From NCBI RefSeq assembly GCF_006334915.2, contig NZ_VDMA02000003.1, positions 124,001 to 188,000 of the forward strand: DNA of 64,000 bases, written 5' to 3'. Both the position numbers and the translations under genes were made by a program. A model generated the notes under the pieces. The model had not been told where the DNA came from and did no database searches. It worked only from the letters and a program-made list of their open reading frames with translations. The DNA is from Microbispora catharanthi. Lineage in GTDB: Bacteria > Actinomycetota > Actinomycetes > Streptosporangiales > Streptosporangiaceae. Position 1 is the first letter of the stretch. Each line of letters starts with the position of its first letter. This document shows positions 1-64,000 of this stretch, piece after piece.

Positions 1-315
1 GCCGATCCACCACCGGCGCGCCCGGTAGGCCACCACGGGGAACGACACCGTGAAGAACCGGGCGACCTCCCTCCAGGCCGGGCTGTGGGCGCCCGTGACG
101 GCCGAGCGCGCCCTCGCCACCAGCGCCGACAGGCGCCCGACGAGAAGGGCGTCGGACGATCCCGACCGCACGATGGACAGGTGGGTCGCCGCCCGCTGGT
201 AGAGCTCGACCAGCTCGTCGACCTCCGCGCCGCGCAGCCTGCGCTGCCGCCGCACGAGGTCGTCCAACCGGTCCCAGGACGGCTTGCTCGCGGCGACGAA
301 CGCATCGATGTCCAC
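1..315 (-). CDS. Stage II sporulation protein M (SpoIIM) family protein, partial
   Basis: The reverse strand reads 105 codons from a GTG start at 315 and runs off the left edge, so only the N-terminal cytosolic part is present. It opens VDIDAFVAASKPSWDRLDDL and continues with VDELVELYQRAATHLSIVRS and VTGAHSPAWREVARFFT, the usual opening of actinobacterial SpoIIM-domain membrane proteins, just before the first expected membrane segment. In Bacillus SpoIIM belongs to the DMP peptidoglycan-hydrolase complex of engulfment; the role of the actinobacterial relatives is not established. It is divergent from an RDD-family gene starting 40 bases away, a pairing commonly seen in actinomycetes. Family assignment is firm; function is inferred. 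Confidence 0.85.
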   Translation of the reverse strand, partial: MDIDAFVAASKPSWDRLDDLVRRQRRLRGAEVDELVELYQRAATHLSIVRSGSSDALLVGRLSALVARARSAVTGAHSPAWREVARFFTVSFPVVAYRARRWWIG

Positions 316-355
316 GGATCGGACCTTATCGGCGAGAGCCAGTAGGGTGCGCAGT

Positions 356-1252
356 GTGTCCGAAGTCGTGACCGGCGAGGCGGTCGTCGTAGAGGTTCGC
401 GTCGCCCAGCTTCCCAGCCGCGCCCTGGCCTTCCTCATCGACTGGGCCGTCCAGTGGGCCGTGATCATCCTGGCCGTCGTGCTGGTCGCGCAGGCATCCC
501 TGGTGACCGACGAGTCGCTGGCCACCGGCCTGCTCATCCTGTTCGTCGTGCTGGTCACGGTGGGCTATCCGGTCGCGTTCGAGACGATCACCAGGGGCCG
601 CTCGCTGGGCAAGCTCGCCCTCGGCCTGCGCGTGGTGAGCGACGACGGCGGGCCGGAGCGCTTCCGGCAGGCGCTGTTCCGCGGGCTCGCCGGGTTCCTG
701 GAGTTCTGGACGTTCGTCGGCGCTCCCGCGCTCATCACGTCACTCCTCAACCAGCGTGGCAAACGCCTCGGGGACGTCTTCGCGGGGACGACCGTCATCG
801 GGGAGCGTTCGCCGCACCAGGCCCCGCCGCCGGAGATGCCTCCGTCGCTCGCGTCGTGGGCCGCGACGCTGGAGCTGTCCGGGCTGTCCGACGACCTGGC
901 CAACACCGCCCGGCAGTACCTGTCCCGGTGGCACGACCTCAGCCCGCGGACACGGGACGAGATGGGGCTGCGTGTGGCCGGGCAGATCAGCGCACAGGTG
1001 GCGCCGCCGCCCCCGCCCGGCGTTCCGCCGTACGCCTATCTGGCCGCCGTGCTGGCCGGACGCAGGCGCCGTGAGGAGATGCGGCTCGCCCGGGCTCGTT
1101 CCACGCCCCCGCCGTACGGCCCCCAGGGGCAGAGCCCGCAGGGATACGGCCCGCAGGGGTACGGCGTGCCGACGCCGGCCCCGCCGCGGGAGGCGGGACC
1201 GCCGCGCGGAGAGACTCCGACGACATCGGGAGGATTTGTTCCACCCGTTTAG
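356..1252 (+). CDS. RDD family membrane protein
   Basis: This is a 298-residue membrane protein of the RDD family, named for conserved Arg and Asp residues. LPSRALAFLIDW carries the characteristic R and D of the first helix, and TRGRSLGKLALGLRVV is the family's loop motif. Three or so hydrophobic segments occupy about residues 25-160, followed by a long soluble tail that ends in a Pro/Gly/Gln-rich repeat (YGPQGQ, YGPQGYG). The GTG at 356 is chosen because it has a purine-rich stretch (agtaggg) upstream and avoids overlapping the divergent SpoIIM gene; an in-frame start at 284 would overlap it. Some RDD proteins have been linked to ion transport, but the substrate here is unknown. Confidence 0.85.
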   Translation: MSEVVTGEAVVVEVRVAQLPSRALAFLIDWAVQWAVIILAVVLVAQASLVTDESLATGLLILFVVLVTVGYPVAFETITRGRSLGKLALGLRVVSDDGGPERFRQALFRGLAGFLEFWTFVGAPALITSLLNQRGKRLGDVFAGTTVIGERSPHQAPPPEMPPSLASWAATLELSGLSDDLANTARQYLSRWHDLSPRTRDEMGLRVAGQISAQVAPPPPPGVPPYAYLAAVLAGRRRREEMRLARARSTPPPYGPQGQSPQGYGPQGYGVPTPAPPREAGPPRGETPTTSGGFVPPV

Positions 1253-1320
1253 GTGTAGACCCCGATTTGCGGGGCACCTGTGGTCATTGCAGGTCATGGG
1301 GCATACCTGCAGTGGGGTTG

Positions 1321-1373
1321 AGGCGGGCATCGCCGGTGCGTTGAGGGAGAGGCCGCACCGGAGATGCCCGCCT
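1321..1373. terminator. Bidirectional hairpin terminator between convergent genes
   Basis: AGGCGGGCAT (1321-1330) pairs perfectly with ATGCCCGCCT (1364-1373), and inside it CCGGTGCG (1333-1340) pairs with CGCACCGG (1354-1361), with a 2x2 internal loop and a 13-base apical loop. It lies between the convergent ends of the RDD gene and the LVIVD-repeat gene. The T-tract on either side is weak, as usual in high-GC actinobacteria. Confidence 0.8.
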
Positions 1374-1387
1374 CCGTTTCTGTGTGG

Positions 1388-2788
1388 CTAATGCCTGCCG
1401 TGCTCGCGGTACGAGCCCTGACTCTGCACGTTGAGGATGTCCGTCTTCGCGCTCTTGGCCTGGTTCGTACGGGGGTCGTCGATCCTCAGGACGTCGAGTC
1501 CCTTGTTGAAGTCGCTGCCGTAGATGTAGCCGTTGTAGTAGTAGGCCGACCAGAAGCCGCCGCTCAGCGGCTGCGACCACGGGCCGCGCTCGAAGTAGCC
1601 GATCTCCTGCGGGTGCGCGGAGTCGGTGAAGTCCCAGATGGAGACGCCGCCCTGGTACCACGCCTGCACCATGATGTCGCGGCCCTTGACCGGGATCAGC
1701 GAGCCGTTGTGCGCGACGCAGTTCTCGGTGTCGGCCTGGTAGCGGCCGATCTTGAAGTAGCTCCTGAAGGTGAGCTTGTTGCCGGGAGCGATGTCGTAGA
1801 CGGCGTCGGCGCCGCGGTTCGGGCCGATCGCCTCGTTGCAGGTCGCCGCGCCGCCGCCGCCGAGTTCGTCGGTGAAGACCACCTTGGTGCCGTCGTTGTT
1901 GAACGTCGCCGAGTGCCAGAAGGCGAAGTTCTCGTCGTCGCGCACGACGTCGAGGACCTTCGGATGCTCGGGATCGCGGATGTCCATCAGGATGCCGTCG
2001 CCCATGCAGGCGCCCGCCGCCAGGCCCTTCTCCGGGTAGGCGGTGATGTCGTGGCAGCCGGTCGTCGCGGACGTGCCGTAGGGGTAGGGCTGCTTGTCAC
2101 CCGGGTTGCCGCCGTCCGGGAACAGCACGGGCGCCGCCACGACGGACGCGGCGGTCGGGTTCTTCAGCGGGACCTTGATGATGGAGATCAGGTCGTGCGG
2201 CGGCTGACAGTCGGGGAAGGCCGCCGACGGGCTGTAGGAGGAGACGTAGATGTAGACGTTCTCGCCCCTCATGTCCGGCACGAGGGTGTGGGTGTGGGAC
2301 CCGCAGTTCGTCTCCACCGACTTGATGTACTTCGGGTTCGACTTGTCGCTGACGTCGAAGATGCGGACGCCTTCCCAGGACTCCTTGACCGACGCCGGCT
2401 GGGCCGTGCTGGCGCACGAGTCGTTGTTGCGGGAGGAGTCGACGGACCCGAACAGCAGGTCGCCGTACACGGACATGTCCATCTGGGAGCCGGGGCAGAC
2501 CACCGAGCTCACCACCGCGGGCCGCTTCGGGTTCCCGATGTCGAAGATCGTGAACCCGCCGTAGTTGCCGACATAGGCGTAGTCGCCCTGGAAGGCCATG
2601 TCGGTGTTGATGGTGCCCGTCAGGGCGGCCGGGGTCGGGACGTTCGCGACGTGCGTGACGTTCGGGCTCATCGCGATCTCGTCCGGGGCCAGCACGTCGG
2701 CGGCCTGTGCGGGACCTGCGGACAGGGCCAGGACGACCGCCGCTCCTGCCACGGCCAGCGCACGACCGCTGCGGCGTAAGGTGAACAA
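1388..2788 (-). CDS. Secreted LVIVD repeat-containing protein
   Basis: A 466-residue secreted protein built of LVIVD repeats, the beta-propeller-like motif seen here as DYAYVGNYGGFTIFDIGNP, GVRIFDVSDKSNP, GILMDIRDPEHP and GVSIWDFTDSAHP. A signal peptide with a hydrophobic core and AQA-type cleavage site covers about the first 30 residues. Many conserved Cys and His residues (for example NCGSHTHTL) suggest disulphides or metal binding. The TTG at 2788 is preferred because GGAGGA sits eight bases upstream; the ATG at 2803 has no Shine-Dalgarno and would add five residues. It is divergent from a DUF305 lipoprotein. The family's biochemical role is unknown; a cell-surface adhesion or scaffold role is a guess. 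Confidence 0.85.
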   Translation of the reverse strand: MFTLRRSGRALAVAGAAVVLALSAGPAQAADVLAPDEIAMSPNVTHVANVPTPAALTGTINTDMAFQGDYAYVGNYGGFTIFDIGNPKRPAVVSSVVCPGSQMDMSVYGDLLFGSVDSSRNNDSCASTAQPASVKESWEGVRIFDVSDKSNPKYIKSVETNCGSHTHTLVPDMRGENVYIYVSSYSPSAAFPDCQPPHDLISIIKVPLKNPTAASVVAAPVLFPDGGNPGDKQPYPYGTSATTGCHDITAYPEKGLAAGACMGDGILMDIRDPEHPKVLDVVRDDENFAFWHSATFNNDGTKVVFTDELGGGGAATCNEAIGPNRGADAVYDIAPGNKLTFRSYFKIGRYQADTENCVAHNGSLIPVKGRDIMVQAWYQGGVSIWDFTDSAHPQEIGYFERGPWSQPLSGGFWSAYYYNGYIYGSDFNKGLDVLRIDDPRTNQAKSAKTDILNVQSQGSYREHGRH

Positions 2789-2894
2789 CTCGCTGTCCTC
2801 CATATAAGAGGGAGATAAATGATCAGATCGTCACCTTTGACAGGGATGTCCCGCCAGTCGTCAATCTGTCAAGAAAACTGGCACATGTCGCCCT

Positions 2895-2923
2895 TTGACC
2901 TATTGCCCATGTCGGGTTAGCGT
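2895..2923 (+). promoter_or_regulatory. Candidate promoter for the DUF305 lipoprotein
   Basis: TTGACC (2895-2900) and TAGCGT (2918-2923) are separated by 17 bases, a good match to the vegetative actinobacterial -35/-10 pattern, and lie 36 bases before the GTG at 2959. The same divergent region holds an inverted repeat, TTGACAG (2837-2843) with CTGTCAA (2866-2872), which could be an operator for the divergent LVIVD gene. Confidence 0.5.
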
Positions 2924-2958
2924 CGTGATCTCCATACGCTCCGTGACAGGGAGGCAGG

Positions 2959-3609
2959 GTGCGAATCGCATGGCAGGGCGGGGCGCGACTGGGGCTCGTC
3001 CTCACGGCCGGCGCCGCGTTCTTCCTGAGCGCCTGCGCGGAGGACGTACGCGAGAGTGCCCCCGTCTCGACCGCCCCCGTGATCGCGCCCGGCCGGCCCG
3101 GCGAGGAGGCCAGGACCCTGAGCCCCGCCGAGGCCGCCACCGCGGTCCCCTCCCCCACGATCAACGCGGCCGACGTGCGGTACGTCCAGGACATGATCGT
3201 CCATCACCGGCAGGCGCTGGACATGGCGGCCCTGGCGGCCTCACGGGCCTCCTCCGCCAAGCTGAAGGCGCTCGCGGCCCGCATCCATGACGTGCAGGAG
3301 CCGGAGATCCGCGTCATGACGTCCTGGCTCGACCGGGAACGCCTCCCGCGGCCCGACCACCACGCGGACCACCACGACATGCCGGGCATGGCCACCCCGG
3401 AGCAGATGAACGCGCTCAGGGCGGCGTCCGGCGTCACGTTCGACGGTCTGTTCCTCCAGATGATGGTCGCCCACCACGAGGGCGCCATCACGATGGCAAC
3501 CCGCGCGCTCACCGAGGGCTCGCATCTCACGGTCGAGCAGTGGGCCACCGACGTGATCGCCGAACAGACCGCCGAGATCCGGCGGATGCGCGAGATGCAG
3601 GGGACCTGA
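2959..3609 (+). CDS. DUF305 domain lipoprotein
   Basis: A 216-residue lipoprotein. A short signal peptide ends in lipobox LSAC with the lipidated Cys at position 26. A Pro/Ala linker leads to a DUF305 domain from about residue 73, with two matching halves, YVQDMIVHHRQALDMA and LFLQMMVAHHEGAITMA, each carrying the paired His typical of this four-helix, ferritin-like family. A His-rich loop (DHHADHHDMPGM) between them suggests metal binding, and some DUF305 proteins are associated with copper. GGGAGG lies four bases upstream of the GTG start. The divergent pairing with an LVIVD protein suggests a shared envelope role, but no substrate can be named. Confidence 0.9.
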   Translation: MRIAWQGGARLGLVLTAGAAFFLSACAEDVRESAPVSTAPVIAPGRPGEEARTLSPAEAATAVPSPTINAADVRYVQDMIVHHRQALDMAALAASRASSAKLKALAARIHDVQEPEIRVMTSWLDRERLPRPDHHADHHDMPGMATPEQMNALRAASGVTFDGLFLQMMVAHHEGAITMATRALTEGSHLTVEQWATDVIAEQTAEIRRMREMQGT

Positions 3610-3623
3610 CCCTCCCCCGCGCT

Positions 3624-3675
3624 TCACCTCGCCGGTCGCGCCACGTCACCGGTCGCGTTACCTCACCGGTAATCG
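3624..3675. repeat. 17-bp tandem repeat, about three copies
   Basis: Units TCACCTCGCCGGTCGCG (3624-3640) and CCACGTCACCGGTCGCG (3641-3657), followed by a diverged third copy (TTACCTCACCGGTAATCG), fill most of the short gap after the DUF305 gene. No function is evident. Confidence 0.6.
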
Positions 3676-3708
3676 ACCCATCGCGCCCGAGTCCACAAGA
3701 GTTGCGGC

Positions 3709-4125
3709 ATGAGTAGTGACACTTATGACGTCGTGGAAGAGTTGCTGCGCCGCATGGCGGAGGGCGATCACGACCGCACGGCGGAGCTGTTCGCCGAGCC
3801 CGTGGACTGGCGGCTCTCCTGGCCCGCCGAGGGGCATTCGGCGGTTCCCTGGATCCGGCCCCGGTCCAGCCGGGCCGAGGTGGCCGACCATTTCCGGTCG
3901 CTGGAGGCCCATCACGTGCCCGAACTCAACGGCACGTCCGTGACGCGGATCCTGGTCGACGGGACGCACGCCGTCGTGCTCGGAGAGATCGCGCAGACGG
4001 TCCGGGCCGGAGGCACCGCCTACACCTCGCCTTTCGCGCTGCACCTCACCGTCGAAGACGGGCTCATCACCCGCTATCACATCTACGAGGACAGCCTTAC
4101 TGTCGCGCGAGCTCTCAGCACCTGA
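3709..4125 (+). CDS. NTF2-like (SnoaL-type) family protein
   Basis: A 138-residue single-domain protein of the nuclear transport factor 2-like superfamily. It begins with a helix typical of the fold (VVEELLRRMAEGDHDRTAEL) and has the cone-forming strands and the closing motif LTVEDGLITRYHIYEDSLTV, in which YHIYED resembles the common RxFxD/YxxYxD end of SnoaL proteins. Such proteins act as small hydrolases, isomerases, cyclases or non-catalytic ligand binders. No neighbouring gene indicates a substrate. It is followed convergently by a response regulator 32 bases away. Fold is confident; function is unknown. Confidence 0.85.
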   Translation: MSSDTYDVVEELLRRMAEGDHDRTAELFAEPVDWRLSWPAEGHSAVPWIRPRSSRAEVADHFRSLEAHHVPELNGTSVTRILVDGTHAVVLGEIAQTVRAGGTAYTSPFALHLTVEDGLITRYHIYEDSLTVARALST

Positions 4126-4157
4126 GACGCCACACCGTTCGCCCCGCACGGCAAGGC

Positions 4158-4814
4158 TCAGGCGAGCCGATACCCCACGCCCGGTGTCGTCGTGACGACC
4201 GGTGGCTCGCCGAGCTTGCGGCGCAACCGCCCCATCGTCACGGTCACCGTGTTGGTGAACGGGTCCGCGTTCTCGTCCCAGACCTGCTCCAGCAGAGCCT
4301 CCGTGCTGAGGAAGCCGGGACTCGCCCGCATCAGCGCCTGCAGCAGGGCGAACTCCTTCACGGAGAGGTTCAGCCGCCGGCCGTCGCGCACCGCGGTCCG
4401 GCGCACCGGGTCCAGCTCGATCCCGGCGGCGTGCAGGGTCCGCGGCTGCGCGCTCGGCCTGCGGCGGGCCAGCGCCTGGATGCGCAGGATCAGCTCCGGG
4501 AAGTGGAACGGCTTGACGAGGTAGTCGTCCGCGCCGAGGGTCAGGCCGCTGACGCGGTCGTCGGGTGTCCCGGCCGCGGTCAGCATCAGCACCATCGGGC
4601 GGTCCGGCCGCTCGGTGATCATCTGGCAGAGCGCGTCGCCGTGCAGGCCGGGCAGGTCGCGGTCCAGGACCACCACGTCGTACGCCGTGAGGTCCAGTTT
4701 GGCGGCGGCGGACAACCCGTCGTGGCTGATGTCGACGGCCATCGCCTGGTCGCGCAGGCCCTCGGCGACGACCTCGGCGAGCGACCGCTCGTCCTCGACG
4801 ACCAGGATCCTCAC
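4158..4814 (-). CDS. OmpR-family response regulator
   Basis: A 218-residue DNA-binding response regulator. The receiver domain (1-115) has the acidic pair in VVEDE, phospho-acceptor Asp51 in VVLDRDLPG and Lys101 in YLVKPF. The C-terminal winged helix (about 125-218) contains LNLSVKEFALLQALM, the NTVTVTMGRLRRKL recognition region and the closing TTPGVGYRL. It is the downstream partner of the sensor kinase, whose stop overlaps its start by four bases (ATGA). The divergently transcribed membrane protein beyond the kinase is a plausible target, because such pairs often control an adjacent transporter. Confidence 0.95.
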   Translation of the reverse strand: MRILVVEDERSLAEVVAEGLRDQAMAVDISHDGLSAAAKLDLTAYDVVVLDRDLPGLHGDALCQMITERPDRPMVLMLTAAGTPDDRVSGLTLGADDYLVKPFHFPELILRIQALARRRPSAQPRTLHAAGIELDPVRRTAVRDGRRLNLSVKEFALLQALMRASPGFLSTEALLEQVWDENADPFTNTVTVTMGRLRRKLGEPPVVTTTPGVGYRLA

Positions 4815-5974
4815 GGCCGCACCTCGGCCGGGACCGGGACGTACGGCAGCGCGATCGACACCCGCAGGCCGCCCTCCGGCCGGGCGAGCAGTTCGAGCCG
4901 CCCGCCGTGCGCCGCCGCGATCGCCGCCACGATGGACAGCCCGAGGCCGGAGCCGTTCTCGGATCCGGTTCGATCGGCGCCGAGCCGCTCGAAGGGCCGC
5001 GCGAGCCGGTCCACGTCCCGCTGGTCGAGTACGTGTCCGCCGGTCTGCACAACGAGCCGGACCTCGGCGTCCTCCCGGAAGGTCTCCACCTGGATCCAGC
5101 CGTCCTCCTCGTTGTGCGCCACGGCGTTGTCGATCACGTTCTCCACCATCCGGGCAAGCAGGGCGGTATCGCCCCGGATGAGCATGCCGGGCCGCAGATC
5201 CTCGGTCACGCTCAGCCGTCTCGCCGCGATCCCGGCCCCGCGGTCGCTCACCGCCTGCGCGACCAGCCGGGCCACGTCGACCTCAGCGGCGCCGGCGAGC
5301 GTGCCGTGCTGCGCGCGGGCCAGCATGAGGAAGCCGTCGAGCAGCTGATCCACACGGTCCAGCTGCGTACGCAGCCGGTCGCCCAGGGCGAGCGTCTGCG
5401 GCGCCGCACCGGGCTTGGCCACCGCGACGTCCACCGACGCCCGCATGGTCGCCAACGGGGTCCGCAGCTCGTGTGAGGCGTTGGCGACGAACCGGCGCTG
5501 GGCGGCGAAGGACGCCTCCAGCCGCTCCAGAAGGCCGTCGATGGTGTCGGCCAGGTCCTTCACCTCGTCCGCCGGGCCGCTGACGCCCAGCCGCTGGTCA
5601 AGGTTGTCGGCGGAGATGCGCCGGGTCGCCGCCGTGATCACCCGCAGCGGGCGCAGCACCCGGCGGGCAAGCGCCCGGCCGGCCAGCACGGAGACGACCG
5701 CCATCACCGTCAGCGCGAGCAGGGAACCGATCAGCAGCTGCCGGGAGTGCTGCGCGTTCACCTCGGCCAGTTGCTCCTGCAGATGGCGAACCTGCTGGTA
5801 TATCGCGTCCGTGCCGCCGTCGGCGGGTGGTCGCAGGCCCGCGGGGGCGGTGGACCTTCCCCCGCCGGCGAGCAGGAAGGTGAGAGCCAGCAGCCCGATT
5901 CCGGATATGAGGAACACTCCGGCGTACAAGATTGTGAACCGGAGTCCCACGGTCCCGTTGCGCAGCCTGATCAC
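4811..5974 (-). CDS. Sensor histidine kinase (HAMP, HisKA, HATPase)
   Basis: A 387-residue membrane kinase partnering the overlapping OmpR-type regulator. Transmembrane helices at about 13-36 and 80-103 flank a short extracytoplasmic loop of about 45 residues. A HAMP linker follows, then a HisKA domain with NASHELRTPL (phospho-His168), then an HATPase domain with N-box ENVIDNAVAHN and G2 box GSGLGLSIV. The G1 box reads QTGG where DNG is classical; this variant is common in actinobacterial kinases. The GTG at 5974 is chosen because an ATG at 6067 would overlap the divergent gene; the GGAGG upstream is unusually close, so the start is uncertain. The signal sensed is unknown. Confidence 0.93.
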   Translation of the reverse strand: MIRLRNGTVGLRFTILYAGVFLISGIGLLALTFLLAGGGRSTAPAGLRPPADGGTDAIYQQVRHLQEQLAEVNAQHSRQLLIGSLLALTVMAVVSVLAGRALARRVLRPLRVITAATRRISADNLDQRLGVSGPADEVKDLADTIDGLLERLEASFAAQRRFVANASHELRTPLATMRASVDVAVAKPGAAPQTLALGDRLRTQLDRVDQLLDGFLMLARAQHGTLAGAAEVDVARLVAQAVSDRGAGIAARRLSVTEDLRPGMLIRGDTALLARMVENVIDNAVAHNEEDGWIQVETFREDAEVRLVVQTGGHVLDQRDVDRLARPFERLGADRTGSENGSGLGLSIVAAIAAAHGGRLELLARPEGGLRVSIALPYVPVPAEVRP

Positions 5975-5996
5975 GCCTCCAGGATGCCCGGCCGGA

Positions 5997-6037
5997 CCTA
6001 ACAACAGGGTGACAGGAGCGGTTCTGATGGTGTTAGG
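5997..6037. promoter_or_regulatory. Inverted repeat between sensor kinase and orphan permease
   Basis: CCTAACA (5997-6003) and TGTTAGG (6031-6037) form a perfect seven-base inverted repeat with a 27-base spacer in the divergent region between the kinase start and the ATG at 6060. Its position suits autoregulation or regulation of the membrane protein by the OmpR-type regulator. The repeat is visible; its role is inference. Confidence 0.35.
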
Positions 6038-6059
6038 CCCGCCCCCGTAGAACGACGAC

Positions 6060-7538
6060 ATGCTCACCGGAGAACTTCTTCACCGGGAATGGACGGCCTT
6101 CCGCCGCCCCGCCCGGCTGATCGCCCTGACCGCGGCGGCGCTCGTCGTGATCGCCGCCGGCCTGCTCTACGCCTTCGGCAGCCAGACGTCCTGCGACGGG
6201 CCCTGCCCGAGGGATGGAATCGCCGCGGACGGGTCGACGGTCGGCGACCAGTTCTGGTTCCTGCACCACGACCTCGGCCCGCGGGGCTCCATCACCGTAC
6301 GGATGACCTCGATGACCGGCACGATCACCTACCCTCCGCCCGACCACGACAAGATCGTCCCGGGCCTGGTGCCGTGGGCGAAGGCCGGGATCATCGTCAA
6401 GGACGGCGTCCGGCAGGGCTCCTCCTATGCGGCGCTCATGATGACCGGCGGCCACGGCGTGCGGATGCAGTACGACTACCGCAACGACATCGCCGGGAGC
6501 GCGGGCGGCCTCTCGCCGCGATACCCGCGCTGGCTGCGCCTGACGCGATCCGGCGACACCGTCACCGGCGCCGAGTCGGCCGACGGCCGGCTTTGGCACA
6601 CCGTCGGGACGGTGAAGCTGGCCGGACTCCCGGAGACGGCGCAGGTCGGGTTGTTCGCCGCGTCCCCCGGCGACCTCACGCTGCGGAAGGTCGGATTGGG
6701 CGGAGCGGTCGAGGAGGTCCGCTTCACCCAGGCCACCGGCGTCTTCGATCACGTCACCCTGGCGGGCGCGTCCGCCGGCGCGTGGCGCAGCGAGGCCGTC
6801 GGCGAGATGAACCACACCGACTGGGAGAAGTACCACAACGCATCCGGCGTGGTCGAGAAGGACGGCGTCATCACCGTGAGCGGGACCGGTGACATCGGCC
6901 CGAGCGGGAGCGAGGGCGAGAGCACCGTCGAGAGGTTGCTGTCCGGCCTGGTGATCGCACTGATCATCGTCGTCGTCCTGGCCGCCCGATTCGGCGCCCG
7001 GGCCGGCACATCGGCCTCTCGCCGCGTTCTGGCCGCTCGGGCTGTGGTGGTCGGCGCCGCGACCTTCGTGACCGGGCTCGCCGCCGTCGGGGTGGTCCTG
7101 CCGGCCGGTGTCGCGATCCTGAGCGGCAACGGCGTCCCCGTGCAGCTGGTCTCTCCGCTGACCGGCGTCCGGGTCGTCGTCGGGATCGCGGCGGTGCTCG
7201 CGCTCTGCGGTGTCCTGTCGTACGGACTGGGCGTCCTGCTGCGGCGTGGCTGGGCGGCCGTCGTCCTCGCGCTGTCGCTCGTCGCCGTGCCCTACGCGGT
7301 GACCGCGGTCCCGTTCCTGCCCGACGTCGTGTCGCGATGGCTGCTGCGGCTCACCCCGGCAGCGGGCTTCGCCGTCAAGCAGACGGCAGTGGAGTATCCG
7401 CAGGTGATCGCCCACTACGCGCCGTCCGCCGGATACTTCCCGCTCCCCGGCTGGGCCGGCTTCGCCGTGTTGTGCGCGTACACGCTGGCGGTGGTGTGGC
7501 CGGCCGTGAAGCGCAGGCCGGGCGACCAGCCGATGTGA
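6060..7538 (+). CDS. ABC-2-type membrane protein with large extracytoplasmic domain
   Basis: A 492-residue membrane protein. It has one N-terminal helix (about 20-43), a roughly 240-residue extracytoplasmic domain and about five C-terminal helices (from about 295). The outer domain contains GDQFWFLHHDLGPRGSITVR, WAKAGIIVKDG and YPRWLRLTRSGDTVTG, features of DUF1349/laminin-G-like beta-sandwiches that often bind carbohydrate. The split topology (one helix, ectodomain, helix bundle) is that of ABC-2-type permeases. No ATP-binding subunit is adjacent, and no clear Shine-Dalgarno precedes the ATG, so it may be weakly or leaderlessly translated. It lies divergently next to a two-component pair that may sense envelope stress. 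Family call is moderate; export substrate unknown. Confidence 0.7.
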   Translation: MLTGELLHREWTAFRRPARLIALTAAALVVIAAGLLYAFGSQTSCDGPCPRDGIAADGSTVGDQFWFLHHDLGPRGSITVRMTSMTGTITYPPPDHDKIVPGLVPWAKAGIIVKDGVRQGSSYAALMMTGGHGVRMQYDYRNDIAGSAGGLSPRYPRWLRLTRSGDTVTGAESADGRLWHTVGTVKLAGLPETAQVGLFAASPGDLTLRKVGLGGAVEEVRFTQATGVFDHVTLAGASAGAWRSEAVGEMNHTDWEKYHNASGVVEKDGVITVSGTGDIGPSGSEGESTVERLLSGLVIALIIVVVLAARFGARAGTSASRRVLAARAVVVGAATFVTGLAAVGVVLPAGVAILSGNGVPVQLVSPLTGVRVVVGIAAVLALCGVLSYGLGVLLRRGWAAVVLALSLVAVPYAVTAVPFLPDVVSRWLLRLTPAAGFAVKQTAVEYPQVIAHYAPSAGYFPLPGWAGFAVLCAYTLAVVWPAVKRRPGDQPM

Positions 7539-7552
7539 CGGCCGCGGTGGCC

Positions 7553-8809
7553 TCAGGACCCGAGGCGCCAGGAGTGGAGATACTCCTCCTGCTCGTCGGT
7601 GAGCGCGTCGATCGAGATCCCGGCGGCGGCGAGCTTCAGGCGGGCCACCTCGGCGTCGATGTCGGCCGGGACGTCGTACACCCCGGGAGCCAGCCGGACC
7701 GACTCCCGGACCAGCCATGCGACGGCGAGGGCCTGGGCGGAGAACGACATGTCCATCACCGCGGCCGGGTGCCCCTCCGCGGCGGTCAGGTTCACCAGGC
7801 GCCCCTCGGCGAGCAGCAGCAGCCTGCGGCCGTTCTCCAGGACGTACTCGTCGGTGTTGGGCCGGATCCCGAAGCGCACCTCGCGCGCCATCTCCTCCAG
7901 TGCCCGTACGTCGATCTCGACGTCGAAGTGGCCCGCGTTCGCGAGGATCGCGCCGTCCTTCATCGCGGCCATGTGCTCGGCGCGGATGACGTCGCGGTTG
8001 CCGGTGACGGTCACGAACACGTCGCCGGTCTCGGCGGCCAGGCTCATCGGCCGTACGTCGTAGCCCTGCAGGGCGGCGTCGAGGGCCTTGACCGGGTCGA
8101 TCTCGGTGACGATGACCCGCGCGCCGAGGCCCTTGGCCCGCTCCGCGACGCCCCGGCCGCAGAAGCCGAAGCCCGCCACGACCACGGTGCGGCCCGCCAG
8201 CAGGACGTTGGTGGCCCGCATGATGCCGTCGAGCGTCGACTGGCCGGTGCCGTAACGGTTGTCGAACATCCGCTTGGTCCGGGTGTCGTTCACCGCGACC
8301 ATCGGGAAGCGCAGCGCGTTCTCCGAGGCCATCTGGCGCAGCCGGATGATCCCGGTCGTGGTCTCCTCGCAGCCGCCGATGACGCCGTCGAGGAGTTCGA
8401 CCCGCTCGGTGTGCAGGGTGTTGACGAGGTCGCATCCGTCGTCGAGCACGACGTTCGGCGCGATGTCGAGCGCCTGGTGGATGTGCCGGTAGTAGGTCGC
8501 CTTGTCCACCCCGGCGCGGGCGTGCACGGCGATGCCGTACGTTCTCAGCGCCTCGGCGACGTCGTCCTGCGTGGACAGGGGGTTGGACGCGGCCAGGGCG
8601 ATCTGGGCGCCTCCCTCCCGCAGCGCCCCGAGGAGCACCGCCGTCTCGGCGGTCACGTGCAAGCAGGCGGCGATGCGCAGGCCGCCGAGCGGCCGGTCGG
8701 CGCCGAAACCGGCGCCGATCGCCTGGAGGACGGGCATCGACCGGGCCGCCCACTCGATGCGCCGCTCTCCGGCCTCCGCGCTGTCCGCCGCGATGTCCGG
8801 CTGAATCAC
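7553..8809 (-). CDS. Adenosylhomocysteinase paralogue, short archaeal-like form
   Basis: A 418-residue member of the SAH hydrolase family, which splits S-adenosylhomocysteine to adenosine and homocysteine using bound NAD. NDTRTKRMFDNRYGTGQS holds the catalytic Lys and Asp positions, EETTTGI is conserved, and VVVAGFGFCGRG is the NAD-binding GxGxxGxG. It lacks the about 40-residue insert near residue 150 and the KPDHYRY tail of its neighbour, ending in EQEEYLHSWRLG like archaeal and Thermotoga enzymes. The GTG at 8809 has AGGAGG nine bases upstream. It lies 64 bases downstream of the canonical gene and is probably co-transcribed. A different nucleoside preference, such as S-inosylhomocysteine as reported for a methanogen homologue, is possible but unproven. 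Confidence 0.88.
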   Translation of the reverse strand: MIQPDIAADSAEAGERRIEWAARSMPVLQAIGAGFGADRPLGGLRIAACLHVTAETAVLLGALREGGAQIALAASNPLSTQDDVAEALRTYGIAVHARAGVDKATYYRHIHQALDIAPNVVLDDGCDLVNTLHTERVELLDGVIGGCEETTTGIIRLRQMASENALRFPMVAVNDTRTKRMFDNRYGTGQSTLDGIMRATNVLLAGRTVVVAGFGFCGRGVAERAKGLGARVIVTEIDPVKALDAALQGYDVRPMSLAAETGDVFVTVTGNRDVIRAEHMAAMKDGAILANAGHFDVEIDVRALEEMAREVRFGIRPNTDEYVLENGRRLLLLAEGRLVNLTAAEGHPAAVMDMSFSAQALAVAWLVRESVRLAPGVYDVPADIDAEVARLKLAAAGISIDALTDEQEEYLHSWRLGS

Positions 8810-8873
8810 GCCGTCTGCCTCCTGACGGGGGGCGCGGGCCGGGCCCACGCCCCCGTCGTCGTGCGAGTGACCG

Positions 8874-10301
<1,428 letters not shown>

Positions 10302-10469
10302 GAGTGTCTCCTCCGTTGTCCGTCGGTGCGAGTTTAGGCGTCGCGGACGCAGGAGCGCATACGCAGGCCCGCGAACCTGACACAAGAATGTGAGATTCCC
10401 TCGCTGACGGGTGCCGGAGGGCCGCAGGACTGTCTAGCGTGGACCCCAGGAACGGGGACCGGAGGCACG

Positions 10470-10802
10470 ATGCGCATCACCGAGGCGGCCAGGCGGCTCG
10501 GCATGTCCCCCCGGATGTTGCGCTACCGGGAGGCTCTCGGCCTGCTGCCGCCCGTACGGGACAAGGGCGCCCACCGGCGCTTCGGGCCCGACGAACTGGA
10601 GGCGGTGCGCCAGGCGATGGAGCTGGAGCGGCGGTTCGACGTCTCGCCGGCCGAACTGGCCTTCGCGCTCCGGGCGCTGTCCGAGCCCGCGGTGGCCCAG
10701 GCCGTACGCGACCTCGGCGTGCGCATCGGGCGAATCCAGGCGCCGCGCCGGGCGCTCGACTTCGAGAAGGAGAAGGCCCTGCGGCTGCTGCGGCACCGGT
10801 GA
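10470..10802 (+). CDS. Small MerR-family transcriptional regulator
   Basis: A 110-residue regulator with a MerR winged helix at the N-terminus: MRITEAARRLGMSPRMLRYRE for the helix-turn-helix, then PPVRDKGAHRRFGPDELEAV for the wing. A short helical region replaces the effector domain, so this is a minimal MerR or BldC/MerR-like protein. There are no Cys residues for metal sensing. The ATG is supported by CCGGAGGCACG upstream. It is divergent from ahcY, which it might regulate together with itself, but no clear operator is visible in the 168-base gap. Confidence 0.85.
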   Translation: MRITEAARRLGMSPRMLRYREALGLLPPVRDKGAHRRFGPDELEAVRQAMELERRFDVSPAELAFALRALSEPAVAQAVRDLGVRIGRIQAPRRALDFEKEKALRLLRHR

Positions 10803-10832
10803 GCCAGGCGCTCGAAGTCAGGCGCTCGGAGG

Positions 10833-12212
10833 TCAGGCGCCGACCACGAGGTGCAGGTCGTCCGCCCGCAGGGAGTCGGCCGTGACGTACGGCTGCTCGC
10901 TGACGATGTCGGTCATCGTCAGCGGGACGTTCAGGGACGGCACCAGTTTGAGTGCCCTGACCAGCAGGTTGGGGTGATCGGCCGTGAACTCCTGCGGCAC
11001 GCCGAGGAGCTTGGCGGTCATCTTCGTCGTGCAGATCACCACGTTGCCCTCGAAGGTGAACGTGCTGCCGGTCAGCGTCGTCGGGCCCATGGTCTGCTGG
11101 GGCTGCTCCAGCACGGCCTTGTCCATGGTGAAGCGGAGCATCTTGACGGTGCCGGTCGCGGTGGGCATCTCGACCACGCCGGTGAACTTCATCCCGGTCA
11201 TGGTCAGCGAGGGCGCGCGGACGGCGGCCGTCTCGGTCGCGACCGTCACCGCTCCATGCGCGGAGGAGCCCCCCGGCTCGTCCTGGCCGTCCGCCCCCGG
11301 CGACGGCGAGGGACTCTTCCTGCCGGTGAGCGACCCCACGGCGTCCTTCAGGTTCGTGGGCAGGGTCGTCGGCAGGGCCGTGGGGACCGCGCTGGGCAGG
11401 ACGCCCTGGAGGGCGTCGGACAGACCGCCGGGAACGGCGCTCGGGACGACACCGGGCAGGAGGGAACCGCCCTGCCCGCCCGGTCCGGGGTCCTCCCGCG
11501 CCATGCCCGTCCCGGCCGCCAGGATGACGGGCAGCACGGCGATGGCCAGCGCCTTGGCCGCGGGGCCCGGACCCGTGTCGCCCCGCCCGCCGTCGTCCGG
11601 ACGTACGCCACCGTCGTCGGGGCCGTCATCGGGGCTCTCGTCGGAGTCGCCGGGGCCGTCCTCGCGCTTGCCGGAGGAAGGATCGGCCTCGCGGCGGACG
11701 CGGGCGACCAGGACGCGCGGGCCCTCGCCCGCGGGCTCCACGGGCTGCTGCGGCCGGGTGGCCTCCTGAAGTTCGTCCCCGCTGACCACCCGGCGCTCGG
11801 TGAAGGTGATTCCCCCTTCCGCCGGCGCGCGGGGTGCGGCGGGCTCGATCGGCGCGGCACCGGCCTCGGTGGTCTCCGCGGGCGCCCAGGCCACCGCGAG
11901 CGCGCCTCCGACCAGGCCGAGCAGCATGCCGATCAGGAAGCCGCCCAGGTTGGCGTAGACGAACGACGCGATCGAGACCAGTACGGCGACCACGCCGAGG
12001 AAGGCCCGCTGGCCGGGCTGGAGCCAGATCATCAGGCCCAGGATGATCAGCACCAGCGCGATCAGGTAGGTGGCGCCGACCGTGCCCGACTGGATGACGA
12101 GCGGCAGGGCCTGGGTCGCGAACGGGATGCTCAGCAACTCCAGGCCGGCCGCGAGCACCAGCAGCCCGCCCCAGAACGGCCGTGACCGCCGCCATTTCAC
12201 CGGCCGCTCCAT
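10833..12212 (-). CDS. DUF6114 membrane protein with C-terminal beta-rich domain
   Basis: A 459-residue protein. Four hydrophobic helices occupy about residues 10-105 (LVLAAGLELLSIPFATQAL, YLIALVLIILGLMIW, AFLGVVAVLVSIASFVYANL, FLIGMLLGLVGGALAVAW). An acidic, Pro/Gly-rich disordered stretch follows (about 110-310) with a further hydrophobic segment (ALAIAVLPVILAAGTGMA), and a beta-rich domain ends the chain (about 320-459). The tail has alternating Thr/Val strands such as VKMLRFTMDKAVLEQP and TLTGSTFTFEGNVVI. ATG at 12212 overlaps the upstream stop by one base (TGATG), so translation is coupled to the DUF6230 gene. The pair recurs in actinobacteria and its function is unknown; an envelope role is inferred. 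Confidence 0.8.
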   Translation of the reverse strand: MERPVKWRRSRPFWGGLLVLAAGLELLSIPFATQALPLVIQSGTVGATYLIALVLIILGLMIWLQPGQRAFLGVVAVLVSIASFVYANLGGFLIGMLLGLVGGALAVAWAPAETTEAGAAPIEPAAPRAPAEGGITFTERRVVSGDELQEATRPQQPVEPAGEGPRVLVARVRREADPSSGKREDGPGDSDESPDDGPDDGGVRPDDGGRGDTGPGPAAKALAIAVLPVILAAGTGMAREDPGPGGQGGSLLPGVVPSAVPGGLSDALQGVLPSAVPTALPTTLPTNLKDAVGSLTGRKSPSPSPGADGQDEPGGSSAHGAVTVATETAAVRAPSLTMTGMKFTGVVEMPTATGTVKMLRFTMDKAVLEQPQQTMGPTTLTGSTFTFEGNVVICTTKMTAKLLGVPQEFTADHPNLLVRALKLVPSLNVPLTMTDIVSEQPYVTADSLRADDLHLVVGA

Positions 12213-12805
12213 CAGAAGCACTCGTGCGCGCCAGGCTCCACGGCCAGCTTCAGCCCGGGCAGCTTGAACGTGGCCGCGTTGACCGCCCAGGAGACCTGCC
12301 GGAAGTCCTTGATGGTGACCCCTGCGGCCTGCTGGCCGAACATCCCCGCCGCGCCCTGGCCTTCAGGCACCTGGTCGAGGGAGCTCGCGTCGCGGCCCGC
12401 CTCCAGCTTCGTGAAGACCGCGTTGCCCTCGATCTGGGTGGCGTCGACGATCATGTTCTCGGCGATCACCGGGTCCTTTCCGGTGCCGGCGGTGATCCGG
12501 ATGGTCACGGCGCCGACGGGCGACTTCACCAGCACCGTCTGGCACATGTTGGTCAGGGTGGCCCTGCGGATGCCGGAGACGGCGACCGGGATCTTCTGGC
12601 CCTTCTTGTTCTCGACCGTGCTGCCGTACTGCACGAAGCCCTGACCCTGCAGCGTGTCCGCGGAGACCTTGAACGTGTCACCCGAGACCACGAACGACGC
12701 GCCGATCGCCCCCTCGGCGGTCGCGCCGACCAGCACGGAGGCGACCGCGAGCGCGGGCACGAAGACGAGGGCGAATCGTTTCCACCGCACGCGTCCCTGA
12801 ATCAT
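12212..12805 (-). CDS. DUF6230 family exported protein
   Basis: A 197-residue protein with one N-terminal hydrophobic helix (about 11-33, signal or anchor) after a basic RVRWKRF stretch. The rest is a beta-rich domain with repeated short strands (FVVSGDTFKVSADTLQGQGF, TVLVKSPVGAVTIRITAG, MIVDATQIEGNAVFTKL) and two Cys, one of them third-last before the C-terminal Phe. GGAGGTGACTC precedes the ATG, so the start is firm. Its downstream partner is the coupled DUF6114 membrane protein, whose C-terminal domain looks similar in style. Relatives are sometimes labelled cholesterol esterase in databases, but no serine-hydrolase motif is visible. Function unknown. Confidence 0.82.
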   Translation of the reverse strand: MIQGRVRWKRFALVFVPALAVASVLVGATAEGAIGASFVVSGDTFKVSADTLQGQGFVQYGSTVENKKGQKIPVAVSGIRRATLTNMCQTVLVKSPVGAVTIRITAGTGKDPVIAENMIVDATQIEGNAVFTKLEAGRDASSLDQVPEGQGAAGMFGQQAAGVTIKDFRQVSWAVNAATFKLPGLKLAVEPGAHECF

Positions 12806-12937
12806 GAGTCACCTCCGGGGGTAAACCAGCCGTAATGTAAAGGTAAAGTTACCGACCGGTACCGCCCGCACTGAAGTGACTGAGCATCACATTTCAATTA
12901 CGGTGCGCAAGGAAATACGGCTACCCCGTAACAGGGG

Positions 12938-13879
12938 TTATGCCCCGGCGTGCTGCTCCGAGGCCGCGTCCGCCCGGTAGAGGTCCGGCTCCAGGTAGAT
13001 CACCCTGGCCATCGGAACCGCCTCGCGGATGCGCCGTTCGGCCTCGTCGATGCCTCGCGCCACCTCGCCGGCGGTGTCGTCGTGCTCCACCGCGATCTTG
13101 GCGGCGACCAGCAGCTCCTCCGGGCCGAGGTGCAGGGTGCGCAGGTGGATGACCCGGCTGACCTCGGGGGCGGCTTCCAGGGCGGCGCAGATCTTGTCCT
13201 CCACCTCGGGCGTCGCGCTCTCGCCGATCAGCAGCGACTTGGTCTCGGTGGCCAGGATGATCGCGATCACCGCGAGCAGCAGGCCGATGACGAGGCTGCC
13301 CACGCCGTCCCACGCGCCGTTGCCGGTGACCACGGCCATCGTCACGCCGAACAGCGCGAAGACCAGGCCGAGCAGCGCGCCGAAGTCCTCCAGCAGCACG
13401 ACCGGAAGTTCGGGGGCCTTCGCCCTGCGGATGAACGCCACCCAGGAGTGGTCGCCCTTGAGCGCGCTCGACTCCTTGATGGCCGTACGGAACGAGAAAC
13501 CCTCGGCGACGATCGCGAAGATCAGCACCGCGAAGGCCCAGACCGGCGACTCCACGGGCTGCGGGTCGGCGATCTTGTGCCAGCCCTCGTACAGGGAGAA
13601 CAGGGCACCGATCGTGAACAGCACCACGGCCACCACGAACGCGTAGAAGTAGCGCTCCCGGCCGTAGCCGAAGGGATGCTTGCGGGTCCTCCCCTTGGCG
13701 GCGCGCTTGCCGCCGAGCATCAGCAGCGCCTGGTTGCCGGAGTCGGCCACGGAGTGGACCGACTCGGCGAGCATCGAGGACGACCCGGTGAACAGGAACG
13801 CCACGAACTTCGCCACAGCGATCGCGAGATTGGCGCCGAGCGCCGCGAGGATCGCCTTGGTACCGCCACCCGCACTCAC
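12938..13879 (-). CDS. Cation diffusion facilitator family transporter
   Basis: A 313-residue divalent-metal/proton antiporter of the CDF family with about six helices. TM2 has His42 and Asp46 in ESVHSVADSGNQ; TM5 has Glu164/Asp165 in VVLLEDFGALLG in place of the HxxxD of classical zinc exporters, a pattern resembling the ZnT9/SLC30A9-like branch. The cytosolic C-terminal domain (about 215-300) has the ferredoxin-like metal-binding fold. GAGGAGTTCAAC precedes the GTG. It is likely a zinc, iron or manganese transporter; the altered TM5 site makes the metal uncertain. A 5-bp hairpin (12923-12938) follows the stop. Confidence 0.92.
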   Translation of the reverse strand: MSAGGGTKAILAALGANLAIAVAKFVAFLFTGSSSMLAESVHSVADSGNQALLMLGGKRAAKGRTRKHPFGYGRERYFYAFVVAVVLFTIGALFSLYEGWHKIADPQPVESPVWAFAVLIFAIVAEGFSFRTAIKESSALKGDHSWVAFIRRAKAPELPVVLLEDFGALLGLVFALFGVTMAVVTGNGAWDGVGSLVIGLLLAVIAIILATETKSLLIGESATPEVEDKICAALEAAPEVSRVIHLRTLHLGPEELLVAAKIAVEHDDTAGEVARGIDEAERRIREAVPMARVIYLEPDLYRADAASEQHAGA

Positions 13880-13913
13880 GTTGAACTCCTCATTTCAATC
13901 GGCCGAGGCGATC

Positions 13914-15068
13914 CTATTGGGAAATCCTGGCCTGGAGTTCCGTCGCCGCCGCGGCCGACGCCGGGTCCGTCCCGTACCCGAGAGCGAGGTAGACACTCGC
14001 GTAGTCGCACAGGCCGACCAGGGCGGCGAGCCGGTCCAGCGGGTGCACGCCCTCGGCCAGGATCTCGGACACCGGAACCCCCCGGTCCTCGGCCAGCCGT
14101 ACGGCGGCCGTGCGGGACCTGGTCACCTGCGGGTGCTCCTCCACGTCGCGCAGCAGGAACAGGCGCAGGCGCGTGCCCTCCCCCGCCTCGTCGGCGAACG
14201 GGTCGGCGAAGATGTCCCGCCCGGCGAGAGGACCGTCGAACGTCACGATCTGATTGTGGGCGGCCTCGGGCAGCTCCCCCCAGATGGCCGGGTAGCCCGC
14301 GTCCTCGCTCAGCCGGTCGGCCAGGCGGTGGGCCGCCACCGCGGCCAGCGGCGAGGTGCCCCAGATGACCGGAAGCGTCCCGGCCAGGTCCATCGCCAGC
14401 GTCTTGCCGGGGTTGATGAACGACTCGCTCGACGGGCGGCACCGATGGGCCAGGTCCTCCAGCCGCTTGGCCACCGACTCGAACTCGCTCTCCCCGGCCG
14501 GGAGCAGCCCGAGCGCGGCCGCCGCCAGGATCGGCGGCACCATGAGCGACCACAGGGTGGCCCTCGGCTGCCCGGCCACCCCGGTCGCCCCGCCCACCGG
14601 CACGTACGGCCCGCCCGCGCGCTCGACCAGGGCCGACAGCGGCGTGTCGGGCGCGCCCGCGCCCACGAGCGCGCACCCGCGCCGTACGGCCTCGGCGGTC
14701 GCGGCGACGGTCTCCTCGGTCCTGCCGGAGCGGGAGACGGCGATGACGAGATCGGCGGCGCCGACCCAGCCGGGCAGCCGGTGGCCGCGCACCGTCACCA
14801 CCGGGACCGGGGCGCCATACCGGCACAGCGCCTCGAGCACGTCGCCCACGAGGGCGGAGGCGCCCACGCCCGCCACGACGATCGCGCGGGGTCGGCCGTC
14901 CCGGCCGACCCGGGCCACGCCGTTCTCCACCGCCGATCGGTAGGCCGCCCGCACCTGGGCGGCCGACGACGCGACGGAGCGGAGCACGCCGGAGGGGTCG
15001 CCCTCCACCAGGTATGCCTGGTCGTCGAGCCGGTCGGGCTCGAACCGGGCCCCTCCGGCACCACTCAT
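13914..15068 (-). CDS. SIS-domain sugar-phosphate isomerase-like protein
   Basis: A 384-residue protein with two SIS domains, like the bifunctional phosphoglucose/phosphomannose isomerases. The first contains ARPRAIVVAGVGASALVGDV-type sugar-phosphate binding (about 55-75) and DLVIAVSRSGRTEETVA; the second has CRPSSESFINPGKTLAMDLA and the catalytic-region EAAHNQIVTFDG. Such enzymes interconvert glucose-6-P, fructose-6-P and mannose-6-P. Its place upstream of ManB fits supply of mannose-6-phosphate. ATG at 15068 follows a GAGGG stretch; a longer start at 15101 lacks homology. The equivalent position in M. tuberculosis is Rv3256c, whose activity I cannot confirm. Confidence 0.85.
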   Translation of the reverse strand: MSGAGGARFEPDRLDDQAYLVEGDPSGVLRSVASSAAQVRAAYRSAVENGVARVGRDGRPRAIVVAGVGASALVGDVLEALCRYGAPVPVVTVRGHRLPGWVGAADLVIAVSRSGRTEETVAATAEAVRRGCALVGAGAPDTPLSALVERAGGPYVPVGGATGVAGQPRATLWSLMVPPILAAAALGLLPAGESEFESVAKRLEDLAHRCRPSSESFINPGKTLAMDLAGTLPVIWGTSPLAAVAAHRLADRLSEDAGYPAIWGELPEAAHNQIVTFDGPLAGRDIFADPFADEAGEGTRLRLFLLRDVEEHPQVTRSRTAAVRLAEDRGVPVSEILAEGVHPLDRLAALVGLCDYASVYLALGYGTDPASAAAATELQARISQ

Positions 15069-15144
15069 GCCACGCCCTCGCCTGGCGGCTCGGGCTGGCA
15101 TTCGCGAATCGCACTGTGCTTATTGATTCGCTCGCTCCGCTCGC

Positions 15145-15318
15145 TCATGCCTTGCGGGCCTCGTCGACGAGGAGCACCGGGATGTCGTCACGCACCGGAT
15201 AGACCAGCCCGCACGACTCCGAGGTGCAGGCCAGCTCGTCCGCGTCGGGCACCGCGCGGAGCGGGGACTTGCACGCCGGGCAGGCGAGGATGTCCAGCAG
15301 CCAGTCGTCGATCTTCAA
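15145..15318 (-). CDS. Trm112-like zinc-ribbon protein
   Basis: A 57-residue protein missed by length-limited gene finding. From a TTG at 15318 it reads MKIDDWLLDILACPACKSPL, later ADELACTSESCGLVYPV and DDIPVLLVDEARKA. The CPxC...C....C pattern and the YPVRDDIPVLL ending are diagnostic of Trm112/UPF0434. In eukaryotes Trm112 is a small activating subunit of several methyltransferases; the bacterial role is mostly unknown. AAGGAG eight bases upstream supports the TTG start. It sits four bases after the manB stop, in one operon, a conserved actinobacterial arrangement. Confidence 0.9.
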   Translation of the reverse strand: MKIDDWLLDILACPACKSPLRAVPDADELACTSESCGLVYPVRDDIPVLLVDEARKA

Positions 15319-15322
15319 CTCG

Positions 15323-16678
15323 TCAGCTCCTTACAACGGCGAGCACTTCGTCTCGAACTGCGGCGACCTTCTCCTCGTCGGCGGCCTCCGCGTTGAGCCG
15401 GAGCAGCGGCTCGGTGTTGGACGGACGCAGGTTGAACCACCAGTCCGGACCGCTGACGGTGAGTCCGTCCAGCTCGTCGAAGGTAACACCCTCCCGGCCC
15501 GAGAAGGTCTCGCGTACCCGGGCCAGGGCGGCGGCCTGGTCCTCGACCCTGCTGTTGATCTCCCCGGAGGCGGCGTAGCGCGAGTACTGGGACAGCACCT
15601 CCGACAGCGGCCGGTCCTGCTCGCCCAGCGCGGCGAGCACGTGCAGGGCGGCCAGCATGCCCGAGTCGGCGAACCAGAAGTCGCGGAAGTAGTAGTGGGC
15701 CGAGTGCTCGCCGCCGAAGACGGCGCCGGTGCGGGCCATCTCCGCCTTGATGAACGAGTGGCCGACGCGGGTGCGGACGGGCTTGCCGCCGTGCTCGCCG
15801 ACGATCTCCGGCACGCCCTTGGAGGTGATCAGGTTGTGGATGATCGTGGCGCCGGGGTTCTTGGCCAGTTCGCGCACCGCGACCAGCGCCGTGATCGTGG
15901 ACGGCGGGACCGACTCGCCCCGCTCGTCGATGACCCAGCACCGGTCGGCGTCGCCGTCGAAGGCGATGCCGATGTCCGCGCCCTGCGAGACGACCGCCTT
16001 CTGCAGGTCGCGCAGGTTCTCCGGCTCGATCGGGTTGGCCTCGTGGTTGGGGAAGCTGCCGTCGAGCTCGAAGTAGAGCGGGGTCAGCTCGATCGGCAGG
16101 CCCTTGAAGACCTCCGGGACCGTGTAGCCGCCCATGCCGTTCCCGGCGTCCACGACCACCTTCAGCGGCCGGATGCCCGACAGGTCGACCAGCGTCTTCA
16201 AGTGGGCGGCGTAGCCTTCCAGCAGGTTCCGCTCGGTCACCGTGCCCTTGCCGGGCTCGCCCCCCAGTCCGGTGTCGAGCAGTTCGGCCGCGCGGTCGCG
16301 GATCTGCAGCAGGCCGGTGTCGGTGCCCACCGGCACGGCGCCCGCCCGGCACATCTTCATACCGTTGTACTTGGCCGGGTTGTGGCTCGCGGTGAACATG
16401 ACGCCCGGCAGGTTGAGACTGCCGCTGGCGTAGTAGAGCATGTCGGTCGAGCCGAGCCCGGCGCTGATCACGTCGGCGCCCCGGGAGTTCGCGCCCCGCG
16501 CGAACGCCGCGGCCAGCGGGCCGGAGGAGGTGCGCATGTCGTGCGCCATCACCACCGAGGACGCGCCGGTCAGCTCGACGAAGGCCGCCCCGACGGCCTG
16601 TGCGATCTCCTCGTCGAGCTCGTCCGGCACCACGCCGCGCACGTCGTACGCCTTGAAGATCCTGCTGAGGTCGGCCAC
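15323..16678 (-). CDS. manB: Phosphomannomutase/phosphoglucomutase
   Basis: A 451-residue alpha-D-phosphohexomutase that interconverts hexose 6-phosphate and hexose 1-phosphate in the cytosol. It has the phosphoserine loop TASHNPAKYNG (Ser98), the Mg-binding loop DGDADRC (Asp241, 243, 245), the sugar-binding GGEHSAHYYF region and the C-terminal phosphate loop RPSNTEPLLR. Length is normal for the family. GTG at 16678 is preceded by AGGGG. With ManC in this window it would supply GDP-mannose for mannosylated lipids and glycans. Its M. tuberculosis counterpart lies in the same gene order. Confidence 0.95.
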   Translation of the reverse strand: MADLSRIFKAYDVRGVVPDELDEEIAQAVGAAFVELTGASSVVMAHDMRTSSGPLAAAFARGANSRGADVISAGLGSTDMLYYASGSLNLPGVMFTASHNPAKYNGMKMCRAGAVPVGTDTGLLQIRDRAAELLDTGLGGEPGKGTVTERNLLEGYAAHLKTLVDLSGIRPLKVVVDAGNGMGGYTVPEVFKGLPIELTPLYFELDGSFPNHEANPIEPENLRDLQKAVVSQGADIGIAFDGDADRCWVIDERGESVPPSTITALVAVRELAKNPGATIIHNLITSKGVPEIVGEHGGKPVRTRVGHSFIKAEMARTGAVFGGEHSAHYYFRDFWFADSGMLAALHVLAALGEQDRPLSEVLSQYSRYAASGEINSRVEDQAAALARVRETFSGREGVTFDELDGLTVSGPDWWFNLRPSNTEPLLRLNAEAADEEKVAAVRDEVLAVVRS

Positions 16679-16771
16679 TGCACGCCCCTAAAAGTCGTTA
16701 AGTCTTCGCACCTGAGCCTATAGCGCCTGATTGCCCACGCAATGAGCCCTCCAACGCGCCGCGTGCGATCT

Positions 16772-16799
16772 CATCGCGGGGTGTTATCGCGGGGTGTCA
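16772..16799. repeat. 13-bp direct repeat at end of DUF3499 gene
   Basis: ATCGCGGGGTGT occurs twice in a row (starting about 16773 and 16786) across the stop region of the DUF3499 gene and the gap before manB. It may be a slippage product that shifted the gene's end. Confidence 0.55.
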
Positions 16800-17162
16800 T
16801 CGCTCCCTGTTCGGCTGGGCGGACTTGAGCACCCGGAGGTGACCCCGGCGGCCCACCTCGACCGCCTGGCCGACGGGCTCGCCGGCGGCGGGAGCGGGGC
16901 GGGCGGCCTCGCGGACCGCGTTCGCCAAGGCCTCCAGATCGTCCCCGCTCGGGGAGACGGACTCGGACGGAAGGCGCACGACCTCCCATCCCCTGGGGGC
17001 GGTGAGCCGTTCCGCGTGCTCCGCGCACAGGTCGTAGCAGTGAGGCTCGACGTACGTCGCCAGAGGGCCGAGTACGGCGGTCGAGTCGGCGTAGACATAC
17101 GTGAGTGTGAAGACGGCAGGCTGCCTGCAGGCGGTACGGGAACAGCTGCGGACGGGGCTCAC
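16797..17162 (-). CDS. DUF3499 family small zinc-ribbon-like protein
   Basis: A 121-residue protein of actinobacterial family DUF3499. The N-terminal half has two Cys pairs (Cys7/Cys12 and Cys42/Cys46: RSCSRTACR and PHCYDLCAEHAERL) that look like a zinc ribbon, with TLTYVYADSTAVLGPLA between them. The C-terminal half is a variable Arg/Ala-rich tail. The start is a GTG beside the divergent gap. It always sits between manB and the metallopeptidase-like gene in actinobacteria (Rv3258c position in M. tuberculosis). Function unknown. Confidence 0.9.
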   Translation of the reverse strand: MSPVRSCSRTACRQPAVFTLTYVYADSTAVLGPLATYVEPHCYDLCAEHAERLTAPRGWEVVRLPSESVSPSGDDLEALANAVREAARPAPAAGEPVGQAVEVGRRGHLRVLKSAQPNRER

Positions 17163-17328
17163 GGAGGGACCGTATCCGGTCCGCGTTCACATTGCCACCA
17201 CCCCGCCGCTCTTATTGAACGTGTCGCCACAATTCCGCGATCTCTGAAGTCGATATGACGTTGGTGGGCAAAGCGGACACGACCCACGGGAGCCACCGCA
17301 CCGGTGGGCCGGGCTTTAAGCTGACTGC

Positions 17329-17796
17329 GTGAGCGATCGGAGCGGTGACAGGCCGGATCGAGGGCGGCGGGTGCGCCGGCGTGACCGGCACGGCCGCGGC
17401 ATGCGCGGTCCCCTCGCGCCCTCGCACGTCCCCATCGCCAAGTCCCGCGGCGAGCGGTTCGACGACCTGGTGATCGACGCGGTCGACCGGCTCAAGCCGC
17501 GATGGGGCACCCAGCTCGCGTCGGTCGAGTTCGCGGTCGAGGAGGTGCCGCCGGCCGCGGAGCTGGTGGACGGTCCCGCCCGGCTGTCGTCCGACCCGAT
17601 CCCGCTGGGACGGGCGGAGTCGGCCTCGGGGGACGAGCCCGCCACCGTCGTGCTGTACCGCCGCCCGCTGGAGGCCCGGGCCCGCGACCGCGACCAGCTC
17701 GGCACGCTGGTCCTCGACGTGGTCGTCGAGCAGGTTGCCAGCCTGCTGGGCCTCACGCCGGAGACGATCGACCCCGGCTACGACGACCGCCACTGA
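17329..17796 (+). CDS. Metallopeptidase-family (zinicin-like, DUF1025) protein lacking HExxH
   Basis: A 155-residue protein of the minimal-metalloprotease family. A basic N-terminus (RRRDRHGRGMRGPL) leads to RFDDLVIDAVDRLKPRWG, VEFAVEEVP and VVLYRRPLEARARDRDQLGTL. Where active members have HExxHxxG the sequence is VVVEQVASLLGL (131-142): both His are gone, replaced by Glu and Ser, while the final Gly remains. It is therefore probably not a peptidase. It is divergent from DUF3499 and stops four bases before the convergent DUF5719 gene. Synteny with Rv3259 suggests a conserved, non-proteolytic role. Confidence 0.85.
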   Translation: MSDRSGDRPDRGRRVRRRDRHGRGMRGPLAPSHVPIAKSRGERFDDLVIDAVDRLKPRWGTQLASVEFAVEEVPPAAELVDGPARLSSDPIPLGRAESASGDEPATVVLYRRPLEARARDRDQLGTLVLDVVVEQVASLLGLTPETIDPGYDDRH

Positions 17797-17800
17797 GGCT

Positions 17801-19285
17801 TCAGGGCAGCACGGCGCCCGGCGCGTCGACGGTCGGGGGCACCAGCGCCCAGGTCCTGGCCATGGCCAGCGGCTGCGCGGTGAGCAGCTGGCCGTCCTTG
17901 GCCCCCTCGTCGAGGACGCGCCCGCCGTACACGGGCCCCGAGCCCGGCATCGGCCGTACGACCACGCTGAAGCCGCCCTTGCTTCCCTTCGGCGGCGCGA
18001 GCCTGAGCTCCTTGGTGCGGGCGGCGGGCAGCTTCACCTCGACCGGGGCCGGCGCCGCACCCTTCGAGGGCACCAGCCGGACCTCCACGGTGGCCGCGGA
18101 GAAGGGCGCCGACAGCACCAGCCAGGAGGTCTGCTTGCCTTCCGCCCGGCCGTCCGCGACGACGCTGCCGAGGTCGACGGAGGCGGCGCCGGCCGTGAAG
18201 GCGACGTCCTGCCGCGCCCCCGTTCCGGTGATCTTGAGGCCCGCCACGATCGGGACGTCGGACTCCAGCACCAGCGCGGCCGGCTGCCCGCCGATCCCGG
18301 TGGACAGGTCGAGCGAGGCCGCCGATCCGGCCGGCACCTCGATCGTCTCCTTGTTCTTCAGCGCGTAGGAGCCGTCCTCCAGCACTGCTCGGATCCGCAC
18401 GACCGTGTCCCGCTCCCCCGGCGTGGCGACGTACAGCTCCCGCTGGCCGGCGGTGCCGGGGATGCCGGGGACGACGACCCGGGTGGCGGGGGCGGCGGCG
18501 ACGGGCAGCCAGTCGACGCCCCTGCCCTCACCCAGCACGGCCTTGACCGCGGCGGCCACCCGGCCGCTGCGCGTGCTCACCTGCAGGGCCATGATCAGCG
18601 GGGAGGGCGCGAGGTCGCGCAGCCTGATCACGCGGTGCTGGCCGGGCTTGACGACGACGCCGTTGCCGCGCTCGCTCAGCACCGGGCCTTCCCCGGAGTA
18701 GACCATGAACGAGACGACGGCCGGGGCCGCGTCGGGGTTGGCGAGGTAGAGGGTCATCTCCGCCGCGGCCGGCCCCGGCCCGACGAACCAGCTCTCCGCG
18801 CCCGGCTCGACGCACCGCACCCCGGCGAGCCCCCGCTGGGTGCCCGAGGTCTCCCTGACGGTCTGGGCGCTCTCCAGCCCGGCGGCCATCGAACCTGTGG
18901 CGTCGACCACGAGCGGGCCGCCTCCGGCGGCGATCTCGCGCTGCCACAGCAGGCCCGGCCGGTCGATCACGTCGTCCTTGCCGCCGGCCTTCTCCTCCGG
19001 AGTCTTGATCGCCGACAGGGTGGCGCTGCCCGGCCCCTGGCTCTGCTGTACCTGGTTCTGCTGTTCCTGGCTCTGCTGTTCCTGGTCGGGGGTCACCACG
19101 CTCACCCGGCTGCCGGACGGCGCGGGGCACACGGCGGTCACCGACTCCACCGGGGCCCTGACGGCCTGCGGACGCACCTGCGCGGCCGGCGCGGGCCGGC
19201 TGACGAAGGCCACGCCGTACAACGCGCCCAGCGCGACCAGCACCAGGGCGAGCAGGCCGAAGCGGTTCTCGATCAGTCTCCTCAC
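17801..19285 (-). CDS. DUF5719 membrane-anchored protein
   Basis: A 494-residue protein with one N-terminal helix (about 9-30, FGLLALVLVALGALYGVAFV) and a large extracytoplasmic part. A short Gln-rich stretch (about 68-83, QEQQSQEQQNQVQQSQ) is followed by repeated beta-sandwich modules, as in TLYLANPDAAPAVVSFMVYS and ELYVATPGERDTVVRIRAVL, typical of DUF5719. The GTG start overlaps the stop of the upstream glycosyltransferase (GTGA), so the two are translationally coupled. This coupling, seen across actinobacteria, suggests the protein works with that enzyme at the membrane surface. Its activity is unknown. Confidence 0.85.
   Translation of the reverse strand: MRRLIENRFGLLALVLVALGALYGVAFVSRPAPAAQVRPQAVRAPVESVTAVCPAPSGSRVSVVTPDQEQQSQEQQNQVQQSQGPGSATLSAIKTPEEKAGGKDDVIDRPGLLWQREIAAGGGPLVVDATGSMAAGLESAQTVRETSGTQRGLAGVRCVEPGAESWFVGPGPAAAEMTLYLANPDAAPAVVSFMVYSGEGPVLSERGNGVVVKPGQHRVIRLRDLAPSPLIMALQVSTRSGRVAAAVKAVLGEGRGVDWLPVAAAPATRVVVPGIPGTAGQRELYVATPGERDTVVRIRAVLEDGSYALKNKETIEVPAGSAASLDLSTGIGGQPAALVLESDVPIVAGLKITGTGARQDVAFTAGAASVDLGSVVADGRAEGKQTSWLVLSAPFSAATVEVRLVPSKGAAPAPVEVKLPAARTKELRLAPPKGSKGGFSVVVRPMPGSGPVYGGRVLDEGAKDGQLLTAQPLAMARTWALVPPTVDAPGAVLP
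19041..19085. repeat. 15-bp tandem repeat (three copies) in the DUF5719 gene
   Basis: Units CTCTGCTGTACCTGG, TTCTGCTGTTCCTGG and CTCTGCTGTTCCTGG lie head to tail and encode the five-residue Gln-rich repeat of the linker after the membrane anchor. In-frame copy-number change would lengthen or shorten the linker. Confidence 0.8.
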
Positions 19286-22146
19286 GCGGGCACCCGATCT
19301 TTCCTGCCCTTGTCACCCTTCGCCCGGCGGCGGCCCCGCGGCCCCTCCTCGGCGGGCGCGTCGGCGTAGTCGACGTCCGGCTCCTTCGTACGGGCCCCGG
19401 GCGAGGCCAGGATCAGCACGAGCACGAGCAGCGCGCCCTGGGCCCACAGCCAGCCCCGATGCAGCGCGCCCGCGGTCGCCGGCGGCGGGGGCACCGTCAC
19501 CTGGCCGGCCACGCGCCACAGGCCGCCCGTCTCCGAGAGGCTCACCCTGACCAGGGCGGGCTGCGAGTCGAGCGCCCGTTGCAGGGCGGGGTCGACGACG
19601 CCCGGCACCGTCACGAAGCGAACCCCGGACGACGCGAGCGTCTGGACGTACGTGCTGCCCCGGCCCGAGGCGAGCCCGGCGACCGCGGTCGTGAAACGAT
19701 CGGTCGCCTCCCGGGGAGGTTCGAGGTCGGACTCGCCGATCAGCGGGCCCCGGCCCCGCATCAGCGTGTAGCCGACCCTGCCGTCCCTGGGACGCAGCAG
19801 GAGCGTGCCCTCGCCGGGCGCCGACTGGAGCGCGGCGAGCACCGGCACCGGGTCGCTCAGGTCGCTTCGCAGCGGGTCCTGCGCGCCTCTGGTCACCCAC
19901 AACGCGGCGGCGGCGAGCGGGGTCGCGAAGGCGACCACGACGATCAGCATCGCGCCCAGGCGGCGCAGCCCGCCCGCGGCGCGGAACTCGGCGATCCGGT
20001 GCGCCTGGTGCCCCGCCGCCACCAGCAGGCCCGTCGCCGCGAACGCCAGCGGCACCCCCGGCCACGCGTCGTCGACCCGGCTGACCACGATCGCCACCAG
20101 GAGCCCGAAGAGCATGACGCCCCAGCCGATGGCGACGATCATCTGATGACGCCGCAGCAGCAGCGCGGCCAGCGCGACCGCGATCAGGCCCGCCGTCGCC
20201 CACACGGGCGGCACCCCCGGCCCGCCGGGGCTCAGCATGAGCAGGGAGTCGGCGCCGAGGCGGGGGGCGGTGAGGCGGCCGTCGTGCAGGCCTGATTCGA
20301 GCAGGATCCGTCCCGGCTCCCTGGCGATCTGCACCAGCCACGGGAACAGCAGGACGACCGGGGTGCCGAGGCCGATCACGAGCGACCGCCTGACGCCCCT
20401 GCGAATGCCTCCGAACGACACCGCGGCGAGCCCGCCGAGGATCGCCACCAGCACGTACACGAGCGGGACGAAGGCCGTGCCCACGGTCAGGAGCAGGCCG
20501 AAGCCCCAGGCCGCCCGCCGCGACCCGGCGATCACCCGCGTGGCGAGCGCCGCGTAGACGGGCAGCAGCACGATCACGATCGCGGTGCCGAGCCGCCCGC
20601 CCGCCACCACGCCCGTCGTGACCGGCAGCAGGGCGTAGGTGGCGGCCAGCCACACCCGCGCGGGCGTGTACGAGATCATCCGCTTGGTCGCCGCGTACGC
20701 CGAGATCCCGGCCAGCGGCACGCAGCCGAGCAGCACCACGGCCACGGCCAGCCACGTCTTGCCCAGCGCGACCGCCGACAGCCCGGCCAGCACGGCGACG
20801 TACGGCGGGGCCCAGGTCTGCGAGCCGAGCCCGGCGGCGTGGTGGTCTTCGATGTAGAGCCGCCACAGGTCGGACGCGCCCCCGGTGACCGGCACCAGAG
20901 CCCCGCCGCCCAGGTGTCCGTCGGAGGACAGGAGCCCGGGCAGCAGCGTCCTTTCGGCAGCCAGCGTGATCACCGCCAGGATCAGGCAGAGCACCACGCC
21001 CGGGCTGCTGAACACGCGCTGGACGCCGCCCGAGTCGGTCAGCAGTTCGTCGCCGTCGTCCTCCTGGGCGCGGTCCGCGGCCGCGTGGTGGCGGCCCGCC
21101 GAGTCCACCGGGCCGGCTCCGGCGAGGAAGCCCTGCACCATGTCGGCCAGCCGCCGGAACGCGGCGCCCGGCGGGGAGAGCTTGCGCCGGATCGCGGGCC
21201 AGCCCTGCTTCCTCCCCTTCCTCCTGGCCTTACGGGCCCGCCGCAGGCGCAGCGGATGGCCGAGGACCGAGCCGAGCGCGGCCAGTTCGTCGAGGGCGTT
21301 GGCCGGCTGCTTGGCCAGCAGGAGCAGCAGGACCCGCAGCGCGGACCCGAAGACGTTGCGCAGCACCGACCGCACGAGCGCGCCGAACGGCAGGTTCGCC
21401 ATCAGGACGAACAGGCCGTTGCGCCGGTCGAGCCTGCGCGGGTGCTCCTCGCTGGTGGCGATCCTGCGGCGCCGCCGCGCCGACGCCTCGGCGTGCCAGG
21501 CCACCGCGTCGCTCACGTTCAGCACGCGGTGCCCGGCCGTACGGGCCCGCCAGCACAGGTCGAGGTCGTCGCGGAACAGCGGCAGCGCGGTGTCGAGGCC
21601 GGACAGCTCGTCCCATACGTCCCTGCGGATGAGCATGCCGGCCGTGGAGACCGACAGGACGTCGGCGATCCCGTCGTGCTGGCCCTGGTCGTACTCCCTC
21701 GGCTCCAGGCCGGTGTCGCGCCGTCCCGACCTGCTGACGGTCACGCCCATCTCGAGCAGCACCCGCCGGTCGAGCCAGTCGCGCAGCTTGGGGCCGAGGA
21801 TGGCGGCCTTGGGATCCTGCTCGGCGGCCCACAGCAGGGCCTGCAGCGCGTGCGCGTCGGGCACGCAGTCGTCGTGGAGCAGCCAGACCCATTCCTGACC
21901 GGGCGCGGGCGGCAGCCGCCGCAGCACCTCGTGGACGGCCTCGCCGAACCCGGTGGACCGGGGCAGGGTCAGCACGTTGCCCGAGCCGAACGCCTCGGTC
22001 AGCAGGGTCCCACTGCCGTCACGGCTGCCGTTGTCGACGCCGACGACACGGTCGAGAGGCCGGGTCTGGCGCAGCACCGCCGCCAGCGTCTCCTTGAGCC
22101 AGCGGGCGCCGTCGTGGGCGACGACGATCGCGGTCACCGAGTGCAC
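19282..22146 (-). CDS. Large membrane glycosyltransferase, GT2 N-terminal domain
   Basis: A 954-residue protein. The first about 250 residues are a GT2 domain: VTAIVVAHDGARWLKETLAA, GVDNGSRDGS, the metal-binding LLHDDCVPD, and the acceptor-site GLDTALPLFRDDLDLCWRAR. A basic linker (KARRKGRKQGW) leads to about a dozen hydrophobic helices from residue 370 and an extracytoplasmic beta region before a last helix (LLVLVLILASPG) and a Lys-rich tail. Such proteins add a sugar from a nucleotide donor to a lipid or wall acceptor. The GTG has AGGA upstream. It is the first gene of a coupled pair with DUF5719 and sits between whiB and manB; the sugar and acceptor are unknown. Confidence 0.88.
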   Translation of the reverse strand: MHSVTAIVVAHDGARWLKETLAAVLRQTRPLDRVVGVDNGSRDGSGTLLTEAFGSGNVLTLPRSTGFGEAVHEVLRRLPPAPGQEWVWLLHDDCVPDAHALQALLWAAEQDPKAAILGPKLRDWLDRRVLLEMGVTVSRSGRRDTGLEPREYDQGQHDGIADVLSVSTAGMLIRRDVWDELSGLDTALPLFRDDLDLCWRARTAGHRVLNVSDAVAWHAEASARRRRRIATSEEHPRRLDRRNGLFVLMANLPFGALVRSVLRNVFGSALRVLLLLLAKQPANALDELAALGSVLGHPLRLRRARKARRKGRKQGWPAIRRKLSPPGAAFRRLADMVQGFLAGAGPVDSAGRHHAAADRAQEDDGDELLTDSGGVQRVFSSPGVVLCLILAVITLAAERTLLPGLLSSDGHLGGGALVPVTGGASDLWRLYIEDHHAAGLGSQTWAPPYVAVLAGLSAVALGKTWLAVAVVLLGCVPLAGISAYAATKRMISYTPARVWLAATYALLPVTTGVVAGGRLGTAIVIVLLPVYAALATRVIAGSRRAAWGFGLLLTVGTAFVPLVYVLVAILGGLAAVSFGGIRRGVRRSLVIGLGTPVVLLFPWLVQIAREPGRILLESGLHDGRLTAPRLGADSLLMLSPGGPGVPPVWATAGLIAVALAALLLRRHQMIVAIGWGVMLFGLLVAIVVSRVDDAWPGVPLAFAATGLLVAAGHQAHRIAEFRAAGGLRRLGAMLIVVVAFATPLAAAALWVTRGAQDPLRSDLSDPVPVLAALQSAPGEGTLLLRPRDGRVGYTLMRGRGPLIGESDLEPPREATDRFTTAVAGLASGRGSTYVQTLASSGVRFVTVPGVVDPALQRALDSQPALVRVSLSETGGLWRVAGQVTVPPPPATAGALHRGWLWAQGALLVLVLILASPGARTKEPDVDYADAPAEEGPRGRRRAKGDKGRKDRVPA

Positions 22147-22300
22147 GTCGAGTCCTAGGGGGGTCGTACGGCTGAGCGCCGACCACGATACGGCAACCCG
22201 GACTCACCCGATCACATCCAGGCGAAACAGGATGTCAGCAGCAACCCAGACATGAGTGCGGGGCCGCGCGCACGAACGCACGGCCCCGTCGGCGTCGTCG

Positions 22301-22558
22301 TCAGACGGCCTGGCGCTTGATCTTGCGCCTTTCCCGCTCGGACAGGCCGCCCCAGATGCCGAAACGCTCATCATGCTGAAGCGCGTATTCAAGGCACTCG
22401 GCGCGCACCTCACACGAACGGCACACCTTCTTTGCTTCCCTGGTGGAACCGCCCTTTTCAGGAAAGAACGCCTCAGGATCGGTCTGCGCACACAAAGCGC
22501 GCTCCTGCCACCCAAGATCTTCACCATCGAGCGCCTGTGCCATGACCAGATCGGTCAT
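22301..22558 (-). CDS. whiB: WhiB-family iron-sulfur transcription factor
   Basis: An 85-residue Wbl protein that binds a 4Fe-4S cluster through Cys23, Cys46, Cys49 and Cys55 (ALCAQTDPE, KKVCRSCEVRAECLEYAL) and acts with the housekeeping sigma factor. FFPEKGGSTREAKKVC and the turn motif GIWGG followed by LSERERRKIKR closely match Streptomyces WhiB and mycobacterial WhiB2/WhmD, which control the switch to septation and sporulation with WhiA. The ATG at 22558 follows GGGAGGTGTGCA and matches the known start of WhiB. Gene position next to fbiA also matches M. tuberculosis whiB2 (Rv3260c). A clear promoter lies upstream. Confidence 0.95.
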   Translation of the reverse strand: MTDLVMAQALDGEDLGWQERALCAQTDPEAFFPEKGGSTREAKKVCRSCEVRAECLEYALQHDERFGIWGGLSERERRKIKRQAV

Positions 22559-22614
22559 TGCACACCTCCCTGTCGCTCGCCCGCCCACATGGAGCCCCCC
22601 ATAAAAACGCCTGC

Positions 22615-22644
22615 CCTATACCCACCCTTGGGAAGGCGTAACAA
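22615..22644 (-). promoter_or_regulatory. Candidate whiB promoter
   Basis: On the reverse strand TTGTTA (22639-22644) and TATAGG (22615-22620) are 18 bases apart, giving a start point near 22607 and a leader of about 50 bases before the whiB ATG. The region is visibly AT-richer than its surroundings. Confidence 0.55.
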
Positions 22645-22650
22645 CATGTC

Positions 22651-22674
22651 TGTAATTACACGCGCGTGGCGTGT
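22651..22674. promoter_or_regulatory. Paired palindromes upstream of the whiB promoter
   Basis: TGTAATTACA (22651-22660) is a perfect ten-base palindrome that overlaps ACACGCGCGTGGCGTGT (22658-22674), an inverted repeat with six-base arms and a five-base centre. Both lie just upstream of the predicted -35 of whiB, where an activator or a developmental repressor could bind. Neither is an exact match to the BldD consensus I know. Confidence 0.45.
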
Positions 22675-22750
22675 GTGGCGTCAAGCGGCATAACGATACC
22701 CGGGGAAAGACCTGCTCGCCCCGGTTCGTACGCCCCGATCTACGGTCCTA

Positions 22751-24724
22751 TCAGCGTTCGGAACCATACCAAGGGAGGTTGGGGTCGGTTCCGCGGCCTG
22801 CCTGATCGGGGGCGGAACCTTCCTCATACTTTGCCTGCGACCGATCCGGCGTGTAGATGGCCGTCGGGTCGAGCGGCTCCTCCCTGCGCAGGGGGTCGCT
22901 GAGCGGGTCTCCCGTGTAGCCGGAGGGGTCGAAGCGGAGCGTCTGGTCGGCGGGGCCGGGCGCCGGGGGCTGGAACGGCGCTGGCTCGGACTGGGGGTGA
23001 CCGAGCGGGTTGTCGTAGTACTCCGGCATGTCCTGCGGACCGGTGGGGTGGTCGGGCAGGGCGCCCTTCTGGTAGCTCTGCGCCTGCTGGTAGGCCTGCG
23101 CGAGCTGCTGCTCCCGCGGGTCGGCCGGGCCTTCGTACGCGGGGGGAGCGTCGAAGGCCGGGCCGCCGGCCGTGTGCTCGGCGGCCTGGTGTGCGTACGC
23201 CTGGCCCGAGTAGCCGGAGAACGGCGAGCCCTGTCCGTACGGCTGGTCCTGCTCGTACGGCCTGGCCTCGGGGGCCGGGCTGTAGGAGGAGGGCTGACCG
23301 TAACCGCGGGGGTCGGGCGCGGCGGGGGCAATGGGCGCGGCGGGGGGAGCGCTCGGGAACTGCCCGTAGCCACCGGAGTCCGTCTGCTGGCCCGCGTAGC
23401 CGTACTGGTCGAACACCGGGCCCTGCGGCGGCGGGGAGTAGTCGGGCCGCTGGGGCGCCGCCACCTCGGGCTGCGCGCCGTACGCGCCGTAATCGGGGTA
23501 GTGCGCGCCGGTCTGGACGTCCTGCAGCGACGGCTGGGGCTGCTGCTGCGCCTGCCCGTGGCCGGGGCCCAGAGCGGAAGCCGGGGCGGGAGCGGGGGCG
23601 CCCGCCTGTCCGAACGGCGGGGGCTGCGGGGCGGTCGGGGCGGGACTGTAGGAGGGCTGCGGCTCGTATTCCTGGCCGTAGACGTCCTGGGGCCGCTCCT
23701 GGCCGAAGGCCCCCTGGCCCCGATCCTGGGCGTACTGGTCCTGGCCGTACTGCCGCTCCTGGGCGTACTGGTCCTGCGCGTACTGGTCCTGGCCGTACTG
23801 GCGCTCCTGGGCGTACTGCTGGTGCTCGGCGTAGCGGTGCTCGGCGGGCGGCAGCTGGGGGTGGGCCGGCGCCGGCGCGCTCTGCCCGTACGCGGGCCCC
23901 TGCGGCTGGCCCTGCGGCTGGCCCTGGGGCTGGCCCTGGTGGGGGGCGTCGTACTGGCCAGAGTGCGGGACGTTCTGCGGCGGGGTCTGGGGGACGTTCT
24001 GCCCGGGCAGGGGGTTGTTCTGCGGGTCGCCCGGGGCGGGGTGGCCGAACTGCTGCTGACCGGGAACCTGCTGACCGGGCACCTGCTGACCGGGCATCGG
24101 GCCGGGGTTGGGGCTGTGGGCCGGCGCGCCCGCACCTGCCGATCCGGGAACCTCGCCGTACCCCTGCGGCGCGTGATGACCCTGCGGGGCATGAGGGCCT
24201 TGCGGGCCCTGCGGCAGCGCCGGAGCGTACGACTGGGGCGGGTAGGCGTCCTCGCGCCTGCCGAAGTAGTCGCCCGCCGGTTCCCTGGCGGGCTGGAGCG
24301 CCGATGCCGTGCTCAGCGCGAACAGCACGCCGAAGACGGCGAGCGCGACCATCGGCAGTCCGGTGATCAGGTATTCGAACCGGTCGCGGAACGTGGCCAG
24401 GTCGCCCACGAGCACGCCCAGCACACCGATCACGCCGAAGACGATGCCGAGACCGAGCGATCCGGCCGCGCCGAGCGCCACCAGACGGGCCCGGGGGGTG
24501 GGCGCGCCGGCCTTGGCGACGAGCAGCACGGCGCCGAACGCGAGCGCGGTCGAGACCGGGGACACGAGGGAGTACAGGCTCGCCGCCGCGCGAACGCCGA
24601 ACGTGCTGCTCAGCGAGGAACCGATCAGCATGCGCGCGATGCTGACGAGGACGCTGGTGATCACCACCGCGAGCATCGTCCACGCGGCCGGCTCGCGGAG
24701 CCGGCCGGTATCGACCTTGAGCAC
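22751..24724 (-). CDS. Four-helix membrane protein with long Gln/Pro/Tyr-rich tail
   Basis: A protein of about 657 residues. Four hydrophobic helices fill about residues 10-140 (WTMLAVVITSVLVSIARML, ALAFGAVLLVAKAG, LGIVFGVIGVLGVLVGDL, MVALAVFGVLFALSTASAL). The remaining about 500 residues are low-complexity and presumably disordered, with repeats such as QPQGQPQGQPQG, PGQQVPGQQVPGQQ and QYGQDQYAQDQYAQERQYG. The start is uncertain; GTG at 24724 has GGGGG upstream, and ATG at 24736 is an alternative. It is divergent from fbiA. I do not recognise a functional domain; the tail could form a condensate or bind partners at the membrane. Confidence 0.75.
   Translation of the reverse strand: MLKVDTGRLREPAAWTMLAVVITSVLVSIARMLIGSSLSSTFGVRAAASLYSLVSPVSTALAFGAVLLVAKAGAPTPRARLVALGAAGSLGLGIVFGVIGVLGVLVGDLATFRDRFEYLITGLPMVALAVFGVLFALSTASALQPAREPAGDYFGRREDAYPPQSYAPALPQGPQGPHAPQGHHAPQGYGEVPGSAGAGAPAHSPNPGPMPGQQVPGQQVPGQQQFGHPAPGDPQNNPLPGQNVPQTPPQNVPHSGQYDAPHQGQPQGQPQGQPQGPAYGQSAPAPAHPQLPPAEHRYAEHQQYAQERQYGQDQYAQDQYAQERQYGQDQYAQDRGQGAFGQERPQDVYGQEYEPQPSYSPAPTAPQPPPFGQAGAPAPAPASALGPGHGQAQQQPQPSLQDVQTGAHYPDYGAYGAQPEVAAPQRPDYSPPPQGPVFDQYGYAGQQTDSGGYGQFPSAPPAAPIAPAAPDPRGYGQPSSYSPAPEARPYEQDQPYGQGSPFSGYSGQAYAHQAAEHTAGGPAFDAPPAYEGPADPREQQLAQAYQQAQSYQKGALPDHPTGPQDMPEYYDNPLGHPQSEPAPFQPPAPGPADQTLRFDPSGYTGDPLSDPLRREEPLDPTAIYTPDRSQAKYEEGSAPDQAGRGTDPNLPWYGSER
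23700..23830. repeat. Tandem repeats encoding YGQDQYAQ-type units
   Basis: GTACTGGTCCTG and its variants (GTACTGCCGCTCCTG, GTACTGGCGCTCCTG) recur about every 15-24 bases through this stretch, encoding alternating QYGQD, QYAQD and QYAQE units on the reverse strand. Further arrays in the same gene are CTGCGGCTGGCC (12 bp, three copies, about 23902-23937) and CTGACCGGGAACCTG-like units (15 bp, three copies, about 24053-24097). All preserve the reading frame. Confidence 0.75.
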
Positions 24725-24897
24725 GACTACCCCCATCGGTCCAAACGGCACTCGGGGGAAGTTTTGCACATGTCTGACTTAAGCGTCGGCAGACCCAAGA
24801 ACCTCACAAGCCAAACACACCCTACATATCGGCGTTCATCCCGCTCCTGGGGGTGGGTGTCGGCGATCCCTCGGGCGGCCGGTGGAAGACTGGCGGC

Positions 24898-25836
24898 ATG
24901 CGCATCGTGTCCCTCGCCGGAGGAATCGGCGGCGCCCGGTTCCTCCGAGGTCTCAAGGCCGCGACCCCCGATTCCGAGATCACCGTGATCGGCAACACCG
25001 GCGACGACATCACCCTCTTCGGCCTGCGCGTGTGCCCAGACCTCGACACGGTCATGTACACGCTGGGCGGCGGCATCAACGAGGAACAGGGCTGGGGGCG
25101 GGCCGCTGAAACGTTCACGGTGAAGGAGGAGCTCGCCGCCTACGGCATGGAGCCGCAGTGGTTCGGCCTCGGCGACCGGGACTTCGCCACCCACATCATC
25201 CGCAGCCAGATGCTGGCGGCCGGTTATCCGCTCTCTCAGGTGACCGAGGCCCTGTGCGACCGGTGGCGGCCAGGGGTGCGGCTGCTGCCGATGTCGGACG
25301 ACCGCACCGAGACCCACGTGGTCGTCTCCGACGAGGACGGCAGGAGGGCCGTCCACTTCCAGGAGTGGTGGGTGCGGCTGCGCGCCTCCGTGCCGGCCGA
25401 GCAGATCGTGCTCGTCGGCGCGGACGAGGCCCGTCCCGCGCCCGGCGTGCTCGACGCCGTCGCGGCGGCGGATGTCGTCATCCTCCCGCCGTCGAACCCG
25501 GTCGTCAGCATCGGCACGATCCTCCAGATCCCGGGCATCCGGGCGGCTCTGGAGGACAAGACGGTCGTCGGCGTCTCCCCGATCATCGGCGGCGCGCCGG
25601 TGCGCGGCATGGCCGACGCCTGCCTGACGGCGATCGGCGTCGAGACGAGCGCCCAGGCCGTCCTGGAGCTGTACGGCTCCGCGCTGCTCGACGGCTGGCT
25701 CGTGGCCGAGGAGGACAAGGGCGTGGCGCTCGACGGCGTGGTGGTCGAGGCGCGCCCGCTCCTGATGAGCGACCCCGAGGCCACGAGGGACATCGCCGCC
25801 GCGGCCCTCGCCCTGGCCCGATCCCTCGCGTCCTGA
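24898..25836 (+). CDS. fbiA: 2-phospho-L-lactate transferase (FbiA/CofD)
   Basis: A 312-residue enzyme of coenzyme F420 synthesis. It transfers a phospholactate-type (in mycobacteria phosphoenolpyruvate-derived) moiety from the guanylyl donor to the deazaflavin Fo, giving F420-0 or dehydro-F420-0. [16 protein letters not shown] is the N-terminal nucleotide loop; [23 protein letters not shown] and [14 protein letters not shown] are the Fo/metal-binding signatures; [14 protein letters not shown] and [14 protein letters not shown] complete the core. ATG at 24898 gives the standard start. It is four codons upstream of the fbiB region in one operon, as in M. tuberculosis. Confidence 0.97.
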
Positions 25837-25867
25837 ACCGATGCCAGAACAGATGCCAGAGGAGCCC

Positions 25868-27151
25868 ATGCCCCAGATCACTGTCAGCGGCGTGCCCGGC
25901 CTGCCCGAGGTGCGTCCCGGCGACGACATCGCCCTGCTCGTGGCGCAGGCCGCGCCCGACCTCCGGGACGGCGACATCCTGGTCGTGACCTCCAAGATCG
26001 TAAGCAAGGCCGAAGGCCGCATCCGCCAGGACAGCAGCCGTACGGCCGCGATCGAGGAGGAGACCGAGCGCGTGGTCGCGCGGCGCGGTGACACGGTCAT
26101 CGCGCAGACGCGGCACGGCTTCGTGATGGCCGCGGCCGGCGTCGACGCCTCCAACACCTCCCCCGGCACCGTGCTGCTGCTGCCCGAGGACCCGGACGCC
26201 TCGGCGGGCCGGATCCGCAGGGGGCTGCGCGAGCGGCTCGGCGTGCGGGCCGGGGTGATCGTCTCCGACACGTTCGGCCGGCCCTGGCGGCACGGCCTGA
26301 CCGACGTCGCCATCGGCGCGGCCGGCGTGCGCCCCCTGGAGGACCTGCGCGGCGGCGCCGACGGCTACGGCAACCCGCTCAACGCCACCGTCACGGCGCT
26401 GGCCGACGAGATCGCGGCGGCGGGCGACCTGGCGAAGGGCAAGCTGTCCGGCGTTCCGGTGGCCGTCGTCCGAGGGCTGGGCGACCTGGTGACCGACGAG
26501 GACGGCCCGGGCGGGCGGGTCCTCGTCCGCCCCGCCGACGAGGACATGTTCCGGTACGGCTCGGCCGACGTCGTCTTCGCCCGCCGCACGATCCGGGAGT
26601 TCTCCGCCGCCGAGGTGGACCCCGCGGCCGTACGGCGGGCCGTGGCCGCCGCCGTCGCCGCGCCCGCCCCGCACCACACCACGCCGTGGCGGTTCGTGCT
26701 GTTGGAGACCCCGCGGGCGCGTACGGAACTGCTCGACGCGATGCGGGACGCCTGGATCGAGGACCTGCGCTCCGACGGCTTCTCCGAGGAGTCGATCGCC
26801 CGGCGGATCCGGCGCGGCGACGTGCTGCGGAACGCGCCCTACCTGGCGGTGCCGTGCCTGGTGATGGACGGCTCGCACACCTACAGGGACGAGCGCAGGA
26901 ACGCCGCCGAGCGGGAGATGTTCGTGGTGGCCACCGGCGCCGGCGTGCAGAACTTCCTGGTCCAGCTCGCCGTGCAGGGGCTGGGCTCGGCGTGGGTGTC
27001 GTCCACGATGTTCTGCCGTGACGTGGTGCGCAAGGTGCTCGACCTGCCGCAGAACTGGGACCCGATGGGCGCCGTGGCCATCGGCCATCCCGCCGCGCCG
27101 CCGAAGGACCGGCCGCCGCGCGACCCGGCCGACTTCCACGTCACGAGGTGA
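25868..27151 (+). CDS. fbiB: F420-0:gamma-glutamyl ligase / dehydro-F420 reductase (FbiB)
   Basis: A 427-residue two-domain enzyme. The N-terminal CofE-like domain (about 1-235) adds gamma-linked glutamates to F420-0 and shows [26 protein letters not shown] and [15 protein letters not shown]. The C-terminal nitroreductase-like FMN domain (about 245-427) has [20 protein letters not shown] and [11 protein letters not shown] and in mycobacteria reduces dehydro-F420 species. Three in-frame ATGs occur; the one at 25868 is chosen because AGAGGAG lies just upstream. It follows fbiA by 31 bases. Length and domain order are normal for actinobacteria. Confidence 0.96.
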
Positions 27152-27160
27152 GCGCCGGAA

Positions 27161-27715
27161 TCACTGCCGCTCCATGTACCACTCCTGGTCCGCGAGGGTG
27201 TTGCACGTCCACTGGATGGCCTTCTTCCCGTTGCGGACCTCCCCCTTGCCGATGGCCAGGCACAGCCCGGTGGCGCGGTTCTGCAGGCGTCGCATGTCGT
27301 CGCGGACCCACTCCTGCTCCGCGCCGCCGTCTGTGCAGGGCCATTGGATGACGTACGCGCCCTTGCGGGTCTCGCCGCCGCCGATAGCAAGGCACATGCC
27401 GGTCTTGGCGTTCACAAGGCGGTGGCCGGAGTAGATCCACCTCTGGTCCTTCAGGCCGTTGCAGGTCCACTGGATGACCTTCTTCCCGGCCCTGACCTCG
27501 CCCTTGCCGATGGCCAGGCACAGACCGGTCTTCGCGTTCCTGAGCTGCCGGCCCTGTGTGGCCAATGTCTGTGTCGCCGATGTCTGTGTCGCCGATGTCC
27601 GGGCGGCCGCGGCGGAGGCGGGCGCGGCGGAGGCGGGCGCGGCGGAGGCGGGCGCGGCGACGGACACGCAGGCCACCGCGGCCGTCAGGCCGGCGGCGAG
27701 GAGCTTCTTCACCAC
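27161..27715 (-). CDS. Secreted ricin-type beta-trefoil lectin
   Basis: A 184-residue secreted protein: signal peptide (about 1-26), a repeat-rich linker, then one RICIN domain (about 55-184). Three trefoil lobes are visible, each with TGLCLAIGKGE or TGMCLAIGGGE, a Cys further on, and a QxW-type end (DQRW, EQEW, DQEW). Such domains bind galactose or other glycans, usually steering an enzyme to polysaccharide; here no catalytic domain is attached. GTG at 27715 has GAAGGGATC upstream. It is convergent with fbiB and downstream of the VWA gene. Linker repeats are unusually regular. Confidence 0.92.
   Translation of the reverse strand: MVKKLLAAGLTAAVACVSVAAPASAAPASAAPASAAAARTSATQTSATQTLATQGRQLRNAKTGLCLAIGKGEVRAGKKVIQWTCNGLKDQRWIYSGHRLVNAKTGMCLAIGGGETRKGAYVIQWPCTDGGAEQEWVRDDMRRLQNRATGLCLAIGKGEVRNGKKAIQWTCNTLADQEWYMERQ
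27556..27655. repeat. Two adjacent 15-bp triple repeats in the lectin linker
   Basis: Units GTGTGGCCAATGTCT, GTGTCGCCGATGTCT and GTGTCGCCGATGTCC (27556-27600) encode ATQTS-type pentapeptides. After a ten-base break, GGCGGAGGCGGGCGC occurs three times exactly (27611-27655), encoding APASA. Both lie between signal peptide and lectin domain and keep frame. Confidence 0.85.
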
Positions 27716-27782
27716 GGTCGATCCCTTCGGTCGATCTGCTTCGCCGGATTAGATGCCGATCGTGGTGAAGTGGTTGTGCTTT

Positions 27783-29546
27783 TCAGCGATTCGAGCAAGT
27801 CGGGTGGCACAGCCGCCGGGCCAGCGCCGACAGGAACACGTCGATGATCTGGCCCGGCTCCTGGGCCACGTAGAGCTGCCCGTTGGTGGCGGAGACGATC
27901 TCGTCGAGCGCCTGCCGGTCGGCGGCCTTGCCGAACGCGACCACGATGATCTGCACCGGCTTGTCCGGGTCCCACTCCTTGCGCAGCCTGTCGACGAGGT
28001 CGCGCCGCGAGACGCCCTTCCCGTCGTCCACGCCCGCGGTGAGCACCAGCAGGGCGTTGCTCATCAGGGGGTCGTAGCCCTTCGACACCGACCGGAAGCC
28101 CGTGTCGATCGCGTCGTACAGCGAACTGCTGCGGTCGCCGAGCGCCTTGATGCCGTCGGCCACCCGGAACAGGGCGGTCCTGCGGATCTCCTCCTGGCCG
28201 TCGTCGGGCTTGGTGATCGGGCCGAGGCCGATGAGTTCGCGATGGTCCGCGCCGTCCTTCAGGTCGCGGGCGAACTCCCACAGGCCCATGTGGGTCTCGT
28301 TCGGGAACAGCTGCAGGCCGAGCTTGGCCGCCTCGACCGCGACGTCCAGCCGGGTCTTCCCGCCCGCGCCCTTCGGCCCGTCGATCGGCTCGGCGTTCTC
28401 CTTCGACACGTCGGCCAGCACGAGGAGCCGGCTCGGCGGGGCCAGCCTGCTCCACGCCTCCAGCGCCTCGTCGATCACCTCGGCCGTGATCGACGGCCGC
28501 GGGCGCGGCAGTTCGGTCGAGATGCCCGCACCGCTGTCGAACGGCGGCTGCCCGTCGGCGCCGCGGAACCCGGCCTTCCGCACGGCCTCCTGCGTCGCCG
28601 CCGACCGCAGCCACGCCGCGAACAGCCGCGAGGCCGCCGCCCGGTCGGGGTCCGCGGCCGTCACGACGTACGGATAGTCGAGGTTGATCGTGCCCTCCTT
28701 CGGCTGGAGGGCGACCACGGGCTCCGCGCCGCTCCCGCGGTTGTGCGCCCACACCGACTGCTCGGGGACGATCACCACGGGACGCGACCAGAATCCGGGG
28801 GCGTCCACCGCGCCGAGCATGCTGCGGTAGTCGGGGGCCGATCCCGACTGCGCCATGCGCACGAACGCCGTGAGGTCGCGGTCGGCCTTCTCGCCCGTGC
28901 CGACGATGTCACGGGCCGCCGCGACGGTCGCGATCCCCGCCCCCGAGACCGACGGGTCGGGGATGCGTACGATGTCGGGCTCGTGCTCGGTGGGCTGGAG
29001 GCGTCCCCGCACCGTGGCGGGGAAGACCATGTCCCAGCTCATGGCCGTCCCCCCGGCGGCGAACCGCTCGGCGAGCGAGCGCCGGGTGGCGAAGACCAGC
29101 GGGGAGGTCGCGACCACGGTCTCGTCTGCGGCGATGTCCTGCCCGCCCTGCTTGCGGGCCAGCCGCACCCACACGGAGGAGTCGGCGATCCATCCGTCCG
29201 GGCGGTCGGGCAGGACGCCGGCCCGGTCGCCGATCAGCGTGCGGAGCACCGGCGCCGGGGGCTGCTCGGCCACCTGGACCTGGACGCACCGTCCCTCCAC
29301 CCCCGCGCCGGAGGCGTTGAACCGCTCGGCCGCGTCCATCACCGGCGGCGCGACGTCCACGGCGGCCGCGACGCTCACGAGGATCGGATCCCGGGCGGAA
29401 CACGTTCCCGTCGAGCGCGTGAGGAAGAGGACGCCCCCCGCCGCGACGATCGCCACTGCCGCCAGGGCCGCGACCACGCCCTTCCACCTGGCCTGCCTGC
29501 GGCGCCGCTCGACGGCGAAGGCGGCGCGGTGACGACCGGACGGCAC
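27783..29546 (-). CDS. Substrate-binding and VWA domain membrane protein
   Basis: A 587-residue protein with one N-terminal helix (about 24-44). Residues about 55-340 form a periplasmic-binding-protein-like domain (VAPPVMDAAERFNAS, GWIADSSVWVRLA, LVFATRRSLAERFAA, YPYVVTAADPDRAAASRLFAAW). Residues about 375-580 form a von Willebrand A domain. The MIDAS motif DxSxS is degraded to LADVSKENAE, and the usual LTDG reads LTAGVDD, so metal-dependent adhesion is doubtful. GGGAAGGA precedes the GTG. It sits downstream of fbiC on the same strand. Function is unknown; a surface sensor or binding role is inferred. Confidence 0.88.
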   Translation of the reverse strand: MPSGRHRAAFAVERRRRQARWKGVVAALAAVAIVAAGGVLFLTRSTGTCSARDPILVSVAAAVDVAPPVMDAAERFNASGAGVEGRCVQVQVAEQPPAPVLRTLIGDRAGVLPDRPDGWIADSSVWVRLARKQGGQDIAADETVVATSPLVFATRRSLAERFAAGGTAMSWDMVFPATVRGRLQPTEHEPDIVRIPDPSVSGAGIATVAAARDIVGTGEKADRDLTAFVRMAQSGSAPDYRSMLGAVDAPGFWSRPVVIVPEQSVWAHNRGSGAEPVVALQPKEGTINLDYPYVVTAADPDRAAASRLFAAWLRSAATQEAVRKAGFRGADGQPPFDSGAGISTELPRPRPSITAEVIDEALEAWSRLAPPSRLLVLADVSKENAEPIDGPKGAGGKTRLDVAVEAAKLGLQLFPNETHMGLWEFARDLKDGADHRELIGLGPITKPDDGQEEIRRTALFRVADGIKALGDRSSSLYDAIDTGFRSVSKGYDPLMSNALLVLTAGVDDGKGVSRRDLVDRLRKEWDPDKPVQIIVVAFGKAADRQALDEIVSATNGQLYVAQEPGQIIDVFLSALARRLCHPTCSNR

Positions 29547-29659
29547 GGTGCGGGTCCTTCCCAGTTCTCATGACCGGTGCAGCGGCATTGTGATTCTGCC
29601 CATCCCCCCCGCGTGCGGCGCAAGAGCGAAATAGAACTTGTTATATACAGCGCGTCCAA

Positions 29660-32284
29660 TTACTCCCGACGCACGACGGGCGAGACCGTGAGCAGCGGCC
29701 CGCGGACCGACTGGCACACTCCGTCGCTGCGCCGGGCCGCCTCGGCCCGCTCCTCGCTCGGCCGGCCGTACGACGTGGTGCGCTGGCGCAGCGGACGGCC
29801 GGTCGGCGCGACCATGGCCGCGATCTCGCTGATCGTCTTGTAGGAGCCGTTCTCCGAGCCGGCCATCCGGCTGATCGTCTCCTCCATGAGCGTGCCGCCG
29901 AGGTCGTTCACGCCTCCGGCGAGCACGTCCCGGCACAGGTCGTCGCGAAGCTTCACCCAGGAGCACTGGATGTTGCGGATCGCGCCGTGCAGCATGATCC
30001 GCGCCAGGGCGTGGACGGCCCGGTTCTCCCGCGCGGTCGGCCCCGGCCTGGCGATCCCCGCCAGGTAGATCGGGGCGCTGTGGTGCACGAACGGCAGCAG
30101 CACGAACTCGCTGAACCCGCCCGTCTCCTCCTGGATCGAACGGATCAGCCGGATGTGGCGCACCCAGTGCTCGTGGGTGTCCACGTGGCCGTACATCATG
30201 GTCGAGGTCGTCGGGACGCCGACCCGGTGGGCGGTGGTGATGACCTCGATCCACTCCCGGGCGGGCAGCTTGCCCTTGGTCAGCACCCACCGCACGTCGT
30301 CGTCGAGGATCTCGGCGGCCGTGCCGGGCAGCGAGTCGACCCCCGCCTCCCGCGCCGCGTGCAGCCACTCCTCGACCGACAGGTTCGTACGGCTCGCGCC
30401 GTTGACGACCTCCATCGGCGAGAACGCGTGCACGTGGATCTCGGGGCAGCGTTCCTTTACCGCGCGGGCGATGTCGAAATAGGCCGTGCCGGGCAGGTCG
30501 GGGTGGATGCCGCCCTGCATGCACACCTCGGTCGCCCCGGCCTCCCACGCCTCCTGCGCCCGGTCGGCCACCTCGCTCAGCGACAGGGTGTAGGCGTCGG
30601 CGTCGGTGCGCCGCTGGGCGAACGCGCAGAAGCGGCAGCCGGTGTAGCAGACGTTGGTGAAGTTGATGTTCCGGTTGACGACGTAGGTGACGTCGTCGCC
30701 CACCGCCTCGCGGCGCAGCCCGTCGGCGATCCGGCACAGCTCCTCCAGGCCGGCGTCGTCGGCGCCCGCCCCCGACTGGTCCCCGGCGAGGTCGAGCAGC
30801 GTCAGCGCCTGCTCGTCGGTCAGCCGCGCCGGGTCCGCCTCGGCCTGCCGCAGCGCCTCCCGCACGTCCGCCCTCACGGCCCCGTCTCGTCCGCCGCTGG
30901 GCAGACGCTCGCGCAGGGCGTCCCAGTCGCCGTACACGCTGTCGAAGTCGGCGCGGCGGTCGCCCGTCCGGCCCTCGGCGTCGACGGCGGTGTGCAGGTC
31001 GGCCCGTCCGCCGGTGACGAGGCCGCCGTCGGGCTCCTGCCACGGACGGCCCGCGAGCACGGCGTCCTCCCGCGCGAGCCCGGTGGCGGGGTCGGCCAGC
31101 GCCGCGACGTGCTCGGTGAGCCGGGGGTCGAGCCACGGCTCCCCCGCGAGCACATACTCGGGATAGATCGTGAGGCGCTCGCGCAGCCTGAACCCGGCGG
31201 TGGCGGTCCGCGCCGCCAGGTCGTCGATCTGCGGCCACGGGCGCTCGGGGTTGACGTGGTCGGGCGTGAGCGGGGACACGCCGCCCCAGTCGTCGATGCC
31301 CGCCCGCAGCATCAGCGCGTACTCCTCGCCGATCAGGTTGGGCGGCGCCTGCACGCGAACCTTCGGGCCGAGCACGAGCCGCGTCACCGCGATCGTCGCG
31401 GCCAGCTCGTGCAGGTCGGCGTCGGGCATTCCGCGCATGGCCGTGTCGGGCTTGGCGCGGAAGTTCTGGACGATGACCTCCTGGATGCCGCCGTACTCCC
31501 TGGCCACCCGGCGGATCGCGAAGATCGACTCGGCTCGCTCCTCGATCGTCTCGCCGATGCCGATCAGCAGGCCCGTAGTGAACGGCACGCTGGAGCGGCC
31601 GGCGTCCTCCAGCACGCGCAGCCGTACGTCCGGGTCCTTGTCGGGAGAGCCGTAGTGGGCCTCGCCCTTCTCGGTGAACAGCCGCCGTGAGGTGGTCTCC
31701 AGCATCATGCCCATCGAGGGCGCGACCGGCTTGAGCCGCTGCAGGTCCTTCCAGGTCAGGACGCCGGGGTTGAGGTGGGGCAGCAACCCCGTCTCCTCCA
31801 GCACCCGGATGGCCATCGCCCGGACGTACGACAGCGTGTCGTCGTACCCGTGGGCGTCGAGCCACTCGCGCGCCTGGTGCCACCGGTCCTCCGGCCGGTC
31901 GCCGAGCGTGAACAGCGCCTCCTTGCAGCCCATCGCCGCGCCCTGGCGGGCGATCTCCAGCACCTCGTCGGGGGACAGAAAGGCGCTGGGCAGCTTGTGC
32001 GGCGCGGTGGCGAACGTGCAGTAGCCGCATCGGTCCCGGCACAGCCGGGTCAGCGGGATGAACACCTTGCGGCTGTAGGTGATGACGCCGGGCCGTCCGG
32101 CGGCCTCCAGTCCCGCGTCCCTGACCCGCGAGGCGTGCGCGAGCAGGGCGTCCAGGTCGTCGCCGCGGGCGCGCAGCAGGATCGCCGCCTCGGCGAGGTC
32201 GAGGGTCTTGCCGTCCCTGGCCCGCGCGAGGGCCCGGCGGGTGCCGCTGTCGGAGCTGACGTTCGGGGGTCGCTTCGCCGTCAT
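29660..32284 (-). CDS. fbiC: FO synthase, bifunctional CofG/CofH (FbiC)
   Basis: An 874-residue double radical-SAM enzyme that makes the deazaflavin Fo from 5-amino-6-ribitylamino-uracil and tyrosine. The N-terminal CofG half carries CRDRCGYC (Cys82, 86, 89); the C-terminal CofH half carries CYTGCRFC (Cys546, 550, 553). Both are CxxxCxxC cluster sites, and both halves continue with typical barrel motifs ([24 protein letters not shown]). The ATG at 32284 is preferred over GTG at 32293 because AGGG is well spaced. In this genome all of fbiA, fbiB and fbiC lie within 8 kb, whereas fbiC is distant in M. tuberculosis. Confidence 0.97.
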
Positions 32285-32412
32285 ACGCCGCACCCTATGA
32301 GGCGTGGGTCCGTCCGGCGCACCCAGCCCCCGGCCGCTCGTACGGGAGAAGTCATGGCGCGCGCCCGCCGGGCAGTTTGCGGCCGGAGGGTATTAGCGAT
32401 GGGACCACATCG

Positions 32413-32862
32413 ATGAACGGGGGAAATTCGGTGGCTGTTATCGGGGCGAATGGGGCGTTTTGTCTAGCCTCAGGGGTCCGGTCGCTGGCCGTCGCGACGC
32501 TCGTCATCGGGTTGTCGGCGTCGGCGGCCGAGGCCTTCGCGGCGCCGTACGCCGGGCACGGCGGCGGATCGGGCAAGGGCCACGCCAAGCAGGTCACGGA
32601 CGGCCGCAACACGGCCAACACGCCCGCGATCGCCAGCGCCCCCCGGCAGGTGTCCATGGGCAGGCGCAACGTGAACGCCCCCGCCGGCAACAACGGCCTC
32701 GCGTTCGCCGGCCTCCAGCAGGAGTCGAGCGTCAGTTTCTTCACCAACACCCTCAACGGGCGGTGCCACGCGGGGGTCGAGCACTGCGGGATCAACCAGG
32801 ACCTGAAGACACACGAAGCCGGCGGCGCGTGGCGCGCCGGACGTGGTCAGAAGGCCCGGTAG
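32413..32862 (+). CDS. Hypothetical secreted protein
   Basis: A 149-residue protein with a credible signal peptide (GVRSLAVATLVIGLSASAAEA, cut here to key parts, about residues 22-42) followed by a Gly/His-rich segment (YAGHGGGSGKGHAKQ) and a polar tail with two Cys (GRCHAGVEHCGINQ). The ATG at 32413 has a weak GGGA upstream; a GTG at 32431 with ACGGGGGAAATTCG before it is a good alternative. Its 3' end overlaps the convergent glycosylase gene by 16 bases. I recognise no family. Coding status is likely but not certain. Confidence 0.55.
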   Translation: MNGGNSVAVIGANGAFCLASGVRSLAVATLVIGLSASAAEAFAAPYAGHGGGSGKGHAKQVTDGRNTANTPAIASAPRQVSMGRRNVNAPAGNNGLAFAGLQQESSVSFFTNTLNGRCHAGVEHCGINQDLKTHEAGGAWRAGRGQKAR

Positions 32863-33818
32863 TCGCGCGGGGCCATACGGGGGCCGCGCGCCGGCGGCCT
32901 GACGCCGCTGAGCTCGATCAGCCGGACCACACGGTGGCGGTGTCCGCGGAACGGCTCGAGCAGGTCGAGTATGCCGTCGTCGTCGGTCTTCTGCCCGGTC
33001 AGCGCGTAGCCGACGATCCCCGGAAGGTGGAAGTCACCCACGCTCGGGGCGTCCGGGTCGCCGTGGGCCCGCTGGCGCACCTCGGCGGAGGTCCACACGC
33101 CGATGCCCGGCAGCGCCCGCAGCAGGCGGTCCGCCTCCGCCGACGCCTCCGTGGTGCGCTCCAGCTTCTCGGCGTGCCGGGCCGCGTTGACGATCGTCCT
33201 GGCTCGTACGGCCTCCGCGCCCGCCCGGTGCCAGTCCCACGACGGGATCGCCCGCCACACCTCCGGCGGCGGCATCACGTGCATGCCCTCGGGGGCCGGG
33301 CCGGGGGCCGGCTCGCCGTACCGGCCCATGAGGAACCGCCAGGCCCGCCATGCCTCCCTGCCGACCACCTTCTGCTCCAGCACGGCGGGCGCGAGCGCCT
33401 CGAAGACCCGCAGGGAGCGCCCGATCCGCAGCCCGCCGGCACGCCCGGCCAGTCCCGCGACGAACGCGGCGGCGCGGGCCTGCCGGGGATCGCCCGAGCG
33501 GGTGAGCCGCGCGAGCGTCGCGGCGAAGCCGGCCACGTCGTCGTCGGCGCCCAGCAGCGACGGAAGCGTCTCAAGCAGCCAGTCCGCCCCCGGCCCCCAC
33601 GCCTGCCCGAGGACCTCGCCGCCGCTCACCGTCACGCGCAGGGTGCCGGGCCCTTCGGGGGTGCGCGAGGTGCGCCAGATCGCCCCGTCCGGGGTACGCC
33701 GCCAGGCCGGGTCGCCTCCCCCGTGCCGGTGCGGCGACAGCGTCAGCGCGAGGTCGAACGGCGCCGACGGCCGCCAGTGCCGCTCGCTTCGCCGTCCGGT
33801 GGAAGCCGTTCGGATCAT
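32847..33818 (-). CDS. DNA-3-methyladenine glycosylase 2 (AlkA/HhH-GPD) family protein
   Basis: A 323-residue base-excision repair enzyme that removes alkylated bases from DNA. The N-terminal part (FDLALTLSPHRHGGGDPAWRR) is the AlkA-like beta domain. The helix-hairpin-helix core is LLRALPGIGVWTSAEV, and SVGDFHLP provides the catalytic Asp. PAVLEQKVVGREAWRAWRFL is the usual interdomain helix. ATG at 33818 follows the manC stop by one base (TGAAATG), so translation is coupled. It has no functional link to the surrounding sugar genes and is present by position only. Confidence 0.9.
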   Translation of the reverse strand: MIRTASTGRRSERHWRPSAPFDLALTLSPHRHGGGDPAWRRTPDGAIWRTSRTPEGPGTLRVTVSGGEVLGQAWGPGADWLLETLPSLLGADDDVAGFAATLARLTRSGDPRQARAAAFVAGLAGRAGGLRIGRSLRVFEALAPAVLEQKVVGREAWRAWRFLMGRYGEPAPGPAPEGMHVMPPPEVWRAIPSWDWHRAGAEAVRARTIVNAARHAEKLERTTEASAEADRLLRALPGIGVWTSAEVRQRAHGDPDAPSVGDFHLPGIVGYALTGQKTDDDGILDLLEPFRGHRHRVVRLIELSGVRPPARGPRMAPRDYRAF

Positions 33819-33819
33819 T

Positions 33820-34908
33820 TCAGACGTCGCTGGAGAAGCGGACCGCACACTCGGGCAGATTTACCCCGGGCCAGACGCGTATACCGGAGGTGAGCTCGTT
33901 GCCGGGGCCGATGAGCGCGCCGTCGCCGACGACGACCTGGCGCAGCACGGCGCCGGAGGCGACGCGGGCGCCGACGCCGACGACCGAGTCCACGACGGTC
34001 GCGCCGGACGCGACGTGGCAGTCCTCGGACAGCACGCTGCCGCGTACGCTCGCGCCGGCCTCGACGGTGGCCCGGGCGCCGACTACCGTGCCACCGGTGA
34101 CCTTGGCCTCGGGCGACACGACGGCCCCGTCCAGCAGGAGGCTCTCGCCCACCGGACCCGGCAGCGCGGGCGAGCCGAGCTTGCCCAGCACCAGGTCGGC
34201 CGAGCCCTGCACGAACGCCGCCGGCGTGCCCACGTCCAGCCAGTACGACGTGTCGGCGTAGCCGAGCACCAGCTCGCCGGCCGCGATCAGCCCGGGGAAG
34301 GTCTCCCGCTCCACCGACACCACCTGGCCCTCGGGGATCGTGTCGATGACCGAGCGCTGGAACACGTAGCAGCCGGCGTTGATCCGGTTCGTCACGGGAT
34401 TGGGCGTCTTCTCCAGGAAGGCGCTGACCCGGCCGTCGTCGTCCGTCGGCACGCAGCCGAACCTCGACGGGTCGTCCACCTCCGTGAGATGGAGGGTCAC
34501 CGCGGCCCCCCGTGAAACGTGCAGGTCCACCTGCGCCGCGATGTCGTGGCCGGACAGGATGTCGCCGTTCAGCACGAGCACCGGCGCCTCGGGCGGGCAG
34601 GTCAGCGCCCGCGCGGCATTGCGGATCGCGCCGCCGGTGCCGAGCGGGGTGTCCTCGGTCATGTAGACGATCTCCAGGCCGAAGCCCGACCCGTCCCCGA
34701 ACGCCTCGCCGAACATGGAGGCCCGATAGGACGTCGCGAAGACCACCCGGCGCACCCCGTACGCCCGCGCCTTGGCCAGCTGGTGCGCGAGGAAGGGCAC
34801 CCCCGCCGTCGGAAGCAGCGGCTTGGGCGTGCTGAGTGTCAGCGGTCGCAGACGCGTGCCCTGGCCGCCCACGAGAAGGATGGCCTCAAGACCATCCGGC
34901 GACCGCAC
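33820..34908 (-). CDS. manC: Mannose-1-phosphate guanylyltransferase-type NDP-sugar pyrophosphorylase
   Basis: A 362-residue nucleotidyltransferase forming an NDP-sugar from sugar-1-phosphate, most likely GDP-mannose. The N-terminal catalytic domain has AILLVGGQGTRLRPLTLSTP KP-type signature (about 9-30), PLGTGGAIRNAA, and LVLNGDILSG with the metal Asp; TSYWLDVGTP is the sugar-binding loop. From about residue 245 a left-handed beta-helix of hexapeptide repeats follows (GTVVGARATVEAGASV). GTG at 34908 has AGGGAGAG upstream; a GTG 15 bases earlier has none. The M. tuberculosis counterpart is Rv3264c. Donor specificity is inferred from synteny with ManB. Confidence 0.9.
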   Translation of the reverse strand: MRSPDGLEAILLVGGQGTRLRPLTLSTPKPLLPTAGVPFLAHQLAKARAYGVRRVVFATSYRASMFGEAFGDGSGFGLEIVYMTEDTPLGTGGAIRNAARALTCPPEAPVLVLNGDILSGHDIAAQVDLHVSRGAAVTLHLTEVDDPSRFGCVPTDDDGRVSAFLEKTPNPVTNRINAGCYVFQRSVIDTIPEGQVVSVERETFPGLIAAGELVLGYADTSYWLDVGTPAAFVQGSADLVLGKLGSPALPGPVGESLLLDGAVVSPEAKVTGGTVVGARATVEAGASVRGSVLSEDCHVASGATVVDSVVGVGARVASGAVLRQVVVGDGALIGPGNELTSGIRVWPGVNLPECAVRFSSDV

Positions 34909-35256
34909 AGAACTCTCCCTCACAGCCGCGAGGGTAGCCTAGCCGGGCCCTCCGCATGGCTTGCCGCCGCCGACCGTTGTGCGGACGTTTCACGACAGGC
35001 GCGAAATCTCCGTTCGCGAACCCCAAACCGGGCGATACCAGGGGATGATTTCGCCTCAACATAAGCATTGAAAATGGACGCCCGGAAATCGAGACGCCAC
35101 CGAGCAGCACATGCCAAGCTCCGCTGCGTCTGCGGATATCTCAACGAAACTGAAGGGTTAAGCTCCGGACGGTGCCAGGCCGAATAGCGCGTGACTCCAT
35201 GCGGGCGAGCAATGCGGCGCACTGCGCAGGCGACTCGGCCTGTGGCGTTCGCCTTC
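34909..35256. other. Intergenic region upstream of manC, no gene seen
   Basis: About 350 bases between manC and a GT4 gene on the same strand. The stretch 35020-35170 is noticeably less GC-rich than coding DNA around it. Short reading frames here lack start signals and codon bias. A TAGGCT element at 34936-34941 (reverse strand) resembles a -10 box for manC, but no clear -35 accompanies it. No strong hairpin is visible after the GT4 stop. Confidence 0.5.
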
Positions 35257-36384
35257 TTAGCCTTCGACGGCCCGTTGGTAGGCGACGAGGTGGGCCTCGG
35301 CGGAATGCCGCCAGGTGAACTCGCGTGACCGGGTGACGCCCGCCCGCGCCAGCGACTCGCGGCGCTCCGGTGACTCCAGCATGGCCCGCAGTGCCCGCGC
35401 GATGCTGTCGGCGTCGGGCTCGGTGTAGGCCACGGCGTCGCCACCCACCTCAGGCAGCGAGGCACGGTGGGTGGTCAGCACGGGCGCCCCGCAGGCCATC
35501 GCCTCCAGCACCGGCAGGCCGAACCCCTCGCACCGTGATGGCGAGGCGACCACGAGCGCCCCGCCCAGGAAGCCCGGCAGGTCGGCGAAGGGCAGGAAAC
35601 CGGGACGCACGACCTTCACCCGGGGCGGCAGCGCGGTGACGGCGGCGTCGACCTCCTCGTCCCAGGCTGGGGCGCCCGCCAGCACCAGCGCGGGCGGCGA
35701 GGACAGATGCCCGACCGCCCGGCCGAACCCGGTCACCAGGTTCGGCACGTTCTTGCGCGGCTCCAGCGCGCCCAGATAGGCGACGTACGGCCGGCCGTGC
35801 AGGCCGATGCGCCCGGCCACCCGGCGCACGTCCTCGGGCGCCGGCGGGTGGAACAACGTGGGATCCACTCCGTGATAGGCGACGTCGATCCGGGTGGGGT
35901 CGGCGTCGAGCACCCGGACCAGCTCGTCCATGGTGGCCTTCGACGGCACGATCACCCGGTTGGCGTGGCGTACGGCGGTGCGGGTGGCCGACCGGAAGAA
36001 CGAGGCTCTGACGGGGTCGTGCTGGTCGGGGTCGGTGAACGAGGTGACGTCGTGGACGGTGGCCACCGTGGGCAGGCCCGAGCCCAGCGGGATCGAATAG
36101 TAGGGGGCGTGGATCACCTGGGCGCCGGCGTGCCGGGCCAGGACCGGCAGCCCGGTCTGCTCCCAGGCCAGCCGTTTGTTCCGGTTGGTGATCGCGGGCG
36201 GTCCGGAGAGGATCCGCGCCGAGGGGGCCAGGGCGGCGTACCGCTCGGCGTCCGCGCGCTGGCAGACCACCGCGATGTCCGCGTCCGCCTCGTGCAGGGC
36301 CGCGACCAGTCCATCGACATACCTGATCAGGGCGCCGCGATCGGCGGGGACCGCGGCGGCGTCGACGAGCACCCGGGGTGTCAA
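35257..36384 (-). CDS. GT4-type glycosyltransferase
   Basis: A 375-residue GT-B enzyme of the GT4 family that moves a sugar from a nucleotide donor to an acceptor in the cytosol. The N-terminal domain has TVATVHDVTSF and ANRVIVPSKATMDELVRVL; the C-terminal donor domain has YVAYLGALEPRKNVPNLV and SRCEGFGLPVLEAMACGAPV with the EX7E pair. The TTG at 36384 is preferred: AGGGGAG lies nine bases upstream and homology starts at TPRVLVDAAAVP; a longer frame reaching 36516 has none. It corresponds in position to rhamnosyl/mannosyl transferases near manC in other actinobacteria; specificity is unknown. Confidence 0.9.
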   Translation of the reverse strand: MTPRVLVDAAAVPADRGALIRYVDGLVAALHEADADIAVVCQRADAERYAALAPSARILSGPPAITNRNKRLAWEQTGLPVLARHAGAQVIHAPYYSIPLGSGLPTVATVHDVTSFTDPDQHDPVRASFFRSATRTAVRHANRVIVPSKATMDELVRVLDADPTRIDVAYHGVDPTLFHPPAPEDVRRVAGRIGLHGRPYVAYLGALEPRKNVPNLVTGFGRAVGHLSSPPALVLAGAPAWDEEVDAAVTALPPRVKVVRPGFLPFADLPGFLGGALVVASPSRCEGFGLPVLEAMACGAPVLTTHRASLPEVGGDAVAYTEPDADSIARALRAMLESPERRESLARAGVTRSREFTWRHSAEAHLVAYQRAVEG

Positions 36385-36551
36385 GTGAATCGCTCCCCTC
36401 ACTGGGCCCGCCCAAGGCCGGGAGGATCGCTCCCCGCCCGCGCGGTCCCGCTGGTTCCGGCGGTGTTCCGGCAGGGGCCAGGGGCCCACGCCACGAACTG
36501 ACGCCTTCCCCCGCATCCCTCCCTGTCACTCTATTTCCGACGTCCCCCGAA

Positions 36552-36569
36552 ACGTGAGCGATATCACGT
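36552..36569. promoter_or_regulatory. Inverted repeat upstream of the GT4 gene
   Basis: ACGTGAGCGATATCACGT is an inverted repeat with perfect six-base arms. It lies in the 230-base gap between the GT4 gene and the upstream UPF0104 gene, close to a TAGAGT element (reverse strand, about 36530-36535) that could be a -10 box. No other gene is visible in this gap. Confidence 0.35.
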
Positions 36570-36614
36570 GAGGATCATCTCTCCCGATGAGCGACCCGCG
36601 CCGATTCCACGGAT

Positions 36615-37541
36615 TCAGGCCCGTGCTACGGGTTCCTCCCGCGTACGGACCGCGCGCCGTGAGGCCAGACCGGCGACGCCGGCGCACACCAGGTCGCCGA
36701 CGGACACGATGAGCCGGGAGCACAGCGCGGCGGCGATCGCGGCGGGCCGGTCGAGCACCGGGGCGAGCGCGGCCACCATCGCGACCTCCCGCACGCCGGC
36801 GCCCGCGGGGGCGATCACGAACACGAACCCCAGGCACCAGGCGAGCGCGAACGCGCCGAAGCTCAAAACGACGGCCGAGGGCCCGCCCGCCCCGAGGCCG
36901 TGCACGATCAGCGCCAGGTGCACGCCGTACGCCGCCCAGCCCGCCAGGGCCCAGCCGCACGCGACGAGCACGCCGCGCCGGGTGAGCGGCCGTTCGAGCG
37001 GCGGGCGGCGCAGCGTGCGCAGTCCGAAGGCGATGACGCCGTTGACCACCTTCGGATGCAGGGCGGCGGCGACCACGGGCACGAGCAGCAGCAGCCAGGC
37101 GTATCTCACGACCGACTGCCCGGCGAGCACCGGCAGCGTCACGACGGCCACCAGCAGGCCGGTGCCGAGGTAGATCGGATACGTCAGGAAGAAGGCGGCG
37201 GCGCTGCGCGGCCGGGGGATGCCGTGGTCGCGGCCCATCTCCATCTGCGCCAGCATCGGCCACACCGACCCGGGGATGTACTTGCCGAGCTGGCCGACAA
37301 AGAAGATCTTGGACGCGTCGGTGAACGCCAGCGGGGAACCCAGGTCGGTCAGCAGCGCCCGCCACATGAGCATCCCCGACAGCAGCGCGCCGAGCACCGC
37401 CACCAGCGAACCGGCGAGCTCCGCCCACGACAGGCGGGCGAACCCGTCCGTCACGGCGGTCCACTGACTCGCCACCGCCCAGACGCCGAACCCCAGCGCC
37501 ACGAGCAGAAACAGCGCGCGAACGGCCCTGCGGCGACTCAT
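36615..37541 (-). CDS. UPF0104 / lysylphosphatidylglycerol synthase TM-region family protein (copy 1)
   Basis: A 308-residue membrane protein with about eight helices. FFVGQLGKYIPGSVW and VFVIAPAGAGVREVAMV are signatures of the UPF0104 family, related to the flippase part of MprF and proposed to move lipid-linked substrates across the membrane. The ATG at 37541 overlaps the methyltransferase stop by four bases (ATGA), so the two form a coupled pair. A paralogue sits 1 kb away on the opposite strand. Substrate unknown; a lipid-linked glycan is suggested by the surrounding glycosyltransferases. Confidence 0.9.
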   Translation of the reverse strand: MSRRRAVRALFLLVALGFGVWAVASQWTAVTDGFARLSWAELAGSLVAVLGALLSGMLMWRALLTDLGSPLAFTDASKIFFVGQLGKYIPGSVWPMLAQMEMGRDHGIPRPRSAAAFFLTYPIYLGTGLLVAVVTLPVLAGQSVVRYAWLLLLVPVVAAALHPKVVNGVIAFGLRTLRRPPLERPLTRRGVLVACGWALAGWAAYGVHLALIVHGLGAGGPSAVVLSFGAFALAWCLGFVFVIAPAGAGVREVAMVAALAPVLDRPAAIAAALCSRLIVSVGDLVCAGVAGLASRRAVRTREEPVARA

Positions 37542-38392
37542 CGGGACGTACGGACCGGCTCGGGCGGCTGCGGGAGCGGCGCACCGAGGGGACGGCGGGG
37601 CGTCTTGGTCGCGACCCACAGATACGTGGGGACGACCGGCAGCAGCGCCCGCAGGGCCGGGCGCGGGGTCCGCTCCAGCGTGGCCTTGGCGGCGCGGCCG
37701 GCCGCACCCGGGAACAGCTCGCCCCCGGCGAACCGCTCGGGCGCGGCCAGCACCGGGAACGTGTAGTCCCACACGTGGAAGTCCGCCAGCATCCGCCGCA
37801 GCCCCGGCCGGGTGCGGAAGCGCTCGTAGTAGTGGTCGGCCCGGCCGAACGCCCGCACATACCGGTCGGCCGCGGCGGGCGGCAGGTAGGACAGGAAGGG
37901 CAGCTTGTAGTGCGGCTCCATGATCCCGAGCCGGTTGCCCAGGCCCAGGTAGAGCACGCCGTCGTCGGACAGCACCCGGTGCATGTCGGCGATCACGGCG
38001 TCGGGGTTCACCACGTGCTCGTAGATGTGGTTGAAGACCAGCACGTCGATCGAGCCGTCAGGGAACGGCAGCCGGGAGCCGTCGGCGCAGACGAATCCGA
38101 CCCGCTCGCCGAACCGGTCGGACGCCTTGCGCAGGCCCGGGACGTCGATGTCGAGCCCGAGTGTGCGGCGCGCGCCCGCGGCGGCGAGCTCGTCGGCGAT
38201 GAACCCGGCCGAGCACCCGACGTCGCCGACCGTCAGCCCCGACAGCGCCTCGCCGGGCTTGGCCGCGTCCCTGCCCAGGAAGTGCGCGAGCACGGCGATG
38301 ATCTTCGCGGCCTTGCGCCTGCGCTTGTCCTCGTCGAGCATCGCGGCCTGGAACTCGGAGTATTCGAGCTGGGCCGCGCGTTCCGCGCTCAC
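37538..38392 (-). CDS. Class I SAM-dependent methyltransferase
   Basis: A 284-residue enzyme with motif I GLTVGDVGCSAGFIADELAA, acidic LGLDIDVPGL, VCADGSRLPFPDGSIDVLVF (motifs II/III) and IADMHRVLSDDGVLYLG. The C-terminal part (ADHYYERFRTRPGLRRML, VVPTYLWVATK) resembles methyltransferases of glycan and polyketide-like clusters that act on sugars or lipid carriers. It is the first gene of the unit ending in the UPF0104 gene. The gap to the divergent copy 2 gene (38393-38535) should hold both promoters. Confidence 0.9.
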   Translation of the reverse strand: MSAERAAQLEYSEFQAAMLDEDKRRRKAAKIIAVLAHFLGRDAAKPGEALSGLTVGDVGCSAGFIADELAAAGARRTLGLDIDVPGLRKASDRFGERVGFVCADGSRLPFPDGSIDVLVFNHIYEHVVNPDAVIADMHRVLSDDGVLYLGLGNRLGIMEPHYKLPFLSYLPPAAADRYVRAFGRADHYYERFRTRPGLRRMLADFHVWDYTFPVLAAPERFAGGELFPGAAGRAAKATLERTPRPALRALLPVVPTYLWVATKTPRRPLGAPLPQPPEPVRTSR

Positions 38393-38535
38393 CCTCGTCC
38401 TCCGCTCACCCTCGTCTTCACGCTGCCCAACAGTACCCGTGCCCGCCCCGCCCCCGTCTCCCGATCAGCCGACCCTGTGGATAACCCGCGCGGCGGACCT
38501 ACCGATCAGTAGCTTCAGGCTTTACTCTGGGGCGC

Positions 38536-39489
38536 GTGCCGCGCCTGCTGAACCGCCTGCGCTCCAGCCCGCTGCTGCGGGTGCTGCTGGCCCTGGTCGC
38601 GCTCGCCTTCCTGGCGTACGGCCTGGCCCGGAACTGGACGGAGACCTCCGCCGCCCTGTCGCGGCTGTCGTGGTGGTCGCTCGGGACCTCGTTCCTGGCC
38701 GTGCTCGCCGGGCTGGGATTCATGCTGGTCGCCTGGCGCGACATCCTCGCCGGGCTCGGCTCGCCCCTGCCGCTGCGCGTGGCCGCACGGGTGCTGTTCG
38801 TCGGACAGCTCGGCAAGTACATCCCCGGCTCGGTCTGGGCGTTCGCCGCGATGATCGAGCTGGCCCGCGACCACGGCGCGCCGCCGCGGCGGACGTTCAG
38901 CGCCACCGCTCTCGGCCTGGTGACCTCCCTGGGCTGCGCGCTCGCCCTCGCCGCGGCCACGCTGTCGCAGCAGATCGCCAGGCAGGCGTGGTGGCTGCTC
39001 GCACTGGTCCCGCTCATCCTCGTCGGCCTCCACCCGCGGGTGATGACCTGGGGGCTCAACCTCGCCCTGCGCGTCGCCCGCAGGGAGCCGCTCGACCGGG
39101 TGCTCAGCGGCGCGGAGATGGCCAAGGCCGCCGCCTGGACGATGGCCGGCTGGCTGGTGTACGGCGTTCACCTGTGGGTCCTCGTCGGCGGTGTGCGCCC
39201 GGCGGGCCCGTCCCTGTACGCCGTCGCGGCCGGGGCGTACGCGCTGGCCTGGGCCACGGGCATCCTCACGGTCGTGGTGCCCGCCGGGATCGGTGTGCGG
39301 GAGGGCGCGATGGTCGTGGCGCTGGCCCCGGTGCTCGACACGCCGAGGGCGCTGGCCATCGCCGTGGTGTCCCGCGTGATGTTCACCGTCGCCGACGCCG
39401 CCTGGGCCGGGCTCGGCTTCCTGCTCGCCCGCGGCCGCACCGCCCCGGCCGGTCAGCTCTCCGACGCGGCCAGCAACGTGTCCGCGTAG
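38536..39489 (+). CDS. UPF0104 / lysylphosphatidylglycerol synthase TM-region family protein (copy 2)
   Basis: A 317-residue paralogue of the gene at 36615, sharing FVGQLGKYIPGSVWAF, the LVGLHPRVM loop and VVPAGIGVREGAMVVALAP. About eight helices. GTG at 38536 is the apparent start, with TCTGGGGCGC upstream. Its last 37 bases overlap the convergent GT4 gene. Two flippase-like proteins flanking a methyltransferase suggest two related lipid-linked substrates or two steps of one route; that is inference. Confidence 0.88.
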   Translation: MPRLLNRLRSSPLLRVLLALVALAFLAYGLARNWTETSAALSRLSWWSLGTSFLAVLAGLGFMLVAWRDILAGLGSPLPLRVAARVLFVGQLGKYIPGSVWAFAAMIELARDHGAPPRRTFSATALGLVTSLGCALALAAATLSQQIARQAWWLLALVPLILVGLHPRVMTWGLNLALRVARREPLDRVLSGAEMAKAAAWTMAGWLVYGVHLWVLVGGVRPAGPSLYAVAAGAYALAWATGILTVVVPAGIGVREGAMVVALAPVLDTPRALAIAVVSRVMFTVADAAWAGLGFLLARGRTAPAGQLSDAASNVSA

Positions 39490-40535
39490 GCGGCCCAGTG
39501 CGGCTCGGGATCGACGGGCGCGACGCCCGCCCGCAGCCGCTCCGGCGTCCCCGGCTCGTAGAACCGCTTGATCGCCTCCGCCAGCGCGCCGGCCGAACCC
39601 GGCTCCACCAGCAGGCCGTCCACATCGTCGCGTACGTTGTCGGGCAGCGCCCCCACCCGGGTGGCGATCACCGGCACGCCGTGCTCGTGACCGAGCCACA
39701 CGTTCTGGCTTGCGGTCGCCGACCGGTAGGGCAGCACCAGCGCGTCGGCCCCGGCGAACAGCCCGGGAACGTCCTCGGCCGCCACGTATCCCGGCCGGAT
39801 CTCGACCCGGCCGGCCAGACCGAGCCGGGCGATCAGGGCGTGGGTGTCGTCCAGGCCGCCCCAGAACTCACCGGCGATCGTCAGCCGTACGTCGGGCACC
39901 TGCGCGAGCGCCTCAAGCAGCAGGTCGAGCCCCTTGTAGGGCCGGACGATGCCGAAGAACAGCAGCCTGCCCTGGGGCCCCCGGCCCGCCGCCTCCCGCG
40001 CGCCGCGCACGGGCAGGTGCGGTGCGAGGGCGGCCACCCGCACCGGCGCGTCGGTGAGCGCGCGGGCGAGGTCCGCCTGCTGCTCCGAATGGGCGAGCAC
40101 GCCGTCCACCCGGCGCAGCAGCGCCTTCATCAGCGGCCTGTCGTACGGCTTGGTCTCGTGCGGCAGCACGTTGTGACACAGTGCGACCACGCGCGCCCGG
40201 CGGCGCAGGCCGTACAGGATGCCGAGGTACGCGGGCACCTGCACCGGGCTGAGCACGGCGAGCACGACCAGGTCGGCCCCGCGCAGCCGCCGCCCGCAGG
40301 CCACCCAGCCGTCCGGCCGCCGCCAGTCGAGGTCGCGGCGGGTGCCGGGGTAGGGCTCGCCCTCGGGGCTGTCGATCGTCTGCTGCCCGGGGTACAGGAA
40401 CGAGGGGTACTGCGCCCGCCACGACTCGATGACCACGTCGTGGCCCCGCGCCCGCAGCCGGTGGGCCAGCTCGGTGGTGTGCTGCGCCCCGCCGCCCTTG
40501 TACGGATACGTCGGGCCGACGATCGCGATCCTCAC
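39453..40535 (-). CDS. GT4-type glycosyltransferase
   Basis: A 360-residue GT-B enzyme. IVGPTYPYKGGGAQHTTELA is the N-terminal acceptor-side motif; VVALCHNVLPHE, GRLLFFGIVRPYKGLDLLLE and the donor-side ATASQNVWLGHEHGVPVIAT follow. The EX7E first Glu is replaced by a Gln/Asn-rich loop, as in some members. Its GTG start overlaps the upstream DPM-like GT2 stop by four bases (GTGA), so the two are coupled and may act in sequence on one lipid acceptor. Specificity unknown. Confidence 0.9.
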   Translation of the reverse strand: MRIAIVGPTYPYKGGGAQHTTELAHRLRARGHDVVIESWRAQYPSFLYPGQQTIDSPEGEPYPGTRRDLDWRRPDGWVACGRRLRGADLVVLAVLSPVQVPAYLGILYGLRRRARVVALCHNVLPHETKPYDRPLMKALLRRVDGVLAHSEQQADLARALTDAPVRVAALAPHLPVRGAREAAGRGPQGRLLFFGIVRPYKGLDLLLEALAQVPDVRLTIAGEFWGGLDDTHALIARLGLAGRVEIRPGYVAAEDVPGLFAGADALVLPYRSATASQNVWLGHEHGVPVIATRVGALPDNVRDDVDGLLVEPGSAGALAEAIKRFYEPGTPERLRAGVAPVDPEPHWAAYADTLLAASES

Positions 40536-41467
40536 ACATCACCCCGAGATCGCACGATCAGGTCGGCCAGCAGGGCCACCGCCCCGATCAGCATGCCGGA
40601 CAGGAAGGTCACGACGGTGTTGCTGGTGAGGTAGAAGGCCAGGTGGCTGATCATGTCGTACACGCCCTTGACCAGGCCGATCCCGACGAGCCAGAGCGCG
40701 GGCGGCATGAGCACCTTGAGCGGGTTGAAGTACATGACCATCCGCAGCACCTGCAGGATGTAGCGGTAGGCGTCGGAGACGAAGTTGAACTTCGACTTCC
40801 CGGCCCGCTTCGCGTACTCGATCGGCAGGTAGTAGACGTCGTGCTGGTTCGACATGAACGCCAGCGTGATCGTCGTGACGCAGGAGAAGCCGGGGGGCAG
40901 CAGCCGCAGGTAGGGCTTGGCGACCGACTTGCGGAAGGCCCGCAGGCCGGAGTTGAGGTCGGGGATCTTCTGTCCCGCCAGCCGCTCGGCCACCTTGCGG
41001 ATGAACCACTTGGCCGGCACGCGCAGGAACTTGTGCGAGCCCTCCTCCGTGGTGCGCGCGCCGACGACCTGGTCGATCGTCTGGTCCTTCTCCAGGATCT
41101 GCACCAGCTCGGGGATGCGTTCGTTCGGGTAGCTCATGTCGGCGTCGGTCCACACGACGATCTCGCCGCGGGCCTCCTGGCTGCCGATCCTGCGTACGGT
41201 GCCCGAGCCCCCGTTGCGGTGGAACGCCCTGATCCGCATGTGCGGGAAGCGCGGCGCGGCCTCCTGCAGGCGCGCGAGCGTCTCGTCGGTGGAACAGTCG
41301 TCCACGGCCAGCAGTTCGTAGGTGTATCCGCTGGCGTCCATGGCCGCGCAGATGCGCTCGACCTCGTCGATGACGTGGTCCTGCTCGTTGTAACACGGCA
41401 GGACTATCGTGACGTACGGGGTTTCTGCGGGAGTCACGGCGCTTCCAGAGGTCTCGGGCGTGGTCAC
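40532..41467 (-). CDS. Polyprenyl-phosphate glycosyltransferase, DPM-like GT2
   Basis: A 311-residue GT2 enzyme that loads a sugar from a nucleotide donor onto polyprenyl phosphate. VTIVLPCYNEQDHVIDEV, LAVDDCSTDET, VVWTDADMSYP (metal-binding) and DLNSGLRAFRKSVA are typical of dolichyl-phosphate mannosyl/glucosyltransferases. Two C-terminal helices (VLMPPALWLVGIGLVKG and VVTFLSGMLIGAVALLADLI) anchor it. The GTG start is followed by a short disordered lead (TTPETSGSAVT). Its product would feed GT-C enzymes, two of which lie downstream in this window. Confidence 0.92.
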   Translation of the reverse strand: MTTPETSGSAVTPAETPYVTIVLPCYNEQDHVIDEVERICAAMDASGYTYELLAVDDCSTDETLARLQEAAPRFPHMRIRAFHRNGGSGTVRRIGSQEARGEIVVWTDADMSYPNERIPELVQILEKDQTIDQVVGARTTEEGSHKFLRVPAKWFIRKVAERLAGQKIPDLNSGLRAFRKSVAKPYLRLLPPGFSCVTTITLAFMSNQHDVYYLPIEYAKRAGKSKFNFVSDAYRYILQVLRMVMYFNPLKVLMPPALWLVGIGLVKGVYDMISHLAFYLTSNTVVTFLSGMLIGAVALLADLIVRSRGDV

Positions 41468-41530
41468 GTCCGGCTAGGCTACTCTGCCCCACCAAATCGC
41501 GGTCTCACTTCGAATCTCCTCACCCCGCCG

Positions 41531-42388
41531 CTACAGGGGGCGAACGTGCCGCACCACCTTCACGACGCCCGGCATACCGGCGAAGGCCCGCTGCACCTGG
41601 GCGAAATCCCACGGGCCGGCGAACTTCACGTGGAAGGCCTCCGGCATCAGGTCCGCGTGGTAGAACTCCGGCCGGTCCACCCACTGCACGTGACGCATGA
41701 CGGCCAGGGCGTGCTCGGCGTCCTCGAAATAGATCTCGTCAACGCCGGGCAGGGCGCGGATGCGGCCGAGCACGGCCTGCCGGTCCGCCAGGCCGCCCTC
41801 GCAGTCCTTCCAGCACAGCCGGACCGCCACGTCGGCCCTGCCCCACCAGGGGTCGTCCCGATAGGACTCGACATAGAAGACCCCCGGAAGCCGCTGCACC
41901 TCGCCGAGGACCCGCCGCCAGTTCCCATGCGCCAGGACACCGCCGTACACCGCGCGCCTCACGAGATATTCGTCGAGGATGTCGCCGATGCGTTCGTTCT
42001 GGCGCGCGATGGCGAGGGCCTGCGCCGGCGTGAGTCGCCGGTATCCCCGGGTCTCCGCGTGGCTCGCGAGCACGCGCTCGACCGCGCGCCGCTGGGCCGC
42101 CGTCGCCGCGCCCGACGGACAGGTCTCGTCCGAGGGCTGCGATTCGCCGGACAACTGCCCGTCATAAGGGGACGGGGGCCCGCACAGGTGGACCAGGAAG
42201 GTGCCCGTACGGGGCCACGGTCCGTCCGGCGGGGACGAAGGCTCCCCGGAGGCCCGGTAGGCGAACACCCCTCCGGTCACCAGCGCCGCGACGAGCACGA
42301 CCGCCGCGATGACGAGCGGCCTTCTCCGCCGGCCATCGCTCTCGCCGATCGTCATCTCCTCGATCTGAGGCTCCTCGGGAAGTGTCAT
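41531..42388 (-). CDS. Membrane-anchored protein with two FtsX-ectodomain-like repeats (copy 2)
   Basis: A 285-residue protein with one helix (about 25-45) and two repeats of an FtsX extracellular-domain-like unit. The second is clearest: VRLCWKDCEGGLADRQAVL, ALPGVDEIYFEDAEHALAV, DLMPEAFHVKFAGPWDF and FAGMPGVVKVVRHV match the order of strand, Cys pair, V.F..AEHA, LP.SF.VK and GV..V in FtsX ectodomains. The FtsX permease helices are missing. It starts inside the stop of copy 1 (ATGA). FtsX ectodomains bind and activate NlpC/P60-type hydrolases; this protein could bind such enzymes without FtsE/FtsX. Function is inferred. Confidence 0.75.
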   Translation of the reverse strand: MTLPEEPQIEEMTIGESDGRRRRPLVIAAVVLVAALVTGGVFAYRASGEPSSPPDGPWPRTGTFLVHLCGPPSPYDGQLSGESQPSDETCPSGAATAAQRRAVERVLASHAETRGYRRLTPAQALAIARQNERIGDILDEYLVRRAVYGGVLAHGNWRRVLGEVQRLPGVFYVESYRDDPWWGRADVAVRLCWKDCEGGLADRQAVLGRIRALPGVDEIYFEDAEHALAVMRHVQWVDRPEFYHADLMPEAFHVKFAGPWDFAQVQRAFAGMPGVVKVVRHVRPL

Positions 42389-43278
42389 GACACCGGCACC
42401 ACCTGGGCGACGCCGGGCATAGGGAGGAAGATCTTCTCCATTTCGGTCTTCGCCGGTGGACGGTCGAGCGCGATGTAGAACGCCTCAGGCAGGGCGCGCA
42501 CGTCGACATCCTCAGCGTCCGGCCGCCAGAGGATCCGCCGCCTGTTCACGCGCGCGTGGGCGGCGTCCTCGACGTACACGGCCTTCACCCCGCCGAGGTC
42601 CCTGATCCGGTCGAGCACGGCCGCCTTTTCCTCTTCTGAGACCCTTTCACGTCCCCGGCACCGCGGATAGTCGCTGCCGATCTCCGGACAGAGCGCGATC
42701 CCGATGTCGGCGACTCCTCTCCAGAGACTGTCGCCGTAAATCTCTGTGGCCAAGACGCCGCGCACGTCGTCGATGCGGAGCCGGACCGCCTCCCAGTCCC
42801 CGGGACCGAGAGTGGCTTGGTAGGACTCGGGCATCTCGTCGACTCTCGTTTTCCGCACGAACTCCAGACCCGCCGGGTCATCACCGGCACTCCTCCGGAA
42901 TTTCTCGTACGCCTGTTCCTTCGTCTCGAAGGAGAAACCGCGAAGTTCCGGGAGCGACCTGAGCGCGGCCTCGATCGCCCGCTTGTCATCGGCGGTCGCG
43001 GCACCGTACAGGCAGTTCGGCGCGTACTCGTCCGGACCGTCCACGCACAGGAAGACCGACAACCTCCCGGTGAGCGGGGCGGGGGTTTCGGGCGGGGGCA
43101 GCGGCCAGCGGGAGTGCTCGTAGATCCGCCACCCGGCGAGCCCGAGTACGGCGAGTCCCCCCAGGAGCACGACCACCAGTCCGGCGACGGCCGGCGGCTT
43201 CCGGAGAAGGCCCGTCCTGGATTCCGGCTCACGACGATCGTCGCCGAAGGACGATTCCTCCATCGCAGGGGAATTCAC
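42385..43278 (-). CDS. Membrane-anchored protein with two FtsX-ectodomain-like repeats (copy 1)
   Basis: A 297-residue paralogue of the gene at 41531. One helix (about 29-52) precedes two repeats. The first has LSVFLCVDGPDEYAPNCLYG, FSFETKEQAYEKFRRS and MPESYQATLGP; the second has IALCPEIGSDYPRCRG, DLGGVKAVYVEDAAHARV and ALPEAFYIALDRPPAKTE. The KEQAYEKF motif is the most FtsX-like. No FtsX permease segment or FtsE partner is nearby. GTG at 43278 is preferred over ATG at 43263, which lacks a Shine-Dalgarno. The pair arose by tandem duplication and is co-translated. Confidence 0.78.
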   Translation of the reverse strand: MNSPAMEESSFGDDRREPESRTGLLRKPPAVAGLVVVLLGGLAVLGLAGWRIYEHSRWPLPPPETPAPLTGRLSVFLCVDGPDEYAPNCLYGAATADDKRAIEAALRSLPELRGFSFETKEQAYEKFRRSAGDDPAGLEFVRKTRVDEMPESYQATLGPGDWEAVRLRIDDVRGVLATEIYGDSLWRGVADIGIALCPEIGSDYPRCRGRERVSEEEKAAVLDRIRDLGGVKAVYVEDAAHARVNRRRILWRPDAEDVDVRALPEAFYIALDRPPAKTEMEKIFLPMPGVAQVVPVS

Positions 43279-43294
43279 ACGCCGAACCCTAGAT

Positions 43295-45406
43295 CTATTG
43301 GGTGGGCACGGTCATCCAGACGTCGATGGTGAGCGACCATGTGCCGTTGGGCGGGTCCACCAGCGAGCGTTCGTCCTGCCGGGTGTGCAGGCTCATCACC
43401 CGGGTCGCCGGGCCGTACGCCATGAGCTGCTCGGGCTCGGCGGCGAGCAGCACAGGCACGCGGCCGGTGCGCCGGACGGCCTCGACCAGGCGCAGCACGT
43501 CGGCCCGGGGCGGCACGTCGGAGCCCCGGGGATAGACCACCCGGGCGGTCGGCAGCCCGCACTGGCCGCGCACGACCTGCGTGAGCCGGTCGCCCGTGAC
43601 GCGTTCGGCGATGAGCACGGAGGCGTTCGCCGGGATCGCCCGGCACAGGCCCGCCACCGCGGCGGCCTCTCCCCTGTTGACCGGCGTGAACGCGGTGCCG
43701 ATCGAGGTGATCGCGGGCGGGACCGCCAGCAGCAGCGCCCCCGCCGCGACAGCGGCCCGTGAGCGTCCCCGGCGGGCGGCGAACCAGCGCGTGCGCGCGA
43801 GACGCCGCGAGAGCCACCGCAGCCCCCAGACGGCGAGCAGCACCAGGCCGGGGACGACGATCGGCACCAGCCTGCGGGAGGCGAAGGGGTGGTCGGGGGT
43901 GATCGCGGGACGCCAGAGCGTCGTCACCGTCGTCCACCCGATCACGGCCAGCGGCAGCAGCCAGCCGAACTCCTCACCCCTGGTCAGGCGGCGGGCGAGC
44001 ACGGCCGCCGCCACGGTCGCCAGCACGACGGCGGGGATCCCGACATACCAGAAGACCCAGTCGAGGGAGTGCTCGTAGTACAGCCGGGACATGTCCTTCG
44101 CGAGGCCGTTGGCGACCTGCGTCTTCTCGATGAAGTCGGCCGTGAGCCTGTCCTCGGGCGTGACCGCGTCACGACGCACGGTCTGCACCCAGGGCCGTAC
44201 GGCGAAGCCCGCCATGACCAGCACGACCAGGGCAGCGGCGGCGTTCGGCAGCCACCCGGCTCCCGTGAGGAGCCCGCGCGCGCGGACGGCGATCCAGGGC
44301 GCGAGAGCCGTGCCGGCGACCGTGAGCGCCACGACGACGGCGCAGATCGCGAGCAGGGGCAGGAGTGAGCCCGACAGATACTCCAGGTATGGCCGGGCGA
44401 GGACGTAGCCGCCGGTGAACCCCCACAGGCCGCCCACGACCAGGCCGGTCAGCAGGGGCACGCCCAGCCGCCCCTCGGGGAAGGGCCTCGCGCGGGGGAT
44501 CCGCCGGAGCGCGACGAGCACCCCGGCGAAGGCGAGCACGGGCAGCACGTCGCGCAGGCCGTCGATGCGCACCAGCAGCGCCAGCCCGAACGACAGCCCC
44601 GCGAGCGCGGCGGACGGGAAGCCCGCACCGGGCAGTGCCGCTCTGAGCCGGGCCCGGGCGTCGAGCAGCAGGTTCATCGCGCCGAACAGCAGGATCAGCG
44701 AGGGGATCTCGCTGAACGTCGTCCGCGACGTGTAGATGATCGGCAGGCTGACCGCGAACACGAGGGCGGCAAGGGGCGCCCAGCGCGCGCCCGCGAGCCG
44801 CGCGGCGGTCCCTGCGACGGTGAGCACCGCGAGCGCGCCCAGCACGGGCGGCACGAGCAGCAGGCCCGGGACACCGCCCAGCCAGTGGCCGATGGCGTAG
44901 GTCATCGGCGGCCCGGCCATGAACTGGGGGACGATCCCGCCGCCGGTCATGTAGACGCCCATGCTGTCGAAGCGCAGAGCGGGATCGGGACCGCCGAAGT
45001 CCCCCACCGGGATCGGCAGCGACCCGTGCCGGGCGAGCCAGACGGCGTACTGCGCGTAGGTCGACGGGTCACGCCGGACGATCAGCTGCTCGCCGTGCAG
45101 GAGCCCGTTGAACACTCCCGACCCGAGTGCCACGGCGAGTGTGGCCGCCGTCGCCCAGCGGTGCGGCGTTGCGGTCGCGGGCAGGCGGCGCAGGCCCGCC
45201 GCGCACAGCAGGAGGGCGGCGGCGCCGCCGAGCACCGCCGTGGGCAGCGGCCGGAACCACCCGAGCAGCAGCAGCGGCAGCCCGGCGAGCAGCCACCCGC
45301 TCAGCGCGAGCGCGGGCACGACGGAGACGGCCGCGAGCGTCCTGCCCGCCGCCTCCTGCGCCGATGGCAGCCGTGTGCGGCCACGTGAGTGGCCGGATCC
45401 GTGCAC
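43295..45406 (-). CDS. GT-C-type membrane glycosyltransferase-like protein
   Basis: A protein of about 703 residues with 12 or more helices and a soluble C-terminus (about 600-703). The first extracytoplasmic loop holds RRDPSTYAQYAVWLARHG, the acidic motif expected in GT-C enzymes, and SRTTFSEIPSLIL follows. Such proteins use polyprenyl-phosphate sugars on the outer face. GTG at 45406 is chosen because upstream frame is Arg/Gly noise; GGGTG lies seven bases before it. The start codon sits in a small hairpin (GTGCACTGGAATGCAC, 45401-45416). It is divergent from another GT-C gene. Confidence 0.82.
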   Translation of the reverse strand: MHGSGHSRGRTRLPSAQEAAGRTLAAVSVVPALALSGWLLAGLPLLLLGWFRPLPTAVLGGAAALLLCAAGLRRLPATATPHRWATAATLAVALGSGVFNGLLHGEQLIVRRDPSTYAQYAVWLARHGSLPIPVGDFGGPDPALRFDSMGVYMTGGGIVPQFMAGPPMTYAIGHWLGGVPGLLLVPPVLGALAVLTVAGTAARLAGARWAPLAALVFAVSLPIIYTSRTTFSEIPSLILLFGAMNLLLDARARLRAALPGAGFPSAALAGLSFGLALLVRIDGLRDVLPVLAFAGVLVALRRIPRARPFPEGRLGVPLLTGLVVGGLWGFTGGYVLARPYLEYLSGSLLPLLAICAVVVALTVAGTALAPWIAVRARGLLTGAGWLPNAAAALVVLVMAGFAVRPWVQTVRRDAVTPEDRLTADFIEKTQVANGLAKDMSRLYYEHSLDWVFWYVGIPAVVLATVAAAVLARRLTRGEEFGWLLPLAVIGWTTVTTLWRPAITPDHPFASRRLVPIVVPGLVLLAVWGLRWLSRRLARTRWFAARRGRSRAAVAAGALLLAVPPAITSIGTAFTPVNRGEAAAVAGLCRAIPANASVLIAERVTGDRLTQVVRGQCGLPTARVVYPRGSDVPPRADVLRLVEAVRRTGRVPVLLAAEPEQLMAYGPATRVMSLHTRQDERSLVDPPNGTWSLTIDVWMTVPTQ

Positions 45407-45563
45407 TGGAATGCACCCGAGACTAGCGGCCCATCCCCGCGCCCCGCCTTCATCGGGCAGCACGCCCGCTGCGCGCGTCGCGGTTGTCCACAGGCGCGGG
45501 CGGCCCCCGCACAGGGGTCGTACGGAGCCGGTAGCGTACGCCGGGAAGCAGGCGGGGGGGCAT

Positions 45564-47267
45564 ATGAGGGTGTCGGACAGCCGGGGCTCGGCGCCCTGGC
45601 CAGAGCGGGACGGGCACCCGCACGAACGCCCCGGACCCGCCCGGCCAGGCGAGCCGCCGTCCCCAGGGCCGCCCACGACGCCTGGGGAGGGACGGCTCGC
45701 GAACCGGGGGCTCATGGGCGAAGGTCCAGCGGGCGGGCGGCTCGGGAGCCGGGTCCGTGGGCGTCTGGCGCCTCGCGATCCGTTTCACCCGGTGGCCTGG
45801 GCGCGTGCGGAGCTCCCCGGGTGGGCGCGCAGGCATCGGTGGTTCCTCGTGGTCTTCGGGCTGGGGGCGCTCCTGCGGCTGGTGACCGCGCTCGGCTACC
45901 GGCCCGCGCTGTGGTTCCCCGACTCCTACACGTACGTCGTGACGGCCATGCGGCCGAGGCCCGACCTCGTCCGCCCGGCGGGCTACTCGATGTTCCTGAG
46001 GCTCCTGGAGGCGTTCCACAGCTTCGCCCTGGTCGTGACCGTGCAGCACGTGCTGGGACTGCTCGTCGGCGTGATGCTCTACGTGACCGTCCTGCGGCGC
46101 GGCGGTCCTTCGTGGGCGGCCGTCCTGGCCTGCGTCCCGGTGCTGCTCGACGCGTACCAGATCGAGCTGGAGCACCTGCTGGTCTCCGATTCGCTGTTCA
46201 CGTTCCTGGTCGTGGGAGCGGTGTGCCTGGCGATGCGCCGCCCGCAGACGCCGCGCTCGGGTGCCGCGCTCGGCCTCGTGCTGGCCGCCGCCACGCTGAC
46301 CAGGACCGTCGGGCTGCCGCTGATCGCCGTCTTCGCGCTCGTCCTGCTCGCGTACGGCGTGCGTGGCGCGAGCGGGGCGGGCCGCCCGGGCCGGGCGGTG
46401 GCCAGGCTCACCGTGCCCTTCCTGGTGGCCGCGCTCCTGCCGGTCGCGGGCTACGCGGGCTGGTTCTACGCGACCTACCAGCGCGTCGGGCTGGTCGGCT
46501 CGAACGGCGTCTTCCTCTACGCCCGCACGATGGCGTTCGCCGACTGTTCGGTGATGAAGCCGCCGGCCGACCTCGCCGTGCTGTGCGACTCCCGGCCTCC
46601 CGCGTCCCGGCCGGCGTCCCAGGAGTACATCTGGAACCCCGAAGCCCCGCTGGTCCGGCTGCCCGGCATCACGTTCACCAAGGAGACCGACACCCTGGCC
46701 GGGAGGTTCGCCTCGCTCGCGATCCGCAGCCAGCCGCTCGACTACCTCCGCGGCACCCTGACCGAGCTCGGCAGGTCGTTCACGCTCGGGCGGCCCGTCT
46801 ATCCCGACGCCGAGACGTACGGGTACTACGAGTTTCCGGAGACCGTGCCGCCGCCGCCCGGGCGGAACCCCGCCGTGGTGGGCAAGGAGTTCGCGCAGCG
46901 TTACGAGGGCGGGCCCATCACGCTGCGCATCTCCGAGCCGTTCGCCGGCCTGATGCGGGCCTACCAGGACGTCGCACGGCTGCCGGGGACGGCGCTGCTG
47001 GTGCTCCTTCTGGCGCCCCCGGCCGCCTGGCTCGTCCGGGCCCGGTCGGCGCGGACACGACGGCCGCCCGCGAGACGCGCCCGCTCGAACCGGGGCTCCT
47101 CGAATTGGGCCCACTCGAATTGGGGCATCGCCTGGGCGACGGCCTGGGCGCTGCTTCTCGTCCCGCCCGCCACGGCCCAGTTCGACTACCGCTACGTCCT
47201 GCCCGTGGTGCCGCTTGCCTGCCTGGCCGCCGCTCTGTCCGTCCGGGGGCTCCGCCGACGGACATGA
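45564..47267 (+). CDS. GT-C-type (PMT/ArnT-like) membrane glycosyltransferase
   Basis: A 567-residue protein: a disordered Pro/Gly/Arg-rich lead (1-85), then about ten helices. The first outer loop reads YRPALWFPDSYTYVVTAMRP with the acidic residue typical of GT-C enzymes, then RPAGYSMFLRLLE. A large outer loop (about 320-440, DCSVMKPPADLAVLCDSRPP, GITFTKETDTLAGRFA) carries two Cys. The C-terminal QFDYRYVLPVVPL is typical of PMT/ArnT relatives. ATG at 45564 follows GGCGGGGGGGCAT. Probably uses a polyprenyl-phosphate sugar to modify a lipid, glycan or protein outside the cell. Confidence 0.85.
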   Translation: MRVSDSRGSAPWPERDGHPHERPGPARPGEPPSPGPPTTPGEGRLANRGLMGEGPAGGRLGSRVRGRLAPRDPFHPVAWARAELPGWARRHRWFLVVFGLGALLRLVTALGYRPALWFPDSYTYVVTAMRPRPDLVRPAGYSMFLRLLEAFHSFALVVTVQHVLGLLVGVMLYVTVLRRGGPSWAAVLACVPVLLDAYQIELEHLLVSDSLFTFLVVGAVCLAMRRPQTPRSGAALGLVLAAATLTRTVGLPLIAVFALVLLAYGVRGASGAGRPGRAVARLTVPFLVAALLPVAGYAGWFYATYQRVGLVGSNGVFLYARTMAFADCSVMKPPADLAVLCDSRPPASRPASQEYIWNPEAPLVRLPGITFTKETDTLAGRFASLAIRSQPLDYLRGTLTELGRSFTLGRPVYPDAETYGYYEFPETVPPPPGRNPAVVGKEFAQRYEGGPITLRISEPFAGLMRAYQDVARLPGTALLVLLLAPPAAWLVRARSARTRRPPARRARSNRGSSNWAHSNWGIAWATAWALLLVPPATAQFDYRYVLPVVPLACLAAALSVRGLRRRT

Positions 47268-47349
47268 CCGGCTGACCTGGCCAAACGGCCCTCCGAACAT
47301 CAAATCCAGGTAAAGGGAAACTCAATCTCATACCCAAAATGTCGGTGTT

Positions 47350-47376
47350 TAGTATGCTCTGCCCCTGGATCAGGGG
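47350..47376 (+). promoter_or_regulatory. AT-rich promoter element and 5'-end hairpin before the LCP unit
   Basis: The gap after the GT-C gene (47268-47486) has an AT-rich stretch, 47295-47360, ending in TAGTAT (47350-47355), a good -10 candidate without a clear -35. Right after the expected start point CCCCTG (47362-47367) and CAGGGG (47371-47376) form a tight hairpin. The following 110 bases hold no gene but could fold. Confidence 0.4.
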
Positions 47377-47486
47377 GACGCGGCACGGCGTGATCGCGCC
47401 CTGGATCCTCCCAATCGCGGCGCCCGCAGACGCTCCAGTGACCTACCCTCGGAGCGCGACATGTGATCGCCAGGCAAGGAGGACAA

Positions 47487-47606
47487 GTGTGCGAGCGAAC
47501 CAGTAATCCTTGCGGCCTCTCGCCCACTCGTCCGGCCGCCAGACTGTGCCGTACGGCCGCCGCGCCGTGCCGCCCGGCTGTCGCTTCCTGGGCAGGCGTG
47601 CGGTGA
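47487..47606 (+). CDS. Possible small leader ORF coupled to the LCP gene
   Basis: A 39-codon frame from GTG at 47487 to TGA at 47604-47606. AAGGAGG (47476-47482) sits four bases before the GTG and is the strongest Shine-Dalgarno in this region, whereas the LCP start itself has almost none. The TGA overlaps the LCP GTG (GTGA at 47603-47606), so translation would be coupled. The peptide begins MCERTSNPCGLSP and has four Cys (2, 9, 21, 28) and several rare Arg/Ser/Asn codons early on. It resembles no protein I know; a regulatory leader peptide is one reading, and a chance frame beside a misplaced LCP start is the other. Confidence 0.45.
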   Translation: MCERTSNPCGLSPTRPAARLCRTAAAPCRPAVASWAGVR

Positions 47607-49537
47607 GCGAGCGCAGGCGCGTCGCCGCGCGTTCCAGTCCTCCGCAGGCTCCGTCCGACCAGAGGGTCTGGGGTCCCCCGCAAGACGGCTCGTACGACGG
47701 CGCCTTCGAGCCCCCCCGGGGCCGCAGGGGGGCGCCCGCGCCCGCCGGGTACGCCGACATGCCGGTGGCCACCGCCCCCGCGGGCTACGCGGAGATGCCG
47801 GGGAGACGAGGCGGGCAGCGACCGCCCAGGGACGACTACCCGCCGGAGGCGTACGACGAGGGACGCCGCCGAGGCGGGCGGCGCGCCGAGCCGAGCGGGC
47901 CACCCGAGCCCCTTCACGAGGAGGAGCCGCCGCGGCGGCGTGGCCGCAGGCGCGGCGGCGACGAGGAGACCGGCTACAGCCCGGCCCCCACCGCGCCCAC
48001 CGCCCCGAGCCGCGCGTCCAGAGGTGGCGGCGATCTGCCCCCTCCGGACGGCAGGCCGTCCCGCCGGCGCGGCGGGGGCGGCGGCCGCCGGTCCGGGCTG
48101 GGGATCGGCGGCTGGATCAGCGTCGTGCTCACGTGCGTGCTGGTCATCGGCACGCTGACGGCCTACAAGGTCTACCGGAGCACGATCGGCCTGATCAACA
48201 GAGGCGCGTCCACCGACGACCTCGACAAGAACCGCCCCGTCAACGAGACCGGCGCGATCAACGTGCTGCTCGTGGGCTCCGACACCCGCGCCGGAGACAA
48301 CAAGAAGTACGGCCAGCACCTGGTCAACGACGGCGAGCGCACCGACACGATCATGCTGCTGCACGTGTCGCCCAACCGCGACGGGGCGACGCTGCTCAGC
48401 TTCCCCCGCGACTCCATGGTGATGATCCCCGCCTGTTACAACAGGAACAGGACGCTCGTTCCCGCGCACCTGGGCATGATCAACTCCGCGTTCTCCGACG
48501 GCGGGATGATCTGCACGCGCCGGACGATCGAGAGCCTCACCGGGATCCGCGTCCACCACTACGTGAAGGTGGACTTCACCGGCTTCAAGTCCATCGTGAA
48601 CGCGCTCGGCGGCATCGAGATCTGCCTGCCGCAGGACGTGAACGACAAGCAGTCGAAGCTCACGCTCGCCAAGGGCAAGCACCTGGTGAAGGGCGAGACC
48701 GCGCTGGCCTACGTACGGCTGCGGCACGGACTCGGCGACGGGAGCGACATCTCCCGGATCAAACGCCAGCAGGTGTTCCTCTCCCAGGTGGTCAAGAAGG
48801 CGACCAGCAGCGCCCTGCTCACCGACGTCGGCAAGCTGCAGAACTTCATCGCCGCCGCGGCCAAGTCCGTCACCATGGACGACGCGCTCAACACCGAAGA
48901 GCTCATCAAGATCGCGCAGAGCGCGCAGAAGCTCTCGGCTAAGGGTTTCAAGGCCACCACCGTGCCGTGGGAGCCGTACATCGCCGACAAGAACCGCGTC
49001 CAGTGGAAGCAGCCGGCCGCGGGCAACCTCTTCAAGGCCATCGCGAACGACACCGAGGTGGCCCCCACCGCCAGCGCCGCCCCGAGCGCGGCCGCCTCGC
49101 CGTCCGGGCCCGTGGTCACCAAGCCGCAGCAGGTCAAGGTGCAGGTGTTCAACGGCACCAACACCCCCGGCCGGGGCAAGGAGGTCGCCGAGGAGCTCTC
49201 CGGGCTCGGCTTCAACGTCGTCGGCGTCGGCGACGCGAGGAAGCCCGACGGCACCGACCAGCCGAAGACCGTGGTCCGCTACACCGGTCAGGGCTGGAAC
49301 TACTCGAAGATCCTGGTCGGCAAGCTGATCAACCCCGTCAGCCCGGAGACCGGGAAGGTAGCGAGCGGCCCGGTCACGCCGTTCACCCCGTCCTCGCCCT
49401 CGCCGGACGCGCCCAAGGGCAAGGTGCGCGGGCCGATCATCCAGCTCGTCATCGGCGCCGACTGGAAGGGCGTGCGCGTCCCCCTGCAGGTCGGGGACAA
49501 CGCGGTGACCTCCGAGACCAACATCTGCGCGAGCTGA
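47603..49537 (+). CDS. LytR-CpsA-Psr (LCP) family protein with LytR C-terminal domain
   Basis: A protein of about 644 residues that probably joins lipid-linked glycopolymers to peptidoglycan outside the membrane. A disordered basic N-terminus (1-165, RRRGRRRGGDEE) precedes one helix (about 168-190). The LCP domain (about 217-400) has VLLVGSDTRAG, DGERTDTIMLLHVSP, LLSFPRDSMV and RHGLGDGSDISRIKRQQVFL, including the Arg and Asp that hold the pyrophosphate. A LytR_C domain (about 515-610) has VKVQVFNGTNTPGRGKEVAEEL. GTG at 47603 is coupled to a small upstream frame; TTG at 47510 is an alternative start. M. tuberculosis has an LCP gene (Rv3267) in the matching place. Confidence 0.92.
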   Translation: MSERRRVAARSSPPQAPSDQRVWGPPQDGSYDGAFEPPRGRRGAPAPAGYADMPVATAPAGYAEMPGRRGGQRPPRDDYPPEAYDEGRRRGGRRAEPSGPPEPLHEEEPPRRRGRRRGGDEETGYSPAPTAPTAPSRASRGGGDLPPPDGRPSRRRGGGGGRRSGLGIGGWISVVLTCVLVIGTLTAYKVYRSTIGLINRGASTDDLDKNRPVNETGAINVLLVGSDTRAGDNKKYGQHLVNDGERTDTIMLLHVSPNRDGATLLSFPRDSMVMIPACYNRNRTLVPAHLGMINSAFSDGGMICTRRTIESLTGIRVHHYVKVDFTGFKSIVNALGGIEICLPQDVNDKQSKLTLAKGKHLVKGETALAYVRLRHGLGDGSDISRIKRQQVFLSQVVKKATSSALLTDVGKLQNFIAAAAKSVTMDDALNTEELIKIAQSAQKLSAKGFKATTVPWEPYIADKNRVQWKQPAAGNLFKAIANDTEVAPTASAAPSAAASPSGPVVTKPQQVKVQVFNGTNTPGRGKEVAEELSGLGFNVVGVGDARKPDGTDQPKTVVRYTGQGWNYSKILVGKLINPVSPETGKVASGPVTPFTPSSPSPDAPKGKVRGPIIQLVIGADWKGVRVPLQVGDNAVTSETNICAS

Positions 49538-49838
49538 CACGCGTCACACCCCTGCCGACATCCTGGCCGGGGCTCCGTCCCATGAGAACGGAGCCCCGGC
49601 CGTCCCGTCTCCGGCGGTCTGACAACAGAACCGACAGACGTCACAGGAGTTATGTTCGGCCTCAGAGGCGACATCAGTGTCCAAGAACGTTAGGGTGAAC
49701 ACCTGGCGAACGCGCCCTGTTCGCCCGTTCGGGCTGATGCGCCGGGGCGCCTTCGCTAATGTCCGAAAGGACGCGGCGACGCTACGCCAGGCGTGGCCGT
49801 TCCCCCGAGCCTCCAACAGATAGCTGAGCGTTTCTCCC
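49538..49838. other. Intergenic region between LCP and acyltransferase genes
   Basis: About 300 bases. It begins with a strong terminator (49565-49601). The rest has no gene-like frame. GTTAGGGTGAAC around 49690-49701 could contain a -10 element for the acyltransferase gene, but no paired -35 is convincing. Confidence 0.5.
49565..49601 (+). terminator. Hairpin terminator after the LCP gene
   Basis: GGCCGGGGCTCCGT (49565-49578) pairs perfectly over 14 bases with ACGGAGCCCCGGCC (49588-49601) around a nine-base loop, starting 27 bases after the LCP stop. No T-tract follows, as is common in actinobacteria. Confidence 0.85.
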
Positions 49839-52319
49839 GTGAGTGACACCCGCCATCACCCCCCGGTTCCCGGATCCCCGCAAGGCAACGACCCCGATGC
49901 CGAAGAGGCTCCCACCGGAGTGATAGGCCGCATCACCGGAGACTGGCCCGCTCCGGACGGCGGCCTGCCGCGGCGGGAGCCGAAGACCGCGGGTGGTCCG
50001 GAGGCGGAGCAGGGCGCGGGCCGGCCCGGCTCCCAGACCCACGAGCGGCACGAGCACGGGCGCCACGAGGGGAGTCTTCCGGCTCCCGGCGACGAGAGCG
50101 CGATCGCATCGGCGCAGGGGCGCCACGAGAGCGGCGAGACGGCCCCGGGCAGCACGACAGGCACGGGTGGCGCGGCAGGCGCGGCCGCCGAAGCCGGGCG
50201 CGCCGAGGGCCCCAGCGCCGTACAGAACAGCGCCGCGCAGAACAGTGCCGTGCAGAACAGCGCCGCGGCGGCCGGTTCCACGCCCGCCGGCGCCCCGCCG
50301 TACGAGAAGCAGCCCCTGCCCGTGCGCAAGCCGCGGGGCGCCGGGGTGCCCGGCATCTCGTCGAGCAGCGCCGCGCCGATCGGTTCCGCGCCCACCGGTT
50401 CCGCGTCGCATGACAAGCCGTACGAGAAGCAGCCCCTGCCCGTACGGAAGCCGCGCCAGCCGGGCGCCTCCCGCCTGGGCATGCCGCCCGCGTCCGCCCC
50501 GCAGCCGGAGGGCTTCGACTACTTCTCCGCCGGCCGGGGCCCAGATCGTACAGACACAGATCGTCAGGACACAGAGCCTCCTGTGGCGCGCGCGAGCGCC
50601 GCCGACGGCCCCGCGTGGCCGCAGACGTTCCCCGAGCACGGTCCCCGCAACCTCGCGGACGCCTTCCCCGGCGCCACCCGGCGGTCGTCCGCGCCCGGCC
50701 CACAGGACGGCTCCGACGTCCCCACGCCTCCCTTCGGCGAACCCCCGGCCTTCCCCGCCCCGGCCTTCGGGGCCGGGCCGGAGCCGCTGGGGACGCGATT
50801 CTCCGGCTTCCCCGAACCTCCCGGCTTCCCGGAGCCGCCGGCGGCCGCCGCCGGCAGGACGGCGAACCCCTTCCTCGACACTCCCCCGTCCGGCGTCGGC
50901 CCCGTCTTCACACCGGACGACCCCTTCGGCGCCACGCCGTTCCCCGAGACCACCCGCGGCCCGCGCGGCGGGCGAGGTGTGCCGGACGCCTTCTCCGGGG
51001 CCGCCCCGAACGCGGCCTTCAGCACCGCGCCCGCGCAGGACGCGCCGGCTCCCGTGTGGCCCGGCCAGGAGGCCGACGACCCCGCCCAGTGGGACCCCTG
51101 GCGGCGCTCCCAGGACGGCTACGGCGGCGCGAACGACCCCCGCCAGACCGGTCCGCTCGGCAGGCCGCTGCGCGCTCCGCTGCCCGCCTGGGCCGAGGTG
51201 CCCGTCCGGCCGGACGACCCGTTCGCCCGGGGTACGGGACAGCGTGACGGCCTGGAGGACGAGCCCGAGCAGGAGCCCGCGCCCCGGGCCAAGAAGCCGC
51301 GCGACCCCTACCTGGACAACGTGAAGTTCGTCGGCATCGCCCTGGTGCCGATCGGGCACTCGCTGGTCCCGACGCTGGCGGCCGACTCGTCCCGGGCGGC
51401 GTACCTGTTCATCTACGTCTTCCACATGCCGCTGTTCGTCATCGTCAGCGGCTACCTGTCCAGGAACTTCTGGAACTCCAACGCGAAGACCAACAAACTG
51501 GTCGACACGTTCCTCGTGCCGTACGTGATCGTCGAGCTGGGGTACGCCCTGCTGCGCACCGCCTTTGGGCACAAGTTCAGTATCACGATCATGGACCCGG
51601 CCTGGTTGAACTGGTATCTGCTCGCGCTCCTGTTCTGGCGACTGTCCACACCCGTGTGGAAACGGATGAAGTATCCGTTTGTGATCTCGATCGCCGTATA
51701 TCTGTTCTCCGGGTTCTCCGAGTTGTCCGGCGACTTCAGCATGGACCGCTTCTTCGGCCTGATGCCGTTCTTCGTCCTCGGCCTCGTGCTCAAGCCGGGG
51801 GTCTTCGACTTCCTGAAGCAGCGCTGGGTGATGGCGCTGTCGGTGGTCGTCCTGGTGGGCGCCGCGGGTGTGGCGATCTTCCTGGTGCAGAAGTACTCGA
51901 TCAAGCTCGGCCCGATCTACTACAAGGACAGCTACAAGGACCTCCACCTGGTCTGGTGGAAGGGCATGCTGCTGCGGACAGGCCTGCTGGTGGCCGCGCT
52001 GGCCATGTCGGCGGCCGTGATGTCGCTGATCCCCCGGCGCCAGACGTGGTTCACCGACCTCGGCACCCGCACGCTCTACTGCTACCTGCTGCACGGTGTG
52101 CCGGTGATGATCGCCAAGGAGATGGGCTGGCTCAGCTTCCCCTGGCTGCACGGCCCGCTTGGCGTGGCGGCCATCGCGTGCTCCTGCTTCGCGCTGGCCA
52201 TCGTGCTGTGCCTGCCGATCACCCGTACGGCGTTCAAGTGGCTGCTCGAACCCCGGCTGACCTGGTTGTACCGGAGGCCGAGCGCGCGAACGCCGCAGCC
52301 GGCGAGCACCGGAAGTTAA
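49839..52319 (+). CDS. Acyltransferase-3 family membrane protein with long disordered N-terminus
   Basis: An 826-residue protein. Residues 1-487 are low-complexity Pro/Ala/Gly sequence with repeats (AQNSAVQNSA; KQPLPVRKPR occurs twice). The C-terminal part has about ten helices of the AT3 family: KPRDPYLDNVKFVGIALVPIGHSL with the conserved His, FHMPLFVIVSGYLSRNFW, and LGTRTLYCYLLHGVPVMI. AT3 enzymes transfer acetyl or other acyl groups to sugars or lipids. GTG at 49839 has a poor Shine-Dalgarno, so initiation is uncertain. It is upstream of a GT4 gene on the same strand, consistent with acylation of a surface glycan. Confidence 0.88.
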   Translation: MSDTRHHPPVPGSPQGNDPDAEEAPTGVIGRITGDWPAPDGGLPRREPKTAGGPEAEQGAGRPGSQTHERHEHGRHEGSLPAPGDESAIASAQGRHESGETAPGSTTGTGGAAGAAAEAGRAEGPSAVQNSAAQNSAVQNSAAAAGSTPAGAPPYEKQPLPVRKPRGAGVPGISSSSAAPIGSAPTGSASHDKPYEKQPLPVRKPRQPGASRLGMPPASAPQPEGFDYFSAGRGPDRTDTDRQDTEPPVARASAADGPAWPQTFPEHGPRNLADAFPGATRRSSAPGPQDGSDVPTPPFGEPPAFPAPAFGAGPEPLGTRFSGFPEPPGFPEPPAAAAGRTANPFLDTPPSGVGPVFTPDDPFGATPFPETTRGPRGGRGVPDAFSGAAPNAAFSTAPAQDAPAPVWPGQEADDPAQWDPWRRSQDGYGGANDPRQTGPLGRPLRAPLPAWAEVPVRPDDPFARGTGQRDGLEDEPEQEPAPRAKKPRDPYLDNVKFVGIALVPIGHSLVPTLAADSSRAAYLFIYVFHMPLFVIVSGYLSRNFWNSNAKTNKLVDTFLVPYVIVELGYALLRTAFGHKFSITIMDPAWLNWYLLALLFWRLSTPVWKRMKYPFVISIAVYLFSGFSELSGDFSMDRFFGLMPFFVLGLVLKPGVFDFLKQRWVMALSVVVLVGAAGVAIFLVQKYSIKLGPIYYKDSYKDLHLVWWKGMLLRTGLLVAALAMSAAVMSLIPRRQTWFTDLGTRTLYCYLLHGVPVMIAKEMGWLSFPWLHGPLGVAAIACSCFALAIVLCLPITRTAFKWLLEPRLTWLYRRPSARTPQPASTGS

Positions 52320-52386
52320 GCGGCATTTCGGGGGGCATTCACCCAGCGCATCCGGTCATTTCGGACGGTGCAGTCAGCCTCCCCAT

Positions 52387-53550
52387 ATGAGGGTATGCGT
52401 CGGCACGACAGTCCATCACCCCGAGGACGCCCGGATCACCCACCGGCAGATCCGGGCGCTGCTCGACGCCGGGCACGAGGTCACCTTCGTCGCGCCGTTC
52501 ACGCACTGCAACGTGACGCCGCGGCCGGGCATCCGGGCCGTGGACGTGCCGAGGGCCGTGGGGCTGCACCGCGCCAAGGCGCTGCGGGCCGCCACCTCCG
52601 CCCTGCGTACGGCGGTCCGAGACGCCGACCTGCTGCTCGTGCACGACATCGAGCTGCTGCTCGCGCTTCCTCGCAAACGGCCGCCCACGGTCTGGGACGT
52701 CCACGAGGACACGATCGGCGCGCTGAACGCCAAGGCGTACCTGCCGGGGCCGGTGCGGAGCGTCCTGCCGCCGCTGATCCGCGCGGTCGAGGGCCGGGCG
52801 GAGCGGCGCCTCCACCTCATCCTCGCCGAGGAGTCCTACCGTGAGCGCTTCCCCGGCGCGCATCCCGTGGTGCCCAATCACACGTACGTGCCGCAGACGC
52901 CGCCCGCGCCTCCGGGGGACCACCGGATCGTCTACGTGGGCCACATCTCCCTCGCGCGCGGCGCGGCCGAGATGGTGGAGATCGCCCGGCGGCTCCGGCC
53001 GTTCGGCATCCGCCTAGATCTGATCGGACCGGCCGACGCCGCGGTGCGTCCGATGCTGCGCGACGCGCAGCGCGCGGGGCTGCTCGACTGGTTCGGGTAC
53101 GTCCCCAACAACCACGCGCTGCGGATGGCCGAGGGCGCCCTGGCCGGGCTGTCCCTGCTGCACGACGTGCCCAACTACCGCGAGTCGACGCCCACGAAGG
53201 TCATCGAGTACATGGCCCGCGGCATCCCCGTCGTCACGACCCCGCTGCCGAGGGCGGCGTCCCTGGTCGGGCGGGTCGACTGCGGGACGATCGTCCCGTT
53301 CGGCGAGGTCGGCGCGGTGGCCGACGCGGTCGTGCAGTGCGTGCTCCGCCTGCGCGAGGACGCCGAACGGCGTGCCGCGATGGGCGCGCGGGGTTACGTC
53401 GAGGCGCTGAACCACTTCCACTGGCCCGCCGTGGCCGGGGAGTTCGTCGCCCTGCTCGAGCGGTGGGCCCAGGCTCCGAGCTCCGTCGCCGTCCTGCCGG
53501 ACCGCTCTCCCGCCGGCCGCCTGACCAACCTGTCGGGGCAGAACGTCTAG
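52387..53550 (+). CDS. GT4-like glycosyltransferase
   Basis: A 387-residue GT-B enzyme. VGTTVHHPEDARITHRQIRA is the acceptor-side start; LLLVHDIELLLAL and TVWDVHEDTIGAL follow. The donor side has RIVYVGHISLARGAAEMVEI and NYRESTPTKVIEYMARGIPVV, with the Glu pair of the EX7E region. ATG at 52387 is the clear start. Similar genes occur in wall-polysaccharide clusters. It ends before a strong terminator shared with the convergent sigma-factor gene. Confidence 0.88.
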   Translation: MRVCVGTTVHHPEDARITHRQIRALLDAGHEVTFVAPFTHCNVTPRPGIRAVDVPRAVGLHRAKALRAATSALRTAVRDADLLLVHDIELLLALPRKRPPTVWDVHEDTIGALNAKAYLPGPVRSVLPPLIRAVEGRAERRLHLILAEESYRERFPGAHPVVPNHTYVPQTPPAPPGDHRIVYVGHISLARGAAEMVEIARRLRPFGIRLDLIGPADAAVRPMLRDAQRAGLLDWFGYVPNNHALRMAEGALAGLSLLHDVPNYRESTPTKVIEYMARGIPVVTTPLPRAASLVGRVDCGTIVPFGEVGAVADAVVQCVLRLREDAERRAAMGARGYVEALNHFHWPAVAGEFVALLERWAQAPSSVAVLPDRSPAGRLTNLSGQNV

Positions 53551-53563
53551 CGACCCGTGCCGG

Positions 53564-53593
53564 CCGCCGCGCCCGTCCCGGTGGGCGCGGCGG
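53564..53593. terminator. Bidirectional hairpin terminator
   Basis: CCGCCGCGCCC (53564-53574) and GGGCGCGGCGG (53583-53593) form a perfect 11-base stem with an eight-base loop, between the convergent GT4-like and sigma-factor genes, and would serve both. Confidence 0.8.
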
Positions 53594-53598
53594 TCGCG

Positions 53599-54861
53599 TC
53601 ACCCACTCAATTCCCGCACCTGACGCAGCCGGCGGTCGAGGAAGGCCCGCTCGGAGGCGTTCCGGGTGCGGGCGATCGCCGCTTCATACGCCCGCGCGGC
53701 CTCCCCGGCCCGGCCGAGCCGCCGCAGCAGGTCGGCCCTGACGGCGTGGAACAGGTGGTAGCCGTCCAGGCCGAGGTCGTCCACGAGGGCGAGCGCGGCT
53801 TGCGGCCCGTCCACCTCGGCCACCGCGACGGCCCGGTTCAGCGCGACAACAGGGTTCGGCGCGGCGACCGGGTTCGGGGCGAGGGCGAGCAGGTGGTCGT
53901 ACAGGCTCAGGATCTGCCTCCAGTCGGTGGCGGCGGCGATCGGCGCGTCGGCGTGAACCGCGTTGATCGCCGCCTGGATCTGGTAGGGCCCCGGCCGGCC
54001 GCGCCGCAGGCACGCCCGCACGATGTCCTGGCCCTCGGCGACGAGCGCGCGGTCCCACCTGCCGCGGTCCTGCTCCGGCAGCGGCACGAGGTCGCCGGCC
54101 GGGGTGGTGCGGGCGTCGCGCCGCGCGTGGACGAGCAGCATGAGCGCGAGCAGCCCCATCACCTCCGGCTCGTCGGGCATCAGCGCCGCCAGCAGGCGGC
54201 CGAGCCTGATGGCCTCCGCGCACAGGTCGTCGCGGGCCAGCCGGTCGCCCGCGCTCGCCGTGTGGCCCTCATTGAAGATCAGGTAAATGACGGCGAGCAC
54301 GGCCCGGAGCCGGTCCGGCAGGTCGGCCTCCCGCGGAACGCGGTACGGGATCCCCGCGTCGCGGATCTTGGCCTTGGCCCGGACCAGCCGCTGGGCCATG
54401 GTCGGCTCAGGGACCAGGAACGCCCGCGCGATCTCGGCCGTGGTGAGGCCGCCGAGCAGGCGCAGCGTCAGCGCGACCCGGGCGGCCGGGGCGAGCGCGG
54501 GATGGCAGCAGGTGAAGATCAGGCGGAGCCGGTCGTCGTGCACGGGACCCTCCTCGGCCGGTTCGTCGTCAGCGTCGCCGGGGGCGCGCAGCAGCACCGC
54601 CCGCGCGTGCCGGTCCGCACGCAGGGACTCCCGCCGGTGACGGTCGATCACCCGGTTGCGGGCGGTAGTGATGATCCAGCCGGCCGGGCTCGGCGGCGTC
54701 CCGTCGCGCGGCCAGCGCCGCACCGCCTCGGCGAACGCGTCCTGGACCGCCTCCTCGGCGACGTCGATGTCGCCGAAGTGGCGGACCAGGACCGCGACGG
54801 CCCGGCCGTACTCCTCGCGGAACACCCGCTCGAGGTCGGGGTCCCTACTGCCGGTCGTCAT
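53599..54861 (-). CDS. ECF42-type RNA polymerase sigma factor with C-terminal extension
   Basis: A 420-residue sigma factor, about twice the usual ECF length. Region 2 ([32 protein letters not shown]) and region 4 ([20 protein letters not shown]) occupy residues 1-175. The C-terminal about 230 residues ([44 protein letters not shown]) form the TPR-like domain of group ECF42, reported to be required for activity. There is no anti-sigma gene; the partner is the overlapping YciI/DGPF gene upstream, the defining context of this group. Start ATG at 54861 lies inside that gene's end. Confidence 0.93.
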
Positions 54862-55213
54862 CGCCCTCCACGACGCCCGCGAAGGGGCGCACCTCCACGG
54901 GGAGCGTGGTCGCGCGGGCGAGCCTGCGACCCCACTCGAGCGCCGCGTCGAGGTCGGGCGCCTTGACGATCGTCAGCCCGCCGACGTGCTCCTTGCCCTC
55001 GGTGTACGGACCGTCGGTGACGAGCTCCTCCCCGTCGCGCACCCGCACCACGGTCGCCGTGCCCGGATCGTGCAGCCCGCCGGAGAAGACCCACGCCCCC
55101 GCGGCGCGTAGTTCCTCATTGAGGACCGCCAGGTCCCGCATGATGGGCTCCAGGACCTCCGGCGGGGGCGTCCCGCCGTCGGGCTGCTGGATGCTGAGCA
55201 GATAGTGCCTCAT
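54845..55213 (-). CDS. YciI family (DGPF domain) protein
   Basis: A 122-residue YCII-related protein. It has [14 protein letters not shown] at the start, [30 protein letters not shown] (the DGPF-type motif) and [14 protein letters not shown], a dimeric alpha/beta barrel fold. Such proteins are the constant partners and presumed targets or signal inputs of ECF42 sigma factors. The ATG at 55213 has GGAGG upstream; the GTG four codons earlier is too near it. Its last 17 bases overlap the sigma-factor start, indicating an operon. Confidence 0.92.
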
Positions 55214-55373
55214 GGTCTCGTCCACCTCCTCGGCGAGGCCCGCCCGGCGCGGGCCCGTTCACCCTCTACACGAACGACCGCCCCGGAATCGACATCCGCC
55301 GGAAAACAGGGCTGGGACAACCTTGCCGCCGTACGGCTGTCGCACGGCCGCCGGGCTTTGCTGTACTGGAACC

Positions 55374-56123
55374 ATGGCAAGCCACGTCGTCCAGGGGCGC
55401 AGGGTCGAGACGCCGGTGGAGGTTCGCGACGCCTCGGTCTGCCTCGCCGCCTACCTGGTGCGGGCCGACGCCGCCCGCGCGGTCCTCGCGTACTCCAGGA
55501 TGGACGTCACCGAGGTCCTGCCGGGCAAGGCCCTGTGCTCGCTGGTGTTCGTCCGCTACCACGACTCCGACCTCGGCTCCTACAACGAGTTCGGGGTCAC
55601 CTTCCTCGTACGGCCGGCCGACGCGGGCCCCCCGCCGAGGCGCGGGCCGCTGGCCGGGCTGAAGGACCTGCGCGGGGCGGGGTCGGGCGCCTTCGTCCAC
55701 TGGCTGCCGGTCGACCAGGCGTTCACGCTGGAGGCCGGTCGGACCATCTGGGGCTTCCCCAAGGAGCTGGCCGACGTGGATCTGCGGCTCGGCTCGCCGT
55801 ACAAGCGGTGTCTGCTGCGCAGGGACGGCCGGATGGTCGTCGACCTGCTGGTCAGGCCGGGCATCCCGGCGACGCCCGTGCCGTTGCTCGGCGAGGCGCT
55901 GCCCGTGCCGGACGCCTACGCCCACCTGGACGGGGTCACCCGCCGCATCCCCTGGACGGTCCGTGCCCGGGGGATCCGCTGGCGGCCGGGCGGCGCGCTC
56001 ATCCGCCTCGGCAACCACCCGATCGCCAAGGAGCTGAGCGAGCTCGGCCTGCCCCGGCGGGCCCTGATGACGGCCGCGGCCGAGCACGTGTCGATGACGT
56101 TCGAGGAGCCGGGACGGGCGTGA
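55374..56123 (+). CDS. Acetoacetate decarboxylase-superfamily protein
   Basis: A 249-residue protein of the acetoacetate decarboxylase fold. VTEVLPGKALCSLVFVRY, SYNEFGVTFLVRP, TIWGFPKELADVDL (the region of the Schiff-base Lys) and YAHLDGVTRRIPW are recognisable. Members decarboxylate beta-keto acids or, in divergent branches, act as aldolase/dehydratases. ATG at 55374 gives a compact start with only a weak GGA upstream. It is divergent from the ECF42/YciI pair and precedes a two-component system by 43 bases. Substrate unknown. Confidence 0.82.
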   Translation: MASHVVQGRRVETPVEVRDASVCLAAYLVRADAARAVLAYSRMDVTEVLPGKALCSLVFVRYHDSDLGSYNEFGVTFLVRPADAGPPPRRGPLAGLKDLRGAGSGAFVHWLPVDQAFTLEAGRTIWGFPKELADVDLRLGSPYKRCLLRRDGRMVVDLLVRPGIPATPVPLLGEALPVPDAYAHLDGVTRRIPWTVRARGIRWRPGGALIRLGNHPIAKELSELGLPRRALMTAAAEHVSMTFEEPGRA

Positions 56124-56166
56124 CGCCGCCGCGGGCCGTTCCCGGCGGGGCTGGAAGAATCGGCGG

Positions 56167-56817
56167 GTGATTCGTGTCCTGATCGCCGACGACCAGGAGA
56201 TGGTGCGGCGGGGCCTGCGCCGCATCCTGGAGAGCCAGCCGGACATCCAGGTCGTCTGCGAGGCCGCCGACGGAGTGGCCGCGGTGGAGATGGCCCGGCG
56301 GTTCCAGCCGGACGTGGCGCTCGTCGACATCCGCATGCCCAGGATGGACGGGCTCGAAGTGACCCGGGCTCTCGCCGGCCCCGGCGCATCGGTGCCGACG
56401 AAGGTCGTGGTGGTGACGACCTTCGACCTGGACGAGTACGTCTACCCGGCGCTGCGGCACGGCGCGTCCGGGTTCCTGCTCAAGCGCTCGGGCCCCGCGC
56501 TCCTGGTCGAGGCGGTCCGGGCCGCCGTGGCCGGCGACACCCTGATCAGCCCCTCGGTCACGGTGCGGCTGCTGAGGCACGTCACGGGCGACGGCCCCCG
56601 GCACACGCCGCCGTCGGAACCGCTGACCGAGCGCGAGATCGAGATCGCCGGCCAGGTGGCCGAGGGGAAGACCAACGCCGACATCGCCGCCGAGCTGTTC
56701 ATCTCGCCGGGCACGGTCAAGACCCACGTGGCGAGCATCCAGCGCAAGCTCGGCGTGCGCAACCGGGTCGGCATCGCCGTACGCGCCTGGGAGCTGGGGT
56801 ATGCCAGGGTGCGGTGA
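56167..56817 (+). CDS. NarL/LuxR-type response regulator
   Basis: A 216-residue regulator. The receiver (1-120) has ADDQ, phospho-Asp54 in ALVDIRMPRMDG, and Lys in GFLLKRS. The LuxR-type helix-turn-helix (about 150-210) reads LTEREIEIAGQVAEGKTNAD, FISPGTVKTHVASIQRKLGV. It is translated just ahead of its kinase. A perfect palindrome upstream of the lipoprotein/ABC genes at 58114 could be its site, since NarL proteins bind inverted repeats. Confidence 0.95.
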   Translation: MIRVLIADDQEMVRRGLRRILESQPDIQVVCEAADGVAAVEMARRFQPDVALVDIRMPRMDGLEVTRALAGPGASVPTKVVVVTTFDLDEYVYPALRHGASGFLLKRSGPALLVEAVRAAVAGDTLISPSVTVRLLRHVTGDGPRHTPPSEPLTEREIEIAGQVAEGKTNADIAAELFISPGTVKTHVASIQRKLGVRNRVGIAVRAWELGYARVR

Positions 56818-56862
56818 CCAGGGTGCGATCACGGTCCCCACCGCGTGCGTACCCTCAGTGGC

Positions 56863-58062
56863 ATGACGAGGTCCCGGGTCCGCGCCTTCCTGTGCGCCGT
56901 GGTCGTGGCGATGGTGCCGGCGCCGGCGATCCTCGCTCCCCCGCACGCGCTCGTCGTCGCCCTGTCCGCCACCCTGGCCGTCGCCGTCGCGCTGACGCGC
57001 CTGCCCTACCGGCGGATCGGCCTCGCCACGGCGGCGACCGTCGTCGTGCTGGTCTCCTTCGCCGTCACGTTCGCCTACCAGGGGCGGCACCAGTTCGCCG
57101 GGCTGTGGCTGCCCGTCGAGATGGGCGCGCTGCTGCTCCTGTTCGGACGGGTCGTGCGACGGCTGCCGGGACGGCGGGCGGCGGTCATCGGGACGGCGCT
57201 CGGGATCGCGACGGCCGTCGCGCTGCCGTTGCGGCTGACGCTGCGCATGCCCCGCCCGACGGCGGATGCCTCGGTCATCGCCTGCCTCCTGTCGTTCATC
57301 GCCGTGGCCGCCGTGGCCGCCGTCGCGCTCTACCTCAGGTCACTGGACGACCGGCGGGTGCGCGCGGTGGCGGACGCGCGGCGGGCCCAGCGGCTGGAGA
57401 CGGCCCGCGACCTGCATGACTTCGTCGCCCACGAGGTCACGGGGATCGTCCTGGAGGCCCAGGCGGCGCAGCTCGGCGAGCTCGATCCGCACGAGGCGCG
57501 CGAGCTCGCCGCACGCGTCGAGGAGGCGGGGCTGCGCGCGCTGGCGTCCATGGACCACATGGTGAGCGCGCTGCGCGACCCGGACGAGCGGGCGGCGGAG
57601 GAACCGCCGCCGACCCGCGTCTACGGCCTGGCCGACCTGCCCGACCTGGTCGGCCGTTTCTCGGCCACCGGAAGGATCCCGGCCAGGCTCGACATGCCCG
57701 GCGACCTCGCCCTCCCGGTGGCTCCCGAGATCGGGAGCACGGCGTACGCCGTCGTGCTCGAGGCGCTGACCAACGTGCGGCGGCACGCCTCCTCCGCGAC
57801 CCGCGTGGTGGTCGCGGTCGCCCCAGTCGATGGCGCGGCCGACGGCCCGGCCCTGCGGGTGTCCGTCACCGACGACGGCGGCACCTGTCCGACCGGCCTC
57901 GCGGGAGACGACCGGCACGGCGGAGGCACCGGCCTGATCGGCCTGGCCGAGCGGGTGAAGGCGCTCGGGGGCGCGCTCCACGCCGGCCGCCAGGCGGCGG
58001 GCTGGCAGGTCGGCGCCGTCCTCCCCGTTCCGCAGAGTGCCAGGAGTCGCGCGGGCCGCTGA
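56863..58062 (+). CDS. NarL-type sensor histidine kinase (HisKA_3)
   Basis: A 399-residue kinase. Five to six helices occupy residues 10-160 with almost no outer loop, so it probably senses a membrane event. The dimerisation domain has TARDLHDFVAHEVTGIVLEA with phospho-His185. The ATPase domain has LEALTNVRRHASSATRVVV and GTGLIGLAERVKALGG. ATG at 56863 is chosen over GTG at 56845. The gene ends inside the first copy of a 26-bp tandem duplication. Kinase, regulator and downstream ABC genes resemble bacterial antibiotic-sensing units. Confidence 0.93.
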   Translation: MTRSRVRAFLCAVVVAMVPAPAILAPPHALVVALSATLAVAVALTRLPYRRIGLATAATVVVLVSFAVTFAYQGRHQFAGLWLPVEMGALLLLFGRVVRRLPGRRAAVIGTALGIATAVALPLRLTLRMPRPTADASVIACLLSFIAVAAVAAVALYLRSLDDRRVRAVADARRAQRLETARDLHDFVAHEVTGIVLEAQAAQLGELDPHEARELAARVEEAGLRALASMDHMVSALRDPDERAAEEPPPTRVYGLADLPDLVGRFSATGRIPARLDMPGDLALPVAPEIGSTAYAVVLEALTNVRRHASSATRVVVAVAPVDGAADGPALRVSVTDDGGTCPTGLAGDDRHGGGTGLIGLAERVKALGGALHAGRQAAGWQVGAVLPVPQSARSRAGR

Positions 58063-58086
58063 GTGCCAGGAGCCGCGCCGGCCGCT
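58035..58086. repeat. 26-bp tandem duplication at the end of the kinase gene
   Basis: Copies 58035-58060 and 58061-58086 begin GAGTGCCAGGAG and end GGCCGCT with two substitutions between them. The kinase stop TGA spans the junction, so the duplication sits just where translation ends. Confidence 0.85.
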
Positions 58087-58113
58087 GAGTCGGCCCGCCA
58101 TCGGACCCCGGAT

Positions 58114-58131
58114 ATCTGCCGAACGGCAGAT
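58114..58131. promoter_or_regulatory. Perfect palindrome upstream of lipoprotein/ABC operon
   Basis: ATCTGCCGAACGGCAGAT has two perfect eight-base arms around AA. It lies 59 bases before the lipoprotein ATG at 58190, a normal place for an operator. The adjacent NarL-type regulator or the broken TetR gene downstream are candidate binders. Confidence 0.55.
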
Positions 58132-58189
58132 GCCGGCCCGGCCGCCCGCAGCGGATCCTGCTCGGGACGGTTTCACCCCGGAGGATCCG

Positions 58190-58567
58190 ATGACTACACG
58201 CAAGACGGTGTGGTGTGCCTTGACGGTGCTCGCGGCGGCGGTTCTGAGCGGCTGTTCAGACGCGTCGAAGGCCGCACCGGTGTCCCGGACCTTCACGTTC
58301 AGCGGCAGGACGCTGAACGTGCGGGCACACGACACCCCGGCCGACCTCGTCGCGACGGACAGGAAGGACATCAAGGTCACCCTGTGGTTCGACGTGCACG
58401 GCACCAACCCCCAATCCAGCCAGACCCTCGACGGGAACACGCTCGATCTCAACGCCGGATGCTCCGGGTGGGCCGACTGCTCGGCCCGGTTCAGGGTCGA
58501 GGTGCCCCGCGAGGTCAGGGTGCTGCGCGACGGCCGCACGACCGATCTGCGCGGCCTGCCCGGGTGA
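58190..58567 (+). CDS. Short lipoprotein, possibly truncated DUF4097-like
   Basis: A 125-residue lipoprotein with lipobox LSGC (Cys22) and a beta-rich domain: RTFTFSGRTLNVRAHDTP, KVTLWFDVHGTNPQ, CSARFRVEVPREVRVLRDGR. The RVEVPREVRV stretch and the following D-L-R-G-L turn resemble one repeat of DUF4097 putative adhesins, which normally continue for another hundred residues. CCGGAGGATCCG precedes the ATG. It is ten bases upstream of the ABC ATPase, so it belongs to that operon. Either a mini-form or a truncation. Confidence 0.78.
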   Translation: MTTRKTVWCALTVLAAAVLSGCSDASKAAPVSRTFTFSGRTLNVRAHDTPADLVATDRKDIKVTLWFDVHGTNPQSSQTLDGNTLDLNAGCSGWADCSARFRVEVPREVRVLRDGRTTDLRGLPG

Positions 58568-58577
58568 GGGGAACGAG

Positions 58578-59474
58578 ATGATCGATTCTCCGGCCCTCGA
58601 ACTGGTGGACGTCACCAAGACCTACAAGGGCGGCAAGCGCGCGGTCGACGGCGTCACCCTGCGGTGCGGCCCGGGACTGCTCGGCCTGCTCGGCCCGAAC
58701 GGCGCGGGGAAGTCGACGCTGATGCGCATCTGCGCGACGGTCACCCGGCCGACCGGCGGCAGGGTCCTGTACGACGGGACCGACGTGGTGTCCCGGCCCG
58801 GCGCGCTGCGCGGGGTTCTCGGCTACCTCCCGCAGGACTTCGGGGTCTACCCGCACCTGACCGCGCGGGAGTTCCTCTCCTACCTCGCCGCCCTGAAAGG
58901 ATTGGCCGCGCGTGCGGCGCGTGCGCGAATCGACGAGCTGCTCGAACTGGTCAACCTCACGGAGGCGGTCCGCACGCCCCTCGGCGAATACTCCGGCGGC
59001 ATGCTGCGCCGGGTCGGCATCGCCCAGGCCCTGCTGGCCGACCCGAGGGTGCTGATCGTGGACGAGCCGACGGCGGGGCTCGACCCCGAGGAGCGGGTGC
59101 GGTTCCGCGCCATGCTCTCCGACCTGGCGGAGGACCGGGTGGTCCTGCTGTCCACGCACATCGTGTCCGACATCGAGTCCGTCGCGTCCGACGTCGCCGT
59201 CGTGACCGGGGGACGGCTGCTGCGGCGCGGCACCCCCGAGGCGTTGCTCGCCGAGGTCGACGGCCACGTCTGGGAGACGGTCGCCGGGCCCTCCGAGGCC
59301 GCCGCCCTGCGGGAGCGCCACCCGACCGGCCGCGTGATCCGCACGGCGGACGGCATCCGCCTGCGACTCCTGTCGGACACGCCGCCGGCTGCCGGCGCCG
59401 TACGGGTGCCTCCCGACCTGGAGGACCTGTACCTCGCCGTCGTGGGTGGCGGCGTCCGAGAGGCGGCCCGATGA
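58578..59474 (+). CDS. ABC transporter ATP-binding protein
   Basis: A 298-residue ATPase of an ABC-2-type exporter. Walker A GPNGAGKST (39-47), Q-loop YLPQDFGVYP, signature YSGGMLRRVGIA, Walker B LIVDEPTAGLDP and switch STHIVSD are intact. The C-terminal about 80 residues form the regulatory tail common in drug or lantibiotic exporters. Its stop overlaps the permease start (ATGA). Cargo is unknown; location after a two-component system and a lipoprotein suggests self-protection or envelope stress. Confidence 0.95.
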   Translation: MIDSPALELVDVTKTYKGGKRAVDGVTLRCGPGLLGLLGPNGAGKSTLMRICATVTRPTGGRVLYDGTDVVSRPGALRGVLGYLPQDFGVYPHLTAREFLSYLAALKGLAARAARARIDELLELVNLTEAVRTPLGEYSGGMLRRVGIAQALLADPRVLIVDEPTAGLDPEERVRFRAMLSDLAEDRVVLLSTHIVSDIESVASDVAVVTGGRLLRRGTPEALLAEVDGHVWETVAGPSEAAALRERHPTGRVIRTADGIRLRLLSDTPPAAGAVRVPPDLEDLYLAVVGGGVREAAR

Positions 59475-61063
59475 CGGCACGGGTCACAACACGGGTCACG
59501 ACACGGGTCACGGCGCGGGCGACGGTCGCGCTCGCCGTCGCCGACTTCCGGGAGCGGGTCCGGCGGCCCGCGTACGCCGTGATCCTGCTGGCGGCGGTCG
59601 GCCTGGCCCGGCTGGCCGTCCCGCCCGCGGACGCCGGGTGGGTGATCCTGGACGTCGGAGGCTACCGCGGCGTCTACACCAGCGCCTGGGTCGGGACGGC
59701 GACCGCCCTCGCCGGCGCCCTCTGGCTCACTCTGGGCGGGTTCTACCTGGTACGCGACGCGATCGGCCGGGATGAGCGCACCCGTGTGGGCCAGCTCGTC
59801 GCCGCCACGCCACTGCGCACGTCCGCCTACCTGCTGGCGAAGTTCCTCAGCGACTTCCTGGTGCTCGCCTCGATGGCGGGCGTGCTCGCGGTGACCGCGC
59901 CGATCATGCAGTTCGCCCGCGGCGAGTCCGGAGCCGTGGACCCGGTGGCGCTCCTGCTGCCCTTCGTGACGATCACGCTGCCCCCGCTGGCGCTGACGGC
60001 GGCGGCCGCGGTGCTGCTCGAAACCGTGCCGCTGCTTCGGGGCGGCGTGGGCAACGTGGTCTGGTTCGTCGTCTCCCTGGTCCTCCTGATCGGCGGACAG
60101 TCGCGGAAGGCGCCTCTCGGCGGTCTCGGGGTGCACCAGGCCGCCGACTCGATGCGCGCCGCCCTCGCCACCCAAGGCGTCGACGTGCACGGCCGGGAGT
60201 TCAGCCTCGGCCTGACCTCCGTCGCCAGGCCGCTGCGCACCTTCCACTGGGACGGCTTGTCCGTCACCGGCGCGTTCCTCGGCGGCCGTCTCGTCGTGGT
60301 CCTGCTGGCGGTCGTCCTGGCGCTGCTGCCGTGCCTCTGGTTCGCCCGGTTCGACCCGGCGCGTCGTCTCACCGCCCCGGCCGTCACGCCGTACGAGCCG
60401 GGCGTCACCGCAGCGGGCTTCCGGACGGCCCTCCGGACCGCGCCCCGGGTGGCGCCGCGTCCGGGCCGGGCGTCGCGACGGCTTCTCGCCGGCGAGCTGC
60501 GCATCCTCCTTCAGGGCGTCTCGCGCTGGTGGTGGCTCGTGGCCGCCGGGGTGACGGCGGCCGCCTTCGCCACGCCGGAGCCCGCGACCATGCTCCCGTT
60601 CGCCTGGATATGGCCGGTGCTGATCTGGTCACGGCTGGGAACCCAGCGAGCGGAGTACGGCGTGGAGGGGCTGCTCGGCGCCTATCCCGCACCCCGGCGC
60701 GGGCTGCTCGCGGAGTGGGCGGCCGGGGTCGTCCTCACGGCCGCGACGGGCGTGGGACCCCTCGTCCGTATGGCGGTCGCCGCCGACTGGCCCGGAGTGG
60801 GGTCTTGGGCGGGCGGCGCGCTCCTGGTGCCCTCGCTCGCCCTGGCGCTCGGCGCGGCCTGCCGTACGCACCGGGTCTTCCAGGTCGTCTACCTCGGCCT
60901 GTGGTATCTCGCCGTCAACGGGACGGCGGCCGTCGACTACATGGGCGCGGTCCGCGCGGAAGGGCTGCCCGCCGGGCCGTCCCCGCTCGTCGTGGCCGGC
61001 CTCGCCGCGGCGCTGCTCTGCGCCGCCCTGGCGGTCCGCACCGCCCGCCACGCGACCCGCTGA
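59471..61063 (+). CDS. ABC transporter permease
   Basis: A 530-residue permease with about 11-12 helices, the partner of the overlapping ATPase. It resembles two ABC-2 halves fused: the first about 1-290 (VRRPAYAVILLAAVGLARL, YLLAKFLSDFLVLASMAGVL), the second after a Pro/Arg-rich linker (about 320-355) starting with ASRRLLAGELRILLQG. A 12-bp repeat (ACGGGTCAC plus AAC, GAC or GGC; 59479-59514) encodes its first Thr/Arg/Val-rich residues. Translation is coupled by ATGA. Confidence 0.88.
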   Translation: MTARVTTRVTTRVTARATVALAVADFRERVRRPAYAVILLAAVGLARLAVPPADAGWVILDVGGYRGVYTSAWVGTATALAGALWLTLGGFYLVRDAIGRDERTRVGQLVAATPLRTSAYLLAKFLSDFLVLASMAGVLAVTAPIMQFARGESGAVDPVALLLPFVTITLPPLALTAAAAVLLETVPLLRGGVGNVVWFVVSLVLLIGGQSRKAPLGGLGVHQAADSMRAALATQGVDVHGREFSLGLTSVARPLRTFHWDGLSVTGAFLGGRLVVVLLAVVLALLPCLWFARFDPARRLTAPAVTPYEPGVTAAGFRTALRTAPRVAPRPGRASRRLLAGELRILLQGVSRWWWLVAAGVTAAAFATPEPATMLPFAWIWPVLIWSRLGTQRAEYGVEGLLGAYPAPRRGLLAEWAAGVVLTAATGVGPLVRMAVAADWPGVGSWAGGALLVPSLALALGAACRTHRVFQVVYLGLWYLAVNGTAAVDYMGAVRAEGLPAGPSPLVVAGLAAALLCAALAVRTARHATR

Positions 61064-61073
61064 CGCGGCGTGC

Positions 61074-61433
61074 TCACGCTCGGCCGTCACACGCGAGACG
61101 GGCGATCAGCTCGTACGTCAGCACGTGCTCGCGCCGGGACCGCTGCAGGTCCCCGTGGATTAACGCCAGATCGCCTCGGCCGCGGCGTCCCGGTCCGGGG
61201 CGGCGGCCAGGCGTCGCTCGAACGTGTCGCCGGTGCCCGCCGCGAACCGGGTGAACGCCTCGACGAGCAGGTCGTCCATGTTCTCGAAGTGGTAGGTCAT
61301 GGACCAGAGCGGGACGTCGGCCCGGGCGGCCACCTTCCGGTGGGAGGTCCCGGCGACCCCCGTCCTCGGCGATGCAGTCGATCGCGGCGTCGATGATGCG
61401 GTCGCGGCGCTCCGGGTCGTGGCGGCGGGCCAT
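61074..61433 (-). pseudogene. TetR/AcrR-family regulator, frameshifted and truncated
   Basis: The reverse strand codes for MARRHDPERRDRIIDAAIDC IAEDG in one frame, then continues in another frame as VAGTSHRKVAARADVPLWSM and TYHFENMDDLLVEAFTRF, then returns to the first frame as LIHGDLQRSRREHVLTYEL. The first shift lies at a run of five C at 61357-61361 (one base too many), the second near 61157-61165 (one base missing). The normal 60-80 C-terminal residues are absent because a stop occurs at 61074 beside the ABC permease end. It is probably inactive unless the shifts are sequencing errors. Confidence 0.8.
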
Positions 61434-61848
61434 CACAGCCGCCGTGTCACGCGCGCCGGGTTGCCGACCGCGACGACGTTCGCGCCGACGTCCTCGGTCA
61501 CGACCGCTCCGGCCCCGATCACGGTGTTCTCGCCGATGGTCACACCCGGCAGGATGATCGCGCCGCCGCCGATCCAGACGTTGTCACCGATCGTGATCGG
61601 TTCCGCGGCCTCCAGCTTCGCCCGGCGCGGCTCGGGGTCGACCGGGTGCGTCGGGTTAAGCAGCTGCACGTTCGGGCCGATCTGGCAGTCTCGCCGATCG
61701 TGATCGCTGCGACGCCGAGCGCGGTCAGGTTGTAGTTGACGAAGGTGCGGGCGCCGATGGTGATGTTCTCGCCGTAGTCGACGTACAGCGGCGGCCTGAC
61801 GACCGCCCCCTCGCCCAGGCTCCCCAGGAGTGCACGTTTGTACGCATC
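61433..61848 (-). pseudogene. Maltose/galactoside O-acetyltransferase remnant
   Basis: Reading from 61848 the reverse strand gives [20 protein letters not shown] and [20 protein letters not shown], then shifts frame near 61690 to [19 protein letters not shown] and [20 protein letters not shown], ending [13 protein letters not shown]. These are the hexapeptide-repeat motifs of sugar O-acetyltransferases. One base appears lost in the sequence GGCGAGACTGCC. The usual N-terminal 50-60 residues and a start codon are missing. Its stop overlaps the start of the broken TetR gene (TGATG). Confidence 0.8.
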
Positions 61849-61916
61849 GGGCGCGGGCCCGCCCTGTCACGCCGGCCGCTTGCCCCGGTCGCGCCGGGGG
61901 CGAGAACGACGAACCG

Positions 61917-62798
61917 CTAGACGATGGGCGGGCGGCCGAGGCGGAGCATGCGCCAGGCGGTGCGCCAGGCCATCGGACGGCGCTCGCCCGCGGGCTCGCG
62001 CAGCCCTTCGAAGAAGCCGCGGAACCACGCCTTGATCGCGGGCATCGAGCGCTCGCGTACGAGCGTGAGCACGACCCAGTTGAGCAGGTAGAACATCGCG
62101 AGCGGCCACGGCAGGTTGCGCCGGGCCAGCCAGACGCGGTTGCGGGCGTTCAGCCGGTAGAAGTCCGTGTGCCTGGACGGCAGCACCAGCGGGTGGTACA
62201 TGACCGTCTCGGCGTCATACTCGATGCGGTAGCCCTCGCCCAGCAGGCGCCAGGCGAGGTCGGTCTCCTCGTGGGCGTAGAAGAACCGCTCGGGCAACCC
62301 GCCGACCTGCAGGAACGCCGACTTGCGGATCGCGCAGGCGCCGCCGAGGAAGGTCGTCACCGGAGAGGACCGCTCGGGGTCGCCGGCCCGCAGGCGGGGC
62401 ACGTGCCGCCGCTGCACCGAGCCGCCCTCGGGGTCCATCACCCGGAAGCTGATCACGGCGAGGTCGGGCTCGTGCGTGAACCGCTCGCGGACGTGCGCGG
62501 CGACCTTGGAGTTGGCGTACCAGCCGTCGTCGTCCAGGAACAGGACGATGTCGCCCGAGCACTCCTGCACGCCGCGGTTGCGCCCCTCGGGGATGCCCGC
62601 GTTGTGCTCCAGCCGTACGGTCTTGATCGTCGCGGCGGAGCCGGGGAGCGGCCGGGCGGTCAGCTCCGGCACGTCCGCGCCGTTGCCGACGACGACCACC
62701 TCGATATCGCCGTCGGTCTGGGTGAGCGCGGATTCCACTGCCCGGTCGAGCTCGGCGATCCTGTTGCCCATGGTGAGGATGACACAGGAGATTTTCAC
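61917..62798 (-). CDS. GT2 family glycosyltransferase
   Basis: A 293-residue rhamnosyltransferase-like GT2 enzyme. [48 protein letters not shown] (metal site), [20 protein letters not shown] and [18 protein letters not shown] are typical of enzymes adding rhamnose or similar sugars. A membrane-associating helix ([17 protein letters not shown]) lies near the end. GTG start at 62798. It is downstream of the CDP-alcohol transferase gene with a 180-base gap that contains no gene. Acceptor unknown. Confidence 0.9.
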
Positions 62799-62978
62799 CG
62801 CGTCATCGCCTCGACGTGGGGCGCACTACACACGACTTCATGATCACCGAGTCTGTATGGCCGGGCAATCCGGAATCTGCCTGGTTTACCGTGGAATAAG
62901 GGTATCGGAACTGCCACCAAACCCCTACCCAACCGCGAATGTACGGCCGATCGGCACGCCGGGCGGGAAACGACGCGC

Positions 62979-63737
62979 TCATGACAGCCGCCGGGAGGCG
63001 AGGATGCTGACCAGGTGCAGCAAGAGCTGGACTCCCGCGATGACGACGCAGGCGACCACGAGGATCCGGGTGGCGGAGAACCAGTTGTCGAGCACCGCCG
63101 CGACCACGACGATCAGCGACAGCTCGACGGCCTGGATCACCCGGTGGAACCGCAGCACCGCCGCGGCCCTGCGGGCCAGCGCGAGCCGCGGCGAGCTGAA
63201 CTGCTGCGCCGCCGCCTCGGTGGTCGCCACCAGGCCCGACCGGGCGCGGGCGACGTCGACCAGATCGGTCTCCGACTTGATCAGAATCGCGCCGAGCGCC
63301 GCCGCCACGCCCATGACCGTGTACCAGTCGGGCAGAGTCTCCGAGGCCCGGAAGCCCAGCCCGATCAGCAGCGCCGCCTCGGCGAAGTAGTGCCCGACCC
63401 GGTCGAGGTAGACCCCGGTGATCGAGGTGCGGCCGGACCACCGGGCCAGCTCCCCGTCGGAGCAGTCGAGCAGCAGATAGACCTGGATGAGCAGGGCCGC
63501 GCCCAGCGCCGCCCAGAAGCCGGGGAGGGCGAGCACGGCGCCCGCCGCCACCCCGCACACGATCATCAGGCCGGTGACCTGGTTCGGCGAGATGGGGGTC
63601 TTGGCCAGCAGCCAAGTGGCGTAGATGGACAGGCGCCGCATGTACAGCAGGCCGGCCCAGTGCTCGCCGCTGCGGCGGTCCATGGTGGTCTGCGGCTGGG
63701 CGACCGCGCGAAGCTCAGCGACCGACGGCGCGGACAT
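62979..63737 (-). CDS. CDP-alcohol phosphatidyltransferase family protein
   Basis: A 252-residue membrane enzyme with about six helices that joins a CDP-activated alcohol to a second alcohol. The motif reads DCSDGELARWSGRTSITG then VYLDRVGHY: D..DG..AR........G...D...H. The last residue, Asp in the classical motif and proposed to be the base, is His here. ATG at 63737 overlaps the upstream dehydrogenase stop by 23 bases. Placement beside a glycerol-1-phosphate dehydrogenase-like gene and a GT2 suggests a polar lipid or polyol-phosphate product; this is inference. Confidence 0.9.
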   Translation of the reverse strand: MSAPSVAELRAVAQPQTTMDRRSGEHWAGLLYMRRLSIYATWLLAKTPISPNQVTGLMIVCGVAAGAVLALPGFWAALGAALLIQVYLLLDCSDGELARWSGRTSITGVYLDRVGHYFAEAALLIGLGFRASETLPDWYTVMGVAAALGAILIKSETDLVDVARARSGLVATTEAAAQQFSSPRLALARRAAAVLRFHRVIQAVELSLIVVVAAVLDNWFSATRILVVACVVIAGVQLLLHLVSILASRRLS

Positions 63738-64000
63738 AGTCCTCAACTCTCCCACGGACCTCGTGCTCCGACAGCCGGAGGTGCTCAAGAATGGTGTAGC
63801 GGCCGGGCCGGGTGCTGGGGGCCAGCATCACCGCGGCCGTGAATTGTTCGGTCGTCAGGCCGACGTCGCCGGGCACGACGGGCAGGCCGTGCCGTCCGAG
63901 GCAGCCGGTCACCTGGCCGAGCCGGTGCGCGTCCTCACGGAGGAAGTAGCAGAACGCCGCGCCGATGCCGGCCAGCTCACCGTGGTTGGAGGTGCCGGGG
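63715..64000 (-). CDS. Iron-containing alcohol / glycerol-1-phosphate dehydrogenase family protein, partial
   Basis: Only the last 95 codons are present; the 5' part lies beyond the window. The reverse strand reads PGTSNHGELAGIGAAFCYFL, VTGCLGRHGLPVVPGDVGLT and STRPGRYTILEHLRLSEHEV. The SNHGELAGIG stretch supplies a metal-ligand His region of the family, which includes EgsA/AraM sn-glycerol-1-phosphate dehydrogenases. It is the upstream partner of the CDP-alcohol transferase, with overlapping ends. The assignment is from C-terminal sequence only. Confidence 0.75.
   Translation of the reverse strand, partial: PGTSNHGELAGIGAAFCYFLREDAHRLGQVTGCLGRHGLPVVPGDVGLTTEQFTAAVMLAPSTRPGRYTILEHLRLSEHEVRGRVEDYVRAVGR

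Follow-up and report, generated by a model that had tools for sequence, protein, structure and literature searches.

The window analysed here, a stretch of 64,000 nucleotides from the 9.25 Mb genome of Microbispora catharanthi, carries two adjacent genes whose products, P1 and P2, are a new variant of the already known FtsX_ECD domain. The FtsX ectodomain is known from an ATP-driven switch that controls wall hydrolases; P1 and P2 each carry two such ectodomains behind one predicted membrane helix, and the simplest mechanism for them is that of a passive extracytoplasmic adaptor. That both proteins are passive, permease-free binding adaptors of this kind is our preferred, tentative reading (probability of about 0.4). 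The pair is characterized by an FtsX-like fold, a one-helix topology (by prediction), its gene order, optional presence, fast evolution, and a recurring tail motif.

The genes for P1 (42385..43278; 297 aa) and P2 (41531..42388; 285 aa) lie on the minus strand, as do all the features of the pair given in this paragraph, and share an ATGA start/stop overlap (42385..42388). Each product consists of an N-terminal tail, one predicted membrane helix (43129..43191, about residues 30-50, in P1; 42254..42316, about residues 25-45, in P2), and two repeats. In P1, repeat 1 (42745..43068) has a porter core with a two-helix X-lobe and keeps the FtsX aromatic signature, and repeat 2 (42400..42711) has a porter core with a reduced X-lobe; in P2, repeat 1 (41858..42202) is remote and ferredoxin-like, and repeat 2 (41555..41836) has the FtsX ectodomain fold. 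The tail of P1, probably on the cytosolic side, carries the motif EESSFGDDRRE (EELSFG-type; 43228..43260), and a motif scan of tails located EEMTIG in that of P2 (42344..42361). Topology prediction gave a single helix for P1 and P2 alike, the four-helix permease topology being absent. Hidden permease helices or a frameshift were considered and rejected: both frames are intact with coding-like GC3, each contains one helix, and the GT2 gene begins 63 bases past P2. The preliminary description of the two as proteins without permease helices therefore holds also when a corrected frame is sought. A promoter scan of positions 41300-43500 yielded no promoter and one terminator-like site on the opposite strand.

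The same description had proposed a tandem paralogous pair related to the FtsX ectodomain, and this is borne out both by the Pfam FtsX_ECD model, whose cut-off P1 and P2 both pass, and by the folds of P1 repeat 1 and P2 repeat 2, which are FtsX-like rather than unrelated. Scores with the whole-protein FtsX model NF038346 (63.4 and 34.6 bits) lie below its cut-off of 250 bits. A porter core with X-lobe was recognized in P1 repeat 1 and P2 repeat 2 by predicted-structure search and in P1 repeat 2 by profile, with the X-lobe of P1 repeat 1 formed by two helices (H115-126 and H130-138 of the model). P2 repeat 1 reached 97.0% with a profile including rows from other genera, scored -1.2 bits with an FtsX-only model, and gave ferredoxin-like fold matches. 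The fold searches also returned many ferredoxin-like proteins (NikR, ACT, AsnC-type), and the first Foldseek row for P1 was an acetohydroxyacid synthase chain; kinship with these proteins was set aside, and the likeness is read as a common core instead. A chance match to FtsX_ECD was ruled out for three repeats by Pfam, profile, and fold searches. Compared with the FtsX extracellular/periplasmic domain and its systems (Pfam PF18075; PDB 4n8n, 6tpi, 6he6), P1 and P2 differ in that each chain carries two ectodomains, permease helices and an FtsE neighbor are lacking, the X-lobe of P1 repeat 2 is reduced, and P2 repeat 1 is remote. Likewise, their Cys pair is not the C73-C78 pair of Mtb FtsX, only the C73 column being held in common. 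Searching PDB sequences directly, with P1 and P2 as queries, gave nothing relevant, a search for viral relatives of P1 confirmed none, and the open-licence PMC literature, judged mostly by titles and abstract beginnings, yielded no paper describing FtsX ectodomain proteins that lack the permease.

The surroundings are those of a glycan locus, in agreement with the setting first described for the pair, with GT-C-like, GT2, GT4-type, and LCP genes nearby. Directly upstream of P1, across a 16-base gap, is the gene for a GT-C-like multi-TM protein (43295..45259, minus strand; start uncertain), labelled so from its topology and a weak match in NCBIfam (24.3 bits against a cut-off of 200), with no Pfam family. 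Downstream of P2, a 63-base spacer (41468..41530, minus strand) leads to the genes for a GT2 (Glycos_transf_2; 40532..41467, minus strand) and a GT4-type glycosyltransferase (39453..40535, minus strand), and an LCP (LytR_cpsA_psr) protein is encoded in the same locus (47510..49537, plus strand), all three by Pfam. The GT2-proximal part of the spacer is common to sites with and without ectodomain genes (four filled and three empty sites). The genes adjoining the pair are of glycosyltransferase type, and ftsE is not next to it, again as initially described; a Pfam scan of 14 genes of the locus recognized no hydrolase, and the pair has no ECF sigma gene immediately upstream or alongside. In a scan over named genomes, the order GT-C / ectodomain gene(s) / GT2 was found at 14 of 19 loci, in Microbispora, Planotetraspora, Microtetraspora, and Sphaerisporangium, the other five being three permease-type FtsX and two twin-ectodomain genes whose locus was not recognized; several of the 19 loci come from the genomes used for the family and Microbispora counts below, so these counts are not independent. 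At L121:4322-4729 and L142:4426-4851, a small gene that reads by eye as PIN-domain (VapC-type) lies between the GT-C and ectodomain genes.

Within this old glycan locus, the ectodomain genes are optional cargo between the GT-C-like and GT2 genes. GT2 is present in 104 of 120 family genomes (E 1e-60 or better), and 60 GT2 neighborhoods were sampled, one or a few per genus, setting aside genomes already in hand, further members of sampled genera, and contig-end or fragmentary places (G104, G110, G034). Ectodomain genes are at the locus in eight of the 60, L145 showing a changed order and no GT-C; G029, outside the 60, nevertheless has twin-ectodomain genes beside GT2. The GT-C to GT2 gap is shorter than 250 bases in 38 of the 54 neighborhoods where it is measurable, and the longer gaps in other genera may hold divergent ectodomain relatives below threshold. 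In Microbispora, the locus contains ectodomain genes in eight of 15 genomes (G000, G003, G004, G007, G008, G011, G012, G013), with both P1 and P2 in only three, and the remaining seven have no intact one, indicating that division and glycan synthesis in general do not need P1 and P2. Six of these seven have junctions of less than about 120 bases without a family match. Low GT-C identities in some genomes had suggested that GT-C divergence tracks the loss of ectodomain genes, an idea rejected since identity ranges from about 75% to 94% among the seven genomes without intact ones (G006, 94%; G010, 90%; G014, 89%). In the seventh genome, a 31-residue relic of a third ectodomain type remains (L088:6867-6959).

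This third type, absent from the window, stands beside P1 and P2 as one of three glycan-locus types in Microbispora and has a lipobox in place of the membrane helix (L069:10756-11649, L072:9924-10850, L077:8770-9690, L078:8743-9699); extracellular display is thus the feature common to all three. It occurs in G007, G008, G011, G012, and G013. The order is P1-P2 in G000 and G004, P1-third in G008 and G012 as well as in G003 with a truncated third gene, P1-P2-third in G013, and P2-third in G007, with the third gene alone in G011.

The same genome also contains one permease-type ftsX (G000:C33:8845-9744), located on the same contig at a distance of about 156 kb and adjoining genes that read by eye as ftsE and smpB. 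Its ectodomain is of the same family as those of P1 and P2, whereas its four helices, its single ectodomain, and its ftsE-like and smpB-like neighbors all set it apart from them. Other relatives are linked to sigma factors: at 14 of 31 loci (L037-L068, L048 excluded), the ectodomain gene directly follows, or is overlapped by, an ECF sigma gene of the same strand, as judged with a sigma model built from four of them, the match at L047 being weak (34.8 bits) and those at L056 and L068 sharing one open frame with the ectodomain. Pfam detected sigma regions 2 and 4 in all four sigma proteins scanned, one of three scanned passed the NCBIfam SigE-family cut-off, and the N-parts of the linked ectodomain proteins gave weak NCBIfam matches. 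Among the matches listed from 394 class genomes, with at most seven candidates scored per genome, those beginning at position 1 or 2 of the sigma-linked model are only in the window's own family, and the others are chiefly ectodomain-only. SigE-type ECF sigma genes overlapping genes for one-helix, single-FtsX-ectodomain proteins were seen at L064:9107-10269, L037:9446-10707, L067:9713-10908, and others. Like P1 and P2, the sigma-linked proteins (e.g., L064:9631-10269) have one TM helix and FtsX_ECD outside; unlike them, they have a longer N-part, one ectodomain as a rule, and an overlapping upstream SigE-type sigma gene. They are candidate anti-sigma factors, in which the FtsX ectodomain would act as the sensor.

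In a tree of 99 ectodomain rows and few columns, the second repeats cluster together with a single class-C row nested among them (98/87), and the remaining class-C second repeats attach to this cluster (95/80); this pattern points to the twin arrangement having arisen once. The first repeats fall with the sigma-linked ectodomains, one FtsX row, and others, the fork at the base being open, and a tie of the twin-ectodomain proteins to the sigma-linked ones may be suggested. At L066:2776-4125, one frame encodes a sigma-linked N-part and, after it, two ectodomains, which may represent an intermediate form.

P1 and P2 evolve faster than their neighbors, with dN/dS of 0.44-0.63 versus 0.08-0.26 (Nei-Gojobori; two genome pairs only). 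Relative to M. siamensis, the values are 0.44 for P1 and 0.48 for P2, against 0.08 for GT2, 0.16 for GT4, 0.19 for GT-C, and 0.08 for a methyltransferase; relative to H13382, they are 0.63 and 0.45, against 0.14, 0.22, 0.26, and 0.12, respectively. As dS is also higher in P1 and P2, recombination may contribute. The tail exceeds the ectodomains in conservation only in P1 versus H13382 (79%, against 49 and 59%); the corresponding figures are 76% against 88 and 76% for P1 versus M. siamensis, and 79% against 85 and 82% and 62% against 86 and 73% for P2 in the two genome pairs. The tail motif EE[LMI][ST][FI]G recurs across genera and is present in 20 of 31 twin-ectodomain rows, a set in which one genome is counted twice. 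Among the 11 rows that miss it are that of the window's P1 (EESSFG), two of P2, four lipoproteins, and a truncated one; it is found in none of four class-C rows. Occurrence of the motif in other proteins was considered and dismissed: a DNA pattern for it matches seven places in 15 genomes, three being P1-type tails, and the window's P1 lies outside the pattern.

With respect to the binding surface, RipC is reported to be clamped by the two Mtb FtsX ectodomains and bound via F61, F110, F113, and F122 (PMC10694151), and isolated FtsX periplasmic domains are reported to bind EnvC, two per EnvC, the one EnvC being held through the X-lobe (PMC7668044). When 99 ectodomains are aligned with that of Mtb, the 13 FtsX rows lack a counterpart of F110 and mostly carry Leu or Met at F113 and F122; thus, the Mtb cluster is not the signature of these rows. 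Instead, aromatic residues occupy Mtb columns 61, 103, and 106 in 12, 13, and 13 of the 13 FtsX rows and in 14, 15, and 15 of 15 sigma-linked rows. The first repeats of P1 have all three (5/5), whereas its second repeats have 0/5, 0/5, and 1/5. First repeats of P2 show no aromatic at 103 and 106 (0/4), column 61 being gapped where the domain call cuts off the strand, and second repeats none at any of the three columns (0/4), with other aromatics in the segment. The third type shows 4/4, 2/4, and 0/4 in its first repeat and 0/4, 0/4, and 4/4 (Trp) in its second. The full signature is therefore kept in one of the four window repeats, P1 repeat 1, and because only column 61 is among the reported RipC contacts, it denotes likeness to FtsX, not binding.

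In the adaptor reading, the N-terminal tail, probably cytosolic, and the one membrane helix would present a tandem of FtsX ectodomains on the cell exterior, so that each chain would resemble the ectodomain pair offered by an FtsX dimer to one helical partner. From this likeness, the likely job would be to bind an extracytoplasmic partner of helical or coiled-coil type, with wall hydrolases and envelope factors as candidates, and to hold it near the surface-glycan machinery encoded alongside, while the tail motif would bind something cytosolic. Since there is neither FtsE nor permease, no ATP-driven switching would occur, and the action would be holding or competing rather than activating by stroke. 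The FtsX-like folds, the two-helix X-lobe, the aromatics of P1 repeat 1, the pairwise engagement of EnvC and RipC by FtsX ectodomains, the lipobox type, and the recurring gene order and tail motif argue for such adaptors. Against them stand the three window repeats without the full aromatic signature (P2 repeat 2 having other aromatics), the lack of a recognized locus hydrolase or a clear change in NlpC/P60 number, the seven Microbispora genomes without an intact gene, a tail not consistently better conserved than the ectodomains, and lipoprotein types without the tail motif.

The preliminary description had suggested a hydrolase-control module independent of FtsEX, in which P1 and P2 recruit and activate NlpC/P60 hydrolases. 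The aromatic signature of P1 repeat 1, including the F61-equivalent position, and the reported binding of EnvC by isolated FtsX ectodomains (PMC7668044) make this possible, although unlikely given the signature in one repeat of four, the missing ATPase, the absence of a recognized hydrolase among the 14 locus genes scanned, and NlpC/P60 matches averaging 9.6 per Microbispora genome with the genes (n = 8) versus 8.9 without (n = 7); the window's own genome has 11. Descent from the ECF-sigma-linked one-ectodomain proteins, with envelope state still sensed via the tail, would accord with the tree position of the first repeats (its basal fork open), the recurring tail motif, and the two-ectodomain form at L066, but we regard it as quite improbable: no sigma gene lies beside P1 and P2 or the other glycan-locus genes examined (L116, L121, L133, L134, L136, L142, L144, and L145 being outside this check), the tails, about 25-55 residues long, do not contain the sigma-linked N-part, and the lipoprotein type could not signal inward alone.

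Two further proposals carry still lower weight. One of them, that P1 and P2 are accessory subunits of the neighboring GT-C-like protein, fixing partner or acceptor choice, draws on the 16-base gap and on a position between the GT-C-like gene and GT2 that recurs across genera; most measured loci, however, run without ectodomain genes (38 of 54 gaps below 250 bases), and the GT-C-like protein of G006 is 94% identical, yet its junction holds no ectodomain gene. The least probable is that of surface FtsX mimics that would soak up a phage, toxin, or antibiotic factor directed against FtsX or the surface glycan, for which the scattered occurrence, the tandem copies, a loss that left a relic, and the raised dN/dS could be cited. 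A Pfam scan of the 14 locus genes, in contrast, found no defence or mobile gene, a search of open-licence PMC literature gave nothing on FtsX decoys, and a tail motif recurring across genera would be superfluous for a pure decoy.

With passive adaptors retained as the preferred reading of P1 and P2, a wider proposal, which we hold just as tentatively, is that in the Streptosporangiaceae the FtsX ectodomain escaped FtsEX to become a general extracytoplasmic binding module, used in the glycan-locus twin adaptors and lipoproteins and in ECF-sigma-linked proteins that possibly report hydrolase or wall state to transcription. An ectodomain kept while the switch was dropped, and then doubled, helix- or lipid-anchored, and made optional, would let binding be separated from activation. 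Proteins of the P1/P2 type could in this way link wall cutting to surface-glycan building and, via the sigma-linked relatives, to gene expression. Elsewhere in the window's own genome, on another contig, a third orphan twin-ectodomain gene (L055:9428-10234) lies among unrelated genes, and its close relatives are found in L057 and L059.
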